Below, piece after piece: positions 1 to 64,000 of a stretch of DNA of 64,000 nt. The stretch is from a bacterium (GTDB lineage Bacteria > Desulfobacterota > Desulfobulbia > Desulfobulbales > Desulfobulbaceae). Positions within the stretch are counted from its first letter, which is position 1, and each line of letters starts with the position of its first letter. The stretch covers positions 82,654-146,653 of the forward strand of contig JAUNUN010000001.1 in assembly GCA_030538155.1 (NCBI GenBank), given 5' to 3'. The position numbers and the translations under genes are program-made. Below the pieces are notes generated by a model. It ran no database searches and was not told the DNA's origin. It was given only the letters and a program-made list of their open reading frames with translations.

Positions 1-376
1 TGACCTGCAAACGGCCGCCCAGATCGGCTATCACTACGCTTAAGCTCGCTCCATCTCCGGCCAGTGCCTTTATTTTGCCCGCATCAAGGGTATTCCAGGG
101 GTCAAAGAAGGAGTCAAAGTCATTCGTGTAGCGGTCAAGGAGCAGGGCCGCCCGAGCCACTTGCAGCCCGCCCTGCACCAGGGCATCAAGCCGTAACTCT
201 TCCTGCGCTGCCACCGCGCTGTCCCACTGCCTGTCCACCCTGCCCATCAACTGCAGGGTCAGGGCCACAAGAAAGCTGATGCAGGCCAGGGTGAGCACCA
301 GGGCCATGCCCCGGTTGTTTTCCCGCTGTGACTGCTGCACAAACTGCACGAAGCGCCTGAACAGGGAAGGATCCAT
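1..376 (-). CDS. gspK: Type II secretion minor pseudopilin GspK (N-terminal part, cut by window edge)
   Basis: Read directly from the minus strand: about 125 codons are present and the gene continues past position 1. The N-terminus has a basic leader ending in NNRG, then a hydrophobic helix beginning MALVLTLACISF. The prepilin peptidase site is therefore Gly|Met, and the Glu5 of other pseudopilins is absent, as is normal for GspK. GspK caps the pseudopilus tip with GspI and GspJ in the inner membrane and periplasm. Its ATG (376-374) shares one base with the TGA stop of gspJ (TGATG), so translation is probably coupled. Order and motif make the call firm, although the large GspK periplasmic domain lies mostly outside the window. 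Confidence 0.85.
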   Translation of the reverse strand, partial: MDPSLFRRFVQFVQQSQRENNRGMALVLTLACISFLVALTLQLMGRVDRQWDSAVAAQEELRLDALVQGGLQVARAALLLDRYTNDFDSFFDPWNTLDAGKIKALAGDGASLSVVIADLGGRLQV

Positions 377-1101
377 CAGCCGCCGCTCCCCTCATTTATG
401 CCTGTTAGACCTGTCCCCCGCTGCGGCCGGGCGCGGATCAGACCCACGGGCACAAGCACAGCTGTTTCATACACCCGACTGCGGCCCTTGTCCACATCGA
501 GCCAGAAATCCAGGCGGATACGCACTGCCGCCGGCAGCGAAACCTCCATAAGGCCTCCTGCTCCGGCCACGGCACTGTAGCGCCAGGTTTCGCCGCGCTC
601 GTTGAGCGCTTCAAACTCGACTGCACGCAGGCCATCGGCCAAAAGGAGAAAGCTGTCCTCCACCGCCTCTTCATCGCCAGCCGCGCCCAAGAGAAGCGGC
701 ACATCCGCGCGCAAGAGTTTCAGCCGCCGGCGGTCGTCTCGCTGCGTCTCCACTCGGTAGCTGATCAGGGCCGGGCCCCGGTACTGCTCCTGCGGGTTAA
801 AGACCAGATGGCCGAGGGAGGCGAAGCTGAGCGTATCGGCTAAATCCTCCTCCAAATACTGGGCCTCACCCTGGCCTGCGCGGAAAGGCAGGGCCGGTTC
901 CGCATAGGCAGTATTCAAATCTTCACTCAGTCGGCGCAGGGCGGTCTGGGCCTGTAGGGCCGCATCATCTTCTTCGCTCACCGCCTCCACCACTTTCACC
1001 GATGCCGTCAGGGCCGTGGCCAGCATGCTCATCACCAAGGCCAAGAGAGCAACGGCAATCAGCAGTTCAACTAGGGTAAAGCCGTCTTGTCGAAGTTTCA
1101 A
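376..1101 (-). CDS. gspJ: Type II secretion minor pseudopilin GspJ
   Basis: The 241-residue protein starts with a seven-residue leader MKLRQDG followed by FTLVELLIAVALLALV, the class III prepilin signal with cleavage after Gly7 and Glu at mature position 5. The start codon is TTG (1101-1099), overlapping the gspI TGA in a TTGA arrangement. The leader length and the overlap support this start over any ATG. The rest is a periplasmic domain of the size usual for GspJ. In the family GspJ forms the pseudopilus tip complex with GspI and GspK. It lies in the G-H-I-J-K order typical of gsp operons. Confidence 0.85.
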   Translation of the reverse strand: MKLRQDGFTLVELLIAVALLALVMSMLATALTASVKVVEAVSEEDDAALQAQTALRRLSEDLNTAYAEPALPFRAGQGEAQYLEEDLADTLSFASLGHLVFNPQEQYRGPALISYRVETQRDDRRRLKLLRADVPLLLGAAGDEEAVEDSFLLLADGLRAVEFEALNERGETWRYSAVAGAGGLMEVSLPAAVRIRLDFWLDVDKGRSRVYETAVLVPVGLIRARPQRGTGLTGINEGSGG

Positions 1102-1556
1102 GGCGGGCCCTCGATACCGCGCATGAACACGGTGCGCACCGTATAGGTGTAGTGCTTGGAGGCGCTGCCCCGCAGGGTGAGCTCAGCCAGCTTGAGCCGG
1201 CCGCTGCCGCCTGCTAGGCCGCTTTCCTCATCACTTAAGACACGCACCTGGAGTGACCAGTGCATGCCCGGATAAGCGGGGCCGAAATCGCCGCTTACAT
1301 CGGCAAGGCCGGCGAAATCCTGCAGGTTCAGCTCCGTCAGCTTGTGCTGGGCCAGCATGGCGGCCTGGCTGTGGAAACGCGCTTCTGCAGCCCTGTCCAC
1401 ATTGTCTGCCTGTACGCCAAAGAGGAGGATGCAACTCAGGGCGATCAGGCTGATGGCCACCAGCAGTTCCACGAAGGAAAAACCCGCACTACCCGCCGCA
1501 CCGCGCCGCAGAGGCAGGCCGAGCCTAGCGGAACAGTTCTGCAGATGTGGGATCGG
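1098..1556 (-). CDS. gspI: Type II secretion minor pseudopilin GspI
   Basis: A 152-residue pseudopilin. An unusually long leader of about 20 residues (starting MPIPHLQN) precedes GFSFVELLVAISLIAL, giving a prepilin site G|FSFVE. The ATG at 1556 is the closest plausible start and overlaps the end of gspH by about 30 bases. The frame stays open further upstream, but that part is only the shadow of gspH. The mature part is about 130 residues, normal for GspI, the organiser of the GspIJK tip. I identify it as GspI from position between H and J and from size, not from a diagnostic residue. Confidence 0.75.
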   Translation of the reverse strand, partial: PIPHLQNCSARLGLPLRRGAAGSAGFSFVELLVAISLIALSCILLFGVQADNVDRAAEARFHSQAAMLAQHKLTELNLQDFAGLADVSGDFGPAYPGMHWSLQVRVLSDEESGLAGGSGRLKLAELTLRGSASKHYTYTVRTVFMRGIEGPP

Positions 1557-2127
1557 CATATTCTTGCACCACCTTGACCCGGCCCAGAAAGGGCGAGGCC
1601 ACCAGGGAGAGCTGTTTTTCCCCATCCCGCGCCGCCAGCACAAGAATTGCGGGCTCGCTATAGCCCTTGCTGTTGATATGGAGACGGGGTTCTCGTTCAC
1701 GCTCGTTCTGTCGGGCGTACTGCCGCTCTTTCACGTGGATGGCTAGCAATGCAACTGTTTCCGGCAGGCGCAGGCTGTGCGCCCGGTCGGGATTTTGTCC
1801 TCTGTTCCGTTTCTGTATCCCTGCGGGCACAACGGCTTCAGCTACCAGCGCATGCTGATCTGCTGCATAGCGCAGCACGTAGGACTGCCGTTCTTGCCGG
1901 GCCAGTTGGGCCGTCTGCTGCAAAAAGACGATGGTCTGCCGCGCACCTGCCTGCAGGGCATCTCCCTGCACAAAAACTTGCAGCTTCGGCATGGCCAGAG
2001 CACCAATCAGCGCTATCAAGGCCACTACCACCAAGAGTTCCAGCAGGGTAAAGCCTGTGGAGCGTGCGCTGCCCAAACATGGCACGGTTGCTTGCTTACT
2101 GCAGTTCCCAGTTGTTGACATCCGCAT
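1525..2127 (-). CDS. gspH: Type II secretion minor pseudopilin GspH
   Basis: About 200 residues, with the prepilin motif STG|FTLLELLVVVALIALIG after a leader of roughly 25 residues. I chose the ATG at 2127 because a GGGGGAGAGG stretch lies six bases upstream. A second ATG sits at 2121 and a GTG would give a nine-residue leader, so the start is not certain. The gene overlaps the 3' end of the GspG-encoding ORF by about 30 bases. The C-terminal half is a soluble pseudopilin domain. GspH is a minor pseudopilin below the I-J-K tip. The assignment rests on operon order and motif. Confidence 0.75.
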   Translation of the reverse strand: MRMSTTGNCSKQATVPCLGSARSTGFTLLELLVVVALIALIGALAMPKLQVFVQGDALQAGARQTIVFLQQTAQLARQERQSYVLRYAADQHALVAEAVVPAGIQKRNRGQNPDRAHSLRLPETVALLAIHVKERQYARQNEREREPRLHINSKGYSEPAILVLAARDGEKQLSLVASPFLGRVKVVQEYADPTSAELFR

Positions 2128-2509
2128 CCTTACCCTCTCCCCCGGCCTGATTATCGGCCCCATAGGAGATAAGGTCAAACTCGTCATGCATGCCCGGGCA
2201 GAGGTACACATAATCCCCTCCCCAGGGATCCTTGGGCACCCTGCCCCGTTCCAGATAGCCGCCCTGTCGCCATTTGCGCGCAGGGCGGCCCAGGGTCGGC
2301 GGCGTTACCAGGGCCTGCAGGCCCTGTTCGGTGGTCGGATACTGACCATTATCCAAGCGGTAGAGCTTCAGGGCCTGCTCGATGGCGCGAATCTGCACCT
2401 CTGCCTTGGTGCGACGGGCCTCCTCGGGCCGGTCCATGATGCGAGGGGTGATTAGGGCCGCCAGGATGCCTAGAATGACGATGACCACCATCAGCTCGAT
2501 CAGGGTAAA
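2096..2509 (-). other. gspG: Mature GspG region within the fused ORF
   Basis: This marks the 137 codons after the predicted prepilin peptidase site (Gly799|Phe800 of the fused ORF). The segment alone matches a normal mature GspG in length and content: FTLIELMVVIVILGILAAL helix with Glu5, KAEVQIRAIEQALKLYRLDNG, then YPTTEQGLQAL and the C-terminal calcium-site region with DPWGGDY and GGEGKDADVNNW. GspG polymerises into the pseudopilus, so the cell would need it in larger amounts than the minor pseudopilins encoded downstream. Confidence 0.9.
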
Positions 2510-4906
2510 ACCCTGCTGATTGCCGGGCTTGGCGGTGCCTGATTGGTGCAGACGCCGGTGCAGTCCCGCAAAGATCGACAACCACATTGCGAAAGCAAGG
2601 CTGATAACGAGCATAGTCGCTGCGAGCGGGTCAGTGTGCAGGACCAGCCAGGAACAGGCAACCAGGGGCAGCAGCAATACAAACGCCAAGCCGCGCAGGC
2701 TCTTGTGCTCGACAATGGCCGCTGCCAGGGGCGGAGAGAGACGGTAATAGGTATTGACCAAAGATTGGCCAAGGGTATTGGTGTTCAGCATTTGATCTCT
2801 GAATTGACGCAAAATAGTGACCGCCGGGTGGCCCAGGGAGCCGAAGGCGGCTGTGGCGATGAAGCAGGCATCTGCTGTTTTGAACTGGAACTCGGGGCCG
2901 TAGTAGACTGCGCCACCTTGGCTCAAGGCATAGGCGCGCACATGGTAGAGCGTATTTGGCCGCAAATTGCCCAGGGCGGCGGTGAAGCGCCCATAGCCGG
3001 CGCCGCTTGCCACCGCACCCCGCTCTATGGAAGATGTCGATACGAATGCGGCCGGGCGGGCAGCACCAGCCGGCCCTTGCACCCTAGCCGAGTCGGCAAG
3101 CTCTTCATCTCCATCCTCTGCGGCCTCCGGCGGAGCAGCAGGCAGTACCGGGCCGGCTGAGGTGCTGTAGACCAGGCCCCGCTGCCGCACCACTGCTCCC
3201 AGCTCAGGCAATATTTCGCCGCCGCCGGCAGCGCCGGTCCGGGTGATGCCGACCGGTGGCGCGGTGCGCACGGCCAGGCTGCTTGTTCCCCGCTGGTTGA
3301 CAAAGGCATCAATGGTGTAGATGCTGGCCGCATCAAAGCGGGCCACTGCCATGGAACTGCCCCGGCCCCGCTCTGCCGTGCCCACCACCAGCACATTGCC
3401 GGCCGCATCTATGGCCGCGGCATAGCCGACTCCCTCACCCTCGCCGAAGTTGAACAGGCGCACCTTGGGCGTATCTTCCGGAGTCTTCTGCGGCTCAACC
3501 TGGGGCGCATCCACCGAAACGGCATCAGCTGTGGCCGCTGCCGCAGCAGGCACGAGAAAGTCCAGCAAGCCCTGTACTAATTGCTGCCGGAGTGGGTTCT
3601 GTGCAGAGGCGGGAGCCACGATCTGCGTGTCTGCTTGCACCCGCCTGTGCTGCCACGACAGGGGAATAGAACCCGCATCCGCTCGCCTGGTCTGCGTCCT
3701 TTTCACGCGGCGCTTAATCTCCGTGGATAGGACAGGATATTTCTTGCCCTCCTCCAGTTGCACCACCGGCAGATGCAGGTTGGGCGCATCCAGGGAACCG
3801 TTGTGCGGTGCATAGGAGGCGAGCAGGAATCGGCGTTGACCACCCTCAACGGCAAAGCCGCCGGCAATGACCCCACGCTCGTTCACCGCCACATCGTAGA
3901 GCACATCATCTTCAGCGCTGACCGGGTTGATCACTACCCCGCCCCTGCCGAAATCAGGATCCGGCTCGCCGTTGGAAAAGAAGCGGAACAGGGCCGTGTC
4001 CCTTCTGCCGGGCAAACCGCTTGCCCCAGCCACATACAAGAGCCCTTCCGCGTCAGCGGCCAGACGGTAGCCCTCGCTCATGGACAGGTTGCCCGCAGGC
4101 AGGGCCACCCCGCCCTTGCCAAAGCTCTTGTCCAGAAGTCCATGCTCATCCAGCGCGGCCAGCATAAGCGAAACCCGGCCACCGCTTCTGAAGGTGCCGG
4201 ACAGCACCACCCCGCCCTGATCCCGCAGGACAATGCCCTCGGCCCTGGATTCGCTACCCACGCCAATAAGGCTGACCCCGCGCTCGCCAAAGGAACTGTC
4301 CAGTTCGCCATCGGCCAGGTAGCGCGCGGCCACGGCCACGCTCCCGGTTGTGCCCGTGACATTGCCCGCCACCACAATTTTATTGTCCGGCGTAATCACC
4401 AGGGCGTTGATCTCGTCATCACCGCCGCTCACCGGGGTAATGACTACGCCGTTGCGGCCGAAATCCTTGTCCAGGCGGCCATCCGGAAAGTAGCAGGCCA
4501 GGGCGAAATCGCGGTTTTCGCCACTCGAGCTGTAGCCGCCCGCCACAATGCGGCCATCGGCCAGGATGCCCAGGGCCAGGGCCTCGTCATCCCCCATGGA
4601 TACTGAGGTAATGAGCGCGCCTTCGTGGTTGAAGCCGGGATCAAGACTGCCGTCCGCATTGAAACGCAAAAGGGAAAAATTTCTGGCCTGGCCGGGGTTT
4701 ACCGAGCCGGCCACCACGATCTTGCCGTCCGCTTGCAGTGCAACCGCATTGGCGCTGCTCTTTAGGCCCAGTTCTACCGCCACCCGACCATCCGCGCCAA
4801 AGCCGGCATCCAGACGGGGCGTGGCCAAGGCCGGGCCGCACAGTGCTGCTGCAAGAGTAAGCGCAAAGAGGATACAAACACAAAAAAGGCGAATCAGGCG
4901 GGACAT
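2096..4906 (-). CDS. Delta-60 repeat / CFI-box secreted protein fused in frame to major pseudopilin GspG
   Basis: One uninterrupted 936-residue ORF. Residues 1-28 form a signal peptide. About 30-370 contain six delta-60-type repeats (DGKIVVAG, DGRIVAGG and LDxxFGxxG elements). About 450-520 hold another such repeat, and about 540-675 look fibronectin-III-like (PNTLYHVRAYAL). At 681 comes CFIATAAFG, the CFI-box motif, followed by two hydrophobic segments and a basic HRRLHQ stretch. Residues 799|800 are G|FTLIELMVV, the prepilin site, and the final 137 residues are a complete GspG (YPTTEQGLQAL, DPWGGDY, ADNQAGGEG). GspG is the major pseudopilin of type II secretion. The gene follows a MoeA-like gene by 42 bases and overlaps gspH. 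No Shine-Dalgarno sequence precedes the two internal ATGs (2614, 2587) that could start a separate GspG. Real polyprotein, internal initiation and assembly error all remain open. Confidence 0.85.
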   Translation of the reverse strand: MSRLIRLFCVCILFALTLAAALCGPALATPRLDAGFGADGRVAVELGLKSSANAVALQADGKIVVAGSVNPGQARNFSLLRFNADGSLDPGFNHEGALITSVSMGDDEALALGILADGRIVAGGYSSSGENRDFALACYFPDGRLDKDFGRNGVVITPVSGGDDEINALVITPDNKIVVAGNVTGTTGSVAVAARYLADGELDSSFGERGVSLIGVGSESRAEGIVLRDQGGVVLSGTFRSGGRVSLMLAALDEHGLLDKSFGKGGVALPAGNLSMSEGYRLAADAEGLLYVAGASGLPGRRDTALFRFFSNGEPDPDFGRGGVVINPVSAEDDVLYDVAVNERGVIAGGFAVEGGQRRFLLASYAPHNGSLDAPNLHLPVVQLEEGKKYPVLSTEIKRRVKRTQTRRADAGSIPLSWQHRRVQADTQIVAPASAQNPLRQQLVQGLLDFLVPAAAAATADAVSVDAPQVEPQKTPEDTPKVRLFNFGEGEGVGYAAAIDAAGNVLVVGTAERGRGSSMAVARFDAASIYTIDAFVNQRGTSSLAVRTAPPVGITRTGAAGGGEILPELGAVVRQRGLVYSTSAGPVLPAAPPEAAEDGDEELADSARVQGPAGAARPAAFVSTSSIERGAVASGAGYGRFTAALGNLRPNTLYHVRAYALSQGGAVYYGPEFQFKTADACFIATAAFGSLGHPAVTILRQFRDQMLNTNTLGQSLVNTYYRLSPPLAAAIVEHKSLRGLAFVLLLPLVACSWLVLHTDPLAATMLVISLAFAMWLSIFAGLHRRLHQSGTAKPGNQQGFTLIELMVVIVILGILAALITPRIMDRPEEARRTKAEVQIRAIEQALKLYRLDNGQYPTTEQGLQALVTPPTLGRPARKWRQGGYLERGRVPKDPWGGDYVYLCPGMHDEFDLISYGADNQAGGEGKDADVNNWELQ

Positions 4907-4948
4907 ACCTTCTGTTGTACTGCTGGAGAAACCGGCATGCCGGCCGAC

Positions 4949-6013
4949 TCAGCTCTTGCCGAAGCTGCAGACCGGATAGCGGCAGTTCGGGCAATTGCGG
5001 CAGAAACCGCCATGACCAAGCTGGGCCAGTTCTTCCCGGCCTATCTGCTCGCCTGCAAGGATACGGGGAAGGATGAGGTCAAAGACGGTAATGCCGTGGA
5101 ACATGCCGCAGGCAGGCAGGCCGATGACCGGCACGGTGTCGATACGGCCGACGGCCAGCATGGCGCCGGGCAAGACCGGAGTACCGTAAACCAGTGCTTC
5201 CGCGCCTGCCATGCCGATGCCCAGGCGGGTGACATCGTCGGGATCAACCGACATCCCCCCGGAGATCACAATAAGATCTGCGCCCGCATCCAGGCAGGAG
5301 CGGATTTCAGCGGCGATCTGTGCGGGGTCGTCGGGCGCAAAGCGCACCTGTACTACCGAGGAGCCCAGACCGGCAAGTTTGGCCCGCAATACCTCCTCAA
5401 AGCGGTCGGCAACACGGCCTGAATAAACCTCGTTGCCGGTAATGACCAAGCCTGCCGCAGCTTTGCGTAAGGGCATTACCCGCAGTACCGGCTCGCCTGT
5501 TTGCACTGTGGCCACGGCCTCCTCTACCAGGGCGCGGCGGGCTACCAGGGGAATGAGCCTGGTTGCGCCGATCTGCTCGCCTTTCCGCACCGGAGTATTG
5601 TCCTGCAGGGTGGCGCACATAAGCTCGCCCAGCATATTGAAGCGGAAAAGCGCCTCCCGGTTGATCTTCAAAAGCCCATCTCGGCCGGCGCTAAAACCGA
5701 TCTTGCCTTCGGAGGGTTCCTGCGCATGCTCGACCCCCTCGCCGGCCAATGCACCCGCAAAGAGCAGGGCCGCCTCGTTTTCGTGCACCTCATCCGGCCC
5801 TAAGTTGAGCACATAGATGTGCTCCTTGCCGAGGCGACGCAGGGTTGCCACATCTTCCGGCCGGATAATATGCCCCTTCTTGAAGGCGCGACTCTTGCGC
5901 ACATCCTTGATTATCTCGGTAATATCGTGCGGCAAGACCATGCCCACCGCCTCTTCCACCGGCACGGTTTTCTTATTGTTGCACGAAGGCAGACACTCAT
6001 CCACTGCTGGCAT
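4949..6013 (-). CDS. Molybdopterin-binding (MoeA/MogA-like) protein with C-terminal cysteine cluster
   Basis: 354 residues. Residues about 180-330 form a MoCF-biosynthesis (MoaB/Mog fold) domain: LVITGNEVYSGRV, DLIVISGGMSVDPDD, and PVIGLPACGMFHG. The N-terminal 170 residues resemble the MoeA linker region. The protein ends in a cysteine-rich tail, CRNCPNCRYPVC, that could bind a metal or iron-sulfur cluster. Proteins of this type handle molybdopterin or the adenylated intermediate during Mo/W cofactor insertion. It is shorter than full MoeA (about 400) and longer than MogA, so I do not assign a symbol. The start is the ATG at 6013 with GGAG ten bases upstream. It is the first gene ahead of the pseudopilin operon, with no obvious functional link. 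Confidence 0.75.
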   Translation of the reverse strand: MPAVDECLPSCNNKKTVPVEEAVGMVLPHDITEIIKDVRKSRAFKKGHIIRPEDVATLRRLGKEHIYVLNLGPDEVHENEAALLFAGALAGEGVEHAQEPSEGKIGFSAGRDGLLKINREALFRFNMLGELMCATLQDNTPVRKGEQIGATRLIPLVARRALVEEAVATVQTGEPVLRVMPLRKAAAGLVITGNEVYSGRVADRFEEVLRAKLAGLGSSVVQVRFAPDDPAQIAAEIRSCLDAGADLIVISGGMSVDPDDVTRLGIGMAGAEALVYGTPVLPGAMLAVGRIDTVPVIGLPACGMFHGITVFDLILPRILAGEQIGREELAQLGHGGFCRNCPNCRYPVCSFGKS

Positions 6014-6339
6014 GACAGCACTTCTCCTATCTCAAGCAAAACCGAGGTTCAAGGCTAGGATGAACCTGTTGACAAGAAGATATATATACCACACTTGCGG
6101 CCAAATCCATTGCAAAAACGCCATTGCAAAAACCGTACAATTCCGCCCCGGCCTGATGCCTGCAGGAGAGCAGGACAATCGTTCCTTACAGGGGCCTCGC
6201 GCCAATGAATCCTTTACTGTTTTGCCCGGCAAGGATAGTATATCATTCAATAATCGTCCAATACTGCAGCCCTGCGTTGCCCGAATTGAACAGGCACCAG
6301 TCACGCACAGAGCCTTACACAGGCTGAAAAGGATACTCA
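6014..6339. other. Intergenic region between divergent genes, with a 13-bp tandem direct repeat
   Basis: A 326-base gap between the divergently transcribed MoeA-like and Trm112-like genes. It holds two direct copies of CCATTGCAAAAAC (6107-6119 and 6121-6133) next to an AT-rich TATATATA stretch at about 6081-6088. These could be an operator or promoter region for the minus-strand operon, but I see no clean -35/-10 pair. Otherwise no ORF with coding character and no RNA gene is visible. Confidence 0.4.
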
Positions 6340-6555
6340 ATGATAACACCAGAACTTGCCGACATCCTTGCCTGCCAGGCCTGCAAAGGGCCGGTGGAAG
6401 AGGACATCCCCGCCCAGGCCCTGGTCTGCCGCACCTGCCGACTTGCCTTTCCGGTGCACAACCACGGCGGCAAGATGCTGCCGGTGATGCTGGTTGAAGA
6501 GGCAGGCCCGATAGAGCCGCAGGCCGGGCTGGAGAGCAGCACGCCAACGCCGTAA
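6340..6555 (+). CDS. Trm112/YcaR-like small zinc-binding protein
   Basis: 71 residues starting MITPELADILACQACKGP, with two CxxC pairs (CQAC and CRTC) and the typical LxCRTCRLAFPV segment before a final region describing target alignment. Trm112-family proteins are small zinc-ribbon partners that stabilise methyltransferases; bacterial homologues are often found beside cell-envelope genes. An AAGGA sequence lies six bases before the ATG. It precedes a phosphohexomutase gene by about 108 bases. The partner protein cannot be deduced from the window. Confidence 0.8.
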   Translation: MITPELADILACQACKGPVEEDIPAQALVCRTCRLAFPVHNHGGKMLPVMLVEEAGPIEPQAGLESSTPTP

Positions 6556-6663
6556 ACTGAGGCCGGCTGCAGGCAGCGATGCCGAAATCATGCCATCCAC
6601 CATGTGAACTTATTTGCTGCGGCCTTCTCTTTCGAGCCGCCATCCTGAACCAAGGAGCTGATT

Positions 6664-8418
6664 ATGGTCACACCACATCCCATTACCGCACAGACAAGCC
6701 CGTTTATCACCGCGGGTGACCACGCAAACAGCCAATATTTCGAGGCGATCAAGGCCCTGGTTGCCGAACGGGAACGGGCTGAGGCCGCCGAGCGGCCACG
6801 CTGGCAGGAGGCCATTGACGAAGTCTATACCCTGGTTGGCGATGAGATCCGCAGCAATGCGGGCCGGCCCAGCCAGGCTATCTCCTTCGGCACCTCGGGC
6901 TGGCGCGGCACCCTGGGAAAAGACCTCTTTCTGCGCTCGGTCGCGGTGGTGACGGCCGCCATCCTCACCCTTTATAAGGATGCCGAGGCAGATACCTCCC
7001 TGCACGAAAGCCTTGGGGTAAGCAGCTTTGCCGAAATGCAGGAGCGCGGCTGCGTGCTTGGTTTTGACAACCGCTTCGGCGGGCCCATGCTTGCCCTGGC
7101 CGTGGCCAATGTGTTGGCCGCCAATCAAGTGAAAATATTCTACGCGGGCGAGGCCACTACCGGCGCGCTTTCCGCCTCGGTTTTGATCAACCGGGCCGCC
7201 TTTTCCATCAACCTGACCCCCAGCCACAACCCGCTCCAGTACGGCGGCTTCAAGTACAATGCCGCCGATGCAGGCCCGGCAGCGGAAATCCTTACCAGCA
7301 ATATCACCCGCATTGCCGGGGACTATATGGAACGCAAGGCAGTGCCCTTTCTGGCCGGTTCTGTAGACTTGCAACAACCGCTCAACACCCTGCCCGGCAT
7401 TATTCAGGAAAATGCCCTCAAGAGCTGGCAGCAGTTGATCCGTCGGGGCAAGGCCAGGCATGGCATTGATTACGACGGTTTGCTGGCCGATTTTGCCGCC
7501 GGCACGGATATAGTGGTCTGCGTGGATGCCGTGCACGGCGCTTCCCGGGATCAGATCGCAGATCTTCTGGGCAATCCCGGCAAAGATCGTCTCCTTTTGC
7601 TGCGCAACACACCGGATCCAACCTTTGGCGGCATTGCGCCCGAACCCTCGGCCGCCAACATGCACCTTACCCTCAAGGCCCTGACCGCCGCACCGCAGTC
7701 GCTCAAACTCGGGGCCGTCATCGACCCGGACGGCGACCGCATCCGCTTCACCGACGGCGAGGTGGAAATCTCCATGAACCAATTCGGCGCCATGGCCTAC
7801 CACTACCTGCATGAAGTCAAGGGCAAGCGCGGCATGGTGGCCAAAACCGTGGCCTCCAGCAATCTGGCCAACGCGGTGGCAGCCAGTCTGGGCGAAGAGG
7901 TCTTTGAACCCAAGGTCGGCTTCAAGGAATTCAAACCGGTGATCGACCAGGCCCTGGTCTGCTTCGAGGAGTCGGACGGCATCACCCTTATCGGCCATAC
8001 CTCGGAAAAGGACGCCTTTATCGGCCTTATTCTGGCGCTCGACATGATGCTGACCCTGAAAAAACCTTTGGGCGCATATTTGAAAGAAATCGAAGAGCAG
8101 TACGGCCACTACTATCCGGAAAAGGACGGCGTCACCGTGTCCCAGCAGGGCGAGGCCCTGTTCGCCGCCCTGGACGGCCTCAAGCGCTACGATGTGGGCT
8201 CGACCATTCCCGTGGGCGGAGAAAACAAGACCATCAAGGAGGTTATTGCCATAGATGGCCGCAAAATGATTCTGGAAGACAACTCCTGGATTATGATCCG
8301 TCCCTCGGGTACGGAGCCGAAGGTGCGTTTTTACGTGGAGGCGCGTGATCCCAAGGGTTGTGCCCAGTTGGTCGAGGCCGCCAAATCACTCCTTGCCGAA
8401 ACAGGGCTCCTGCCATAA
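6664..8418 (+). CDS. Phosphoglucomutase / phosphomannomutase family enzyme
   Basis: 584 residues with all four alpha-D-phosphohexomutase signatures. The catalytic serine lies in TPSHNP (Ser187), the metal loop is DPDGDR (354-359), the sugar-specificity loop is EESDGITL, and the phosphate-binding loop is RPSGTEPK (546-553). GTSGWRG near residue 79 starts domain I. The enzyme interconverts hexose 1- and 6-phosphates in the cytoplasm and would supply glucose-1-P or mannose-1-P for glycogen or surface glycan synthesis. The length matches the large phosphoglucomutase subgroup. Sugar preference cannot be told by eye. A clear AAGGAG precedes the ATG by six bases. Confidence 0.88.
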   Translation: MVTPHPITAQTSPFITAGDHANSQYFEAIKALVAERERAEAAERPRWQEAIDEVYTLVGDEIRSNAGRPSQAISFGTSGWRGTLGKDLFLRSVAVVTAAILTLYKDAEADTSLHESLGVSSFAEMQERGCVLGFDNRFGGPMLALAVANVLAANQVKIFYAGEATTGALSASVLINRAAFSINLTPSHNPLQYGGFKYNAADAGPAAEILTSNITRIAGDYMERKAVPFLAGSVDLQQPLNTLPGIIQENALKSWQQLIRRGKARHGIDYDGLLADFAAGTDIVVCVDAVHGASRDQIADLLGNPGKDRLLLLRNTPDPTFGGIAPEPSAANMHLTLKALTAAPQSLKLGAVIDPDGDRIRFTDGEVEISMNQFGAMAYHYLHEVKGKRGMVAKTVASSNLANAVAASLGEEVFEPKVGFKEFKPVIDQALVCFEESDGITLIGHTSEKDAFIGLILALDMMLTLKKPLGAYLKEIEEQYGHYYPEKDGVTVSQQGEALFAALDGLKRYDVGSTIPVGGENKTIKEVIAIDGRKMILEDNSWIMIRPSGTEPKVRFYVEARDPKGCAQLVEAAKSLLAETGLLP

Positions 8419-8486
8419 TGTAGCGAAAAGAAGGACAATCGGAAGCATTCGGATATTTTGACTCTTTCAAGCTCAGGTGAAGCCTT

Positions 8487-9329
8487 ATGTGGGATTATAC
8501 AGATGCGGTGAAGGAACACTTCATCAACCCGAAAAATGTGGGTGAAATTGAAAATGCCGATGGTGTCGGCAATGTCGGCTCCATTGCCTGTGGCGACGCC
8601 CTGCGTCTTTCCATCAAGGTGGATGAAAACGACGTCATTACCGATGCCAAGTTCAAAACCTTTGGCTGTGCCTCGGCCATTGCCTCTTCCTCCATGCTCA
8701 CCGAGCTGATTAAAGGCATGAAGGTGGAGGATGCCAAGAACCTGACCAATGACGACATTGCCAAGGCCCTGGGCGGCCTGCCCAAGGAGAAGATGCACTG
8801 TTCAGTCATGGGCCGGGAGGCCCTGGAGGCAGCCATTGCCGACTACAAGGGCATGATTTTACCCATGGCCCAGGGCCAGGTGGTCTGCGAGTGTTTTGGC
8901 GTCACCGACCTGGAAATTATCCGCGCCATCAAGGAAAACCACCTGACCACGGTTGAAGACATCACCAACTTCACCAAGGCGGGCGGCGGCTGCGGCCGCT
9001 GCGTGGACCAGCTTCAGGCCCTTTTGGATGAAGAACTCCAGGCCGGCAGCGGCAAGTCGACCACGGCCCCGAAAAAGGCCAAGCGTATGACCGCGCTTGA
9101 GAAGATCAAGAAGATCGAAGAGGTGATCGAACGGGAGATTCGTCCAGCCCTCAAGATGGACCATGGCGATATCCAGCTTGTGGATGTGGATGGTGATTTT
9201 GTCACTGTTTCCCTGCGCGGTTCCTGCGCCGGTTGCCACTCCTCCCATGCCACCCTGAAGGGCTTTGTGGAAAAGAAATTGCGCGAGCAGGTGTTAGACA
9301 CCCTGGTGGTTGAGGAGGACAAGGCATGA
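8487..9329 (+). CDS. nifU: Iron-sulfur cluster scaffold NifU (three-domain)
   Basis: 280 residues in the full NifU layout. The N-terminal IscU-like domain (1-125) has the three cluster cysteines Cys35, Cys61 and Cys105. The central BFD-like [2Fe-2S] domain has VCECFGV and GGGCGRC. The C-terminal Nfu-like domain has SCAGCHSSH (CxxC). NifU accepts sulfur from NifS and assembles [Fe-S] clusters. The gene overlaps nifS by four bases (ATGA), so the pair is co-translated. No nitrogenase genes are in view; in anaerobes of this type NifU-NifS often serve general cluster assembly. Confidence 0.93.
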   Translation: MWDYTDAVKEHFINPKNVGEIENADGVGNVGSIACGDALRLSIKVDENDVITDAKFKTFGCASAIASSSMLTELIKGMKVEDAKNLTNDDIAKALGGLPKEKMHCSVMGREALEAAIADYKGMILPMAQGQVVCECFGVTDLEIIRAIKENHLTTVEDITNFTKAGGGCGRCVDQLQALLDEELQAGSGKSTTAPKKAKRMTALEKIKKIEEVIEREIRPALKMDHGDIQLVDVDGDFVTVSLRGSCAGCHSSHATLKGFVEKKLREQVLDTLVVEEDKA

Positions 9330-10513
9330 GCGGGCAGGAAACACCAATCATCTACATGGACAACAACGCCACCACCGCCATCGCGCCCGAGGTGCTGGAG
9401 GCCATGCTGCCCTACCTCAAGACCTACTACGGCAACCCTTCGTCCATGTACGATTTTGCCGAATATCCGGCCCGGGCCATGAAAAGGGCGCGTGAGCAGG
9501 CGGCAGCACTTATCGGTGCAAGCCCCGAGGAGATCGTCTTCACCAGTTGCGGCACGGAAAGTGACTCCACCGCCATCTTTTCCGCCCTGCGCCGCTATCC
9601 GGAAAAAAACCATATTGTCACCACCCGGGTGGAACATCCGGCAGTGAAGAATCTGTGCGACAATATCGAAAATCTGACCGGTCGCAAATACCACATCACC
9701 CGGCTGCAGGTTGCGGCGGACGGTACCCTGGATATGCAACAGTACCGGGACAGCCTCACCGATGAGACCGCCATTGTCAGCGTGATGTGGGCCAACAACG
9801 AAACCGGGGTGCTCTTCCCGGTGGAGGAAATGGCGAAAATCGCCAGGGAACGCGGCATCCTCTTTCATACCGACGCGGTGCAGGCGGTGGGAAAAATCCC
9901 CATCAACTTGAAAGAAACCGCCATTGATTTCCTGGCCCTGTCCGGCCATAAACTGCATGCGCCCAAGGGGATCGGCATCTTGTATGTGCGCAAGGGCGCA
10001 CCTTACATGCCCTTTCTCAACGGCGGCCATCAGGAGCACGGCCGCCGGGGCGGCACGGAAAACGTGGCCTCCATTGTCGCCCTTGGCCGGGCCTGTGAAC
10101 TGGCAGCGGCCAAGATGGCGGAGGAAAACACCAGGGTGCGTGCCCTGCGCGACAAGCTGGAAAATGGGCTTTTAGCCAGTATTCCCAAGTCGCTCCTCAA
10201 TGGCCACAAGACCATGCGCCTGCCCAACACCGCCAACATCAGCTTTGAATATGTGGAGGGCGAGGCTATTCTCTTGCACATGAACCGGCACCACATCTGC
10301 GCCTCTTCCGGCTCGGCCTGTACTTCAGGCTCGCTTGAACCTTCGCATGTGCTGCGCGCCATGGGGGTGCCCTTCACTGCGGCGCACGGTTCCATACGTT
10401 TCAGCCTTTCGCCCTACAACACCGAGGCCGAGGTGGATAAGGTGCTGGAGGTTATGCCGCCAATTATCGCCAACCTGCGTGAACTTTCCCCATTCTGGGA
10501 AGAAAACAAATAA
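9326..10513 (+). CDS. nifS: Cysteine desulfurase NifS
   Basis: 395 residues, class V aminotransferase fold. The PLP lysine is Lys209 in SGHKLHAPKG, and the catalytic cysteine is Cys332 in SSGSACTSGS, the group I pattern typical of NifS/IscS. N-terminal MDNNATT is the usual start motif. It removes sulfur from L-cysteine as a persulfide and passes it to NifU. It overlaps nifU by four bases and is followed by a strong palindromic terminator, so nifU-nifS ends its transcript here. Confidence 0.94.
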   Translation: MSGQETPIIYMDNNATTAIAPEVLEAMLPYLKTYYGNPSSMYDFAEYPARAMKRAREQAAALIGASPEEIVFTSCGTESDSTAIFSALRRYPEKNHIVTTRVEHPAVKNLCDNIENLTGRKYHITRLQVAADGTLDMQQYRDSLTDETAIVSVMWANNETGVLFPVEEMAKIARERGILFHTDAVQAVGKIPINLKETAIDFLALSGHKLHAPKGIGILYVRKGAPYMPFLNGGHQEHGRRGGTENVASIVALGRACELAAAKMAEENTRVRALRDKLENGLLASIPKSLLNGHKTMRLPNTANISFEYVEGEAILLHMNRHHICASSGSACTSGSLEPSHVLRAMGVPFTAAHGSIRFSLSPYNTEAEVDKVLEVMPPIIANLRELSPFWEENK

Positions 10514-10523
10514 ACAGAGAACC

Positions 10524-10567
10524 CGGCATGAAAAAGGCCGTCTGCACAGACGGCCTTTTTCATGCCG
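10524..10567 (+). terminator. Perfect 21-bp inverted repeat, bidirectional Rho-independent terminator
   Basis: Arms 10524-10544 and 10547-10567 are exact reverse complements around a two-base centre. They contain AAAAAGGCCGTC and GACGGCCTTTTT, so each strand gives a GC stem followed by a run of T. It lies 11 bases after nifS and 19 bases before thyX, insulating the two. Confidence 0.9.
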
Positions 10568-10586
10568 CCACTGAGACGCCCGAGCT

Positions 10587-11528
10587 ATGCGCATCGTAGA
10601 CCCTTCATTTTCTATCTTAGACGAACTGGAGCAGCAAAGCCTGGCGGTACGAATCGAATTCTGCGGCCGGATCTGCTATAAGAGTGAGGAGCGCATTGAT
10701 CAGGCCTCTGCCGAACCCTTTGTCCGCAGAATGCTGCTGCACCAGCACAATTCGGTGCTGGAGATGGCGGTGCTGAGCCTTGTGGTGCATTGCCCGGATG
10801 CGGGAGCCATCAGTGCCCTGTACGCCTGTCTGCCCAGGTTTCTCCATATTGACCAGCTCAACTCCAGGCAACTGCTGATCACCGGTTCTGTCCGCGCCTT
10901 ACGTGAACTCTGGCAAGAGTGCCCGCATGAAGCGCTGTCACAGGCCCTGTTCCGCTTTTTACTGGCGCGACATCCGCTTTTTTTTGCGGATTTGGCTGAA
11001 CAAGCCGACCTCTCTGAAGAGATTTCAGATATAGAAGTACGAAAATTGTCGCTTGCCGAGGTGGACCGCCTGCCTGCTGATCTGCTTGCGCAGCACCGTT
11101 TCCTGGCCGTGCGTTTCATTGTCAACCGTGCGGTCACCCATGAACTGGTGCGGCACCGGCCCTGTTCCTTTCTTCAGGAAAGCCAGCGTTACTGCCGCTA
11201 CAGCAGCGACCGCTTCGGCAATGAGGTCACCTTTATCCGCCCCCTGTTTTACCAGGAGGACAGTCGGGAATTTGAGTTGTGGCGAGAGACCATGGAGGCC
11301 TGCGAACAGAGCTATCTGCGCCTTCTGGAGACCTCTTCGCCCCAGGCTGCCCGCTCGGTGCTGCCCAACTCGTGCAAGGCCGAAATCATTGTCTACGCCA
11401 ACCTCAGCCAGTGGCAGCACATCATTGCCCTGCGCACTTCGACTGCGGCCGACCCTTCCATGCGCGAAGTCATGCTGCCCTTGCAGGAAGAATTTGCCCG
11501 CCGCTATCCGGCGTTGTTTGCTGTTTGA
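10587..11528 (+). CDS. thyX: Flavin-dependent thymidylate synthase ThyX
   Basis: 313 residues with the ThyX signature RHRPCSFLQESQRY (residues about 189-202), matching RHRxxSxxxxSxRY. NSVLEMAVLSLVVHC earlier corresponds to the conserved HxSxxEH-like region. The C-terminal LRTSTAADPSMRE matches the RxxxxAqxEIR region. The enzyme makes dTMP from dUMP using FAD, NADPH and methylene-tetrahydrofolate. The family is usually 220-300 residues; this copy carries an extra stretch around residues 100-165. Only a weak GAG precedes the ATG. Confidence 0.9.
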   Translation: MRIVDPSFSILDELEQQSLAVRIEFCGRICYKSEERIDQASAEPFVRRMLLHQHNSVLEMAVLSLVVHCPDAGAISALYACLPRFLHIDQLNSRQLLITGSVRALRELWQECPHEALSQALFRFLLARHPLFFADLAEQADLSEEISDIEVRKLSLAEVDRLPADLLAQHRFLAVRFIVNRAVTHELVRHRPCSFLQESQRYCRYSSDRFGNEVTFIRPLFYQEDSREFELWRETMEACEQSYLRLLETSSPQAARSVLPNSCKAEIIVYANLSQWQHIIALRTSTAADPSMREVMLPLQEEFARRYPALFAV

Positions 11529-11698
11529 AAGGCCGATACACTCGGTCGTGGCGAACAGTGAAAAGAATTCGAACCTATCCTCTATCCCTTATACGAAGAC
11601 AGAGAAATGGGCCGCAGGTGCGGCTCTATCTGACCTGCAATGGACGCGGCTCAACTTTCAAATTTGTATGAAACCTGCTTGAAAAATTATCATCTTTT

Positions 11699-11727
11699 TT
11701 GACCCGCTCCCCCTTTTTATGTACAAT
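11699..11727 (+). promoter_or_regulatory. Sigma-70-type promoter for the PilB/GspE-like gene
   Basis: TTGACC at 11699-11704 and TACAAT at 11722-11727 are separated by exactly 17 bases. Predicted transcription starts near 11734, giving a leader of about 60 bases before the ATG at 11793. It sits in the 264-base gap after thyX, where no other feature is visible. Confidence 0.65.
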
Positions 11728-11792
11728 GACAGGGTTAAACTTGAGCAGAACACAGGCTTTTCCCGTCCATATCCTCCTTTGCGGCTTTATCC

Positions 11793-14063
11793 ATGGCTAG
11801 ACCCGGCAGTGCAGACATGCGGACAACGACCAAAAGAACGGTTAAGGATCAATCCGGCGCCAGCAAACTGAAAATCGGCGAACTGCTGAGCAAGGCGGGC
11901 TATATCACCTCCTCGCAGTTTGACGAGGCCAAGGCCCTGCAGCGCCGGACCGGCATGCGTATCAGCCGGATTTTGCTGGAAAATGGTGCGATTGAATCAG
12001 ATACCATTCCCAACTTCCTCAGCCGCATGCACAACTTCGCTCCGATCACATTAAGTGATGAAGAGCCCAGTCCCGAGGCCCTGGCCAAACTCCCCTACGA
12101 AGAGGCCAAACAGTACCTGGCCTTTCCCCTGCGCATTAACGGCAACACCTTGCAAGTCACCATGGTGGAGCCGACCGACACCATGGAGGTGGAGAATCTG
12201 CAGGACTCCCTGGGCATGGGCCTGCAAGTATGCGTGTCGGGCTATAAGGATATTATTGAGGCCTACAAAAAATACTACGAAATCAGTGATGAGGAGTATC
12301 AGCACTTCTTCGGCCTGGATGCGGAGGCCGCCGATGAAGGGCCAAGCATGCTCGAAGTGGACGACTTCGGCTCCCTGGTGGCCGATGCGGCCGAGGAATT
12401 CGAGATTGGCCCCGATGCGAGCGAAGAGACGGGGTTTGAGCAATTTTCCGCAACCGACGCCCCCATCATCAAACTGGTCAACGGTATTCTGGTGCAGGCG
12501 GTGCAATCAGGGGTGAGCGATATCCACATCGAGCCCTTTGAAAAGACCATGCAGGTGCGCTACCGCAAGGACGGCTCCCTGTTTAAATCCATGAACCTGC
12601 CCCTCAATATCAGAAACGCCTTGGCCGCGCGTTTGAAAATCCTGGCCGGGCTGAACATCACCGAGCGCCGTGTGCCCCAGGACGGTCGTATCCAGATCCG
12701 GGTCGGACGTAACAAGGCGGTGGATTTCCGTGTTTCTACGCTGCCGCTCCTGCATGGCGAGGGTATTGTTCTGCGTATCCTCGACAAGGGTTCCCTGAAC
12801 GTGGACCTCACCCAGCTTGGTTTTACTCCGGATACCTTTGCCTCGCTCAAACGCTGTTTGCAGCGACCGCAGGGCCTTCTTTTGGTTACCGGGCCCACTG
12901 GTTCCGGCAAGACCGTTACCCTGTATTCGGCCCTGAACTCGCTCAACAACGAGGATATCAAGATCCTCACCGCCGAAGACCCGGTGGAGTTCAACTTCAG
13001 GGGCATCAATCAGGTCAATGTCAACGCCGAGGTGGGCATGACCTTTGCCGCGGCGCTCAAGGCCTTTCTGCGTCAGGATCCGGATATCATCATGGTGGGT
13101 GAGATCCGCGACATGGAAACCGCAGAAATCGCCATGAAGGCAGCCATGACCGGCCACCTGGTTTTTTCCACCCTGCACACCAACGACTCTCCGGCCACGG
13201 TCAGCCGTATGGTGGATATCGGCATCCCGGCCTACATTCTGGCCTCTTCACTCACCATGGTGCTGTCCCAGCGCCTTGGTCGGCGGCTCTGCAAAAAATG
13301 CAAGGCCCCGGCCCAGTATGACGACAAAACCCTTCTGGAGGCGGGCTTCAACGAAAGCGAACTGAGCTCCCTGAAGCTCTTCAAGGCAAAGGGCTGCCCG
13401 GAATGTAATGGCCTAGGCTACAAGGGTCGGGTAGGCTTTTTTGAGCTGATGGAGGTGACCCAGGAAGTGGCGGCCGCCATCCAGGCGGAGGTATCCGAGG
13501 AGCAGTTGCGCAAGGTGGCTATGCAGTCGGGCATGTATACCCTGCGTGAGGCCGCCTTGCAAAAAGCACGGGAAGGCGTTACCAGCCTGGAAGAGGTGCT
13601 CAAACGCACCGTGGTCCACGAGGAGACCCTGCCGCCCTACCTGGTCAATCCGGATGTGGAGGAGTATCAGGATGGGGATGTCATCATCCAGGAAGGGAAC
13701 AAGGATACGGATTTCTTCCGCCTGGTGCGGGGAAAAGTTGCCATCCTGCGCTCCAGCAAAAAGATCGCCGAGATTACCGAGCCCGGCGAATATTTCGGCG
13801 AAATGGCATCTATTTTAGATGGGCCGCGTACCGCCACGGTGGTGGCCATGGGCCGCTGCAGCATCAAACGCTTTCCCGGCGACAAGCTCTGGGAAATCAT
13901 TGAAAAATATCCGGATATTGCCGCTCCCCTGTTCCGTACCCTGACCGAGCGGCTCAACAAGACCGGCCACATCATGGTGCAGATTGCGGGAGGCGGCCGC
14001 GCGCCTGCCAGGCCCGCACCTCCGCCCATGCCCCCGGTTCAACCAGCACCCCAGCAAGCATGA
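11793..14063 (+). CDS. PilB/GspE-type assembly ATPase with C-terminal cyclic-nucleotide-binding domain
   Basis: 756 residues. An MshEN-type N-domain covers about 25-165 (KLKIGELLSKAGYI, GAIESDTI). The secretion ATPase core covers about 220-590: Walker A GPTGSGKT at 367-374, Walker B region DIIMVGEIRD, HTNDSPATVSRM, and a tetracysteine zinc motif (CKKC, CPEC). After residue 610 there is a cNMP-binding domain with FGEMASILDGPRTATV (about 667-683), the phosphate-binding cassette with its Arg. A proline-rich tail ends the protein. Such ATPases power pilin or pseudopilin polymerisation at the inner membrane; MshEN domains can bind c-di-GMP. The cNMP domain is an added regulatory module, not part of ordinary PilB or GspE. 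Whether it serves pili or the type II system is unclear. Confidence 0.88.
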   Translation: MARPGSADMRTTTKRTVKDQSGASKLKIGELLSKAGYITSSQFDEAKALQRRTGMRISRILLENGAIESDTIPNFLSRMHNFAPITLSDEEPSPEALAKLPYEEAKQYLAFPLRINGNTLQVTMVEPTDTMEVENLQDSLGMGLQVCVSGYKDIIEAYKKYYEISDEEYQHFFGLDAEAADEGPSMLEVDDFGSLVADAAEEFEIGPDASEETGFEQFSATDAPIIKLVNGILVQAVQSGVSDIHIEPFEKTMQVRYRKDGSLFKSMNLPLNIRNALAARLKILAGLNITERRVPQDGRIQIRVGRNKAVDFRVSTLPLLHGEGIVLRILDKGSLNVDLTQLGFTPDTFASLKRCLQRPQGLLLVTGPTGSGKTVTLYSALNSLNNEDIKILTAEDPVEFNFRGINQVNVNAEVGMTFAAALKAFLRQDPDIIMVGEIRDMETAEIAMKAAMTGHLVFSTLHTNDSPATVSRMVDIGIPAYILASSLTMVLSQRLGRRLCKKCKAPAQYDDKTLLEAGFNESELSSLKLFKAKGCPECNGLGYKGRVGFFELMEVTQEVAAAIQAEVSEEQLRKVAMQSGMYTLREAALQKAREGVTSLEEVLKRTVVHEETLPPYLVNPDVEEYQDGDVIIQEGNKDTDFFRLVRGKVAILRSSKKIAEITEPGEYFGEMASILDGPRTATVVAMGRCSIKRFPGDKLWEIIEKYPDIAAPLFRTLTERLNKTGHIMVQIAGGGRAPARPAPPPMPPVQPAPQQA

Positions 14064-14851
14064 ACAAAGTCTCTGCCTATATCATTGCCTATAACGTAGC
14101 CGAAAAAATCGAAGCAGCGGTCAACTCGGTCTTGTGGGCGGATGAAATCGTCCTGGTGGATTCGCACAGCACCGACGACACCGCCATCATTGCGGAGCGA
14201 ATGGGAGCCCGGGTGGTGCAAGTGCCCTTCACCAGTTTCGGTGATCTGCGCAACCGCGCCATGGCCGCCTGCAGCCATGACTGGATCTTTTCCCTCGATT
14301 CGGATGAACGCTGCACGCCCCCTGCGCGCGATGAAATCCTGGCTTGCCTGCACAACCCAACAGCGGATGCCTACTACATTCCGCGCCGAAATTTTTTCAT
14401 GGGCCGGTGGATGCGCTACAGCGGCTACTACCCCGATTACCGGCAGCCGCAACTCTTCAAGAAAGGGGCCCTGGTCTTTAAAGACGGCGACCCGGTGCAT
14501 GAAGAGTTTCGCATCGTTTCCGACAAAGCGGCCGGCTACCTCAAGGAGCCCATCTGGCAGCTTCCCTTTGCCGAGTTGAGCGAACTCATGCGCAAGGCAG
14601 ACCGGTATTCCAGCCTGGGTGCGGAAAAACTCGAAAAAAACGGCAGGTGCGGTTCAATGTGGCAGGCCTTTGGCCATGCGCTCTGGGCCTTTGTCCACAT
14701 CTACATCCTGAAACGCGGCTTTCTGGATGGCTGGCCGGGTTTTCTCATTGCCTTCAGCAGCTTTGAAAGCACCCTCTTCAAGTATGCCAAGCTCTGCGAG
14801 CGCCAGGCCCATTGGCAACCGCCGCCCTCCCCACCCCTGCAGCGACCCTGA
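14060..14851 (+). CDS. Family 2 glycosyltransferase, LPS core WaaE/KdtX-like
   Basis: 263 residues, GT-A fold. SAYIIAYNVAEKIEAAVNSV starts the nucleotide-sugar site, EIVLVDSHSTDDT follows, and FSLDSDERC is the metal-binding DxD. The pattern FGDLRNRAM, YYIPRRNFFMGRWM and YPDYRQPQLFKK is characteristic of the WaaE group that adds glucose or another hexose to the LPS inner core. The start overlaps the ATPase stop by four bases (ATGA), so the two are translationally coupled although their functions differ. A heptosyltransferase lies convergently just downstream. Confidence 0.85.
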   Translation: MNKVSAYIIAYNVAEKIEAAVNSVLWADEIVLVDSHSTDDTAIIAERMGARVVQVPFTSFGDLRNRAMAACSHDWIFSLDSDERCTPPARDEILACLHNPTADAYYIPRRNFFMGRWMRYSGYYPDYRQPQLFKKGALVFKDGDPVHEEFRIVSDKAAGYLKEPIWQLPFAELSELMRKADRYSSLGAEKLEKNGRCGSMWQAFGHALWAFVHIYILKRGFLDGWPGFLIAFSSFESTLFKYAKLCERQAHWQPPPSPPLQRP

Positions 14852-14903
14852 TTTTTTAGTCCGGCTGCAACACGGCCCGGCCCTTACTGCTGTCTACCGC
14901 CGG

Positions 14904-15992
14904 CTAGCGTCGTCCCAGATTTCTGTTTTCCTGTGCCGGCAGGTCCAGTACTGCCTGTTCCACCATCTCCACACTGATGCCTTGCATGCAGCTCTGATGG
15001 CTGCATGCACGCCTGCGGCAGCACAGGCAGTCCAGCCCTTTTGCCTGCAAGACTCGGCCGACGGTCTTGTAGGGCCCGACCCGCTCCGGATGGGTCGGGC
15101 CGAACAGGGCCACCACGGGCCGACCGGCCAGGGCCGCCATGTGCATGGGCCCGGTATCCACCCCCACATAGAGGGCCGAACGCTTGATCAGAGCTGCGCC
15201 TGCCAAGAGGCTCAAGCGGCCCGCTGCAATAAGCGGCCTGTGCTCCATGGCAGCACCAATCTGTTGCAAAAGGGGCAGATCAGCCGCTGAACCGCCAAAA
15301 ACGCACTGCATGCCGCTTGCCGTCAAGCGATCCGCAAGTTGTGCCCAGCGCTCCACCAGCCATTGTTTTGATTGCCAGCGCGCTGCGGGCTGCATATAGA
15401 CCAGCCTAGTTCCCGAGTGTAATCCTGCCGCATGGAGGAAGGCATCCATCTCTTCCTCTGCCTCTGCGGTGGTACTGAGAAAAAAATCTTCGGGCCGAAC
15501 CTCACAGCCCAGATGGCTTGCAAAGAGGAGGTTTTTATCCAGTGCGTGGGTGACGGCAGCGGGCACAGCAATGCGCTCATGCTGGAACAAGGTGTTCAAC
15601 TCGCGGGCATCGGCAAAGCCTACCCGCCTGCCGCCGGGATTCATCAGGGCCAACAGGCCGCTGCGGAAGGACGCCTGCAGATCCAGCACCATACCATAGG
15701 GATAGGCCTTAAAATTGCGGCGCAGTTGACCAAGCGTAGCGGCGGTCGCACCCAGGGCACTCAGATACGCAAACTTGCCTGCATCCGGATCGCTGGTGGA
15801 GGGAATATGGATGGGATAGATGGCGTCAATAGTCGGGTCCGCCTTGAGCAGGGACTGGAACGCCCGCTCCACCACCCAACCGATCGAACGCTGGGGTCGG
15901 CAGCGTTTGAGCGCATGGGCCAGGGGCAAAGTATGGATAATATCGCCCAGGGAACTCGGCTTGATGATAAGGATACGCTCTTGAACCGCCAT
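14904..15992 (-). CDS. LPS heptosyltransferase (glycosyltransferase family 9)
   Basis: 362 residues. ILIIKPSSLGDIIHTLPLAHAL is the start of the GT9 N-domain, and GVDTGPMHMAAL with VALFGPTHPERVGPY is the C-terminal ADP-heptose site. The family transfers L,D-heptose from ADP-heptose to Kdo or heptose in LPS inner core on the cytoplasmic face. Sequence features resemble WaaC more than WaaF, but I would not fix the number. A cysteine-rich stretch CLCCRRRACSHQSC near the C-terminus is seen in many GT9 proteins of this lineage. It is third in a minus-strand run after msbA and the O-antigen ligase. Confidence 0.88.
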   Translation of the reverse strand: MAVQERILIIKPSSLGDIIHTLPLAHALKRCRPQRSIGWVVERAFQSLLKADPTIDAIYPIHIPSTSDPDAGKFAYLSALGATAATLGQLRRNFKAYPYGMVLDLQASFRSGLLALMNPGGRRVGFADARELNTLFQHERIAVPAAVTHALDKNLLFASHLGCEVRPEDFFLSTTAEAEEEMDAFLHAAGLHSGTRLVYMQPAARWQSKQWLVERWAQLADRLTASGMQCVFGGSAADLPLLQQIGAAMEHRPLIAAGRLSLLAGAALIKRSALYVGVDTGPMHMAALAGRPVVALFGPTHPERVGPYKTVGRVLQAKGLDCLCCRRRACSHQSCMQGISVEMVEQAVLDLPAQENRNLGRR

Positions 15993-16013
15993 ACCTGCAC
16001 CGCGATCAACCGC

Positions 16014-17279
16014 TCAACCGTTCAAGCGGCCACTCGCGGCACTGATGCTTTGTTGCCTGCCTTCTTCTGCCCTGCCGGCAGTCTCAGGCGGCATGGTCTT
16101 TTTATAGAGTATCGCGCAGCACAGCGAAAAAAGAATCCCGGTTTCATGCACCAGCAGATAGCTCTCCGTCAGCATTACCACCAAAAAGAAAACCGGGAAG
16201 GCCAGACGCACCTTGCCCCAGTCATCCGTGCTTTTCCAGGCCAGCCAGAGCTGGGTGCCAAACAGTGCCAGCAGGGAGGCAAGCCCAACCAGCCCCAGCT
16301 GCACCGAGGCGAGGATGTACTGGTTGTGCGGGTTATCGGTTACCGGCATGTGGGGCGAATGCCTGTTGTTCCGCTCGGCATAGGCCGGTTCAAAGCCGCC
16401 GGTGCCCACCCCGAGCACCGGAGCTTGCTTAAAAATATGCCAGGAATGCTCCCAGAAAAAAAGGCGCTGGCCCACTGAAGTTCTGGGGTTGTATCGGTAG
16501 ATTTCAACCTCCTTTTTCGCCAGATCCACCCGTTCCTTGAAGGTGGAACTTAAGTGGTAGGAGGCAAAAAAGATCAGCGGCGGAGCGAGCAACAGAGCCA
16601 GCACTGCCTTCCAGGGGCTGGTTTGCAGGTATTGAAAAAACAGCACACCACTGAGGATAAGAAAGGCCAGTTGGCCGGTGCGGCCATCGGTCATGAACAT
16701 GTTGACAACCATCAGAGCAGCAAGCACGCCCCCAGCCAGCCGCGCCCAGCGCTGCAAGCCGCCCCAGATCAGCTGATACAGGAGCAGATAAATGGTGAAA
16801 GCCAGCATGGGGTTGTAAACTACATGGGAGTTCCTCTTGGTCAGGCGCTCCTGCGACACATCGGCATACTCCAGCCAGCCCAGCCAGGCCAGGTAAGTGC
16901 TCAGCATCATTATACTCATCCCGGCAATGAAAGCCCAGAGTACACACCAGCGCCGCTCCGGCCGGATGGCGGTAAGGAACAAAGGCATGAGCAGTATCTT
17001 CCACTGTTTCTGGATGCCGGAGGCGCTGGCGCCGATCTGATCGTTCCAGAGCAAACCCAAAAACAGCAGGGCAATATACACCAGGACTGCCCTGCTCATG
17101 GGGTTTGCGGTTATTTCCTCATACTTCCGTTTAAAATCGCCCTCAAGCAGCCAGCCAGCCAGAAAAAGCACGGCAGTCACAGACACCACCGAGGTGGAAA
17201 GAGGCAGAAAAAAGGCCAAGATGATAAGCAGCCAGCAGTTGACGCGGCCGACATGGCCCTGGAATTGTGCTCTGGTCAT
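16014..17279 (-). CDS. O-antigen ligase family (Wzy_C) membrane protein
   Basis: 421 residues with about ten to twelve hydrophobic helices and a large periplasmic loop. The loop contains GVGTGGFEPAYAERNNRHSPHM and DNPHNQYILASVQLG, the conserved Wzy_C region with the catalytic-type His. These proteins join O-antigen to lipid A-core (WaaL) or polymerise repeats (Wzy). Position between msbA (six bases upstream) and a heptosyltransferase favours WaaL, but sequence alone does not separate the two. Confidence 0.82.
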   Translation of the reverse strand: MTRAQFQGHVGRVNCWLLIILAFFLPLSTSVVSVTAVLFLAGWLLEGDFKRKYEEITANPMSRAVLVYIALLFLGLLWNDQIGASASGIQKQWKILLMPLFLTAIRPERRWCVLWAFIAGMSIMMLSTYLAWLGWLEYADVSQERLTKRNSHVVYNPMLAFTIYLLLYQLIWGGLQRWARLAGGVLAALMVVNMFMTDGRTGQLAFLILSGVLFFQYLQTSPWKAVLALLLAPPLIFFASYHLSSTFKERVDLAKKEVEIYRYNPRTSVGQRLFFWEHSWHIFKQAPVLGVGTGGFEPAYAERNNRHSPHMPVTDNPHNQYILASVQLGLVGLASLLALFGTQLWLAWKSTDDWGKVRLAFPVFFLVVMLTESYLLVHETGILFSLCCAILYKKTMPPETAGRAEEGRQQSISAASGRLNG

Positions 17280-17284
17280 AGTGG

Positions 17285-19042
17285 TTATTCGGCAAACTGG
17301 AGGTGGTAGAGCGCGCTGTATTCTCCGCCCAGGGCCAGCAGTTCTTCATGGCTGCCCTCTTCCACCAGGCGTCCGTTCTTGAGCACCGCAATGCGGTGGG
17401 CGTGTTTGATGGTTGAAAGCCGGTGGGCAATAACAATGGTGGTGCGATTTTGCATGAGGTTGTCGAGCGCCCGTTGCACCTCACGTTCCGACTCGGTGTC
17501 CAAGGAGGAGGTAGCCTCGTCCAGGATGAGGATGGGGGCATTCTTGAGCAGAGCCCGAGCTATGGAAATACGCTGCTGCTGACCACCGGAAAGGCGCACC
17601 CCGGATTCGCCGATGATCGTATCAAAACCCTCGGGCAGTTCTTCGATAAAGTCCAGGGCATAGGCCGCCTGTGCTGCCTGACGGATATCTTCCTCACTGG
17701 AACCGCTGCGGCCGTAGGCGATATTGTTGCGTACCGTGTCATTGAAGAGAATGGTCTGTTGGGTCACCATGGCCAGTTGGTGCCTGAGGGAGTGGAGTTG
17801 CAGGCTGCGGATATCCAGGCCGTCGATGCGGATGGCCCCGGAAGAGACCTCATAGAAACGCGGCACCAGGTTACTTAGGGTGGTCTTGCCGCTGCCGCTC
17901 GGGCCCACAAGGGCCAGCACCTCGCCCTGCTGTACGCACAGGTTCAGGTTGTGCAGAACCGGCGCATTGCCCTCATAGTGAAAGCTGACATCGTCAAAAA
18001 CAATGCTGTCATGAAAGGGCGGCAGCACAGCGGCATCCGCCCGCTCACGGATATCGGGCTGCACATCCAAAAGTTCAAAAATACGGGTGGCCGCGGCCAT
18101 ACCCTGCTGGATGGTGGCGTTGATGCGGGTAACGCCCTTGACCGGCTCGTAGAGCATGATCAGGGCGGTAAGAAAGGACATGAAGGTGCCTGGGGTGGAA
18201 TTGCCCTGCAAGACCTGCAGGCCGCCGAACCAGATGATCAGGGCCATGCCCACCCCGCCCATCAGTTCCACCATGGGGTGGCCCAGGCAGCGGTACTTGG
18301 CGTCCGACATGAGGATGTCCATGATGGTCTGCATCTTGCCGGCAAAACGGTTCTTTTCAAAATCCTCGGTGCAGAAGGCCTTGACGATGCGGATACCGGC
18401 AATGGTTTCGTGGAGCTGGCTGGTGGCGTCCCCCATGCGGGTCTGGTAGCGGGTGCTCAGGCGTCTGAACTTCTTGCCGAACAGAACAATCGGGATGGCG
18501 GCCATGGGCAGGAACACGAGAGAGATCAGCGCCAGCCGCCAGTCCATGTAAAAAATAACGCCGAGCAGGCCTAAAACCGAAAAAAAATCGCGGAGAAGAC
18601 GGATAAGCGCATGCGAAACCGCGCCCTGAAGCATGCTGACATCGTTCATGATGCGGGAAATCAGCTCGCCGGTGGGCGTTTTGTGGAAGAACGAGAGCGA
18701 GAGTTCGTGGATATGTGCGTAGATACGGTTGCGCAGGTCGCGAATAATGCTTTGTCCCACCTTTTCTAGCAGATACGAATAGGCGAAGTAAAAAATACCC
18801 TTGACGAAAAAGACCGCCAGCAGCGCCAGAGGCAGCAGGTTGAGGAGACGGGCATCCTTCTTGTAGAAAATTTCATCAAGCAGTGGCTGCACCATCCAGG
18901 CCTGGAGGGCGTTGAAAATGCCCACCGCCACCATGCCCACCATGGCAACAATCAACTGGGGAGAATAGGGACGCAAGACCTCGCCCAAACGTCTGAGTGT
19001 AGGGTTGTTGCGCAGTTGAATCTTTTCGTCCTGTTTAGGCAT
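17285..19042 (-). CDS. msbA: Lipid A export ABC transporter MsbA-type
   Basis: 585 residues: six transmembrane helices (residues 1-320), then an ABC domain with Walker A GPSGSGKTT, signature LSGGQQQR, Walker B ILILDEATSSLD and the H-loop IVIAHRLS. This is a half-transporter in the MsbA arrangement and length. It flips lipid A-core across the inner membrane. The gene leads a tight run with the O-antigen ligase and heptosyltransferase, which supports the LPS role over a drug exporter. Confidence 0.88.
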   Translation of the reverse strand: MPKQDEKIQLRNNPTLRRLGEVLRPYSPQLIVAMVGMVAVGIFNALQAWMVQPLLDEIFYKKDARLLNLLPLALLAVFFVKGIFYFAYSYLLEKVGQSIIRDLRNRIYAHIHELSLSFFHKTPTGELISRIMNDVSMLQGAVSHALIRLLRDFFSVLGLLGVIFYMDWRLALISLVFLPMAAIPIVLFGKKFRRLSTRYQTRMGDATSQLHETIAGIRIVKAFCTEDFEKNRFAGKMQTIMDILMSDAKYRCLGHPMVELMGGVGMALIIWFGGLQVLQGNSTPGTFMSFLTALIMLYEPVKGVTRINATIQQGMAAATRIFELLDVQPDIRERADAAVLPPFHDSIVFDDVSFHYEGNAPVLHNLNLCVQQGEVLALVGPSGSGKTTLSNLVPRFYEVSSGAIRIDGLDIRSLQLHSLRHQLAMVTQQTILFNDTVRNNIAYGRSGSSEEDIRQAAQAAYALDFIEELPEGFDTIIGESGVRLSGGQQQRISIARALLKNAPILILDEATSSLDTESEREVQRALDNLMQNRTTIVIAHRLSTIKHAHRIAVLKNGRLVEEGSHEELLALGGEYSALYHLQFAE

Positions 19043-19128
19043 GCAAACGATCTATCTGGAAAGCCCGCCGGGCAGCGGTGGTGAACAAAAAATTAGGATG
19101 AGCAATATACTATTTAATCCAAGTCAGG

Positions 19129-19157
19129 CACATACAGAAAAGAAACCTGAGCGTCAA
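19129..19157 (-). promoter_or_regulatory. Possible promoter for the msbA run
   Basis: On the minus strand TTGACG (19157-19152) is followed after 17 bases by TATGTG (19134-19129), about 90 bases before the msbA ATG. The -35 is good and the -10 weak. Confidence 0.35.
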
Positions 19158-19171
19158 TGATGTACCCTGTT

Positions 19172-21451
19172 TTAAGCAAGAACGCCACTATAGTTGCCGG
19201 AAAAATGCGGTGGCGCCTCCACTTTGGCACTCCATAAAGCAGCTATCAGCGCGGCTTCCCGCTTGGGATTGACTCGGCTGATATCCACCACCAGGTAATC
19301 GAGCCCCTGGGCGCTCAAGTCCCGGCCGTGGGCCAAAAGGGAAAAGGGTATCTGCGGATAGACACAGACACTGTCCTGCTGCTGTTTGAGGAAGTAGCGT
19401 TCCCCATGCGGACTCTTCAGGGTATGCCTGCCCTTGAAATGCGGAGCCTGCAGGCGGGAGGTAAAGAGGGCCGGACGGCCATAGACCAGAAGCCCGAGCT
19501 TGCACCTGTCGGCCCTGCTTACCCCTGCACCTGCCTTAAAGGCTGCCAGGGCAGTCATCAGGGTTGGCCGGTCTGTTTCCAAGGAAAACTGCAGCCCGCG
19601 AAAACCCTGCTCAGCCAGGGCGGCTAGGGCGCTGTGGTTGAGGAGATTAAAGGAAAAATCGCCGAAAAGCTCCGCTGCCCTTTCCGGCTCCTCTCCAGCA
19701 ACCTGAGAAAAAAAGCGGATTTGGCCCGGATGCCCCAACTGAAAGGAAGAAAAGGAAAGGGCCTGCAGGCGGCTGATGGCATGGCGATACCAGTCCAGCC
19801 GCTCCTCCAACATCACCGCAGGCAGGGCCCAAGTCAGCCTGGTGGAACGCAGAAATTTTCTGAGCAGGCCGTTCTGGGCCAAATCCAGGCTTTCTGCGTT
19901 CAAATCCAAAAGCAGGCGAGAGACCGGAAAAGGAAAACGGAGGCGCAGGGCCTCAGGAGAGGAGGCCTTCAGCCACCATTCAATACGGGTATCACGCTGC
20001 CTGCCTGTTTTTTTGCCTCTGCCCTGCCAAGTAGGGAAAGACTGTGGCCCAGCCTGCTCGCTCTGCGGCGAAAAAAGGCCTATTTCTCCGGCGATGTCCT
20101 GCACAAGCTTCCGCACAGGGGTTTCTGCCTTGGCTGCCAGCTGTTCCTGCTGTGTGATCAGGCGCGCCAGAGCCGGGCTCACCTGCTCCTTGCGGCCGCT
20201 GACATCCACCCGGTAGATCTTGCCCGCAAAGGGTGGTCGCAGGCCAAGGAGTTTGGTATCGGTAAGGCGGATCTCCACGCTCTCCCCGGCCCGGGCTTCC
20301 CGGCGGGGCTTGCCTGCCACCCGGAAATGGCGCAGGGTGAAACTGCTCCTGCTGTCGCTTCGTTCCTCATGCAGGCGCAGGCGATCCCCGGCCCGGAGAT
20401 CCGTGCGCAACTGAGCCGTAAGCTGTACTGCCGTAACCTTGCCCTGCTGCCGCAGCGGTTCCATCTTCCGCAGCACCGCGGCCAGGGTGCCGGTATTGCC
20501 CGACTGCTCCGGGCTGATCAAATCCGCCTCTTGAGCCGCGCCCAGCGGGAAAAAGCCGCTGCTGCGCCGCCTGCCCATGGCCACGTCCAGGCATGCCCGG
20601 GCCTCTTTGAGCATGTCCGCGCGGCGTTTGTGATCCTGTTCCTTGCGGGCATCCAGGGCCAGACGATAGGCCCGCACCGTGTTGCCCACATAGGCCACCG
20701 ACTTCAGGCGGCCTTCGATCTTCAAGCTCGCAACTCCGGCTTCGGCCAGGGCATCCAGCTCGCCCAGCCCGCTTAAATCATTCATGGAAAAAAGGTAGCC
20801 GCCCTCCTGGGCCGCGCCCGCGCTTTTTCCGGAAGAGAGCCACTGGTAGCGCCTGCGGCAGGGCTGCACGCACTGGCCGCGCAGACTCGATTTGCCGCCA
20901 TGTAAACTGGAAAAACGGCACAGGCCGGAATAGCTGAAGCACATGGCCCCATGCACAAAGAGTTCAAGCTCCACGCCTACGACCGCGGCAAGGGTGCTGA
21001 TGCGGGCAATCTCTTCAAGATCGAGTTCCCTTGCCGGCACCACCCGACTGCAGCCTAGAGCGGCCAGATATTCGACCCCAATCGAGTTGTGCGTGGCCAT
21101 CAGGGTGGAGGCGTGCAGGGGCAGTTCCGGAAAGAAGCGCCGGGCCAGGTGGATCAGCCCCAGGTCTTGCACGATGAGCGCATCCGCCTGCAAGCGGGCA
21201 ATACGGGCCAGGGTTTCCACGGCCCTGGGCAGTTCATCCTCCTTGACCAGACTGTTCATGGCCAGATACACCTTTTTCCCTTGGCCATGCGCAGTCTCGA
21301 TCATGGCTGCAATCTCGGCAAAGGAAAAATCTCGGGCCAGGGCACGGGCATTGAAGGCGGGCGTGCCCAGGTAGACCGCATCCGCGCCTTCAGCCAGGGC
21401 AGCCTCGAAGGCAGGCACGGTACCCGCAGGTGCAAGTAATTCCATGTTCAT
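19172..21451 (-). CDS. U32 family peptidase-like protein (RlhA/YegQ group)
   Basis: About 759 residues. It opens MNMELLAPAGTVPAFEAALAEGADAVYLG and contains ELDLEEIARISTL, LELFVHGAMCFSYSG and LRGQCVQPCRRRY, the U32 signature with its conserved cysteines. A long C-terminal extension (DUF3656-like, beta-barrel linker) follows. Members of this group act in tRNA or 23S rRNA hydroxylation (TrhP, RlhA) instead of proteolysis, with the cysteines probably holding an Fe-S cluster. The ATG at 21451 or 21445 is likely; neither has a good ribosome site. A terminator for the upstream kinase-like gene lies just before it. Confidence 0.82.
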   Translation of the reverse strand: MNMELLAPAGTVPAFEAALAEGADAVYLGTPAFNARALARDFSFAEIAAMIETAHGQGKKVYLAMNSLVKEDELPRAVETLARIARLQADALIVQDLGLIHLARRFFPELPLHASTLMATHNSIGVEYLAALGCSRVVPARELDLEEIARISTLAAVVGVELELFVHGAMCFSYSGLCRFSSLHGGKSSLRGQCVQPCRRRYQWLSSGKSAGAAQEGGYLFSMNDLSGLGELDALAEAGVASLKIEGRLKSVAYVGNTVRAYRLALDARKEQDHKRRADMLKEARACLDVAMGRRRSSGFFPLGAAQEADLISPEQSGNTGTLAAVLRKMEPLRQQGKVTAVQLTAQLRTDLRAGDRLRLHEERSDSRSSFTLRHFRVAGKPRREARAGESVEIRLTDTKLLGLRPPFAGKIYRVDVSGRKEQVSPALARLITQQEQLAAKAETPVRKLVQDIAGEIGLFSPQSEQAGPQSFPTWQGRGKKTGRQRDTRIEWWLKASSPEALRLRFPFPVSRLLLDLNAESLDLAQNGLLRKFLRSTRLTWALPAVMLEERLDWYRHAISRLQALSFSSFQLGHPGQIRFFSQVAGEEPERAAELFGDFSFNLLNHSALAALAEQGFRGLQFSLETDRPTLMTALAAFKAGAGVSRADRCKLGLLVYGRPALFTSRLQAPHFKGRHTLKSPHGERYFLKQQQDSVCVYPQIPFSLLAHGRDLSAQGLDYLVVDISRVNPKREAALIAALWSAKVEAPPHFSGNYSGVLA

Positions 21452-21472
21452 AATCAGTGGGAACAATCAGGC

Positions 21473-21528
21473 AAAAAAAGAGGACTCTGCCCTAGTGGGC
21501 AAGCATAGAGATAGGGTCATGGCAGAGT
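21473..21528 (-). terminator. Terminator after the kinase-like gene
   Basis: On the minus strand ACTCTGCC (21528-21521) pairs with GGCAGAGT (21491-21484), with inner CCCTA/TAGGG pairing possible, then a run of seven T at 21479-21473. It begins at the gene's stop codon and ends about 22 bases before the U32 gene start. Confidence 0.6.
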
Positions 21529-22988
21529 TAAAAATGGATGGGAAAAAGCTCACCCGACTGGTCGCCGGGAGGCAGGGGCAAGATGAAATAGAAGTTATTA
21601 CCTTCGCGGGTGGCTTCATAGCCGACCCGGCCGCCGTGCATTTCCACCACGTGGCGAATGAACGACAGGCCATGACCGCTGCCGGGCAGATCGGTGTCGC
21701 CTTCACCCCTGGTGCCCTCCAAGAAGAGGCGGTTCCCCTCTGCCGGGTCCATGGAGGGGCCGGTGGTGAAGACATTGAACTTGATGCCGTACTGGCCCGG
21801 TACAGGGAAATTATCCACCCGTTCGCGTCCGTAAGCAACGGCCTTGCGGCGATGGCCCCGGTAGTCGGTAATCTCGCGGGTGTACTTGGCGGCATTGGAA
21901 AAGAGGTTGGCATAGACCTGGGCCAGGAGGCCGATATCCACCATGATGGGGATCTCCTCCTTGTCCATGTTCATGGGTCTGTCTACGCTGATTTTGGCCG
22001 CTGCCAACCTGGCCGCATAGTGTTCCAACTGGGGGATGATCACCTCTTTTTCAATAAAGCAGCGTTTCGGCCGCAGCACCAGATGTCCCTGCTCAAAGTG
22101 CTCGCGCCGGAACAGACTCTCGATGAACAGGGTCATGTGGGCATGGTGCTTGACGATTTCCAGGTAGTCGTTGCGCAGCGACTGCTCGATCTCGTGTAAT
22201 TCCCGGGCACACTGTCGGCACGCCTCTGGGATTTCCTCCGGGCTGGAAAGCTCCTCCAAGCGCCGCCTTTGCTGATTGAGCATGGCGATGCGCTTGTTGA
22301 GCTGGTTGAAGAGGTGGCGGAAATACATGTTGGGCACAATCACATTGTGCTCGATATCCAAAACCAGGGTGTTGATGAAGTTCAGCCGAGCCACGTTTTG
22401 CCGGGCAATGAGGCGGGTATCCAGGTTGTAGCCAATGCGGTTGGCGTACTTGCCGAGAAAGAAACGATCGTTCTCATCAAGGTTATCGTTGCCGCGAACC
22501 ACGAACATGCCCAGCACATGGCCGTGGGGAGCGGCGCTTTCCAGCCCATTCCAGAGATCCAACTGGGATGCAGTCACAATGATGCTGTCCTGTTTGAGGA
22601 TATGGCGGCTGAACACCGGCACCACAAAACAGCCCGCCTCCACATAGGCGCTCTCCGAGACATGCACCGGGTAGGCGGCAGGCTCCGGCTCCTCCAGCAC
22701 GCCGCAGTCACAGGAGCAGACCAGTTCCAGCGCGCCGTCTTGCTCGCGGCAGATATAGAGATCGCAGGCAATACTCGCCATGGTCAGGGGGACAGCCACG
22801 CAGATACGGTAAAAATCCTCCAGCAGGTCAAATTCCTGAGCAAGATCGAAAAAGGCCTTGAGGAAATCGTTGCGGCCCTGGGAGAAGTTGTAGCGTTCGT
22901 AACTCTCCACCTTGTCCTGAATGCGCCGGGCAATGGCGCTAAAATCAGCGGGCAAGGAGGGAGAATTCGGGGCGATCATGGTAGGCAA
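21528..22988 (-). CDS. Sensor histidine-kinase-like protein with degenerate catalytic motifs
   Basis: 486 residues, no transmembrane helix. About 60-215 looks GAF-like (SIACDLYICREQDGALELVC, then FVVRGNDNLDENDRFFLGKYANRIG). A helical dimerisation-like part contains DIEHNVIVPNMYF, in which the His and the Pro five residues on fit a HisKA H-box while its Glu/Arg are missing. The C-terminal HATPase part has an N-box (ANLFSNAAKYT) and a G2 box (GSGHGLSFIRHVVEMHGG). The G1 DxGxG is altered to TTGPSM. It may sense through GAF and signal with weak or no kinase activity. No response regulator is adjacent. The ATG at 22988 is used. Confidence 0.65.
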   Translation of the reverse strand: MPTMIAPNSPSLPADFSAIARRIQDKVESYERYNFSQGRNDFLKAFFDLAQEFDLLEDFYRICVAVPLTMASIACDLYICREQDGALELVCSCDCGVLEEPEPAAYPVHVSESAYVEAGCFVVPVFSRHILKQDSIIVTASQLDLWNGLESAAPHGHVLGMFVVRGNDNLDENDRFFLGKYANRIGYNLDTRLIARQNVARLNFINTLVLDIEHNVIVPNMYFRHLFNQLNKRIAMLNQQRRRLEELSSPEEIPEACRQCARELHEIEQSLRNDYLEIVKHHAHMTLFIESLFRREHFEQGHLVLRPKRCFIEKEVIIPQLEHYAARLAAAKISVDRPMNMDKEEIPIMVDIGLLAQVYANLFSNAAKYTREITDYRGHRRKAVAYGRERVDNFPVPGQYGIKFNVFTTGPSMDPAEGNRLFLEGTRGEGDTDLPGSGHGLSFIRHVVEMHGGRVGYEATREGNNFYFILPLPPGDQSGELFPIHF

Positions 22989-23021
22989 ACCGGGAAAACC
23001 TGAAAATGAAATGAAGATTGA

Positions 23022-23558
23022 TCAGGGCGCGCTCAACTGCACCTTGTCCACATCGCCGCTTTCGCGCAGCAGCACATCAACCCGCTCGGTTTTGCCCGCG
23101 CTGACGTGCATGCCCACGTAGTCCGGCTGAATGGGTAGTTCCCGGCCGCCCCGATCAACCAGAACCGCAAGCTGGATAGAGAGCGGCCTGCCGTAATCCA
23201 TGATCGCGTCCATGGCCGCACGAATGGTCCTGCCGGTGAAGATGACGTCATCCACCAGAATCACCCGCCGGTCTTCCATGAGAAAACCGATTTCCGACTT
23301 CCGCACCACCGGGTTCTGGGAGATCAGGCTCCAGTCGTCACGGTAGAGGGTGATATCCAGGTTGCCGGAGGGCAGGCTGATGCCCTCGCCCCGGGCCTCC
23401 AAAAGTTCCTTCAGCCGCTGCGCCAGAAAGACGCCGCCGGTATGGACGCCGATGATGGAAAGCTCATCCAGGCCTCGATTGCGCTCAATGATCTCTAGGC
23501 TGATGCGATCCAAACTGCGGTCGATGTCGCCGCTGGTCATGATGGTCTTTGCTTTCAT
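23022..23558 (-). CDS. pyrR: Bifunctional pyr regulator / uracil phosphoribosyltransferase PyrR
   Basis: 178 residues from the ATG at 23558, which has GGAG seven bases upstream and overlaps the purN stop by four bases (ATGA). The PRPP-binding motif VILVDDVIFTGRT and the RDDW segment are typical. PyrR binds pyr mRNA to attenuate pyrimidine operons in Gram-positives and has weak UPRTase activity; in Gram-negatives the regulatory role is less established. It sits last in a purine-gene run, suggesting joint control of nucleotide synthesis. Confidence 0.88.
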   Translation of the reverse strand: MKAKTIMTSGDIDRSLDRISLEIIERNRGLDELSIIGVHTGGVFLAQRLKELLEARGEGISLPSGNLDITLYRDDWSLISQNPVVRKSEIGFLMEDRRVILVDDVIFTGRTIRAAMDAIMDYGRPLSIQLAVLVDRGGRELPIQPDYVGMHVSAGKTERVDVLLRESGDVDKVQLSAP

Positions 23559-24136
23559 TGCCCGCTCCTTGTCCAAAAATAGTCCACCCCCAGACGGTCC
23601 ACCATGTTGATGGCCTCGGGGTAGGTTTCGCACTCCACCGCAAACACTTTGGTCGCGATGTCGTCCGGGCTGTCGTCCAGTTCCAAGTTCACGCAGCGCT
23701 GCAGGACAATGGGTCCGGCATCATACTCTTCATTGGCAAAATGCACCGTGCAACCGCTCACTGTGCAGCCGCGCGCCTTGACCGCCTCGTGCACATGGTG
23801 ACCGTAAAACCCGGGCCCACAAAAGGAGGGAATCAGGGCCGGATGGATGTTGAGCACGGCCCGGCACAGGGCGGGCGGCGGCGTGTAGAGTTTGAGGTAG
23901 CCGGCTAGGCTGATGAGATCAACGGCGTAATCGGCCAAAACGGCATTGATGGCGCTATTGTCGGCGGCATAGTGGGCCGGGTAGCCGTAGTTACGCGCCT
24001 TTTCAAGACCGAGCGCGGCTTCGTTGTTGGAGATCACCACCTCGATGCGGGCCGCCAGGCTGCCCTCTACAATACGCTCATGGAAGTTGTCCAGGGTTCT
24101 GCCGCTGCCCGAGAGCAGCACCGCCATTCTACGCAT
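23555..24136 (-). CDS. purN: Phosphoribosylglycinamide formyltransferase PurN
   Basis: About 193 residues. [15 protein letters not shown] starts the fold, [12 protein letters not shown] carries the catalytic Asn-His pair, and [19 protein letters not shown] holds the catalytic Asp region. It transfers a formyl group from 10-formyl-THF to GAR, the third step of purine synthesis. Two starts are possible: the ATG at 24136, which has GGAG seven bases before it and overlaps the purH stop, and the ATG at 24127. The formyl-phosphate-site loop [13 protein letters not shown] differs a little from the E. coli type. Confidence 0.85.
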
Positions 24137-24758
24137 CCTCAGGCTCCGCAAAATAAGGATGAGCTTCAGGATCAACGCCCTCCAGCCACTGGCTGATGGC
24201 GGCATCATAGGCGCTGGTCAGAGCAAAGACCTTGCGCGCCAGCACAAAGCGGGTCTTGAGGCTGGTGTGGCCCTTTTCACCTAATTCATGCAGCACCACC
24301 GGATAATCCGCCGGATCGACAATGACGGTGACATCCTGGAAATTCTTGGCCGCAGCCCTCAGCAGGGTCGGACCGCCGATATCGATCTGCTCAATGGCCT
24401 GTGCCGGGGTGCAGGCCGGATCGGCCACGGCCTGGGCAAAGGCATAGAGGTTGACCACCACCAGATCAATGGGCTCAATAGCCTGGCTGCGGCACTGCTC
24501 CACATGTTCCGCATTGCGGCGCTGGTGCAAAATACCGCCATGCACTTTCGGGTGCAGGGTTTTGACCCTGCCGTCGAGCATTTCGGGAAAGCCGGTGAAA
24601 TCCGACACTTCAACCACCGCCAGGCCGGCATCCCGCAAGGTCTTGGCTGTGCCGCCCGTGGAGAGCAGTTCTATGCCGAGCGCTGCCAGGGCCCCGGCAA
24701 AGGCGGCACAACCGCTCTTGTCGGTCAGGCTGAGCAGGGCGCGTTTTGCTTTTTGCAT
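24129..24758 (-). CDS. IMP cyclohydrolase domain protein (short PurH, no AICAR transformylase)
   Basis: 209 residues, only the N-terminal MGS-like half of Pur[54 protein letters not shown] and [10 protein letters not shown] are canonical, and [15 protein letters not shown] closes the active site. Full PurH is over 500 residues, with a C-terminal AICAR formyltransferase that is absent here; the ORF ends cleanly and purN follows at once. IMP cyclisation should be intact. The missing formyl transfer must be done elsewhere (a stand-alone transformylase or PurP-type enzyme). ATG at 24758 has AAGGAA upstream. Confidence 0.85.
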
Positions 24759-24772
24759 ATCGTTTCCTTTTC

Positions 24773-25153
24773 TCACTCTTTCTTTAAAAACTGGCGGATT
24801 TTGCGGCGCTCCCGTTTATCCGGCCGCTTGGCAGGGCTGATCTCCATGCTTTTGGCCAACAGCCGCTCTGCCGCCGCCTGCTCGCGTTGTGCCACGGATT
24901 CGGCTGTTTCCTCGTACAACTGACGGGCCACGGGCGCGGGCCCACGCCGCTCGGACAGAGCGCATACCCGCACTGTATAGGTCTCATACCCGGCCCGGAT
25001 AGTGAGCAGATCATCCACTTGCAGCATTCGCGCCGGTTTGATGCGCATGCCTGCCAGGGTCACATGGCCGGCACCCACTTCCTTGGCCGCAAGCGATCTG
25101 GTTTTGAAAAACCTGGCAGCCCACAGCCATTTGTCGACCCGAACGGAATCCAT
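24773..25153 (-). CDS. hslR: S4-domain RNA-binding protein, HslR/Hsp15-like
   Basis: 126 residues from the ATG at 25153. [36 protein letters not shown] and LLTIRAG form the S4 domain, followed by a basic tail ([13 protein letters not shown]). Hsp15 binds stalled 50S subunits carrying nascent chain and helps ribosome recycling. It is first in the hslR-purH-purN-pyrR run, 14 bases before purH. Residues upstream of this ATG belong to the promoter region, not to the protein. Confidence 0.85.
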
Positions 25154-25181
25154 AGCGCAACACCTTATGCAATGTACCTTG

Positions 25182-25187
25182 ATTATA
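25182..25187 (-). promoter_or_regulatory. Consensus -10 box ahead of hslR
   Basis: A perfect TATAAT lies at 25187-25182 on the minus strand, about 29 bases before the hslR ATG. The -35 at 17 bases (CCTGTT) is poor. It falls in the divergent hslR/folE2 intergenic space. Confidence 0.4.
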
Positions 25188-25305
25188 TCTGCAAACAAAG
25201 AAAAAACAGGATCTTCCACCTGAGTATACGGCAAATACCGGCCAGTGTGCCGGGCTGTTCAGAGGAAGGGCCGGCAAGGACTTGCCTCCCCATAAAAAAT
25301 AGGCT

Positions 25306-26106
25306 ATGGCCTTGCACAGGCATTCAAACTCAACCCTGGAAGATACAGTGCTCAGCGTAGGTATTTGCAACTTCACCTGTCCGGTGCGCATCCCGGAAAA
25401 AAACGGCGGCCTGCAACAGACCGTGGCTGCCATTACCCTTACCGCCAAGGAACCGGCCAGCCAAGTGGAATCCTCGATCAGCACCATAACCGGGCTTCTG
25501 TACTCGCACCTGCCCGATATCCACAGCGGCCTCTTTCCTGGTTTGCTCAAAAGCGTACAGAGCGAACTTGCTGCAAGCGAGGTCTGTCTGGAGATGCGCT
25601 TTCCGTATTTCATCGAAAAAGCAGCGCCCATGAGCGCCACTCCGAGCCTGATGGAATACCAGTGCGCGTTCACCGCCGGTTCCGCCGGTCCGGAGAATAC
25701 GGAAGACGGCGCAGAGCCGCTCCTGACTGTGGTGGTGCCGGTGACCACCCTCTGCCCCTGTTCAAAGGAGATCAGCGAGGCCGGCGCGCACAACCAGCGC
25801 GCTGCCATCACCCTGATGGTGCGCGCCAAGGCTTTGATATGGCTTGAAGACCTGATTGCGCTTGCAGAAGCCTGCGGTTCAAGCGAAGTCTATGCCCTGC
25901 TCAAGCGGCCCGATGAAAAATACCTGACCGAATGGGCCTACAGCCACCCCATGTTTGTGGAGGATGTGGCCCGCAAGGCCGCGCAACTGGCTGCGGCACA
26001 TCCGGATATCACCTGGTTTTCCGTGGCGGTTGAAAGCTTCGAGTCCATCCACGCCCACAGCGCCTTTGCCCTGGTGGACAGCGAAACCATGGCCGAGATG
26101 GCCTGA
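25306..26106 (+). CDS. folE2: GTP cyclohydrolase FolE2 (type IB)
   Basis: 266 residues. VGICNFTCPVRIPEKNGG starts the tunnelling fold, TTLCPCSKEISEAGAHNQR is the metal-site signature with its cysteine, and SFESIHAHSAFA holds the catalytic Glu/His. FolE2 opens GTP to 7,8-dihydroneopterin triphosphate, the first step of folate and queuosine synthesis, and works with several metals besides zinc. The ATG at 25306 is preceded in frame by a stop, so the N-terminus is fixed within a few residues. No folE2 regulatory motif was found upstream. Confidence 0.9.
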   Translation: MALHRHSNSTLEDTVLSVGICNFTCPVRIPEKNGGLQQTVAAITLTAKEPASQVESSISTITGLLYSHLPDIHSGLFPGLLKSVQSELAASEVCLEMRFPYFIEKAAPMSATPSLMEYQCAFTAGSAGPENTEDGAEPLLTVVVPVTTLCPCSKEISEAGAHNQRAAITLMVRAKALIWLEDLIALAEACGSSEVYALLKRPDEKYLTEWAYSHPMFVEDVARKAAQLAAAHPDITWFSVAVESFESIHAHSAFALVDSETMAEMA

Positions 26107-26155
26107 TCGGACTAGAACCTGGCTTTGTTTTGTACCAGAGCAACGGAAATGGAAT

Positions 26156-26178
26156 GAAGAGCCGGCTTTGCTCTTTTT
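26156..26178 (+). terminator. Terminator after folE2
   Basis: AAGAGC (26157-26162) and GCTCTT (26170-26175) flank a seven-base loop and run into T residues, in the 72-base gap between convergent folE2 and the aldehyde dehydrogenase gene. Confidence 0.5.
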
Positions 26179-27669
26179 CTACCTCAGACCGCCCAGGCAG
26201 AGGGTTTTTACCTCCAGAAACTCCCTGATACCGTGGCGCGAACCCTCGCGGCCAAAACCAGATTCTTTTACCCCGCCAAAAGGGGCCGCCTCAGACGACA
26301 TCCTGCCGGTATTGATGCCCACCATGCCAAAGGCGAGTGCCTCGGCCACCCGCTGGATGCGGTTGATATCGCGGCTGTAGAAATAGGCCGCCAGACCGTA
26401 GGGGGTATCGTTGGCCAGGCTGACAGCCTCGGCCTCATCCTTAAAGCTTAGAACCGGCAAAACCGGGCCAAAGGTCTCCTCCTGCGCGACCCGCATGGCG
26501 CTCGTTGCACCTGTGAGCAAAGTGGGTGCAAAAAAATAACCTTGGCCAGGATTGCGCGTGCCGCCACAGGCAAGCTCTGCACCACAGGCGAGCGCATCTG
26601 CTATGTGCTCCTCCACCTTTTCTACTGCAGCGCTATCGATGAGCGGGCCCAGGTCACTGCCTGCAGAAAAGCCGTCTCCTACCCTGAGCCCTTGCACGGC
26701 CCGAACAAGACGGTTGCAGAACTCCGGCAGCACCTCTTCCTGCACCAGCAGCCGGTTCGCGCAGACACAGGTCTGGCCGCTATTTCTAAACTTGCAGACC
26801 AACACTCCCTGCACGGCTGCATCCAGATCGGCATCCGCAAAGACGATAAAAGGGGCATGGCCGCCCAGTTCCAGGGAAAGCCGTTTGACCGTGGTCGCGC
26901 TTTGCCGCATCAGTTCCTTGCCCACCGCGGTTGAGCCGGTAAAGCTTAAACCGCGCACCAAAGGATCACCAGTCAGCACCGGGCCGATTTCCGACGCACG
27001 GCCAGGCATGATTTGCAGCACCCCTGCGGGCAGCCCCGCCTCCTGCGCCAGAACAGCCAGGGCCAGGGCGGAAAGCGGGGTGTGACTGGCCGGTTTCACC
27101 AGCACGGTGCAACCGGCAGCCAGAGCAGGCGCAACTTTGCGCAGAACCGTGGAACAGGGAAAATTCCAGGGAGTGATGGCCGCGCAGACACCGACTGGCT
27201 CCAGCACGGTCATAAAACGTCTGCCCGCCTGTTCAGTCGGTAAAACAGTGCCGTAGATGCGGCGCGCCTCTTCCGCATACCAGCGCACATAACGGGCCCC
27301 GTGCTCCACCTCGCCCCTTGCCTCAGGTAGTGGCTTCCCCTGCTCTGCAGTCATGATCAGGGCCAGATCCTCCACATTGGCCAGGATCAAATCCGCATAG
27401 CGGTGCAGGAAGTCGGCCCGTTTTTGAGCACTCACACCCTTCCAGGCCGGCCAGACCCGGTGCGCGGCAGCAATCATGGCCCTGGCCTCATCAGCGTCCA
27501 CCATGGGCACAGTGCACAGTTGCCTGCCGGTGGCAGGGTTCATCACCGGCAAGAACGGCCCATTCTGCTGTGCAGACCCGTGACAGGCGCGAAGCAGATC
27601 CGGTCGCCGCAGCAATACCGGCAAGTCGGGGGCTATGGTGGTGGCACGATCATTGTTCACAAACAGCAC
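26179..27669 (-). CDS. NAD(P)-dependent aldehyde dehydrogenase, succinate-semialdehyde type
   Basis: 496 residues. The catalytic Cys is in FRNSGQTCVCANR, the general-base Glu in LSLELGGHAP, and FTGSTAVGKEL is the cofactor loop. PWNFPCSTVLRKVAPALAAGC and EETFGPVLPV are typical ALDH segments, with the succinate-semialdehyde dehydrogenase (GabD) pattern GVKESGFGREGSRHGIREF. It oxidises an aldehyde to the acid in the cytoplasm. The start is a GTG at 27669; an in-frame GTG lies nine bases on, neither with a good ribosome site. It follows an AEC transporter by 27 bases, a plausible uptake-oxidation pair, but the substrate is a guess. Confidence 0.85.
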   Translation of the reverse strand: MLFVNNDRATTIAPDLPVLLRRPDLLRACHGSAQQNGPFLPVMNPATGRQLCTVPMVDADEARAMIAAAHRVWPAWKGVSAQKRADFLHRYADLILANVEDLALIMTAEQGKPLPEARGEVEHGARYVRWYAEEARRIYGTVLPTEQAGRRFMTVLEPVGVCAAITPWNFPCSTVLRKVAPALAAGCTVLVKPASHTPLSALALAVLAQEAGLPAGVLQIMPGRASEIGPVLTGDPLVRGLSFTGSTAVGKELMRQSATTVKRLSLELGGHAPFIVFADADLDAAVQGVLVCKFRNSGQTCVCANRLLVQEEVLPEFCNRLVRAVQGLRVGDGFSAGSDLGPLIDSAAVEKVEEHIADALACGAELACGGTRNPGQGYFFAPTLLTGATSAMRVAQEETFGPVLPVLSFKDEAEAVSLANDTPYGLAAYFYSRDINRIQRVAEALAFGMVGINTGRMSSEAAPFGGVKESGFGREGSRHGIREFLEVKTLCLGGLR

Positions 27670-27696
27670 CTACAGACAGAACGAAAACAGACAGGA

Positions 27697-28656
27697 TCAG
27701 GGCAAGGCCAGGGGCGGCAGCAGCAAGCGGTGCAAGAGCCAGATGACCACGGTGATGGAGGCAAAGGAGGCCAGGGTTGCCGCCACCACGGCGGCGGAGC
27801 AGAAAACCTCCATGCCGTACTTCATGCCGAAAAGCGGATAGATACTAAACATAGGCATACTTGCGTACATGATTGCTGCTGCCTGCAGCAAAGGATCCAT
27901 ACCAGGCAGGCTCAGGGCAATGACAGCCACCAAAAACGGGTGCAGGAGCAGTTTAGCCGCCACAACCTGGCCCACATCGGCCAGCACACCGCCCAATCTG
28001 CTGCCCGCCAGATTGCCGCCGATTGAAAAAAGCGCCACAGGTGCCGCCGCAAGCCCCAGCATATCAATGGGTTTTGCCAGCGCCGGCGGCAGAGGAATCT
28101 GCAGAAGAGACAGGGCCAGGGCACAGGATATGGCTAGAATAATGGGGTTTTTCAGCAAAGACCAACCAATATCCAGTAGCCGCGCCCATGCGCTGCTCTG
28201 CCGCTGACCGGCCAGGTCTGCCAGAATGAGCGCCAGGGGCAGCATGATGATGTTTTCCACCACCATATTGAGCGCCAGTGCGACCGAGGCCACCGGGCCC
28301 ACCACCTGTATCACGATGGGCAGCCCCATGAAGGCGCTGTTGGAAATGGCAGCACCCATGGCAGTGAGCGCACTTTCCTGAAAACCGCGACCACGCACCC
28401 GAAAAAACCAGAGCAGAACCAGGAAGAAGCTGATGAGCGCACCACCTGCGCAGGCCAGGAGATAGTCAAGCCTGAGGATTTCCGCAAGCGTTCGCTGAGA
28501 CAGGGCGGAAACGATCAGCGCAGGCAGGGCCAGGTTGATGACAAACCTGCCGAGAATGCGCATGTCGCTCCGCTGAAACAGGCCCAGGGCAACGCAGGCA
28601 TAACCCAGACCGATTAGGGCGAAAATCGGGCCGGTAATGGCCAGGATAGCTAGCAT
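27697..28656 (-). CDS. AEC family transporter (auxin efflux carrier fold)
   Basis: 319 residues, about ten hydrophobic helices. It begins MLAILAITGPIFALIGLGYA and has the internal LPALIVSALSQ and NSAFMGLPIVIQVVG regions seen in AEC/MleP/YfdV proteins. Members move malate, malonate or other small organic acids across the inner membrane. Transcription probably continues into the aldehyde dehydrogenase gene. Substrate unknown. Confidence 0.8.
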   Translation of the reverse strand: MLAILAITGPIFALIGLGYACVALGLFQRSDMRILGRFVINLALPALIVSALSQRTLAEILRLDYLLACAGGALISFFLVLLWFFRVRGRGFQESALTAMGAAISNSAFMGLPIVIQVVGPVASVALALNMVVENIIMLPLALILADLAGQRQSSAWARLLDIGWSLLKNPIILAISCALALSLLQIPLPPALAKPIDMLGLAAAPVALFSIGGNLAGSRLGGVLADVGQVVAAKLLLHPFLVAVIALSLPGMDPLLQAAAIMYASMPMFSIYPLFGMKYGMEVFCSAAVVAATLASFASITVVIWLLHRLLLPPLALP

Positions 28657-28729
28657 GGTGTGAAATTCATCAACAGAGGTGGCCTACGGTGAGCGGAAAA
28701 TGCTGGAACAAAAGCGACATGCCGGACAC

Positions 28730-29398
28730 TCATCCCTTTGCCGGCACCTGGAAGAGTGAAAGCGCATGCCCCATGCCCCTTGGCTGTACAGTGCCCAGAG
28801 CGGCCAGGCGGACGCTTTTGTGCAGGCGTTTTTGTACCGCGCCACAGCAGTAAACCCCACCGGTACCAGCATCTGCGGCCAGGCGCTGGGCCACATTGAC
28901 CGCAGTGCCGATGGCCGTATACTCAAAGCGTGCTGCCGCGCCGACCGTGCCGAGAAACACTTCGCCATAACTGATGCCTACGGCCAGGTCGACCTGAGCA
29001 CAGGGAGGGGCAAGCTCTTGCCACTGTGCCCGCAACTGATGAAAACGCGCCTGCAGGTTCAGGCCCGCTGTCACCGCAGCCATGGCACAGACATTTTCCG
29101 GGGCCGCAGCAAACAGGGCCAGACCGCCATCACCGGCAAACTTGTTGACAAAACCGCCCTGCTCCTCAACCATGGTGACGAAAAGCTGAAAAAAATCACT
29201 GAGGAAGCGGCGCAAATCGTTTAGGGGAAGCTGCTCCGTGAGCCGGGAAAAATGGCAGATATCGGCAAAGAGCACCACAGAGGGTTTTATCTCCCCGATC
29301 TCCTCCGGCCTCGCCCGGCCCAGCCACAGGCGGGCGGCCGCCTCGCGGCCCAGGCAGCGCTCCAGGAGTGTGTACTCGGCCTCTGTGTTCATCCTCAT
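28730..29398 (-). CDS. Class III adenylate cyclase, single catalytic domain
   Basis: 222 residues, no membrane segment. SVVLFADICHFSRLTEQ supplies the first metal Asp, FVNKFAGDGGLALF the Lys that reads the base plus the second metal Asp, and FEYTAIGTAVNVAQRLA the Thr of the adenine pocket and the transition-state Asn and Arg. All residues of an active adenylate cyclase are therefore present. It lacks the sensor domain that usually accompanies such cyclases, apart from 40 N-terminal residues. The cAMP-like signal could reach the cNMP-domain ATPase at 11793, though the genes are not adjacent. ATG at 29398 or 29392. Confidence 0.82.
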   Translation of the reverse strand: MRMNTEAEYTLLERCLGREAAARLWLGRARPEEIGEIKPSVVLFADICHFSRLTEQLPLNDLRRFLSDFFQLFVTMVEEQGGFVNKFAGDGGLALFAAAPENVCAMAAVTAGLNLQARFHQLRAQWQELAPPCAQVDLAVGISYGEVFLGTVGAAARFEYTAIGTAVNVAQRLAADAGTGGVYCCGAVQKRLHKSVRLAALGTVQPRGMGHALSLFQVPAKG

Positions 29399-29576
29399 AT
29401 TCTCCCTTGCAGCAGCCTGCCTGCACCTGAAACCGCACGCGCAACATTTAATAGCAGCAGGCCCTGCAAAAAAAGACTAAGATACCACCGGCTGCGGGCT
29501 GCCGCAAGCAATCCGGCCCAGGCCTGATCACCCCACACCATCCGCCTGCAGACAAGTCCTTTTTCTCTATCCGTCC

Positions 29577-30956
29577 GTGGAAGCACAGCACGAAATCCAT
29601 ACCCAAGCCCACATTCCCCTTGCCGAGCGCATGCGCCCAGCAAGTCTTGCCGACTTTGCCGGTCAGGAGCATCTGGTGGGCGAGGGACGCTTCCTGCGGC
29701 AGATACTGGCCAGCGACAAGCTCCCTTCCCTACTCTTCTGGGGCCCGCCGGGCTCGGGCAAAACCTCTTTAGCCAATTTGCTCGCGCACGCAACCTCGTC
29801 TCATTTTGTGTTTTTTTCCGCGGTGCTCTCCGGGGTCAAGGAAATCAGGCAGATCGTGGAACAGGCGCAGACACTGCGGGATACGGAGCAACGCCCCACC
29901 ATCCTCTTTGTTGATGAGATCCACCGCTTCAACAAGGGTCAGCAGGATGCCTTTCTTCCCCACGTGGAAAGCGGCCTGCTCACCCTGATCGGCGCGACCA
30001 CGGAAAACCCCTCCTTTGCCATCAATCCGCCGCTGCTGTCGCGCTGCCAGGTCCTGCTTTTGCAGCCGCTGGAACCTGAACAGATCAAAACAGTGCTGCG
30101 CCGGGCCTTGGAAGATGCCCAGGGGCTGGGCGAACTTGGCCTGGTTATCGATGAAGAGGCCCTCAACTACTTGGCCGAAGCTGCGGATGGCGACTGTCGC
30201 CGCGCCCTTAACTTCATTGAAAATGCGGCTTCACTGTCCCTTGAGAGGAACAAGGCCAATGCAAGCGATCGTGGTTTAGCGCCGCCGGGTTGTATCGATC
30301 TGGCCTCCGCCCAGGAAGCGGTGCAGGAACGCACCCTGCGCTATGACAGCGATGGCGAGGAACACTACAACCTGATCTCCGCCCTGCACAAAAGCCTGCG
30401 CGACAGCGACCCGGACGGAGCGGTCTACTGGCTGGGCCGCATGCTCATTGCCGGAGAAGACCCGCTCTACATTGCCCGCCGCATGATCCGCTTTGCCTCG
30501 GAGGATATCGGCAATGCCGATCCGCAGGCCCTGCAGATCACCCTCAACTGCCGGGAAGCCTATCACCTGCTCGGTTCGCCCGAGGGCGAGTTGGCCCTGT
30601 ATCAGGCTGCGGTCTATCTGGCCACGGCCCCCAAGAGCAATGCGGTTTATGCGCTCACCTACAAGGTGCGGGCCGACATCAAGCGCACCGGCAGCCTGCC
30701 GGTACCGCTGCACCTGCGCAATGCGCCCACTAAGCTGATGAAAAACCTGGGCTACGGCAAGGGCTACCAGTACGCCCATGACGACCGCGAGGCCCTAGTC
30801 AGTCAGGAGCATCTGCCGGAGCAGTTGGTGGGCACCATCTACTACGAACCCAGTAACCGGGGCTATGAGGCCCTGGTGCGGGAACGTTTGCACAAGTGGA
30901 GACAAATCCTCAAACAACGAGCCGCACAGCATGAAAGCACAAAAAAAACATCGTAA
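29577..30956 (+). CDS. rarA: Replication-associated recombination protein RarA (MgsA)
   Basis: 459 residues of an AAA+ ATPase. PLAERMRPASLADFAGQEHL is the family start, Walker A is WGPPGSGKTS, Walker B is ILFVDEIHRF, sensor-1 is LIGATTENPSF, and the C-terminal domain has DPDGAVYWLGRML and YIARRMIRFASEDIGNADP. RarA is a tetrameric clamp-loader-like ATPase at stalled forks. The start is a GTG at 29577 with no strong ribosome site. The following selenoprotein gene starts inside its 3' end. Confidence 0.92.
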   Translation: MEAQHEIHTQAHIPLAERMRPASLADFAGQEHLVGEGRFLRQILASDKLPSLLFWGPPGSGKTSLANLLAHATSSHFVFFSAVLSGVKEIRQIVEQAQTLRDTEQRPTILFVDEIHRFNKGQQDAFLPHVESGLLTLIGATTENPSFAINPPLLSRCQVLLLQPLEPEQIKTVLRRALEDAQGLGELGLVIDEEALNYLAEAADGDCRRALNFIENAASLSLERNKANASDRGLAPPGCIDLASAQEAVQERTLRYDSDGEEHYNLISALHKSLRDSDPDGAVYWLGRMLIAGEDPLYIARRMIRFASEDIGNADPQALQITLNCREAYHLLGSPEGELALYQAAVYLATAPKSNAVYALTYKVRADIKRTGSLPVPLHLRNAPTKLMKNLGYGKGYQYAHDDREALVSQEHLPEQLVGTIYYEPSNRGYEALVRERLHKWRQILKQRAAQHESTKKTS

Positions 30957-31944
30957 CCGTCACCATCCCGTCCTGTTCAGCCTGCTGTTTATTCTCGGCC
31001 TTGGACTTGGCCTGCTGCCGCAAGCGCTGCACGCAAAGACGCTGCGCATCGTCTACAGTAACGACAATCTGGGAGAACTTGCGCCCTGCGGCTGAGAGCG
31101 GAACAGAATGGGCGGTCTGTCCAAAAAATCGACTTTTATCAGCAGTATCCATACCACCACTACACCGGCCCTGTTGCTTGATGCCGGTAATATGCTCTTC
31201 AAAACGCGCAGCCTGCCCGGCGACAAGAGGGAGGCAGAGGCGGCGCGTATTAGGGCCAGGGGGCTGGTGGCGGCCAACCGGCAAATCGGGCTTGGCTTTG
31301 CCGGTATCGGTACAAACGATCTGGCAGCAGGACCGGCCTTTCTCAAGGACATTAGCGGCAAGGACTTTACCTGGCTTTCCCTGAACCTAGTTGAAGAGAA
31401 GAGCGGCCGGTCGCTTTTTCCGGGCTCCACCAAGGTGCAGGCCGCCGGCTTAACGATTGCCGTCTTGGCAGTGACAAACCACGAAAGTGCTGCCGCAGCC
31501 GTAGCCAATGGCGGCAGCTATGGCATCCGGCCATGGCGGGAGGTACTTCCCCAGCGCATAGCACAGTTGCGGCCGGAGGTGGATATCCTCATCCTGCTTT
31601 CCAACTACCCGCTCAGCGAAAACCAGGAAATAGCCAGGAGTTGTCCGCAATTGGACATGATTTTCCAGTCCGGTTTTGCCATGGGCAATCTGCCGCCGCT
31701 GGCAGCAGGCAATGCCCTGATCAGCCAAACCGAAATCAGGGGCAGGTATCTGGGACTTCTTGAAATAGACTGGCAGGGGCACGGTCCTTGGCAGCAGCGG
31801 GCACGAGGTGCAACTGGCAGCAGAACTGTCGGCTCAAGCTTCAACCAGCGTTTTATTCCTTTAAACAGCGTTATAGCCGACAATCCGGCCATGGATGCCG
31901 TCGTTCAACGAATCGAGCAGCAGGCGCGGGCCGCAGCCAACTAA
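30931..31944 (+). CDS. Probable selenoprotein: secreted 5'-nucleotidase/metallophosphatase-like protein with in-frame UGA (Sec55)
   Basis: One 337-residue frame interrupted only by a UGA at 31093-31095 (residue 55). Residues 1-35 are a signal peptide (LLPQALHA|KTL). Then IVYSNDNLGELAPCG comes directly before UGA, and ERNRMGGLSKKSTFI after it. Related UshA/5'-nucleotidase-like proteins, as I recall them, read NDxxGELEPCGC...LGGL, so the UGA stands where the second cysteine belongs. Both halves are in the same frame and together form one fold (LLLDAGNMLF, GIGTNDLAAGPAFL, NHESAAA, DILILLSNY). A stem-loop that fits a bacterial SECIS follows (separate entry). The ATG overlaps rarA by 26 bases. The alternative is a nonsense mutation, but the downstream frame stays open for 283 codons with good coding character. 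The usual GxH metal motif near residue 250 is missing, so the enzymatic role is uncertain. Confidence 0.85.
31093..31123 (+). promoter_or_regulatory. UGA codon and candidate bacterial SECIS stem-loop
   Basis: After UGA (31093-31095) the bases TGGGC (31109-31113) pair with GTCCA (31119-31123), one pair being G-T, around the loop GGTCT (31114-31118). The two loop G lie 19 and 20 bases after UGA. This is the loop sequence and the spacing that I recall for the E. coli fdhF SECIS, which SelB recognises. Lower-stem pairing is weak, as in many minimal SECIS elements. Confidence 0.8.
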
Positions 31945-31998
31945 TTCCAATTCTATATAAAGCCCCTACCTGTGTCGGCTTCGGCGAATCCTCCTCAG

Positions 31999-32066
31999 AG
32001 TACCAAATGTACGCCTGCGTCGCATTTGCCTCGCCTCTTTGGTACATTTCCGTTGATCTGGAAATG
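31999..32066 (+). repeat. Interlocking inverted repeats in the selenoprotein-ppaC gap
   Basis: GTACCAAA (32000-32007) pairs with TTTGGTAC (32038-32045). The neighbouring CATTTCC (32045-32051) pairs with GGAAATG (32060-32066). AAATGTAC and GTACATTT form a further pair. The segment looks like a small structured or dispersed repeat, not a gene. Confidence 0.45.
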
Positions 32067-32139
32067 GAGTAAAATCCGGCAGACAAAACCCGATCGCAGG
32101 CAAAAAGCCATCTTCTTCAACCGCTGAAATAAAAAAATA

Positions 32140-32169
32140 AAAAAGGCCTTCCCAAAGGAAGGCCTTTTT
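32140..32169 (-). terminator. Bidirectional terminator between selenoprotein gene and ppaC
   Basis: A perfect 13-bp stem (AAAAAGGCCTTCC at 32140-32152 with GGAAGGCCTTTTT at 32157-32169) and four-base loop. Each strand ends in a T run, so it can stop both convergent transcripts. Confidence 0.9.
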
Positions 32170-32192
32170 CCATTCAAGAACCGAGGACCTAA

Positions 32193-33113
32193 TCAGCAGC
32201 CAAAGGCCTTCTGCAGGTTGGGAACGGTCTGTTTCTTGCGGCTCATCATGCCGTCAATCCACATGGAATTACCGGCAAGCTTGTTGTCAAAGGCCTTTTC
32301 AATCAGACCATCGTCATCGGAAATGACCATCAGGTCGGTCCCTTCCTTAACAACATCGGTGAGCATCAGCAGAACAGTGTGGCGCTCGCCGCCCTTCTGG
32401 GTCTTCATGGCCTCGTACAGGGCTTCACGCATTTCCGCAACCTGATCCAGGGTGGCCAATTCGAGCTGGCCAACGCCAACCTTCTTGCCGTTCATGTCGA
32501 AATCTTTGTAGTCGCGGTGGAGCAGATCCATGGCAGGTACACCGGCAACCGCACTCTTGGCCTTGAGCATCTCCATGAAGAGTTCTTCGGTATCCTGTAC
32601 TCCGGCAATCTCCTTGAGTTCCTTCACTGCCTTTTTGTCGGCCTCGGTGCAGGTAGGAGACTTGAAGTTGACGGTGTCGCTCAGGATGGCAGCCAGCATG
32701 ATACCGGCAACCTTGGGGTCGACCTTGACGCCTTCCAGATCATAGAGAATCTTCAGAACCGTACAGGTACAGCCAACCGGCATATTGAAGAAAAAGATGG
32801 GCTGATTGGTGGTGACATCGCCGATCTTGTGGTGGTCAACCACTGCCACCAGTTCACCGGCACCCAGATTGTCCGGGGCCTGGGCAAGGTCGCTATGATC
32901 TACCAGCGCCACTTTCTTGCCGGTGGCATCGGTCATGGTTTCAGGGGCGCTGAAACCGAAGCGCTTGAGTACCATTTCCGTTTCCGGATTCGGCTTGCCC
33001 TGCATAACAGGAACATAGTCCTCGCCCTTGGCCTTGTTGAAGGCGGCAAAGGCAATGGCGGCGGCAACGGAATCAGTGTCTGGACTCTTGTGACCAAAGA
33101 CATAAACAGACAT
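32193..33113 (-). CDS. ppaC: Manganese-dependent inorganic pyrophosphatase
   Basis: 306 residues, DHH family II pyrophosphatase. FGHKSPDTDSVAAAIAF, VALVDHSD and VAVVDHHKIGD give the Mn/Co ligands, SDTVNFKSPT follows, and the C-terminal SRKKQTVP is the DHHA2 phosphate-binding motif. It hydrolyses pyrophosphate to two phosphates. The start is the ATG at 33113, seven bases after a perfect AGGAGG. In this lineage it can replace or complement a membrane pyrophosphatase. Confidence 0.93.
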   Translation of the reverse strand: MSVYVFGHKSPDTDSVAAAIAFAAFNKAKGEDYVPVMQGKPNPETEMVLKRFGFSAPETMTDATGKKVALVDHSDLAQAPDNLGAGELVAVVDHHKIGDVTTNQPIFFFNMPVGCTCTVLKILYDLEGVKVDPKVAGIMLAAILSDTVNFKSPTCTEADKKAVKELKEIAGVQDTEELFMEMLKAKSAVAGVPAMDLLHRDYKDFDMNGKKVGVGQLELATLDQVAEMREALYEAMKTQKGGERHTVLLMLTDVVKEGTDLMVISDDDGLIEKAFDNKLAGNSMWIDGMMSRKKQTVPNLQKAFGC

Positions 33114-33206
33114 ACGGCATCCTCCTGAATAGTTGATATCAACGTAACTTGCACTACCTGCTGGTACGCTTGGGCAACAGCCCACTGCAAACAATAAAAT
33201 TTATTT

Positions 33207-33235
33207 AAAATATAACGTTAGCTGATAAGCGTCAA
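33207..33235 (-). promoter_or_regulatory. Sigma-70-type promoter for ppaC
   Basis: TTGACG (33235-33230), a 17-base spacer and TATTTT (33212-33207) on the minus strand, about 95 bases before the ppaC ATG. The region is AT-rich compared with the surrounding sequence. Confidence 0.6.
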
Positions 33236-33239
33236 GCAG

Positions 33240-33283
33240 AAAAATATACAGCCTGTGCAGGCCGGTATGCAACAGATACCGGC
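33240..33283 (-). terminator. Terminator after the Bax-inhibitor-1 gene
   Basis: GCCGGTAT/ATACCGGC (33283-33276 and 33268-33261) with a seven-base loop, followed by a small GCCTGCACAGGC palindrome and then TATATTTTT on the minus strand. Confidence 0.5.
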
Positions 33284-33319
33284 TGATGCTTCCCTTGGGC
33301 TGGGATCCGGTTGATTAGA

Positions 33320-34042
33320 TCAATCTCTTCCACCGCCAAAGAAACGCAGCAGCAGCAGGAACAGGTTGATGAAATCCAGGTACAGGGCCAAGGCACCCAT
33401 AATCGCGCCTCGTTGGATGGCGGCCTCGCCCTGCGCCATGATGCCCTGCTCGCCGATCTGCTTGATCTTCTGTACATCGTAAGCGGTGAGGCCGACAAAG
33501 ACAAAGACGCCGATGAGCGAGACCGCCCAGTAGAGGCTTGAGCTTTGCAGAAAGATGTTGACCACCGAGGCCAGCAAAACCCCGATCAGGCCCATGAACA
33601 AAAAGGAGCCCATACCGGAGAGATCACGTTTGGTCACCAAGCCGTAGACGGCCATGGTCCCAAACATGCCGGCGGTTATGAGGAAGGTGCCGGCAATGGA
33701 TGCGCCCGAGTACATCAAAAAGAGCACCGAAAGGGTGACCCCGTTCATGAAGGAATAGGCGATGAAGAGCCAGGTGGCCGTGCTGGGCTGCAGGCTGCCG
33801 ATACGGGCGGCCAGAAAAAAAACCAGACCAATCTCCCCGAAGAGCAGGGCCCAGTACAGGGGGCTTGCGGCAAGGGTTTGGGCAAACCCTGAGTACACCG
33901 TAAAGAGGGCAACCACGCCGGTAATGCCCAAACCGGCTGCCATCCAGTTAAAGACCTTGGCAAGAAAGACGGTGGAAACCTCCTTCTGCACTTCGGCCCT
34001 GGTCAGATCCCGGGTTCCTACCCGGCTTTGTAACTGTTCCAT
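33320..34042 (-). CDS. Bax inhibitor-1/YccA family membrane protein
   Basis: 240 residues with seven hydrophobic helices. VSTVFLAKVFNWMAAGLGITG starts the fold, SVLFLMYSG and MAVYGLVTKRDLSGMG are typical, and the last helix ends FINLFLLLLRFFGGGRD. The central GLTAYDVQKIK motif holds the Asp pair proposed to gate ion leak. The family includes YccA, which modulates the FtsH protease, and YbhL. The ATG at 34042 has GGGAGA eight bases upstream. Confidence 0.88.
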   Translation of the reverse strand: MEQLQSRVGTRDLTRAEVQKEVSTVFLAKVFNWMAAGLGITGVVALFTVYSGFAQTLAASPLYWALLFGEIGLVFFLAARIGSLQPSTATWLFIAYSFMNGVTLSVLFLMYSGASIAGTFLITAGMFGTMAVYGLVTKRDLSGMGSFLFMGLIGVLLASVVNIFLQSSSLYWAVSLIGVFVFVGLTAYDVQKIKQIGEQGIMAQGEAAIQRGAIMGALALYLDFINLFLLLLRFFGGGRD

Positions 34043-34153
34043 ACTGTTTTCTCCCAAAATAAATAAGGTGAGCGGTTAGGAATTCATACCGCTTCCATGG
34101 TAACCATTTCCGTCACATCTGCAAGATTTCTGTGCCGAACTCAAACACAGAGC

Positions 34154-35584
34154 TCAGTACGCCCCCTTGCCGTTGAACATGCAGACAATGGTTTTAGCAA
34201 TAATATATAAATCAGTTTTCAAAGAGACATTGAGCACATACCAGTCGTCCAGCTCGACCCGCTCCTTGTAGTCGACAATATCCGAGCGCTTCATCACCTG
34301 CCAAAGCCCGGTGATGCCCGGCTTCATCGAGCAGTACCTGCCCGCGCTGCGCTCATCATAGACCTTGTAGTAGTTTTCCAGTTCTTTGCCCACAATGGGC
34401 CGGGCTCCAACTACACTCATTTCGCCCTTGAGCACATTGATGAACTGCGGCAGTTCATCCAGACTGGTGCGGCGCAAAAAACGACCGGCCCTGGTAATGC
34501 GCGGATCGTTTTTCAACTTGTAGTGGCTTTCCCACTCTGCGCGCAGGGCCGGGTCTGAAGCAAGCAAGTCCTTGAGCCGGGCCTCCGCATCTACGGCCAT
34601 GGTACGGAATTTAAGGCAGTTGAAGGGGCGGCCTGTCTCCATGATACGCCTGTGCCTGAACAGAACCGGGCCACGGCTATCCAGCTTGATCCAGAGTGCA
34701 ATCAGGAGGTAGAGCGGCGAAAAGAACAGCAAGACCGCCAGGGAAAAACATATATCAAAGGCCCGTTTCCACTTCAGATCCGGATTGAAGTTGAGGATGA
34801 GCATATCCCCCAGGGACTGAATTTCAGCGTGGTGCAGGCCAAAGATATAGATATCAGGCACCAGGAAGAGCTGAGCCCCTAGATCGCGACAATCCTTCAA
34901 GATCTTGAATATTTTCCGCTCCGCCCGCAGCGGCAGAGCGATATAAACATAGTCAATGCTATGCTCACGCAGATACCCTTCCACATCGTCAGTACGGCCA
35001 AGTAACGGCTTGCCCAGAGGGCGCAGGCTGTCATCCACTGCCAGTTTGTCATCAAAAAACCCGGTCACCTCAATGCCTGCCCACGGCACATCCTCAATGC
35101 GGCGGGCCGCCCGCAGGCCCAGTTCGCCGGCACCGACAATCACTGCATGGCGAATATTTTTCCCCCGTGTGCGATAAAAACGCAGGATCCGCCGCACCGC
35201 CAGGTGCAAAGTAAAGAGCACAAACGGGGTAGTCACCGACCAGAACAGAAAAACAGCGCGGGAATAGGCCTCGGATATCTTGAACAGGAAAAAATAGGCC
35301 AGCAAGGAGGCCAGAACAGCGGCCCAGGCCCGGAGAATGGCAAAAAGCTCCTTGTAGTATTTCCAACCCCGCCAGGAGCGGTACAACTGAAAGTTATGGA
35401 AAAAAATGAAGCTGAGCGCAAAGACCACCCACAGCAGGCGGGTGTAGTACACGCTCCAGACAACTCCGTAGAACTTGGTGAGCAGCCAGAGCAGGGCACA
35501 GACCAAGCAGCAGTCCAGCAGGTGGAGGAAGCGGTAGATCATGGAACTGCGCTCGCGCAGATTCCAGGAAAGAAGTGGAGTCAT
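34154..35584 (-). CDS. Polyprenyl glycosylphosphotransferase (WbaP-like initiating enzyme)
   Basis: 476 residues. Four N-terminal helices and a CoA-binding-like loop ([19 protein letters not shown]) are followed by the bacterial sugar transferase domain from about 270. [16 protein letters not shown] leads to the re-entrant helix, [21 protein letters not shown] follows, then [21 protein letters not shown] and [11 protein letters not shown]. It transfers a hexose-1-phosphate to undecaprenyl phosphate, the first step in O-antigen or exopolysaccharide repeat assembly. It is the last gene of the minus-strand run starting at 42534. Confidence 0.9.
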
Positions 35585-35603
35585 AATGGCCTCAAGGCTG
35601 CTC

Positions 35604-36512
35604 TTACTGCCACCAACCGGGTCGCATGCTCAGCTGCTGCCTCAGCGCCTTGGGCAGAAAGCGGGCCTGCCTGCCCAAGTGGTAGGCAAGCAGTTTGGAT
35701 GCGTTTCGCAGCACACTCAGCGGCAGCAGGCCATACTCTTGGCGTGAAACGAGGTACTTAAGTTCCGACAGAACAAAACGTTTGCCTGCTCCGCCTGCTG
35801 TCCCATAGGTACGCAGGAATTCCTGCGCACCGGCATGGAAGGCGCCGATATCGAAATAGCGCCTCACTTCGTCTACAATAGTGTAGTTGTGCGAATGAAA
35901 AACCTGCGCCCCGTGCACACAGTACCCGAGCCCCAGTATTGTTGCCACGGTGAAGGTATCTTCGCCCAGGAGCAGGCGTTCCGGGAAAAAACCGGCCGCA
36001 GCCAGCGCATCCCGTCTGTAGGCGGCACAGGAGTTGGAGCAGAAGACAGTCTGTAAACCAAGCCGTTCCCGATCGGCATAACAGCGCGGCGCCTCGTCCC
36101 TGTCTGGATAGTTGAAAAGGCGTAAATGGGCCGCAAAGGGGGTGGCATCCGTATGGGCCAGTTGCCGGCCATAGCAGACGGCAACCGGAGAATCGGGCTC
36201 CTTGAGCGGCGCGGTCAACAGGTCTAGGCAGTGTTCGTTTGCGGGCATGGCATCCTGGGTTAGGAAAACCAGGATATCGCCACGGCTGCGGCGCGCAGCC
36301 ATGCTGCGCGTACCGCCATGGTCGAATGTTTCCCGGGCAATCTCAATGAATTCCACCTGGGGATAGCTGCAGGCAATGGCGCGGGTGTTGTCTGTGGAAG
36401 CAGAGTCCACGATCACTATTTCATCTGCAGGCAGGCTTTGTGCGGCAAGCAGGCTCAACTGCCTATCCAGCCACTGGGCGGCATTGCAGGTGGGGATGAT
36501 GACGGAAACCAT
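35604..36512 (-). CDS. Family 2 glycosyltransferase (rhamnosyltransferase-like)
   Basis: 302 residues. VSVIIPTCNAAQWLDRQL begins the GT-A fold, EIVIVDSASTDNT follows, and LVFLTQDAMP carries the metal-binding region. FDHGGTRSMAARRS matches rhamnosyltransferases of O-antigen loci. The ATG at 36512 follows GGAG by seven bases. Acceptor and sugar unknown. Confidence 0.8.
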   Translation of the reverse strand: MVSVIIPTCNAAQWLDRQLSLLAAQSLPADEIVIVDSASTDNTRAIACSYPQVEFIEIARETFDHGGTRSMAARRSRGDILVFLTQDAMPANEHCLDLLTAPLKEPDSPVAVCYGRQLAHTDATPFAAHLRLFNYPDRDEAPRCYADRERLGLQTVFCSNSCAAYRRDALAAAGFFPERLLLGEDTFTVATILGLGYCVHGAQVFHSHNYTIVDEVRRYFDIGAFHAGAQEFLRTYGTAGGAGKRFVLSELKYLVSRQEYGLLPLSVLRNASKLLAYHLGRQARFLPKALRQQLSMRPGWWQ

Positions 36513-36525
36513 GCTCTTGCTCCAC

Positions 36526-37353
36526 TCAGAGACGACAGCACCGCACAAGCACATACTTGGCAAGTGCCCACAAGATATAAGGAGAAGGATGGCGGCGGTA
36601 GAGCCGCAGCTCGTTGGCGGCCGCCATCAGCCGCAGGTGGTAGGGCATGGCCTGGCGTGCCCTGTTCCAGCCACGGCAGTGCCAGGCCCTGACTTGGGGC
36701 TGATACAGGAGCCGCCAGCCGGCAGCGCGCAGACGCAGGCACAGCTCAATATCTTCCTTGTAGAGGAAAAAAGCCGGGTCAAAGACGATTCCCGGCCCCA
36801 GGGCAACGGCATCAAGGGCACTACGACGACAGCAGAGAAAGGCGCCGCAGAGGGCGGGCATCAGTTCCGCTTCCAGGTATTGCTCTCCATCCACTTCGCC
36901 CTGGCCCCGGTCCTGCCAACGGCCGTACCAGGCGCGCATAATACCGGTGGAATCGAGCAGACCGCTTGCCTGTTCGCGCATCCGGTCGTAGCCGGCAAGC
37001 CGTGCGCCCACACAGGCAAGGCGTGCATCTTTCGCCAGTGCCTGCACGGCCAGCTCCAGGGTATCGGGGAGGACAAAACAGTCCGGGTTGAGGAAAAGGA
37101 CATAGGGAATACCCTCGGGAATGGCGGCAAAACCGGTATTGTTCCCCCGGCCATAGCCGCAATTTCCTTGCCGTATAACATGCGTTGCCGGTCTTGCCGC
37201 CAAATCGTCCAAGTAGGCGGTCGCATCCGAGCCGCTGTCCACGATACAGGTCCAACTAGGCCGCAGAGTACCGACCTCCAAGGCGATCAGGCAGCGCTGC
37301 AGATCCCGCTCGGCATTGTGGCAAACCAGAACAACCGCAACTCCAGGCTGCAT
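36526..37353 (-). CDS. Family 2 glycosyltransferase
   Basis: 275 residues. VVLVCHNAERDLQRCL starts the fold, TCIVDSGSDATA follows, YVLFLNPDCFVLP carries the DxD-equivalent NPD, and FDPAFFLYKEDIELCLRLRAAG is the acceptor-side EDxELCxR motif. Like its neighbours it resembles WsaE- and rhamnosyl-type transferases. It ends 13 bases before the next gene. Confidence 0.78.
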   Translation of the reverse strand: MQPGVAVVLVCHNAERDLQRCLIALEVGTLRPSWTCIVDSGSDATAYLDDLAARPATHVIRQGNCGYGRGNNTGFAAIPEGIPYVLFLNPDCFVLPDTLELAVQALAKDARLACVGARLAGYDRMREQASGLLDSTGIMRAWYGRWQDRGQGEVDGEQYLEAELMPALCGAFLCCRRSALDAVALGPGIVFDPAFFLYKEDIELCLRLRAAGWRLLYQPQVRAWHCRGWNRARQAMPYHLRLMAAANELRLYRRHPSPYILWALAKYVLVRCCRL

Positions 37354-37364
37354 GCCGCCTATCC

Positions 37365-38417
37365 TCAGAGAAAAAGGCGTTGGTACAGGAGCAGCAGCCG
37401 GTTCTGTTTACCGGCCGCACTTCTCCGGCGCATAATGGAGCTGATGGCTTCCTCTTCCGCCTGCCTGAGGGTTTCCTGCAGATATGCCGGACTAACCTCG
37501 GCTCCGCCCAAGCGTAAACGGCTTTCATTATTTTCATTATTGTCATTATAATAGCGGCGCATTTCCGGCCAGCCGGCAATACCCTCGGCAAGCCCCCGAC
37601 AATAGGGTCTAACCTGCTTTTTTTTCAGGACAAAGAGCAGCCAGAAAAACTGGTACAGGCCTATAAAAAGGCTGTAGCGCAGGAGCATGGCCCTGGAATA
37701 ATTACGGGCCACTACAAAGAGGGAGTTGCGGGTGGAGAGGCGGATGGTGAAATCATTGAATTTGGAGCCGCTGGTGGCGCTGCCGATATGGTACACCCGG
37801 GCCTCGGCAACGTAGCGGCATACCTTGCCCAGACGGGCCGCGCGCAGGTTCCAGTCCACATCTTCCAGATAGGCAAAAAATCTGGGTTCAAAAAGGCCGA
37901 CCTCCAAGAGCGTCTGCCTACGGTAGAGTGCTGCGCCGCCACAGGCACCAAAGACTTGCCGCGACACGTTGTACACACCGCCATCCGCTTCCATGGTGCC
38001 GATACGGTAGCCCGCCCCGCCGCGCAAATATCCTTCCCCGGCCCCATCCAAGAGGCTGCGCTCATGGTAATTCACCATCTTGGCGGCAAAGAAATCGGCT
38101 GGCTCTTGGACCGCAGCATCGGCCAACTGCTGCAGGCAATCCGGCTCAAGCTCGGTATCGTTGTTGAGGAGGAAAATCAAGGGCGCATCCCCGGCCTCAA
38201 TGCCCCGGTTGACCGCGGCGCTGAAGCCGGTATTTTCCGCCAGAGCCAGGAGAGAGACATCTGGAAAATGTTCCCGCACAAAGGCGGCAGAGCCGTCACT
38301 TGAGCCGTTATCCACCAGGATAATCCGCCAGTCTGTATAGCTCTGGCTGTAGATGGATCGCAGGCAGATGGCCAAGAGGTCTCTGCCGTTGAAGTTGGGA
38401 ATGACGATGTCGATCAA
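37365..38417 (-). CDS. Family 2 glycosyltransferase
   Basis: 350 residues. MIDIVIPNFNGRDLLAICLRS, RIILVDNGSSDGSA and PLIFLLNNDTELEPD define a GT2 with NND as metal site. FFAYLEDVDWNLRAARLG is the second conserved motif (ExDWxxRAR). A C-terminal hydrophobic helix (LFIGLYQFFWLLFVL) suggests membrane association. It lies between two other transferases in the same run. Confidence 0.78.
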   Translation of the reverse strand: MIDIVIPNFNGRDLLAICLRSIYSQSYTDWRIILVDNGSSDGSAAFVREHFPDVSLLALAENTGFSAAVNRGIEAGDAPLIFLLNNDTELEPDCLQQLADAAVQEPADFFAAKMVNYHERSLLDGAGEGYLRGGAGYRIGTMEADGGVYNVSRQVFGACGGAALYRRQTLLEVGLFEPRFFAYLEDVDWNLRAARLGKVCRYVAEARVYHIGSATSGSKFNDFTIRLSTRNSLFVVARNYSRAMLLRYSLFIGLYQFFWLLFVLKKKQVRPYCRGLAEGIAGWPEMRRYYNDNNENNESRLRLGGAEVSPAYLQETLRQAEEEAISSIMRRRSAAGKQNRLLLLYQRLFL

Positions 38418-38426
38418 TGAACTGCC

Positions 38427-39425
38427 CTATTCTGGCTGCCGGTCTGCCAGCGCCGACACTGGTGTGGTTGGGGGAGCGCCCAGCACCTTGCGCACGTAGT
38501 AAATCGGCTTTTTCTGGGATTCGTGGTAGGTGCGCACCACCAGCTCTGCCAAGAGCCCTATGGTGATGAACTGGATACCCAGGAAGATAAGCAAAACCGC
38601 CAAGAGCAAAAGCGGCCGGTCGGCCAGGGCCACGCCGAAAAATTGCCGCTGAATGACCAGAATCAGCGCCAGAAGGAACCCTGCCAATGAAGAAAAAATA
38701 CCCACCGTGCCGAAGACATGCAAAGGCCGGGTGGCGTAGCTGAGCAGGAACTTGACCGTCATCAGATCGAGCACCACCCTGATGGTGCGCGAAATGCCGT
38801 ACTTGGAGGTACCAAAACGGCGCGCCCGGTGGTTGACCTTGATCTCGGTAAAAGAGATGCCCATGCCGCTGGCAATGGCCGGGATGAAGCGGTGCATTTC
38901 ACCGTAGAGGTTGATGTTTTCAATCACCTCGCGGCGAAAAGCCTTCAGGGTGCAGCCATAGTCATGCAGGCTGACCCCGGTGACCCAGGAAATCAGCCGG
39001 TTGGCCATCATGGAAGGCAGCTTGCGCGAGAGCAGGGCATCCTGGCGGTCAAAACGCCAGCCCGTGACCACATCGTAGCCCTCATCGAGTTTGGCGAGCA
39101 GTTTGGGGATATCGTGCGGGTCATTTTGCAGATCACCATCCATGGTGATGATGACCGCACCGCCGGCATGATCAAATCCCGCCGACATAGCTGCGGTCTG
39201 GCCGAAGTTGCGCCGCAGACTGACCACCTTGACGCCGGCATCCTGCTGCTGAATGGTCTCAAGCCGTGCCAGGGTGCTGTCGCGGGAACCATCGTCAACA
39301 AAGACAATCTCGGAGCGTGCATCCATACCCTTCAGCACGCCATGAATTTCCTCATAGAGGAGTTGAACGTTCTCCTCTTCGTTATACAGCGGGACTACTA
39401 CGGAAAAATCCACAAAGCGCTCCAT
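38427..39425 (-). CDS. Polyisoprenyl-phosphate glycosyltransferase (DPM1/ArnC-like)
   Basis: 332 residues. VVPLYNEEENVQLLYEEI, VFVDDGSRDSTL and VIITMDGDLQNDP place it in the dolichyl-phosphate mannosyl/glucosyltransferase group. Two C-terminal helices follow (GTVGIFSSLAGFLLALILV and LLLLAVLLIFLGIQFITIGL). Such enzymes load undecaprenyl phosphate with a sugar for use in the periplasm by GT-C enzymes; the large membrane protein at 44784 could be such a partner. Its ATG shares one base with the preceding stop. Confidence 0.85.
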   Translation of the reverse strand: MERFVDFSVVVPLYNEEENVQLLYEEIHGVLKGMDARSEIVFVDDGSRDSTLARLETIQQQDAGVKVVSLRRNFGQTAAMSAGFDHAGGAVIITMDGDLQNDPHDIPKLLAKLDEGYDVVTGWRFDRQDALLSRKLPSMMANRLISWVTGVSLHDYGCTLKAFRREVIENINLYGEMHRFIPAIASGMGISFTEIKVNHRARRFGTSKYGISRTIRVVLDLMTVKFLLSYATRPLHVFGTVGIFSSLAGFLLALILVIQRQFFGVALADRPLLLLAVLLIFLGIQFITIGLLAELVVRTYHESQKKPIYYVRKVLGAPPTTPVSALADRQPE

Positions 39426-41542
39426 CAGTGTTGTGCGGGATACAGGTAGATATCTGGCCAGTTGTCATTGCCGCTGTGGAAGGTCAACCGAACCGCTGTT
39501 TCCGGCGGTTGACCTATCTGCCAGAGAAAAAGTTCATAGTCGGCCTTGTCGTGTTCATGGTCGCCGCTGCTGGCGCCATAGACAAGCAAGTCGCCGGTAT
39601 TGACGATACGCGGAAAGTATTCATGGCTGAATTCGCCGGGTGCATCAAACCATTTAACCGCTTCCCGTTTTTCAGGGTCAAGACGGTAGAGGACATTTTG
39701 CTGTCTGCCGCCATGATCCACCTTGATGAGATAGCTGCCGTCCGGAGCCCAGGCCAATTGACAGCCATTGCCGGTGAAGTGTACCCGGCCATTGCGCTCG
39801 ATAATGGCGGTGGTGCGCAGTGCGCCACTGAGCGTAAGGGCAACCCTGTCGCCCCTGGGGGAAAAGTTGGGCAGGCCCAGCCAGGTATCCGCCGGAATCT
39901 GCACATTTTTTCCGCTTTCCAGCACCACATTTTCTCTGCCGCCGACCAGATCCAGCTCCACCACCTGGCGACCGTCCCGCTGGAAGTAGATCTTCCTGCC
40001 GTCGGCAGACCAGGTCGGCACATTGGCATCCTTGGCCAGCTCCCTTTCCTCCCCGGTAGCAAGATCCAGCAGAACAAGATCCCAACTCCAGAAATCACGG
40101 TGCGAGGCCCACACCTTGTTGGCCCGGGAAAAAACGATTTTGCCGCCGTCCGGGGAAACCCGGGGATAGTATTCCGCATGCGGGTGCGTGGTCAATTGCC
40201 GCGGGGTGCCATCCGGCAGATCTTGTAGCCACAGGTCATGGTTGCCGCTCCTGTTTGAACTCCACACCATAAAGCCCTTGCGGCCCTGCAACATGGCTGC
40301 AAGGCTCGGCCCCTGCCCGGCCTGGCCGGACTCGGCGCTCACGGCCTGGCCGAACTCCGTAGGCGGCATCATGGCCCGCTGCGTGCGCAGATCACGGTAT
40401 TCCTGCAACAGAAAATAGGCTACAGCCGCGCAGAACAAGAGTGCGCCGGCCAGGCGCAGCCAGGGGATGGCTGCAGCCTTGCCGGAAGCAGCTTTCTCCT
40501 TGCCCTTAAATGTCAGCACCATAAAGGCGAGCAAGGCGAGTCCTCCCATAAGGTAATCCACCATCTGGGTGAGCAGGTGCAAACTCAGCATGATGAGCAA
40601 AGAGGCTTCCCGGGTCGCGCCTAGGGCAATCATGGTGAGCATGCCGCCGGTCTCGTAGGAACCAAAACCCATAAAGGTGGGAAGCGGCAGGCTTGCCCCT
40701 GCTTCAGCACTCAAAAGCGCCATCAGGGTAGCGGCAAAATTTGTTTGCACTTCCGGAAAATTCGTCCCAACGATACCGTAGAAGAGGCAGTATAAACCCA
40801 GGTATTTGGTGATGCGAACGCCAATAGAATAGAACATCACCCGCCCGGCAATGCCGGCCTCGCGGGCATGCCGCAGGGCCTGGCTGAGTTCCTCAAGAAA
40901 GTTGAGCCCCTTTTCCGCAAGTTTCTTGCCGCTGCGCCAGCGCCACTGCGCTGTGGCGCGTCTGCTCAGGCGAATAAATTCTGATAAGCCGGGGAAAAGC
41001 ATGCCGGTGCCGACCAGAAAGGCAAAAAGCACCAGTAGGGCTGTTCCCAACAACCACCACTGCACCTCCACGGTAACAAGCTGATAGAGGATGATTGCGG
41101 CAATCAAGACCCCCAGGGCAGCCAGATCAAAGAGAAAGGCAAGGGCCAAAGAGGAAAGGCCAGTGGCAACCGGCACCTGATAGCCCCGGCGCAACATGGC
41201 CACGTAACTCAATTCTCCCAGCCGGGACGGCAACATATCAATGAACATGTTGCGGCTGGTGGTGACCAAAAAAATGTGAAAAAAGCCCGGCAGAGCAGAG
41301 GTGCTGCTGCGTAGAATCAGTCGATAACGTAGGGTTTGCAGCACCGTACGCAGCAAAGAGGCGACTATGTACAGGCCGATGAAGCCCAGCGAAATGGAGG
41401 TGACAATGGCGTACAGACGTGGAAAGACTTCTGCGGCCTGGCCGCTCAGGCCGGCGTGTATCAAGAGCGCCAGCAGGCCGGCCGAGACGCCTATACCCAC
41501 AAGGATATGGGAAACAATCTGGAATATGGTCGGGTTGATCAT
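39425..41542 (-). CDS. LPG-synthase-TM domain protein fused to a TolB-like beta-propeller
   Basis: 705 residues. Residues 1-340 are the UPF0104/LPG_synthase_TM membrane domain with about eight helices (MFIDMLPSRLGELSYVAMLRR, LPLPTFMGFGSYETGGM). One more helix is at about 365-385. The rest (about 410-705) is a periplasmic propeller of PD40/TolB repeats: SNRSGNHDLWLQDL, YPRVSPDGGKIVFSRA, PTWSADGRKIYF, and PNFSPRGDRVALT. The start overlaps the previous stop by four bases (ATGA). Membrane parts of this family include sugar-lipid transporters and transferases. The fusion suggests recognition of a periplasmic ligand, but no function is proven. Confidence 0.78.
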   Translation of the reverse strand: MINPTIFQIVSHILVGIGVSAGLLALLIHAGLSGQAAEVFPRLYAIVTSISLGFIGLYIVASLLRTVLQTLRYRLILRSSTSALPGFFHIFLVTTSRNMFIDMLPSRLGELSYVAMLRRGYQVPVATGLSSLALAFLFDLAALGVLIAAIILYQLVTVEVQWWLLGTALLVLFAFLVGTGMLFPGLSEFIRLSRRATAQWRWRSGKKLAEKGLNFLEELSQALRHAREAGIAGRVMFYSIGVRITKYLGLYCLFYGIVGTNFPEVQTNFAATLMALLSAEAGASLPLPTFMGFGSYETGGMLTMIALGATREASLLIMLSLHLLTQMVDYLMGGLALLAFMVLTFKGKEKAASGKAAAIPWLRLAGALLFCAAVAYFLLQEYRDLRTQRAMMPPTEFGQAVSAESGQAGQGPSLAAMLQGRKGFMVWSSNRSGNHDLWLQDLPDGTPRQLTTHPHAEYYPRVSPDGGKIVFSRANKVWASHRDFWSWDLVLLDLATGEERELAKDANVPTWSADGRKIYFQRDGRQVVELDLVGGRENVVLESGKNVQIPADTWLGLPNFSPRGDRVALTLSGALRTTAIIERNGRVHFTGNGCQLAWAPDGSYLIKVDHGGRQQNVLYRLDPEKREAVKWFDAPGEFSHEYFPRIVNTGDLLVYGASSGDHEHDKADYELFLWQIGQPPETAVRLTFHSGNDNWPDIYLYPAQH

Positions 41543-42534
41543 AACGCCCCTTCATCTGCAGAAGGTTTATGGGGCTTATGACGCTTGAGATCGAGTTTTC
41601 TGCCCAGATAAAGGAGGCCGCCCAAGAGGGCGTAACAAAAGGTCACGCCGAGGAAAACAATGGCAAGTGAGCGGGTGTGCAGCTCACTGATGCCTGCATA
41701 CTGGAAGAAAAACACATACCCCATGTCGCGCACACCAATGCCGTACACGGAAATGGGTACAGTTTCCATCAGGGTGATCAAGGGCACAAAAGAGAGAAAA
41801 TAGATGAAGGGCGCTGAGGCATGGATGGCCCTAGCCATCAAATATACGGACAGGATCAGCAGGAATTGAAAAGCGAAGGAAAGAACCATCACCTGGATAA
41901 GGGTGCCGGGATCTTTGGTATAGCGGACCAGGGTGGCGCAAAAGGTCTCGACAAAGGCAACCAGTTTGGGAATGCGGTTCAGGCGGAGTACACGCAGCAA
42001 CCACAACACAGGGGTTCTTCGCCAGAGCAGATAGAGCACCAGGAACAAGCCTGCGAGTACTGCCAATGGCAGCACGGCAAGAAATGGCTTGTCGATCTTG
42101 ATGGCGACAAAAAATGAGGCGATGAGGCTCAAAAAAGTGAGGGCAATAAAACCGCTGAGCCGGTCTGCAAAGACCGAGGCGGCGGTGCGTACCCCTTGGC
42201 CGCTTTTCCGCATGATATCGTAAATACGGTACGAGTCTCCACCGATCGTTGAGGGCAGCAAGACATTGAAAAAACCGCCGATAACATAACTGACCACCAG
42301 TTTGCGCAAGGGAATGTCGATCTGATCACTGAGCAACAACACTCGCCATTTCAGGGAACTAAGCACGATGTTGACCAGAACGATACCGCCGACCAGTATC
42401 AAAAAACTAAAACTGCTTCGCGACAGAACCGCCCAGATTTGCTGCAATGGGGTATTGCGGTATAAAAGCAGCAGCAAAAGCAGACTGACCGAAACTTTGA
42501 GGATAAGGGAAAGATGTTTGCGAGCTGGTATCAA
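41539..42534 (-). CDS. LPG-synthase-TM (flippase-like) membrane protein
   Basis: 331 residues with about eight helices. It has the motif NVLLPSTIGGDSYRIYDIMRK and VFADRLSGFIAL, then PISVYGIGVRDMGYVFFF, all typical of the UPF0104 domain. It is paralogous to the next gene's membrane half. The start shown is TTG (42534) with a weak ribosome site. In polysaccharide loci these proteins are annotated as flippase-like; role inferred only from context. Confidence 0.72.
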   Translation of the reverse strand: MIPARKHLSLILKVSVSLLLLLLLYRNTPLQQIWAVLSRSSFSFLILVGGIVLVNIVLSSLKWRVLLLSDQIDIPLRKLVVSYVIGGFFNVLLPSTIGGDSYRIYDIMRKSGQGVRTAASVFADRLSGFIALTFLSLIASFFVAIKIDKPFLAVLPLAVLAGLFLVLYLLWRRTPVLWLLRVLRLNRIPKLVAFVETFCATLVRYTKDPGTLIQVMVLSFAFQFLLILSVYLMARAIHASAPFIYFLSFVPLITLMETVPISVYGIGVRDMGYVFFFQYAGISELHTRSLAIVFLGVTFCYALLGGLLYLGRKLDLKRHKPHKPSADEGAL

Positions 42535-42869
42535 AATTTTATTTCAAGAGACAGTTGAATCTGAACGACGAAGGAGGAAGTTTACTTGAAGGATTGCACC
42601 AAACGGCACAGCAAGGGGCAACAGAGCAGCGCCTCCGGTGTTTATATGCTCCTCGACACAGCGCTGAGGGTTGCGCATCTTCTAATTTTCAAGAGATGAA
42701 GGCACAAGGTAGCGCTCTCTGCACATACAGGTACGTGATTACCGCCTTTCCAGAAAAAAGTACCAGAAGCGTTCACCTAAAGTGAGCGCCTCTGGTACCC
42801 CATCTTCCCCTTAAACAGCCAGTGCTGTTAGCGGGACAAACTACGACGGATGTTCGTGGTCCCCTGCAA
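42535..42869. other. 335-base intergenic gap
   Basis: Holds the terminator described separately at 42753-42798, and by position must hold the promoter for the minus-strand run starting at 42534. No clear -35/-10 pair was found. The one open frame on the plus strand (42555-42785) lacks a ribosome site and a recognisable product, and I do not call it. Confidence 0.4.
42753..42798 (-). terminator. Terminator after the GDSL esterase gene
   Basis: GTACCAGAAGCGTTCAC (42760-42776) pairs over 16 of 17 positions with 42782-42798, loop CTAAA. On the minus strand it is followed by TTTTTT (42759-42753), a good Rho-independent terminator. Confidence 0.8.
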
Positions 42870-43820
42870 TCAGGCCACTGCGCATGCCTTCCGCCGACGC
42901 ATGAACAAGCCGCTTACCAAGAGCACGATCGTCGCCAGGCCGGCAAACAGAGACAGTGTATAGTGAACGGCCAGGTAGGCAAGGCCAACCACCGGCAGGA
43001 GCAGGGTTCGCACGGTAGCCTTCAACCAGGCGTGGCCGGCAATATAATCAGCCACAGGGGGGGAATATTGGTAATACTGGTGCACCAGCCACTGGCCTGC
43101 CTGATACGGCAGCAGGAGTTCATCCCTGAACTGACGGAGCACCATGACCTGTGGTTCCATATACGAGCCAAAGGCTGCGGTAGCGATAAAACAGCCGCCA
43201 CCGCCGCCACCTCCTCCGCCGCCGCCTGAAGGGATGGCTGCGGCAAAGCCCTCGGCAATGAGCCGTGCGCCGGCATCATTGGGGTGCAAGCCGTCGGTGT
43301 TCAGTTGCCGCCAGTTGGGGGCTACCCTGGCGTAGGAGTCCACCAGGCTGATTTTTCGACCGGCAGCCATGTTGGCGATTTCACTATTGTACGCCGGCAC
43401 GGCCGAACCTATCACCGCTACCTGGGTGTTGGGGGTGATGGTGGATACGAATGGAGTTGCCCCATGTTGCCGGGCAATATCCGCCATATGGCCAAGATTG
43501 AAGGCCACGGTCGAGCGAGTATAGCCTTGGCTAATGTCGTTGGCCCCTTCCATGATGAGCGCATACTTAGGTTTATGTGCCTGCATGACTCCATTGAAGC
43601 GCGCGGCTCCACTGTTGGTGACCTCGCCTCGAACACCCGCGTTCACCACCGTATGTCCGCTGACCATCCCCTGGAGAAAAGTTGGGTAACCATGAGCACC
43701 CACTCCCAAGGTGATCGAATCGCCGAAACAGACGATAACATCCGCGTGGGCCGGTTTGACCATGACCAAGGCGGTCAGGGCCGCCAAGCACACCACCACA
43801 AGTTTTTTCATGCTAGCCAT
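42870..43820 (-). CDS. Secreted GDSL-type esterase with poly-glycine linker and CFI-box C-terminal domain
   Basis: 316 residues. Signal peptide 1-26. The GDSL hydrolase has FGDSITLGVG (nucleophile Ser), EGANDI (block III GxND) and DGLHPND (catalytic Asp-His). A run of 11 glycines follows, then CFIATAAFGSYMEPQVMVLRQF, the CFI-box motif, two hydrophobic stretches and the basic tail RRRKACAVA. The tail architecture matches that in the ORF at 2096-4906. It likely removes acyl groups from a surface glycan or lipid while anchored in the membrane. It ends at a strong terminator. Confidence 0.87.
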   Translation of the reverse strand: MASMKKLVVVCLAALTALVMVKPAHADVIVCFGDSITLGVGAHGYPTFLQGMVSGHTVVNAGVRGEVTNSGAARFNGVMQAHKPKYALIMEGANDISQGYTRSTVAFNLGHMADIARQHGATPFVSTITPNTQVAVIGSAVPAYNSEIANMAAGRKISLVDSYARVAPNWRQLNTDGLHPNDAGARLIAEGFAAAIPSGGGGGGGGGGGCFIATAAFGSYMEPQVMVLRQFRDELLLPYQAGQWLVHQYYQYSPPVADYIAGHAWLKATVRTLLLPVVGLAYLAVHYTLSLFAGLATIVLLVSGLFMRRRKACAVA

Positions 43821-43869
43821 AATTACGACGTTGTTAGAGGGAAATGAAAGAAACTCTCAAGCCGGGATG

Positions 43870-44652
43870 CTACTCATTGTTGCTGCGAATAAACAGCATA
43901 CTGCGATCTTCTACAAACTCGGGCAGGGGTTCCTCTTCCGCCTGCCGGCGCTCCTGCTGCAACTGCTCCACCTCTTCCGGCCTTAGTGCCTGTTCTTCAG
44001 ACCATCTGTCACCCAGCCACCGGGCCGTTAACAAGGTGTAGCCATTGCCGCGAAAACCTTCCCAGGTAACCAAGACAACCCCATCCTGATCAATCTCAAT
44101 AAAGGGATTGACATCCGGGACATCGTTTTCGGCATTGACCCGCAAGACTTTACCCCAACTGTCTTTCTGCAGTTGGATGCAGTAGATGTCATCATGGTGA
44201 GAACCATCGTTGCCGACAAAGACCAGCCACAAGGCACCGGCATCATCCACGGCCACAAAAGGCATGGTGCTCAATTCCGGCAAGCCGGGGACAGCTTGAG
44301 CTTCCGACCATGCAGTGCCATTAAAGGCCGCATAATGAACTGCAAGATCCGCCCCCTCCATGGCCGTCCATACCACGTACTTTTTTCCATCAGGTGTAGT
44401 GACGACACAGGGCAGGATATTGTCTGCATTGCCATTGGTCAGTTGTAGCGGTTCCGCCCAGCGGCCGCCTTTCTCCTGGCTGGAGAAATATATCTCACGC
44501 CGAAGGCCGTCATAGGCCGACCAAACCATATCCCGGCCGGCTACAAGAGCCTGCCCTTTTTGCGGCACACCTGCGCAGGCAGGTACACACAGAAAAAAGA
44601 CAGCAAGGAGCACCCAACCAGCCAAGTGTTTTAAATTGTTCGAGAGTTGCAT
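43870..44652 (-). CDS. Secreted beta-propeller-like protein of unknown function
   Basis: 260 residues. The N-terminal hydrophobic segment is a signal peptide (LLAVFFLCVPACAG), possibly with a lipobox VPAC. Repeated blocks follow: VWSAYDGLRREIYFSSQEKGG, YVVWTAMEGADL, LWLVFVGNDGSHHDD and VLVTWEGF, resembling sialidase- or BNR-like propeller blades. The C-terminus is Glu-rich (about 220-250). Not recognised as a named family. It stands between the DUF2142-like gene and the GDSL esterase, so an envelope role is likely. Confidence 0.6.
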   Translation of the reverse strand: MQLSNNLKHLAGWVLLAVFFLCVPACAGVPQKGQALVAGRDMVWSAYDGLRREIYFSSQEKGGRWAEPLQLTNGNADNILPCVVTTPDGKKYVVWTAMEGADLAVHYAAFNGTAWSEAQAVPGLPELSTMPFVAVDDAGALWLVFVGNDGSHHDDIYCIQLQKDSWGKVLRVNAENDVPDVNPFIEIDQDGVVLVTWEGFRGNGYTLLTARWLGDRWSEEQALRPEEVEQLQQERRQAEEEPLPEFVEDRSMLFIRSNNE

Positions 44653-44783
44653 GTATCAATCCTGCACCATTATTACATAAAACGTTGTTCAATTGTTTTG
44701 TAGTATACAGCTTCCAGTCGTAAAAAAAAACAGCAACCTCTCCCTTATTTTTTACACCGCCTGCTGCTGACAGGCTCACCTGC

Positions 44784-46676
44784 TCACCACGGCTTCAGTA
44801 AACCTGCCAGGCCCACGAAAAGAAAACTATACAGGGAAAGGAGATACAAGCCCATGCCGAGCAGGGGTACGATTGATCTGAGCAGATACTGCTGACTGTG
44901 CAAAAAGAAGACCGACATCATACCCACAATGGGCAAAAAATAGCGGCCCTGCGGCTGAAAATCAACTGTCCAGGCATTGTAGAGCGCCACCAGAATCAAC
45001 CCTGCCGCGCTCGCCACGGTGAGCATCCACAGGGAAGCACCTTCTATACCCCCTCGCAGCACTACGGTGGCGGTCACAGCCACCAGAAAAACCAGGCCTA
45101 AATATTTGAACAGCTCATAGTAGGTGTATGGAGCGCCAACCGAAGTGTATCCATACATGCCAACAGCGCTCAAAAAAGACTTGGCGCCCCATTTATCCAC
45201 CGTGAGGAAGCGTTCCAGGCTGACCCCGCGCTCCCGCATCTGCAGGTGCAGATGCTGTTTTTCCATTGGAGTGCCCGGATTCCACAATTCACTGGCGAAT
45301 TTATACCTGGCCTCCAGCAGCTTCTCACTTTTCTTAAAACCGTTGATGTACTCCTCGGTTCCACGCACACCCGCAAAGATGCTCAGGCCGATGAGGGTCA
45401 CCACCACGATTCTGTGAAAGTTCTGCCGGTTCAGCCTGGTATGACGAAAGAGGAGCCGCCACAAAAAGTACAGGCCAAGAAAGAGGAAGAAAAAGTAAAA
45501 ATTCTTTTTCAGCAGCAGAAGCAGGGCCACTAACAGTCCCAGCCAGAAAAAGGTGTGCCAACGCGGGCTGCTTGCCTGGATGCCCGTTGCCAAAAGCCTG
45601 TTCCAGGCAGACTGCGGGCCGGCTACCTGGTAGGCCGCAAGCATCATGATGAAAAAGGCAAAGGCCTCTGAATTGACATAGCTGAATACATACCACACCT
45701 GGGGCGAAAGAAGGGCCGGCGCCATTAAAAGACGGAAGTCGCTGTACCTCAGGGCAAGCAGCAAGAGCACCGACCACAAGGCGATATTGAAATAGCGCTG
45801 GGCCATGAAAGACGGTATCGCCAAGGCATGGAAGGTGCGCGCGAACTGCCCCAGGAAGAGATAGGCTATTTCTCCGGAATGCAAACGGGAGACGCCATAG
45901 GTGCTATAGGTATCTTTGATTGCATCTGCGCCGATCTGCGGCGGAACCAGATGATGCTGATAGTAATCGCCCGCCTGTACGTGTACGATCTCATCCGGAT
46001 GGGCGTTAAAATTGCTGATCGTTGCCATGACCGCAATCAGCGCCAGCACCACGGCCAGAAAAACAGGGATAAGACTGTTGTGTTCACTAACAAAACGTTC
46101 AAGCGCCAGGCCTGCAAAAAAGACAAACAGAAAGACTGCGGCCAGCGGCAGGATTTCACCGCTCCAGAGCACAGATGCCTTGAGCAGGGAGGCGGGCAGG
46201 TCAAAAAAGAGCTGGGGATCGTTGTTCGCCGGAATAATCACCAGCCCTTCATCGCTGATGCGCACCGACTCGATCCCCTCGCCCAGTTTGAGGCGGGAAA
46301 AGGCCTCCCCGCCTTGGATTTGAATAGGCGCAAAACCGTTCTGTTTGATGGTGATCGAGCGAATGGTGACCTGAGCCTGTTCCTCACTGGGATCAATACG
46401 AAAAGCAGTGACTTTGGCTAAATCCGTCAGTTTGAAGAAGTAAAAGGGATTTTCCGGTCGCAGCATTACCCGGCGAACCTGATTTTCACTCCAGTTGTCG
46501 CTATTCTTGGTGAGCCAGTACATCTTGAACTTTGCCGGCACACTGGTGTGCACCTCCATGGTCACCGAGGCCTGGCGTTCGGCCAGCATGTGGTAGAGCA
46601 GCGCGCAGGCAAATGCAAAGAGCAACAGGCGCAAAAACAGCATTTTTTTTTCTGGAATTGCCAATATCTGGTGCAT
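44784..46676 (-). CDS. Multi-spanning membrane protein, GT-C/DUF2142-like
   Basis: About 630 residues from the ATG at 46676 (a later ATG lies at 46643). One N-terminal helix, a periplasmic beta-rich domain of about 170 residues, then about ten helices. FNAHPDEIVHVQAGDYY after the second helix resembles the DE motif of GT-C transferases such as ArnT, and LWNPGTPMEKQH sits in a large loop. Such proteins use polyprenyl-phosphate sugars in the periplasm; the DPM-like enzyme at 38427 could supply the donor. Family identity is tentative. Confidence 0.6.
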   Translation of the reverse strand: MHQILAIPEKKMLFLRLLLFAFACALLYHMLAERQASVTMEVHTSVPAKFKMYWLTKNSDNWSENQVRRVMLRPENPFYFFKLTDLAKVTAFRIDPSEEQAQVTIRSITIKQNGFAPIQIQGGEAFSRLKLGEGIESVRISDEGLVIIPANNDPQLFFDLPASLLKASVLWSGEILPLAAVFLFVFFAGLALERFVSEHNSLIPVFLAVVLALIAVMATISNFNAHPDEIVHVQAGDYYQHHLVPPQIGADAIKDTYSTYGVSRLHSGEIAYLFLGQFARTFHALAIPSFMAQRYFNIALWSVLLLLALRYSDFRLLMAPALLSPQVWYVFSYVNSEAFAFFIMMLAAYQVAGPQSAWNRLLATGIQASSPRWHTFFWLGLLVALLLLLKKNFYFFFLFLGLYFLWRLLFRHTRLNRQNFHRIVVVTLIGLSIFAGVRGTEEYINGFKKSEKLLEARYKFASELWNPGTPMEKQHLHLQMRERGVSLERFLTVDKWGAKSFLSAVGMYGYTSVGAPYTYYELFKYLGLVFLVAVTATVVLRGGIEGASLWMLTVASAAGLILVALYNAWTVDFQPQGRYFLPIVGMMSVFFLHSQQYLLRSIVPLLGMGLYLLSLYSFLFVGLAGLLKPW

Positions 46677-46766
46677 ACCTGCTCGTTGTTCTGGTTTTCG
46701 CAGCAAGAGCCTGCCTCCGAAGTCTCCCTGTGCCGTTCCCCGGCTCCAGGTCGACAGTGAGTGCCT

Positions 46767-47018
46767 CTATTGCGGCCTTATTCTGTTCCTCAGCCCGGCA
46801 TAGAGCCTAGTCAGGCGCGCTTCGTACGGCATCAGCCAAACAAAGAGGAAACGGCCCAGGCCGTGGATAAGCATCAAAACCGCCAATTGTCTGAAACGGG
46901 TAAAACCCGCGAAAAAGCCCAAAGGCAGCAAGCGGTTGAGCGCATAGGCACGGAAAATCCGCACAATTTCCCGCTCCTCCATATCAAAACCTTTGGTGGT
47001 GATGGGCTTTTTCTGCAT
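46767..47018 (-). CDS. Small hypothetical protein
   Basis: 83 residues, start ATG with AAGGAG five bases upstream, lying two bases after the HAD gene's stop, so translation is real and coupled. It has one hydrophobic stretch (LAVLMLIHGLGRFLFVWLM) amid many arginines and a basic C-terminus. No family recognised. Confidence 0.65.
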   Translation of the reverse strand: MQKKPITTKGFDMEEREIVRIFRAYALNRLLPLGFFAGFTRFRQLAVLMLIHGLGRFLFVWLMPYEARLTRLYAGLRNRIRPQ

Positions 47019-47020
47019 AA

Positions 47021-49090
<2,070 letters not shown>

Positions 49091-49279
49091 CTACTGGTCG
49101 TCTTGTGAATTGTATATAGATTGCAGAAAGAGCTGCTTACTTGTTGCTGAGTTCCAGAGCAAAAAATAGGTCAATGAAACGAAAACAATACGACAAGGGC
49201 GTGCAACAGATACTTCAAGGAGCATTCTCTGAGGCCGATAAAGACAGGGCTTTGATAGAGATTTGAAATACGTTAGCTA

Positions 49280-50188
49280 TTATGCCCGCCCCAGAAGGCG
49301 CTTGGCACAGCTGCGCAGGAGATTTTTCGCCTGTATGCGGATGCCCGGTAATGCCATGCCTTCTCTGCGCCTACGCTCCTGCATCAATTCCTGTTCAAGT
49401 TCCACCAGCCGGTCCATGCCTGCGGCGGCCAAGCTCTGCACGTTTTCGGGCAGGCGGGCAAGCAGATATTTCCGGATCACGGCCTTGTCTTGTTCGCGCC
49501 CAGTGATGGCTGCCTCGCTGATGGTATTGCTGCCGTGGATACGATAGAAGAGCAAGGATTCCTCGTGCAGGAAACGCACCTGCTCCGGAAAAGCGAGTAA
49601 GACCCTGAAAATATAGTCATAATCATGGAGGTAACGCAATGGAGAAAAACCACCCACCTTGTGCATTGCCTCACGGGTCAAAAAAAAGTTGGAGGTGGTG
49701 ACCAGAACATTACGTTGCAAGAAGGCAGTGTAGAGATCATTACTGTCTAAGTAGCGGCCAACAGCATCTGCATACCAGGTATTCCACCACAGGGCCGGAT
49801 CGCGCAGTTCTTCGCCGTCATCATTGATCAGTTGCACCCTGCTGAACAGGCACTGAGCCCTGCTAGCACGCTGTTCATCAAGCAGGCGCTGCAAGCGGTC
49901 CATGGTATAGATATCATCGGAATTGAGGATGGCGACATAATCACCGCTGACCAGGGACAGCCCCCGGTTGAGGGCATTGTAGGCGTCCTGGTTCTCCTGA
50001 TACACATACTGAATACGTTCATCCTGATACCTGTGGATAACTTCAGCGGTTCTGTCAGTTGAACCATCATCAATGATGATCAGTTCAAGATCAGTATGGG
50101 TCTGTGCGAGCACACTTTCTACTGCTGGCCCAATAAAGCGCTCATGATTGTAGGCGGGTATAACAACGGAAACCTTAGCAGAAGCCAC
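49280..50188 (-). CDS. Family 2 glycosyltransferase
   Basis: About 302 residues from a GTG at 50188, chosen because GAGG lies five bases upstream. An in-frame TTG at 50248 would add 20 residues unlike a GT2 start. VSVVIPAYNHERFIGPAVES, LIIIDDGSTDRTAEVI and DYVAILNSDDIY (NSDD) define GT2. It follows an acyltransferase gene in the same direction. Sugar unknown. Confidence 0.78.
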   Translation of the reverse strand: MASAKVSVVIPAYNHERFIGPAVESVLAQTHTDLELIIIDDGSTDRTAEVIHRYQDERIQYVYQENQDAYNALNRGLSLVSGDYVAILNSDDIYTMDRLQRLLDEQRASRAQCLFSRVQLINDDGEELRDPALWWNTWYADAVGRYLDSNDLYTAFLQRNVLVTTSNFFLTREAMHKVGGFSPLRYLHDYDYIFRVLLAFPEQVRFLHEESLLFYRIHGSNTISEAAITGREQDKAVIRKYLLARLPENVQSLAAAGMDRLVELEQELMQERRRREGMALPGIRIQAKNLLRSCAKRLLGRA

Positions 50189-50275
50189 GACGTCCTCGAT
50201 GAACAAAAAAATATGGGGCAAACGGTCTTTACCCGAAAAAATCCGCAAGGTATGCAGGATGGAAGAGCATACCTT

Positions 50276-51877
50276 TCATCTGATAAAAGGTCGTTCAATA
50301 TAGGTATAGGTAATGGTTGCAAAAATATAGGTCAGAATGCCTGCCAGCACAAACATGGCGTATCCTGACAAGTGAACCTGGTTAAACAACACCCTGTTTA
50401 CTGATTTGACAATATCAATCACCAGAGGGTGGAGCAGATAAAAGCTGAAACTCACCAACCCCATGGCGCGCAGAGGCAGACAGCCGACAACGGCCGAAAA
50501 ACGGGAAGAACCGGCACAAACCGCGAAGAGGATAAGGGTGCCGGATAGAAAGCTGAAAATTCCGGGAAATTGTGCGGGATTAAAACCGTAAGGCGCAAGC
50601 AGATCATTTGCTGCCAGCATGATCAGCAGGAAGTACAGCAACAAGCCGGCAGTAGAAAAAACAGAAGGAGCAACAAAAATGGAGCCGTTTTTCTTTATGG
50701 CGGCAAGCACCAGAACGGTAATATAGGCAAACATGGAACCGCAGAGAAAGGCGCCGATTCGGGGCGCTCCCTTCACGCCTTGTCCATACAATGAAATGAC
50801 CTCATTGGTCAGATAGAGGAAGGATACGGCCATCAGAGACAACAAAAACAGTATGGCCGGGATCTTTTTTCCCGCAAAAAAGAAATAAATCGCCAGCATG
50901 ATAAAGGGTAACCAGAAATAGAAGAACAGTTCCTGGGGTACCGTCCACAACACACCGTCTGCCTGGACAAAGTAGTAATGTCTGAAGGCCTCGACGATCC
51001 TGCCCCTGAAGAGGAACAGCATCGTAATCATTACATAAAACATGGGCATCACCCGTTTGAGACGGCGAGCCATATAGTTGGACATGTAGTTGTAGGAAAG
51101 AATCCGCTTGGGGTCTTGGACAAAGGGCAGGCTCAGTAAAAAGCCGCTCAAGGTAAAAAACCAGAGAATACCGAGCCAACCGGTGCCCTTGAAAACGCCG
51201 GAATGCTCGCCGAGCACGGTCAGGGCGGCCAGCCCCCGCATACCGTCTAAAGCGCCATAGTTGGTGCCGCTGGAAGAGACTTTGCGGGTGATATCTGTAA
51301 ATGCCGGAAAGTTACGAAACTTAAACTTGGTGAGAAAAAGGTAGAAGATAAAGGCATGCACCAGCGGCATGATCCAGCCGATAAAAAAATTACCGACTTG
51401 CAGAGGCCCTGTATGGGTGATGTACTGGTCGTAGCCATCTACCTGTAAGAGCAGGGAACTTCCCTCCACTTGTGCTGAAGTAATATACTCATTCGTAACA
51501 AAATTCTTTAAAATTTCAGGGCCTGTGTACTCAATCGAGTCTCCAAAATAACTAAAAAAGGTTACTTTGTGCAGACGAACCATGCCCGGTTTTTCACCGA
51601 GATCCAGCCGGAATTGACGAGCTATCCTATTGTTGGTCTGAATTTTTTTTTCTTCCCTGAAATTTGCCGTATAGTGCTCGGCCCCCTGCAATTCAAAGCT
51701 ATGATATTTTAAGTTTGGTGAACCAAAGACCTCGACCTTGTCATCATGGTCCATTTCAGCGTCAATCGTTACATAAAAGAAGCTGGACAGCACCAGAACA
51801 TTGGTTGCGTACTTCAGAACCACAAAACAGGACAAGGTTGCGCAGAGTATGGCAACATGCTTTAATTTCGCTCTCAT
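50276..51877 (-). CDS. Acyltransferase 3 family membrane protein with extra N-terminal domain
   Basis: 533 residues from the ATG at 51877. Helix 1 (HVAILCATLSCFVVLKYAT) is followed by a polar domain of about 130 residues, then another helix and the acyltransferase-3 core from about 210: GALDGMRGLAALTVLGEHSG with the catalytic-type His, and RRLKRVMPMFYV. About ten helices end in YTYIERPF. The core transfers acyl groups from the cytoplasm to periplasmic sugars (O-acetylation of glycan). The N-terminal extracytoplasmic domain is unusual for OafA-type proteins. Confidence 0.82.
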   Translation of the reverse strand: MRAKLKHVAILCATLSCFVVLKYATNVLVLSSFFYVTIDAEMDHDDKVEVFGSPNLKYHSFELQGAEHYTANFREEKKIQTNNRIARQFRLDLGEKPGMVRLHKVTFFSYFGDSIEYTGPEILKNFVTNEYITSAQVEGSSLLLQVDGYDQYITHTGPLQVGNFFIGWIMPLVHAFIFYLFLTKFKFRNFPAFTDITRKVSSSGTNYGALDGMRGLAALTVLGEHSGVFKGTGWLGILWFFTLSGFLLSLPFVQDPKRILSYNYMSNYMARRLKRVMPMFYVMITMLFLFRGRIVEAFRHYYFVQADGVLWTVPQELFFYFWLPFIMLAIYFFFAGKKIPAILFLLSLMAVSFLYLTNEVISLYGQGVKGAPRIGAFLCGSMFAYITVLVLAAIKKNGSIFVAPSVFSTAGLLLYFLLIMLAANDLLAPYGFNPAQFPGIFSFLSGTLILFAVCAGSSRFSAVVGCLPLRAMGLVSFSFYLLHPLVIDIVKSVNRVLFNQVHLSGYAMFVLAGILTYIFATITYTYIERPFIR

Positions 51878-51997
51878 TTCTTCTTCATTCCTGAACCGCA
51901 AAGAACAGATCAAATATTTGCATGCTGCCGTTCAAACCCATACAAGTCCATAGCGTGCATCGAACAAGGGGTGGGCTTATACACGTTTCAGCAATCT

Positions 51998-52720
51998 TTA
52001 ATTAGAGTGTTCGTCAGAAAGCAAGGGCCGTATAATTATAGCTAATTCCTTAAAGCCATAACCAATATATTCAGCCGAAAACTGGTTCTTCTCAAGAAAT
52101 TCCGTTAACACCGCATGGCCGTCATCCTGCCATCCCGGGAAATTAAAATAGTCGTCAAAGACGATCACTGTACCGTGCCGTATATTTTTCGCAAGGTGAT
52201 CCAGTATCGTCTTGGTCGATGAGCGCAAATCGCAATCTATATGCAGAAAGGCAATGGTTCTGTCGTGGTTTTTCGTCCACTGAGGCAAAGAATCCTCAAA
52301 ATATCCTTGCCAAAGCTGCACGTTCGTCGGGACTTTGGGCAGTTTACCATGGGTTGTGAAGGTACCCACCGGGTTATGGGCCCACTGTTCCGGCAGACCT
52401 TGAAAAGAATCAAAGCCATGCACTTCCCTATTTGGATTTTTTTTAGCGATATACCGGATAGATGCCCCTTTAAATACACCAAATTCCAGAAACAGGCCAT
52501 CCAGGCTTACCCTGGTCAAGGCCACATCCATCAATCTGCGCGGAGAGCGGACAGCAACGGCCCTGGGGCAGGTCGCTTCTATAAAAACAACGCTTGCGTC
52601 GCGGGCCTTTTTATTCAAAACGGCATAGGGATGGTTTGCCGCATATTCAAAAGTTGCATAGAGTTGTGCAATCTTCTCTTTGACAAAATTTCTAAAGATA
52701 TAGCCGCCTAAAAATGACAT
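51998..52720 (-). CDS. TylF/MycF-like O-methyltransferase
   Basis: 240 residues from the ATG at 52720, with GGAGG eight bases upstream. GLFLEFGVFKGASIRYIA is the SAM site, HGFDSFQGLPEQW, TIAFLHIDCDLRSSTK and VIVFDDYFNFPGW the metal-binding and catalytic region of the TylF family. These enzymes O-methylate deoxysugars; here a methylated sugar in the surface glycan is likely. The reading frame stays open upstream but that part has no coding logic. Confidence 0.83.
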   Translation of the reverse strand: MSFLGGYIFRNFVKEKIAQLYATFEYAANHPYAVLNKKARDASVVFIEATCPRAVAVRSPRRLMDVALTRVSLDGLFLEFGVFKGASIRYIAKKNPNREVHGFDSFQGLPEQWAHNPVGTFTTHGKLPKVPTNVQLWQGYFEDSLPQWTKNHDRTIAFLHIDCDLRSSTKTILDHLAKNIRHGTVIVFDDYFNFPGWQDDGHAVLTEFLEKNQFSAEYIGYGFKELAIIIRPLLSDEHSN

Positions 52721-52889
52721 TTTGAACCCCTCCAAGTCAAGTGCAGCAAGATGTACCGACCTAAAAAACAGTTTGCATACAGGAAGCGTTTGTAAAAATC
52801 CTGCTCCTTGCCTGCAAAAATTTTTAGGCAGGGCAGCTCTGCGTTCCTGGGGCCGGCACACACCTTGATACCGCTGCGGCATGAATCTG

Positions 52890-53654
52890 CTACACAGACG
52901 GCACCCCTTTTCTTACTTGTACTACCTTCGCGGGCAGACCAACAGCAATCGAATAATCCGGCAGATCCCTGGTTACCACTGAGCCTGCCCCCACCACACA
53001 GCCTTTTCCAATGCTCACTCCATCAAGCACAATCACCCCGGCCCCCAGCCAAGTGCCGTCGCCAATACTTAAGGGGCCCCGGGTAAAACCACCCTGATCC
53101 ATGACCGGCTGGTCAATCCGGTCTAAAAAATACCTGCCTCCACCAAGATAGCAATTGCCCGCGATGAGTACCGCCTCCCCGACCTTCAAACCCGAGACCG
53201 AGGAAAGCACCACATTACAGCCGATATCCGCCCGTCTGCCGATAGAAACCGGCCCGGTTTTTCCTTGAATAACGCAGTTTCTTGAAATGATGACATCATC
53301 CCCGATAGTCAGCCCCTCCTCCCCAGTACCGCTTGCATCGAGCATCACATAATCATCAATGGCCACCCGGCTGCCGAAACGCATCTTGCCCGGATGCCGC
53401 AGAGTTATGCCTCTGCCCAGGATTACACCTCTGCCTGCTTGGGCAAAGAGCTTGCCGTAAAAAACCTTGCGCAAGAGATAGCCCGCGCTTCCTGGGATAT
53501 TTGCAAAGAGCAGCATGGCCGTCTCGTAGGCCACAAGCCGCAGCAATGAGGTACTGCCCAAGGTCTTCAAGCAGTACCTGCGCAGAAGAGAGGTGCTGCT
53601 GTCGTGCAACTGCTCGGCCAGGGGCTGTTTGGGGACTGTTCTCTCCTCTTTCAT
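52890..53654 (-). CDS. Left-handed beta-helix acyltransferase (WbbJ/maa-like)
   Basis: 254 residues. Hexapeptide repeats from about 80-245 (TIGDDVIISRNCVIQ, VSIGRRADIGCNVVLSS, SIGDGTWLGAGVIVLDGVSI, GKGCVVGAGSVVTRDLPDYSIAVGLPAKVV). The catalytic His of classic CysE/NodL enzymes is not obvious (GDGTWLGAGV lacks it), so activity is uncertain. Likely acetyl transfer to a glycan sugar. Confidence 0.75.
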   Translation of the reverse strand: MKEERTVPKQPLAEQLHDSSTSLLRRYCLKTLGSTSLLRLVAYETAMLLFANIPGSAGYLLRKVFYGKLFAQAGRGVILGRGITLRHPGKMRFGSRVAIDDYVMLDASGTGEEGLTIGDDVIISRNCVIQGKTGPVSIGRRADIGCNVVLSSVSGLKVGEAVLIAGNCYLGGGRYFLDRIDQPVMDQGGFTRGPLSIGDGTWLGAGVIVLDGVSIGKGCVVGAGSVVTRDLPDYSIAVGLPAKVVQVRKGVPSV

Positions 53655-53705
53655 AGACGCATAATGACACAGAGCGCAGGGCTCTTTTTTACAGAATCCA
53701 ACAGA

Positions 53706-54692
53706 TCAGCGGCCAATCAACCCTTCCTCCCGGTACCATGCGGCCGTGCGGGCCAGCCCTTCACGCAGCCCCACCTTGGGTGCATAGCCCAGCATACGCC
53801 GCGCCTTTTCAATGCTGAAGGCCCGGCTTTTGGAAAAAAATTCCACCCGACGCGGATACAGGGGCGGGCTGATGCCGAGCGGTCGACAGACGGCATCGCA
53901 GAGCACCGAGGCCGCATAGACCGGTTTGAAGGGAACGCGGAGAAAGGGCCGTGGCTTGCCCAGAACCTCTGCAATGGTATCGACCAATTCCCGCAGAGTA
54001 GTGTAGCGCTCGCCACCAATGGTGAAGACCTCGCCCACTGCTTCCGGCCTAGTACCGGCCAGGATAAAGCCATCAACCAGATCATCGATATAGGTCATGT
54101 GGTAGAGGGATTCCCCTGAACCGATCATGACAAACATTTTTTTGCTGATGGGCCGGAACAGTTTCAAAAATCGGGTATCGCCCGGCCCGTAGATACCTAC
54201 CGGCCGCACCACCGATACCGGCAGCCCCTCTGCACAGAAGCGCAGGGCGAGCAGTTCCCCTTCCTTTTTGGACTCCTGGTAGTGATCGCCGGGCTCAAAG
54301 CGGTAATCTTCAGCCGCGGGCGGCTCAGTGATTTCTCCCTGCACGCCCACGGTGGAGGAGTGGACAAAACGCTGCACCCCGGCATTTTTGGCCGCATTGA
54401 GTAGGTTGCGGGCGGCTTCGACATTGACCTGAAAAAATTCTCCGGTATCAACGTGTTCGGTGCGGTAGGCGGCAGCGATATGGTAGACTCGGTCTATGCC
54501 TTCAAAGTGCCGGTTAACGGCATCCGCATCCTTGATGTCGACAAAGCGGCACTCCACCCCCATGGCCTGCAAGGGGGCAACCCGTGGGCTTTGGCGGACA
54601 AAGGCCACAACTTCTTCGCCGCTTGCAATGAGGCGCTTGCAAATATTGCCTCCGGTAAAGCCGGTTGCACCTGTAACCAAAATTTTCCCCAC
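53706..54692 (-). CDS. NAD-dependent epimerase/dehydratase (extended SDR, HpnA-like)
   Basis: 328 residues from a GTG at 54692, five bases after AGGAGG; an in-frame ATG at 54713 would also fit. KILVTGATGFTGGNICK is the NAD-binding glycine motif, and HSSTVGV with HYQESKKEGE gives the Ser-Tyr-Lys triad (YxxxK). GIYGPGDTRFLKLF and TYIDDLVDGFILA are typical of nucleotide-sugar or hopanoid-associated epimerases. Probably acts on a nucleotide sugar of the surface glycan. Confidence 0.83.
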   Translation of the reverse strand: MGKILVTGATGFTGGNICKRLIASGEEVVAFVRQSPRVAPLQAMGVECRFVDIKDADAVNRHFEGIDRVYHIAAAYRTEHVDTGEFFQVNVEAARNLLNAAKNAGVQRFVHSSTVGVQGEITEPPAAEDYRFEPGDHYQESKKEGELLALRFCAEGLPVSVVRPVGIYGPGDTRFLKLFRPISKKMFVMIGSGESLYHMTYIDDLVDGFILAGTRPEAVGEVFTIGGERYTTLRELVDTIAEVLGKPRPFLRVPFKPVYAASVLCDAVCRPLGISPPLYPRRVEFFSKSRAFSIEKARRMLGYAPKVGLREGLARTAAWYREEGLIGR

Positions 54693-54901
54693 CTGATCCT
54701 CCTCTCCGCACATCAGCAGACCTTCAGAGCCGAAGTCCACCTTAGCGCAGCCAAAACATGACGGCAGCAAGAATGTGATGCTCTTTCTTGTACCATATCC
54801 GGCGCAGAACGCGCCAAAATTAAGAAGACTGCTCGATCACATAGCCCTTGGCCCGGCAGCCCTCTCAAGAAGCTCGCAAATCCAAATAATACGCCCCAAC
54901 T

Positions 54902-56419
54902 CTACCGACACCAGGGGAAGCATTCCTGCAGGCGCTGCACTTCCTCCTCCTGCCGCTTTTCATCCCAAGGAAAGAGACGGGCCAGTTGCGGGGCCAGGCG
55001 CAAAGCACGGCGCGGATCATCGCCCAAGGTGCTGCGCCTGAGCACCAGATCATCCAGATGGAGTACCGCCTGGCTGCGGATGATTGCCTGCAGTTCCTGC
55101 CAGGTGCTGTCTTCGGCAATACCCTCTGTTTGTGCCTGCCAACCCTCGGGCACATATCCAGGCACTTCAGACGCCTCGGCAAACTGCGACGGTGGTTCCC
55201 CTCGCTTGCGGCCACGGGCGAACTGTTCCGGGAAGATGTGTTGCACTGTCTTTTCTGCCACCAGCCGCGCTGTGGTGAACTTCACCCCGGATACGCTGTA
55301 GGCCCCCTTCGGCCCGCCCTGGGCACCGTGATCCTTGATTATCTCCCGTACCGCCAGGCGAGACGAACCTTCCTCCCTCGCGGGCAAAAGGCCGGCATAG
55401 ACATGCACGACCTCCTCACGCTGCAGGTTCAGGCCCGGAACCGCCAGATTCAGATCCTCTAGATAGGCGGCAATGGCCTCTTCAGTGGGTTCCGGCCTGG
55501 TATTGCCCGGCCAGGCTGAGTGCACCGTGCCTCCCATGATCCGGCCGTTGAAGCCGTGCACAAAATACATCGGGCAGTTGGGCCGCTTGGCCCTGATGGC
55601 CAGGGAAGCGCGCGACAGGGCCGGCCGGTCGAGCAGGACGTTCCAGGCAAGGGAGTATTTGAACAGGTTGGGATCATCGTCTGCAAAGGTGGCGGCCAGT
55701 TCGCGGCAGGACGGCCCGGCGGCATTGATCAGATGGGGACTTTTGAAGATGAACTCTTCCCCGCTGTCGCTATCCCGGCAACGCACAGCAGATATGCGCC
55801 CCTCTTCCAGCAGCACCTCTTCCGCCTTCATGTAGTTCAGGGCTGTGGCTCCGTCTGTGCAGGCCCGCCTGAGCATGGCCATGATGAGCAATTGGGAGGA
55901 AGGCATGGCTGCATCGTACCAGAGAGCGCCGCCCTGCAGGCCTGCCTGATCCACATTCGGAAAGAGCGCAACCACTGCGGCCGGATCAAGTATCTTGCCT
56001 GCAGGCAATTCCTGCCCGGCCGTCACCCCCTGATTGCGCCGTCGGGAAAGCAGATCGTTCAAGGCCAAGGCAGCTCTGAATACAGGTGGCCGGTACACGC
56101 CCTGGCCGTAGAGCGGCATTAGGCAGGGCAGCGGCCGCACCAGGCCGGGAAAGTTCCGCAAAAACCAGTGCCTTTCCTGGACCGACTCAAAAAAACGGGG
56201 CAAATCCAGGTTCTGCAGATAGCGCAGGCCGCCGTGCACGGTGCGCAGGTGGTTGTAGGTGGTGGCCCAGCCAAAGTCTTTTTGCTCAAGTAGAAGGGGG
56301 CTTAAGCCAAGCTTTGCGGCCTCCATGGCCAGGGCAATGCCGTACACCCCGCCCCCGATGATGATGAGGTCGTATTGCTGTTCTGCGGCTCGCCTGGGAT
56401 CGCGGGTGATTACGGTCAT
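54902..56419 (-). CDS. FAD-dependent glycerol-3-phosphate dehydrogenase-like oxidoreductase
   Basis: 505 residues. YDLIIIGGGVYGIALAMEAA is the FAD-binding motif. TYNHLRTVHGGLRYLQN matches the GlpD family FAD-His loop, and KGAYSVSGVKFTTARLVAEK the C-terminal motif. The family oxidises glycerol-3-phosphate to DHAP at the membrane. It stands inside the glycan locus beside an asparagine synthase. A different substrate is possible because neighbours do not involve lipid glycerol. Confidence 0.78.
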   Translation of the reverse strand: MTVITRDPRRAAEQQYDLIIIGGGVYGIALAMEAAKLGLSPLLLEQKDFGWATTYNHLRTVHGGLRYLQNLDLPRFFESVQERHWFLRNFPGLVRPLPCLMPLYGQGVYRPPVFRAALALNDLLSRRRNQGVTAGQELPAGKILDPAAVVALFPNVDQAGLQGGALWYDAAMPSSQLLIMAMLRRACTDGATALNYMKAEEVLLEEGRISAVRCRDSDSGEEFIFKSPHLINAAGPSCRELAATFADDDPNLFKYSLAWNVLLDRPALSRASLAIRAKRPNCPMYFVHGFNGRIMGGTVHSAWPGNTRPEPTEEAIAAYLEDLNLAVPGLNLQREEVVHVYAGLLPAREEGSSRLAVREIIKDHGAQGGPKGAYSVSGVKFTTARLVAEKTVQHIFPEQFARGRKRGEPPSQFAEASEVPGYVPEGWQAQTEGIAEDSTWQELQAIIRSQAVLHLDDLVLRRSTLGDDPRRALRLAPQLARLFPWDEKRQEEEVQRLQECFPWCR

Positions 56420-56490
56420 AGTGTGGTGGTAGGGTCTAAAGCGGTCTTGAGTGATATGGGATGATATGGGCCGGTATGGGTTCTATCGGT

Positions 56491-58392
56491 CTATGTGAGC
56501 CAGCGCCGTTGCCAATCGTGAAACACGATCAGGGACCAGAGGATGTGGCTGTGGTTATGCGTGCCCCGGCGGTGTTCATCCTTCAGACGGGCGATCATGT
56601 TCGGGTTGAAGAGCCCCTGCCGGCGGATGGTCTGTTCATCGAGCAAGTCTTCGACTAGGGGCTTGAATTCGCTGTTCAGCCAATGCTTGATGGGAATGGA
56701 GAAACCCTCCTTGGGCCGGTAGACACATTCCCTGGGCACGAGCGTGGTCGCCACCTCCTTGAGGATAGACTTGGTGGTATTGCCCTTGAGCTTCAAGGCG
56801 GCAGGAACCCGGAAGGCCAGTTCCACCAGATCCTTATCCAGATAGGGCACCCTAGTCTCCAGGCTCACCGCCATGGACATGCGATCCACCTTGGTGAGGA
56901 TGTTGTCGGAGAGATAGCTGCGCACATCCACATACAGACCCTGATCAAGCGCAGACCTTTGACCGATTTTGCCGGTTCGGCCTGCCTGGGCAAAGAGGCG
57001 CTCAATATGCCTGCCCACAGGCTTCGTGATCTGGGCCCGGGCCTCTGGCGTGAAGAGGAGACTGCGGAGTTCTTCCGTGACAAAAAGCCGCCAGCGGGCA
57101 TGGGCCAGGCCGGGATCCAAAGCAGCTCCTTCAATAAAGCGCTTGGCCTTGTTGACAAGCCCCTTTTTCCTGGCACCAGGGCGCAGGCGTTCTGCCATAG
57201 CCGGCAACAGCTGCCGCCTCATCCAGGCCGGCAGGCGCTGGTAGAAGCGGCTTTTTTCCTGGGCCAGATAGGTTTCGTAGCCTGCAAAAAGCTCGTCGCC
57301 GCCATCGCCGCTCAGGGCCACGGTCACATGCCTACGGGCCAGACGCGACACGAGATAGGTGGGGAAGATGGAAAAATCGCCGATCGGGTCATCCAGAAAA
57401 TGCATGAGCCGGCCAAAGAGTTCCACCACATCCGGCCGGATGATTTCATCACGGTGGTCGACCCCAAGGTGGTCCGCCACCCGCCGGGCCCAACCAAGCT
57501 CGTTGTAGCTGGGATCATCAAAACCGATGCTGAAGGTCTGCACCCCGGCCCGGCCCATGCAGGCAACGAGCAAGGATGAATCCACCCCGCCGGAAAGAAA
57601 GGCCCCCAAGGGCACGTCGCTTATCATCTGCATCCTGGTGGACCGGCGTACCTGGGCCAAAATCTCTTCCTGCCAGGCCGAAGCGGATTGCAGGGCTTGC
57701 CCGTCTGGCGTGGGGATATCCCAGTACTGCTGCAAGACCGGCTCGGGATTATCCGGCTCAAGCCAGAGCATCTGGCTCGGCAACAGTTTTCTGATGCCGG
57801 CAAAGAGCGTTGCCGCGCCGGGCGTATATTCCCAGGAAAGAAAATCGGCCAGGGCGGGCAAGTCAATGCTGCGCTCGATCAGGCCGCTTGCCAAAAGGGC
57901 CTTTATTTCCGAGCCGAAGACAAGGTGGCTTGCCGTTCGGGCATAGTAAAGGGGCTTGATGCCCAGGTGATCGCGCACCAGGGCAAAAAGTCTTTTTTTA
58001 GAGTCGTGCAGGGCAATGGCAAACATGCCGTTAAGGCGGCTCGGGAAATCACGGCCCCACTGCTCATAGGCATGCACGATAATTTCCGTATCCGTGTGGG
58101 TGCTGAAGCGGTGGCCGTAACCCTGCAGCTCCTTTTTCAGCTCGGGGAAGTTGTAGATCTCCCCGTTGAACACGGTCCAGATGCTGCGGTCTTCGTTGTA
58201 GATGGGCTGATCACCGCCGGCCAGATCAATAATCGCCAGACGGCGCATGCCCATGCTGACACCATGACAGCTCCCCATACCGGCGGAATCAGGGCCCCGG
58301 TGCACCAGGGTTTGTACCATGCGCTCCATGGCGGCATGGTTTTCAGGCAGACTCTCTCCGCTGAAATCAACCAGACCAGCAATACCGCACAT
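56491..58392 (-). CDS. Asparagine synthase (glutamine-hydrolysing), glycan-locus type
   Basis: 633 residues from the ATG at 58392, which makes Cys2 (MCGIAGLVDF) the N-terminal nucleophile; the frame's earlier TTG would destroy it. Glutaminase: HRGPDSAGMG, FNGEIYNF. Synthetase: SGGVDSSLLVA pyrophosphate loop, and SGDGGDELFAGY. The ATG overlaps the stop of the GT4 gene (TGATG). It makes an amide from an acid using glutamine and ATP; in glycan loci such enzymes can amidate sugars or lipids instead of aspartate. Confidence 0.87.
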   Translation of the reverse strand: MCGIAGLVDFSGESLPENHAAMERMVQTLVHRGPDSAGMGSCHGVSMGMRRLAIIDLAGGDQPIYNEDRSIWTVFNGEIYNFPELKKELQGYGHRFSTHTDTEIIVHAYEQWGRDFPSRLNGMFAIALHDSKKRLFALVRDHLGIKPLYYARTASHLVFGSEIKALLASGLIERSIDLPALADFLSWEYTPGAATLFAGIRKLLPSQMLWLEPDNPEPVLQQYWDIPTPDGQALQSASAWQEEILAQVRRSTRMQMISDVPLGAFLSGGVDSSLLVACMGRAGVQTFSIGFDDPSYNELGWARRVADHLGVDHRDEIIRPDVVELFGRLMHFLDDPIGDFSIFPTYLVSRLARRHVTVALSGDGGDELFAGYETYLAQEKSRFYQRLPAWMRRQLLPAMAERLRPGARKKGLVNKAKRFIEGAALDPGLAHARWRLFVTEELRSLLFTPEARAQITKPVGRHIERLFAQAGRTGKIGQRSALDQGLYVDVRSYLSDNILTKVDRMSMAVSLETRVPYLDKDLVELAFRVPAALKLKGNTTKSILKEVATTLVPRECVYRPKEGFSIPIKHWLNSEFKPLVEDLLDEQTIRRQGLFNPNMIARLKDEHRRGTHNHSHILWSLIVFHDWQRRWLT

Positions 58393-59567
58393 CAAACCAG
58401 ACTCTCCAAAACCCGTTTCAGCTTCTGCACATAGATGGGCCGAGCGTACTCCCGATTGTACAGTTCCTGCGCCCTGCCCGCTTTTTCGGCGGCAAGCGCG
58501 CTCTCGCCAAGGGCTGCAAGCAGACCCTGGGCCATATCCTGAACCTTGGGCTCCACCAGAAAGGCAACTTCCTCCGTTAAAACCTGGGTATGCGAATAGA
58601 TGGCCGTGGCCACCAGAGGGATACCGCCGGCCAGCTGTTCGTAGATCTTCAGCGGGGTATTGGTGCCGCTGCTGCGCGGTGAAACCAGCACGGTCGCCTG
58701 CCTGCTCCAGGCTCGGGCAAGCTGCTGCGCCACCCGACCGGTAAAGAGCACCTGGTCCGCGATGCCCAGTTTTTCTGCCTGGCTGCGGTAGCGCTGCACC
58801 TGTTCCTCAGTGCCGCCCACTATGACTAAGAGCACGTCTTTACGTTCTCTTACCACCAGCGCCATGGCATTGATCAGGATATCGATGCCCTGGTAGGCCT
58901 CAAGGGTGCCGGCATAGACAATGCGGTGCGGAAACTGCGCGGGCACATCCGGAGCCTCCTCTGCGGAATCGGCGCAGCCCTGGCTGTTTTTCAGGCGCAC
59001 CGGCTCAAGAATGGAGTTTTCAATGAGGAAGTTGCGGCTGTTGCCGGGCAGGATTTTATTTACGTAATGGTAGAGATCCGGACAGATGGTAATGATGGCG
59101 TCACTGCGGGCCAGACTGCGGTTTTCCAGCCATTCAAAGATGGCCAGCAGGGCTTTGTTGGTGCTGAAGTTAAAATTGCTCAACTGCTGGGGCAGGCTGG
59201 AGTGCATGTCGTAGAGCAGTTTGTAGCGAAAAAAGGGTTTGAGCAGAAGGGCCATGAATACCGCTTCCTCATGCGCATGGACAACATCATAGCGATTGCG
59301 CACAAGCAGACCAAGCATCCGGAAAAAGATAAAGAAATCATGCACCAGCTTTTTCAGGGAGGGGCCGATCTTGACCGGGCCCAGAAAGGCCAGCGCGGGA
59401 GTACGAAAAAAACGCACCCCAGGGATATCAACATCCTCTCCCTGCCCATAGGTGAGAAAATCAATATCAGCCCCCAGCTCAGCGCTGATCAGGGTGCGGT
59501 AGTAGACGCTAAAGGGCGTGCCCCGGGGCGAGAAAAAAGGCTGAGGCGCGATAACGAGATATTTCAT
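58392..59567 (-). CDS. Family 4 glycosyltransferase
   Basis: 391 residues, GT-B fold. APQPFFSPRGTPFSVYYRTLI at the N-terminus, YDVVHAHEEAVF, then RIVYAGTLEAYQGIDILI and VLVSPRSSGTNTPLKIYEQLAGGIPLVATA give the conserved C-domain with the EQLAGG motif. It builds a glycosidic bond in the surface polysaccharide from a nucleotide sugar. It is followed with overlap by the asparagine synthase. Confidence 0.85.
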   Translation of the reverse strand: MKYLVIAPQPFFSPRGTPFSVYYRTLISAELGADIDFLTYGQGEDVDIPGVRFFRTPALAFLGPVKIGPSLKKLVHDFFIFFRMLGLLVRNRYDVVHAHEEAVFMALLLKPFFRYKLLYDMHSSLPQQLSNFNFSTNKALLAIFEWLENRSLARSDAIITICPDLYHYVNKILPGNSRNFLIENSILEPVRLKNSQGCADSAEEAPDVPAQFPHRIVYAGTLEAYQGIDILINAMALVVRERKDVLLVIVGGTEEQVQRYRSQAEKLGIADQVLFTGRVAQQLARAWSRQATVLVSPRSSGTNTPLKIYEQLAGGIPLVATAIYSHTQVLTEEVAFLVEPKVQDMAQGLLAALGESALAAEKAGRAQELYNREYARPIYVQKLKRVLESLV

Positions 59568-59575
59568 GCGGAATT

Positions 59576-60433
59576 TCAGGCAGTGGGTGAAGATTTTTTA
59601 TGCAGTTGCATGCTGATCTGGTGCTTGAAAAACGGATACGCCTGTTCACAGCGACCGTAGGGCGCAAGGGAAGTTGCCGGGTCGAGCAGGAGGGCGGCCA
59701 GCGAGGAAAAGGGCGCTTCTCGCTCAATCGCTCCGGCAAGGCGCAGGCCAAAGCTGCCCACCTTTTTTTCCTGGGCGGGAAAGGGCAGAGGATCACTGCC
59801 CGGGAGATTGCGGATGCCGCGCCCTTGGGCCTGTTTGAAGAGTGCCGGCAAGGGCCAAAAAAAGGGCCGGTTGGCGTTGTCGCCAAGAAAGATGGAGTGT
59901 GCTGGGGCCTCCGCAACGAGTTGTTCCACCTTCTTTCCTCTTTTGCCGAGCCATTTACCCGCGCCCCAAGGTAAAACGGCGAGGGGGCGACAGGCTGAAC
60001 GCTCGGCAGGTTCAGTTGATGAAGCGGGGGCTGCCAGGTGGCTGAGCACCTCTTCGATGGGTCTGCCATCCGGAAAAGAAGCGCCGTAGCCAAGCGCCAG
60101 CACCTCAAGCCGTTCTGCGGTCACGATCTGCCGGCCGGCAACCAGGTAGAGTTCCTGCCCGGAATCGTTCCGCACAAGCAAGGTTTCGGGCTCCCGGCTC
60201 TCTTCAAGCTGAAAACCGGGCACAGTGACGGGCCGGCCGGCCTTAAGCCTTACCTTGAGGCTTGAAAAGACCTCTGCCCCGGCAGATTCGCTCAGCAGGA
60301 GAAAACCTGCGCTCTGGCCGGCGTTGATCTCCTGCGCCAGGGCCTGAAAATTGCCGAGCGCAGAGGCAAGCAGAACTTCTAGACGAAAACCGGGATGGAT
60401 ATGGACATGGCCATCGACAAAAATATGCGGCAT
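59576..60433 (-). CDS. Hypothetical protein with a PHP-like N-terminal motif
   Basis: 285 residues. It begins MPHIFVDGHVHIHPGF, a metal-binding HxH pattern seen in PHP-type phosphoesterases and amidohydrolases. A later IRNLPGSDPLPFPAQEKKVGSFG could supply another ligand, and FLGDNANRPFFWPLP is distinctive. I cannot name the family. It is the first gene of a minus-strand run into the GT4 and asparagine synthase genes, eight bases before the GT4 start. Confidence 0.55.
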   Translation of the reverse strand: MPHIFVDGHVHIHPGFRLEVLLASALGNFQALAQEINAGQSAGFLLLSESAGAEVFSSLKVRLKAGRPVTVPGFQLEESREPETLLVRNDSGQELYLVAGRQIVTAERLEVLALGYGASFPDGRPIEEVLSHLAAPASSTEPAERSACRPLAVLPWGAGKWLGKRGKKVEQLVAEAPAHSIFLGDNANRPFFWPLPALFKQAQGRGIRNLPGSDPLPFPAQEKKVGSFGLRLAGAIEREAPFSSLAALLLDPATSLAPYGRCEQAYPFFKHQISMQLHKKSSPTA

Positions 60434-60575
60434 GGCTCCAGACGAGGGAGAAGGGGAAAGGCGAACAATTCCAGCACGAAAAGGCTATAAATATGGCGGA
60501 TAATCGCCGGCTTGTCAAGCTGTTCCCCGGCCAGCCCGCGCAATCACAGGGGCCGGCAACGAGCGCTACTGCGTG

Positions 60576-61919
60576 CTAGCGCCTTTTCTCCAGGGTGCGC
60601 ACCAGTTGTTCAACCTGCTCGCGCACCGAGGTCTTCTGCAGCATCTGCTGGGTGATGGTCTTGATGGAGTGCAATACGGTGGAATGGTCGCGGTTGTACA
60701 TACCGCCGATTTCACTTAAGGAATGGGCGGTGAACTTACGGGTGAGATACATGGCCACCTGCCGGGGAAAGACAATGCCGCGCTTGCGGGAGCGGGAGCG
60801 CAGTTCCTCCCGGCTCACCTTGAAACAGACGCTGATATAGTCGCAAATCGCCGCAGCACTTGGACCCTTGGGTGCTAGGTCGACAAAACCGCCGACAATC
60901 TCCTGCACCATGGCCAGATCCGGCGGCATCTTCAAAAGACGGGCCCTGGCCGTAACACTCATGACCGCGCTTTCCATGCGCCGAATATCGCCCTGAAGCG
61001 TCTCGGCCATGTAGGAGATGACATCGTCGTCCACGAGCATGTCCTGGGCTGCCATCTTGTGGCGGATGATGCGCTCCCTGGTTTCAAAGCCCGGCGCCTG
61101 GATGCTGGCAAGCAGGCCCGAGGCCATGCGGCTTCTGAAATCGGTGTCAAGCCCCTCGATCTTGTCGGCGGGCAGGGCTGAGGTCAGGATGACGCGGCGG
61201 CCGCTTTTGAGAAGATAGTCAAGCACTATGTTGAGTTCTTCCTGGGTCTTGGCCCGGCCGGTGAGGGTGTGGACATCCTCCAAAAGGAGCATGTCGCAGT
61301 CGTTGACGTACTTGTTGGAAAATTGGTCCATGCTCTTGTTGCGCAGCCCCTTGACCATCTCAGCGCTGAACTGCTGCGCAGTCAGATAGCGCAAGCGGGT
61401 AGCAGGCGCGTTCCTGAGCACCTGGTGCACCACGGCCTGGGTCAGGTGGCTTTTGCCAAGCCCGGTGGAGCTGTCCATAAAGAGACAGCGGCCAAAGCTG
61501 TAGTCATTGCCGGCCAGGGCCTTGCAGGCGGATTGGGCCAGGATATTCGATTCACCCACCATAAACTGGTCAAAGGTGAAGGCAGGGTGCAGGGAACGCA
61601 GTTGCAGGGCACCCTGAGGTACACCCGGCAGCCGCAACTGGCGGTCGGAGCCCGAGCGGGAATGTACGACAGGGCCCTGCTCCGGCAGGGCGGAGTTAAC
61701 CTGAAAGCGAATAACACCGCTCAGGCCCGCCTCCAGGCATTTTTGTCGGATCAAATCCATATAACGCTCTTCCACCCAGGCGCAAAAAAAGCGATCCGGC
61801 CCGGCAAGGATCATCCCCTTGCCGTGTTCCTGCGTACAGGTAATGGGTTTGATCCACAGCTCATATTCACTGGCCGGCAAAACAGAGGCAATGGCAGTTT
61901 GAACGGCATCCCACAGCAT
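60576..61919 (-). CDS. dnaA: Chromosomal replication initiator DnaA
   Basis: 447 residues from the ATG at 61919. N-domain: LWDAVQTAIASVLPASEYELWIKP. AAA+: Walker A-like DSSTGLGKSHL, Walker B MLLLEDVHTL, sensor/Arg region DTDFRSRMASGLL. DNA-binding: SLSEIGGMYNRDHSTVLHSIKTI, the signature. Walker A has SSTG in place of the usual GGVG and Walker B is LLLEDVH. It opens the origin with ATP. Neither dnaN nor gyrB is adjacent. The frame upstream of 61919 is non-coding. Confidence 0.9.
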   Translation of the reverse strand: MLWDAVQTAIASVLPASEYELWIKPITCTQEHGKGMILAGPDRFFCAWVEERYMDLIRQKCLEAGLSGVIRFQVNSALPEQGPVVHSRSGSDRQLRLPGVPQGALQLRSLHPAFTFDQFMVGESNILAQSACKALAGNDYSFGRCLFMDSSTGLGKSHLTQAVVHQVLRNAPATRLRYLTAQQFSAEMVKGLRNKSMDQFSNKYVNDCDMLLLEDVHTLTGRAKTQEELNIVLDYLLKSGRRVILTSALPADKIEGLDTDFRSRMASGLLASIQAPGFETRERIIRHKMAAQDMLVDDDVISYMAETLQGDIRRMESAVMSVTARARLLKMPPDLAMVQEIVGGFVDLAPKGPSAAAICDYISVCFKVSREELRSRSRKRGIVFPRQVAMYLTRKFTAHSLSEIGGMYNRDHSTVLHSIKTITQQMLQKTSVREQVEQLVRTLEKRR

Positions 61920-62367
61920 GGAAGTTCTATCTAAATGGTATTTCAGGGAATAATTGCAAGAGCGTATAAAAGGCTCCCGCCACACACGGTATGGGCTGCT
62001 ATAGCAGAGGAAGGAGGCAGAAGCAAAAGCGGCCTAACGCAATTTGAACGCAGAAAACAAAAACTTACGCCCAAACTGACATCACATTGTAAGTACGTCA
62101 TTTTTTTATACAGAACCCCTTAAGCCCCTGATTTTTTGACGGCAGCAGGAAGAGGGCCAGAAGCTGCGTGAGAACGATGGGATATTTTTCAATACACAGG
62201 TTATCAACAGGCTGTACACAAAAATACAAACTCAACCAAGCGCCGTTTATCTCGATTTCTCTGAACTATACTCGTTATTTCATCTTAGCAAAAGCCGGGA
62301 CGGACTAAGTCTGTCTGGTTCCAGCCTTTCCCATGCCTGCCATCTGCAAAAAATATCCGAGAGCATC
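61920..62367. other. dnaA upstream region, possible but weak oriC
   Basis: About 450 bases upstream of dnaA, AT-rich compared with the neighbours. It contains one DnaA-box-like TTATCAACA (62201-62209, one mismatch to TTATCCACA) and TTATACAGA (62107-62115, one mismatch). No clustered boxes and no switch in gene strand are seen, and the neighbouring gene is on the same strand. No other gene or RNA is visible. Confidence 0.35.
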
Positions 62368-63999
62368 CTAGCGGAAGGGAAAGAGCATGCGCAGTCCATT
62401 CTGCGCCCAAGACCAGGCCGGATCTCCCGGCCCTTCTTCTTTTTCGCACCACGTTTCAAGGACATCAAGCGCCTGCTCTAAAGCAGGAGGATCGTATATG
62501 GGGGTCTTTTGAAAGGCCAGGACATTGACATTGTGGTCAGCCCCTGTCAGCGTGAGGTAGGTGCAGGGGGCACTCACCTGGCCGGCATAGCCGCGCAAAA
62601 AAGCAAGATCCTCTGCCGGTTCTCCGCCGCCGTCCAGCAAATAGAGCGGTTTATGGCCCCAGGCCCGCAACCGGGGCAGCAAATGCACCATGTCGTGCTC
62701 AAGAAAATATGCCTGCCACTTTTCCTGCGTGTACCAGGAGGGAAACTGTTCCCTGCCGTACTGGGACTTACCGATACCCAGTGCCCAATTCCAGAAAAAG
62801 GCCAGATCGCCCCGGTGGTGAAAACGGTCAGCCACCCGCCGCGGCGGCCCAATCAGAATCAGGGCGTCGACCGCGGGGTGATCAAGCCCTACCCGCAGGG
62901 CCGGGTTGGCACCCATGGAATGACCGATAATGGAGAGCTTGGCGCCCTCCTTGGCCAGGCTTTTAAGATAGGTGATGGCTTGCTGTGTTTCACTGTCAAG
63001 GTCTGAGCGAAAAAACGCTTCAGAGGCAAAGGGGTCGGCTGACCGGCCAAAACCTGCAAAATCAATGCTCAGGACTCTGAAGCCCCGTTCCGCTAGGGAC
63101 TCCGCCAGAAGCGGGTACAGGGGAAACATCTGCCCCTGGGGGTAGTTACCGTGCAGCAGAAGAATATTGCCCCGCACGGGAACCTGCTCCTCGTTCTGAT
63201 AGAGGCGGCCGGCAATCTCCAGTCCGTCCGGCCGTTTGAGCACAAGCTCCCGGCCCTGAAACTCGGTCGGCACCGGCACAGCCGCTGCACACTCGGGTGT
63301 ATTCAGTACTTTATAACGCGCTGTCGCAGCCCAGTAGGCCAAAGGGGCCAATGCCCAGATGAGCGCGCTGGCCGCCAGAAGCCATCCGTGCAGCTTTGAG
63401 GCTTGCTTTCGCCCTCTAGGCTGCGCTGCCCGCCTCAGCCGTGCAAGATGGGTAAGACGCGCCACCCCCATGAGCATCAGGTAGGAGAAGGGATACCAGA
63501 GCAGAATAGCGGTAAAAAAAAAGCCGGGCTGGATATTCTGCGCATACAGGTGCAGCAAGTTCAGGGAGAGCCTGAGCTGCGGATCTTCTCCATGGGCCTG
63601 TATCTTGGTGAAGGTGCCCGATTCTGCTGCCGTAAACTCCACCTGGTGCAGGGGATCTATGGCCATGGCCCGGCTCTGCTTGGCATCAAGGCCATATTCA
63701 TCCTGCAACACGCAACTGCGGATAGAGAGTACTCTGCTGCGAGTATCAAAATCCAGCCTGAGATCCTTGAACAGGACGTCCTTGAGCCTGAATTTTATCG
63801 ACTGCCAAAGCGGAGAAGCAAGAAGTGCGCCGCGAACCACCTTGTTTTCGCTATAGCCCGTTCCGGTCTTGATTCCGCTATTGGTATAGAGCGAAAAGAC
63901 AGTGTCTGCCTCCACCAGAACCTGGCAGTGAACAAAGTGTTCGTCCCGGTATACCGATTCCAAGACGGCCAGGGGCAATGCCAGCAGAGTAGCCAGCAC
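62368..63999 (-). CDS. Membrane-anchored alpha/beta hydrolase (5' end at or beyond the window edge)
   Basis: At least 543 residues; the first codon in the window is a GTG at 63999, so the true start may lie outside. The N-terminal half holds a beta-rich extracytoplasmic segment, with helices near 155-180 and 205-225. From about 250: GNILLLHGNYPQGQM (oxyanion hole), SIDFAGFGRSADPF, IGHSMGANPALRV (nucleophile Ser in GHSMG), and GADHNVNVLAFQK (catalytic His). It probably hydrolyses an ester or peptide at the membrane. Fusion to the N-terminal domain is unusual. Confidence 0.75.
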   Translation of the reverse strand: MLATLLALPLAVLESVYRDEHFVHCQVLVEADTVFSLYTNSGIKTGTGYSENKVVRGALLASPLWQSIKFRLKDVLFKDLRLDFDTRSRVLSIRSCVLQDEYGLDAKQSRAMAIDPLHQVEFTAAESGTFTKIQAHGEDPQLRLSLNLLHLYAQNIQPGFFFTAILLWYPFSYLMLMGVARLTHLARLRRAAQPRGRKQASKLHGWLLAASALIWALAPLAYWAATARYKVLNTPECAAAVPVPTEFQGRELVLKRPDGLEIAGRLYQNEEQVPVRGNILLLHGNYPQGQMFPLYPLLAESLAERGFRVLSIDFAGFGRSADPFASEAFFRSDLDSETQQAITYLKSLAKEGAKLSIIGHSMGANPALRVGLDHPAVDALILIGPPRRVADRFHHRGDLAFFWNWALGIGKSQYGREQFPSWYTQEKWQAYFLEHDMVHLLPRLRAWGHKPLYLLDGGGEPAEDLAFLRGYAGQVSAPCTYLTLTGADHNVNVLAFQKTPIYDPPALEQALDVLETWCEKEEGPGDPAWSWAQNGLRMLFPFR

Positions 64000-64000
64000 A

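Follow-up and report, generated by a model that had tools for sequence, protein, structure and literature searches.

The gene at positions 30931-31944 of the 64,000-nucleotide stretch of DNA analysed here (the window) encodes a member of a selenoprotein family that has been known since 2008 and is modelled by NCBI, in a form that lacks the tetraheme domain found in most of its relatives, the longer ones. Comparative sequence evidence strongly supports reading its in-frame UGA as selenocysteine (Sec), and we hold recoding, family assignment and fold assignment jointly with high confidence. The recoded stop is thereby confirmed in a gene that scores a few bits under the annotation threshold and would probably be truncated by annotation. 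The family is widespread and comprises tetraheme and heme-less forms, in which the partner Cys of the Sec is tied to the hemes, and this tie offers a concrete handle on the family's role.

The translation is a single frame that ends in a stop codon and is split only by one TGA, preceded by GELAPCG and followed by ERNRMGGL, as the original prediction had read it (Table 1). Its start overlaps the 3' end of the upstream gene by 26 nt. We take this upstream neighbour to be a rarA/mgsA-like AAA+ ATPase gene, and the convergent neighbour to be a ppaC-like pyrophosphatase gene. Among the operon partners of the selenoprotein gene, we found none that points to a substrate. The N-terminus reads as an export signal and forms a helix at residues 13-27 in the AF2 model, which agrees with the secreted protein that had been proposed; the gene product would be exported to the periplasm.

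Table 1 Features of the selenoprotein locus, in positions of the window
Feature	Position	Strand	Basis or remark
rarA/mgsA-like AAA+ ATPase gene (presumed)	29577-30956	+	Conserved upstream neighbour (synteny)
UshA-like selenoprotein gene, heme-less form	30931-31944	+	337 aa, Sec = residue 55
Signal-peptide-like N-terminus: basic region, hydrophobic helix, LHA cleavage-like site	30931-31035	+	Sequence reading
UGA codon, predicted Sec of the PCGU motif	31093-31095	+	TGA in 22/23 genus members covering the codon, TGC in one
Putative bacterial SECIS hairpin, 5 bp stem, loop GGUCU at 31114-31118	31109-31123	+	Fold, plus loop codons conserved in the UGA homologues but not in the Cys ones
Manganese-dependent inorganic pyrophosphatase-like gene (ppaC; presumed)	32193-33194	-	Conserved convergent neighbour (synteny)

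The AF2 model of the protein (pLDDT 86, pTM 0.85) finds its best PDB matches in UshA and other 5'-nucleotidases, and also in SoxB (Foldseek E 1e-14 to 1e-17, TM 0.62-0.71), and a sequence profile search returns the same proteins. This similarity in both fold and sequence would be expected if the protein were active as a metal-dependent 5'-nucleotidase or thiosulfohydrolase, with Sec assisting catalysis. However, the UshA residues D41, H42, H43, D84, N116 and H117, taken together with the His of the LSH motif as its metal ligands and catalytic residues, align with D45, N46, L47, N87, T128 and N129 here, and the LSH His of 2z1a with Asn 225. The first Asp is all that is retained of the two-metal ligand set of UshA and SoxB. 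A working dinuclear metal site is accordingly unlikely on this alignment, and since the site has decayed, hydrolase activity has probably been lost; we consider an active enzyme of this kind improbable. The description '5'-nucleotidase-like' in the original prediction thus holds for the fold, but for the chemistry it is probably wrong. What further sets the protein apart from UshA and SoxB, despite the shared overall fold, is the Sec itself, which the model places in a loop that directly follows the first strand and adjoins the former metal site. The model is least reliable in this loop, with pLDDT <50 at residues 49-52, just before the Sec.

The genome holding the gene (2.88 Mb, 99.8% complete, 100 contigs) encodes SelA (616 bits), SelB (372 bits), tRNA-Sec (73 bits) and SelD (365 bits), the full set of genes that had been proposed as a check on recoding. 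The SelD gene (L100, contig C76:68174-69121 of the same genome) has an in-frame TGA as well, and SelD is probably a selenoprotein itself; Sec is therefore probably in use elsewhere in the genome. A homologue of the UshA-like gene is present in 24/24 genomes of the genus, and where the codon is covered it is TGA in 22 of 23 and TGC in the remaining one (G037), with TGA conserved across 37-61% protein identity. The alignment bears out the expectation of either Cys or UGA in this column among homologues, as seen in the TGC of G037 and in tetraheme homologues. Loss of selA as the route to the Cys form was considered and rejected, given that G037 retains selA. Downstream of the UGA the sequence is under purifying selection, judged by comparison with the two closest relatives (dN 0.31 and dS 2.45; dN 0.37 and dS 1.75).

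The predicted stem-loop is also present, with the letters GGGC-GGTCT-GTCC and with its two loop G at 31114 and 31115, at the originally described distances of 19 and 20 bases downstream of the UGA. The published bSECIS model has a loop of 3-9 nt with a G early in it, 16-37 nt from the UGA (PMC13188914), and the loop here has 5 nt, opens with G and begins 18 nt past the UGA. The case for the hairpin comes from the homologues, because these conserve both the TGA and the codons of the loop in the genus and the order, far above background codon use. Among 60 homologues with UGA from the order, a set that includes one duplicate, the loop codons are GGC in 60/60, GGT in 57/60 and CTG in 60/60, against frequencies of 0.47, 0.17 and 0.39 elsewhere in the same genes, whereas they vary in the Cys homologues (n = 13). 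The exact core GGCGGTCTG occurs in 41/47 distinct UGA segments compared with 3/13 Cys segments (Fisher p 2e-5, a statistic that ignores relatedness), and the Cys-bearing relative G037 has lost the hairpin. The folding energy is no better than that of shuffled sequences (z -0.87), and a comparison with Rfam models at E up to 10 gave no match. Two heme-less homologues (L135 and L136) keep the UGA with deviating SECIS codons (GGA GGT CTT and GGC GGA CTG, respectively) and are possible natural tests of SECIS tolerance.

The locus could instead specify two proteins, a short secreted peptide that stops at the UGA and a second one made by re-initiation at the ATG at 31108, which lies 12 nt past the UGA in this genome and opens a listed open reading frame, 31108-31944. 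Yet ATG occupies this position in just 2 of the 60 UGA homologues, the other 58 having the Leu codons TTG or CTG; the Cys homologues are single frames, and the two parts make up one fold. TGA conservation, the frozen loop codons, purifying selection and the Leu at the 31108 codon make re-initiation very unlikely. A sequencing error, or a nonsense mutation in a gene undergoing decay, might be suggested by the 100-contig assembly and the degenerate metal ligands. This reading has next to no probability and is already refuted by the same TGA in 21 relatives across the genus; in addition, most of the order has it (nearly all of the order matches listed carry one TGA), selection persists 3' of it and the SECIS codons are frozen. 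The preference for recoding over a nonsense mutation in the original prediction is thus upheld, and the adjacent downstream hairpin would direct SelB with tRNA-Sec to decode the UGA at 31093 as Sec.

The claim that the selenoprotein is unrecognised and unusual does not survive. A UshA-like CxU selenoprotein (COG0737) was already reported in 2008 in the GOS metagenome survey (PMC2398784), and two reviews, from 2022 (PMC9312934) and 2026 (PMC13188914), list the family. The GOS proteins share the CxU motif and the COG0737-type fold with the protein here, but come from marine metagenomes. The NCBIfam model NF041198 (UshA-like (seleno)protein, UshA_like_PCGU) finds matches in 227 of the 258 genomes searched in the order, and matches the protein here with 1.1e-79 and 268.4 bits, below its cut-off of 275. 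The agreement covers the Sec or Cys of the PCG[U/C] motif, the SECIS codons, the N-terminal domain (best stretch, profile positions 17-276) and the gene neighbourhood; the difference is the C-terminal tetraheme domain, which the protein lacks, so that the full 519-position profile with its heme part is not matched. The cut-off does not require the heme part, since six heme-less relatives in the genus (L057, L058, L060, L061, L068 and L074) pass it with 277.6-301.3 bits. Because 268.4 bits fall short of 275, annotation may miss this copy, and the splitting or truncation by standard annotation that had been anticipated could indeed occur. A second model, NF049981 (UshA-like (seleno)protein family 2), represents a related N-terminal fold that is likewise listed as a selenoprotein, but its motif is CxxU in the review table rather than PCGU, and the protein here scores 42.5 bits, below the cut-off of 140. 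A Pfam search with the selenoprotein sequence gave no match.

Long members of the family (about 490-650 aa) have four C-terminal CxxCH motifs in every form examined, in a region that matches the cytochrome c554 and c7 Pfam models, and no member of the UshA-like family in the genus has any CxxCH. Heme-less forms also occur in further genera of the family and order. Both forms have rarA upstream and ppaC downstream and therefore occupy the same locus, which makes loss of the heme domain the simpler reading of the two forms. In the nearby open reading frames of at least 90 aa at the heme-less loci examined, no CxxCH was found that would mark a cytochrome gene replacing the lost domain. All 53 distinct tetraheme sequences read PCGU or PCGC at the motif, whereas 14 of the 45 heme-less sequences have no Cys two residues before the Sec (for example, ASGGU, GSGU and PRGGU) but still keep the Sec; some of these 14 retain a Cys at least three residues before it. 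The difference between tetraheme (L026-L055, L080-L099) and heme-less forms (L056-L079, L121-L145) has a Fisher p of 5e-6, based on counts made by hand and on a statistic that ignores relatedness. The protein at 30931-31944 keeps PCGU, including this Cys. We found no earlier description of the C-terminal tetraheme domain of the long members and its absence from this genus and several others, nor of the Cys loss among heme-less forms, although the heme-less form may have been noticed before.

In this calcineurin/5'-nucleotidase-type fold, the first strand leads into the Sec loop and the metal site has decayed. The selenol would be the reactive group of a periplasmic protein for redox or for sulfur/selenium handling; electrons would pass between the CxU site and the fused hemes of the long form, and in the short form a separate partner would supply electrons in place of the hemes. 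By analogy, a redox role of the selenol is possible, and we advance it tentatively. A simple C-U selenylsulfide is argued against in 14/45 heme-less homologues, given that the CxU Cys is gone. In the heme-less branch, Sec might act alone as a nucleophile or ligand in a degenerate metallophosphatase pocket, without a resolving Cys, an idea that we regard as rather unlikely. If Sec does act in this way, the site took on a different chemistry through losing the tetraheme domain, and the Sec-alone, heme-less branch would be a distinct mechanistic class inside a known selenoprotein family.

Sec and Cys paralogues of the UshA-like family occur together in each of five genomes (G239, G242, G243, G254 and G257; loci L080, L081, L082, L084 and L085 with L055 and L090-L093). 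Elsewhere in the window, a probable surface polysaccharide cluster spans positions 34154-59567, with a long series of genes for glycosyltransferases, acyltransferases and related proteins.
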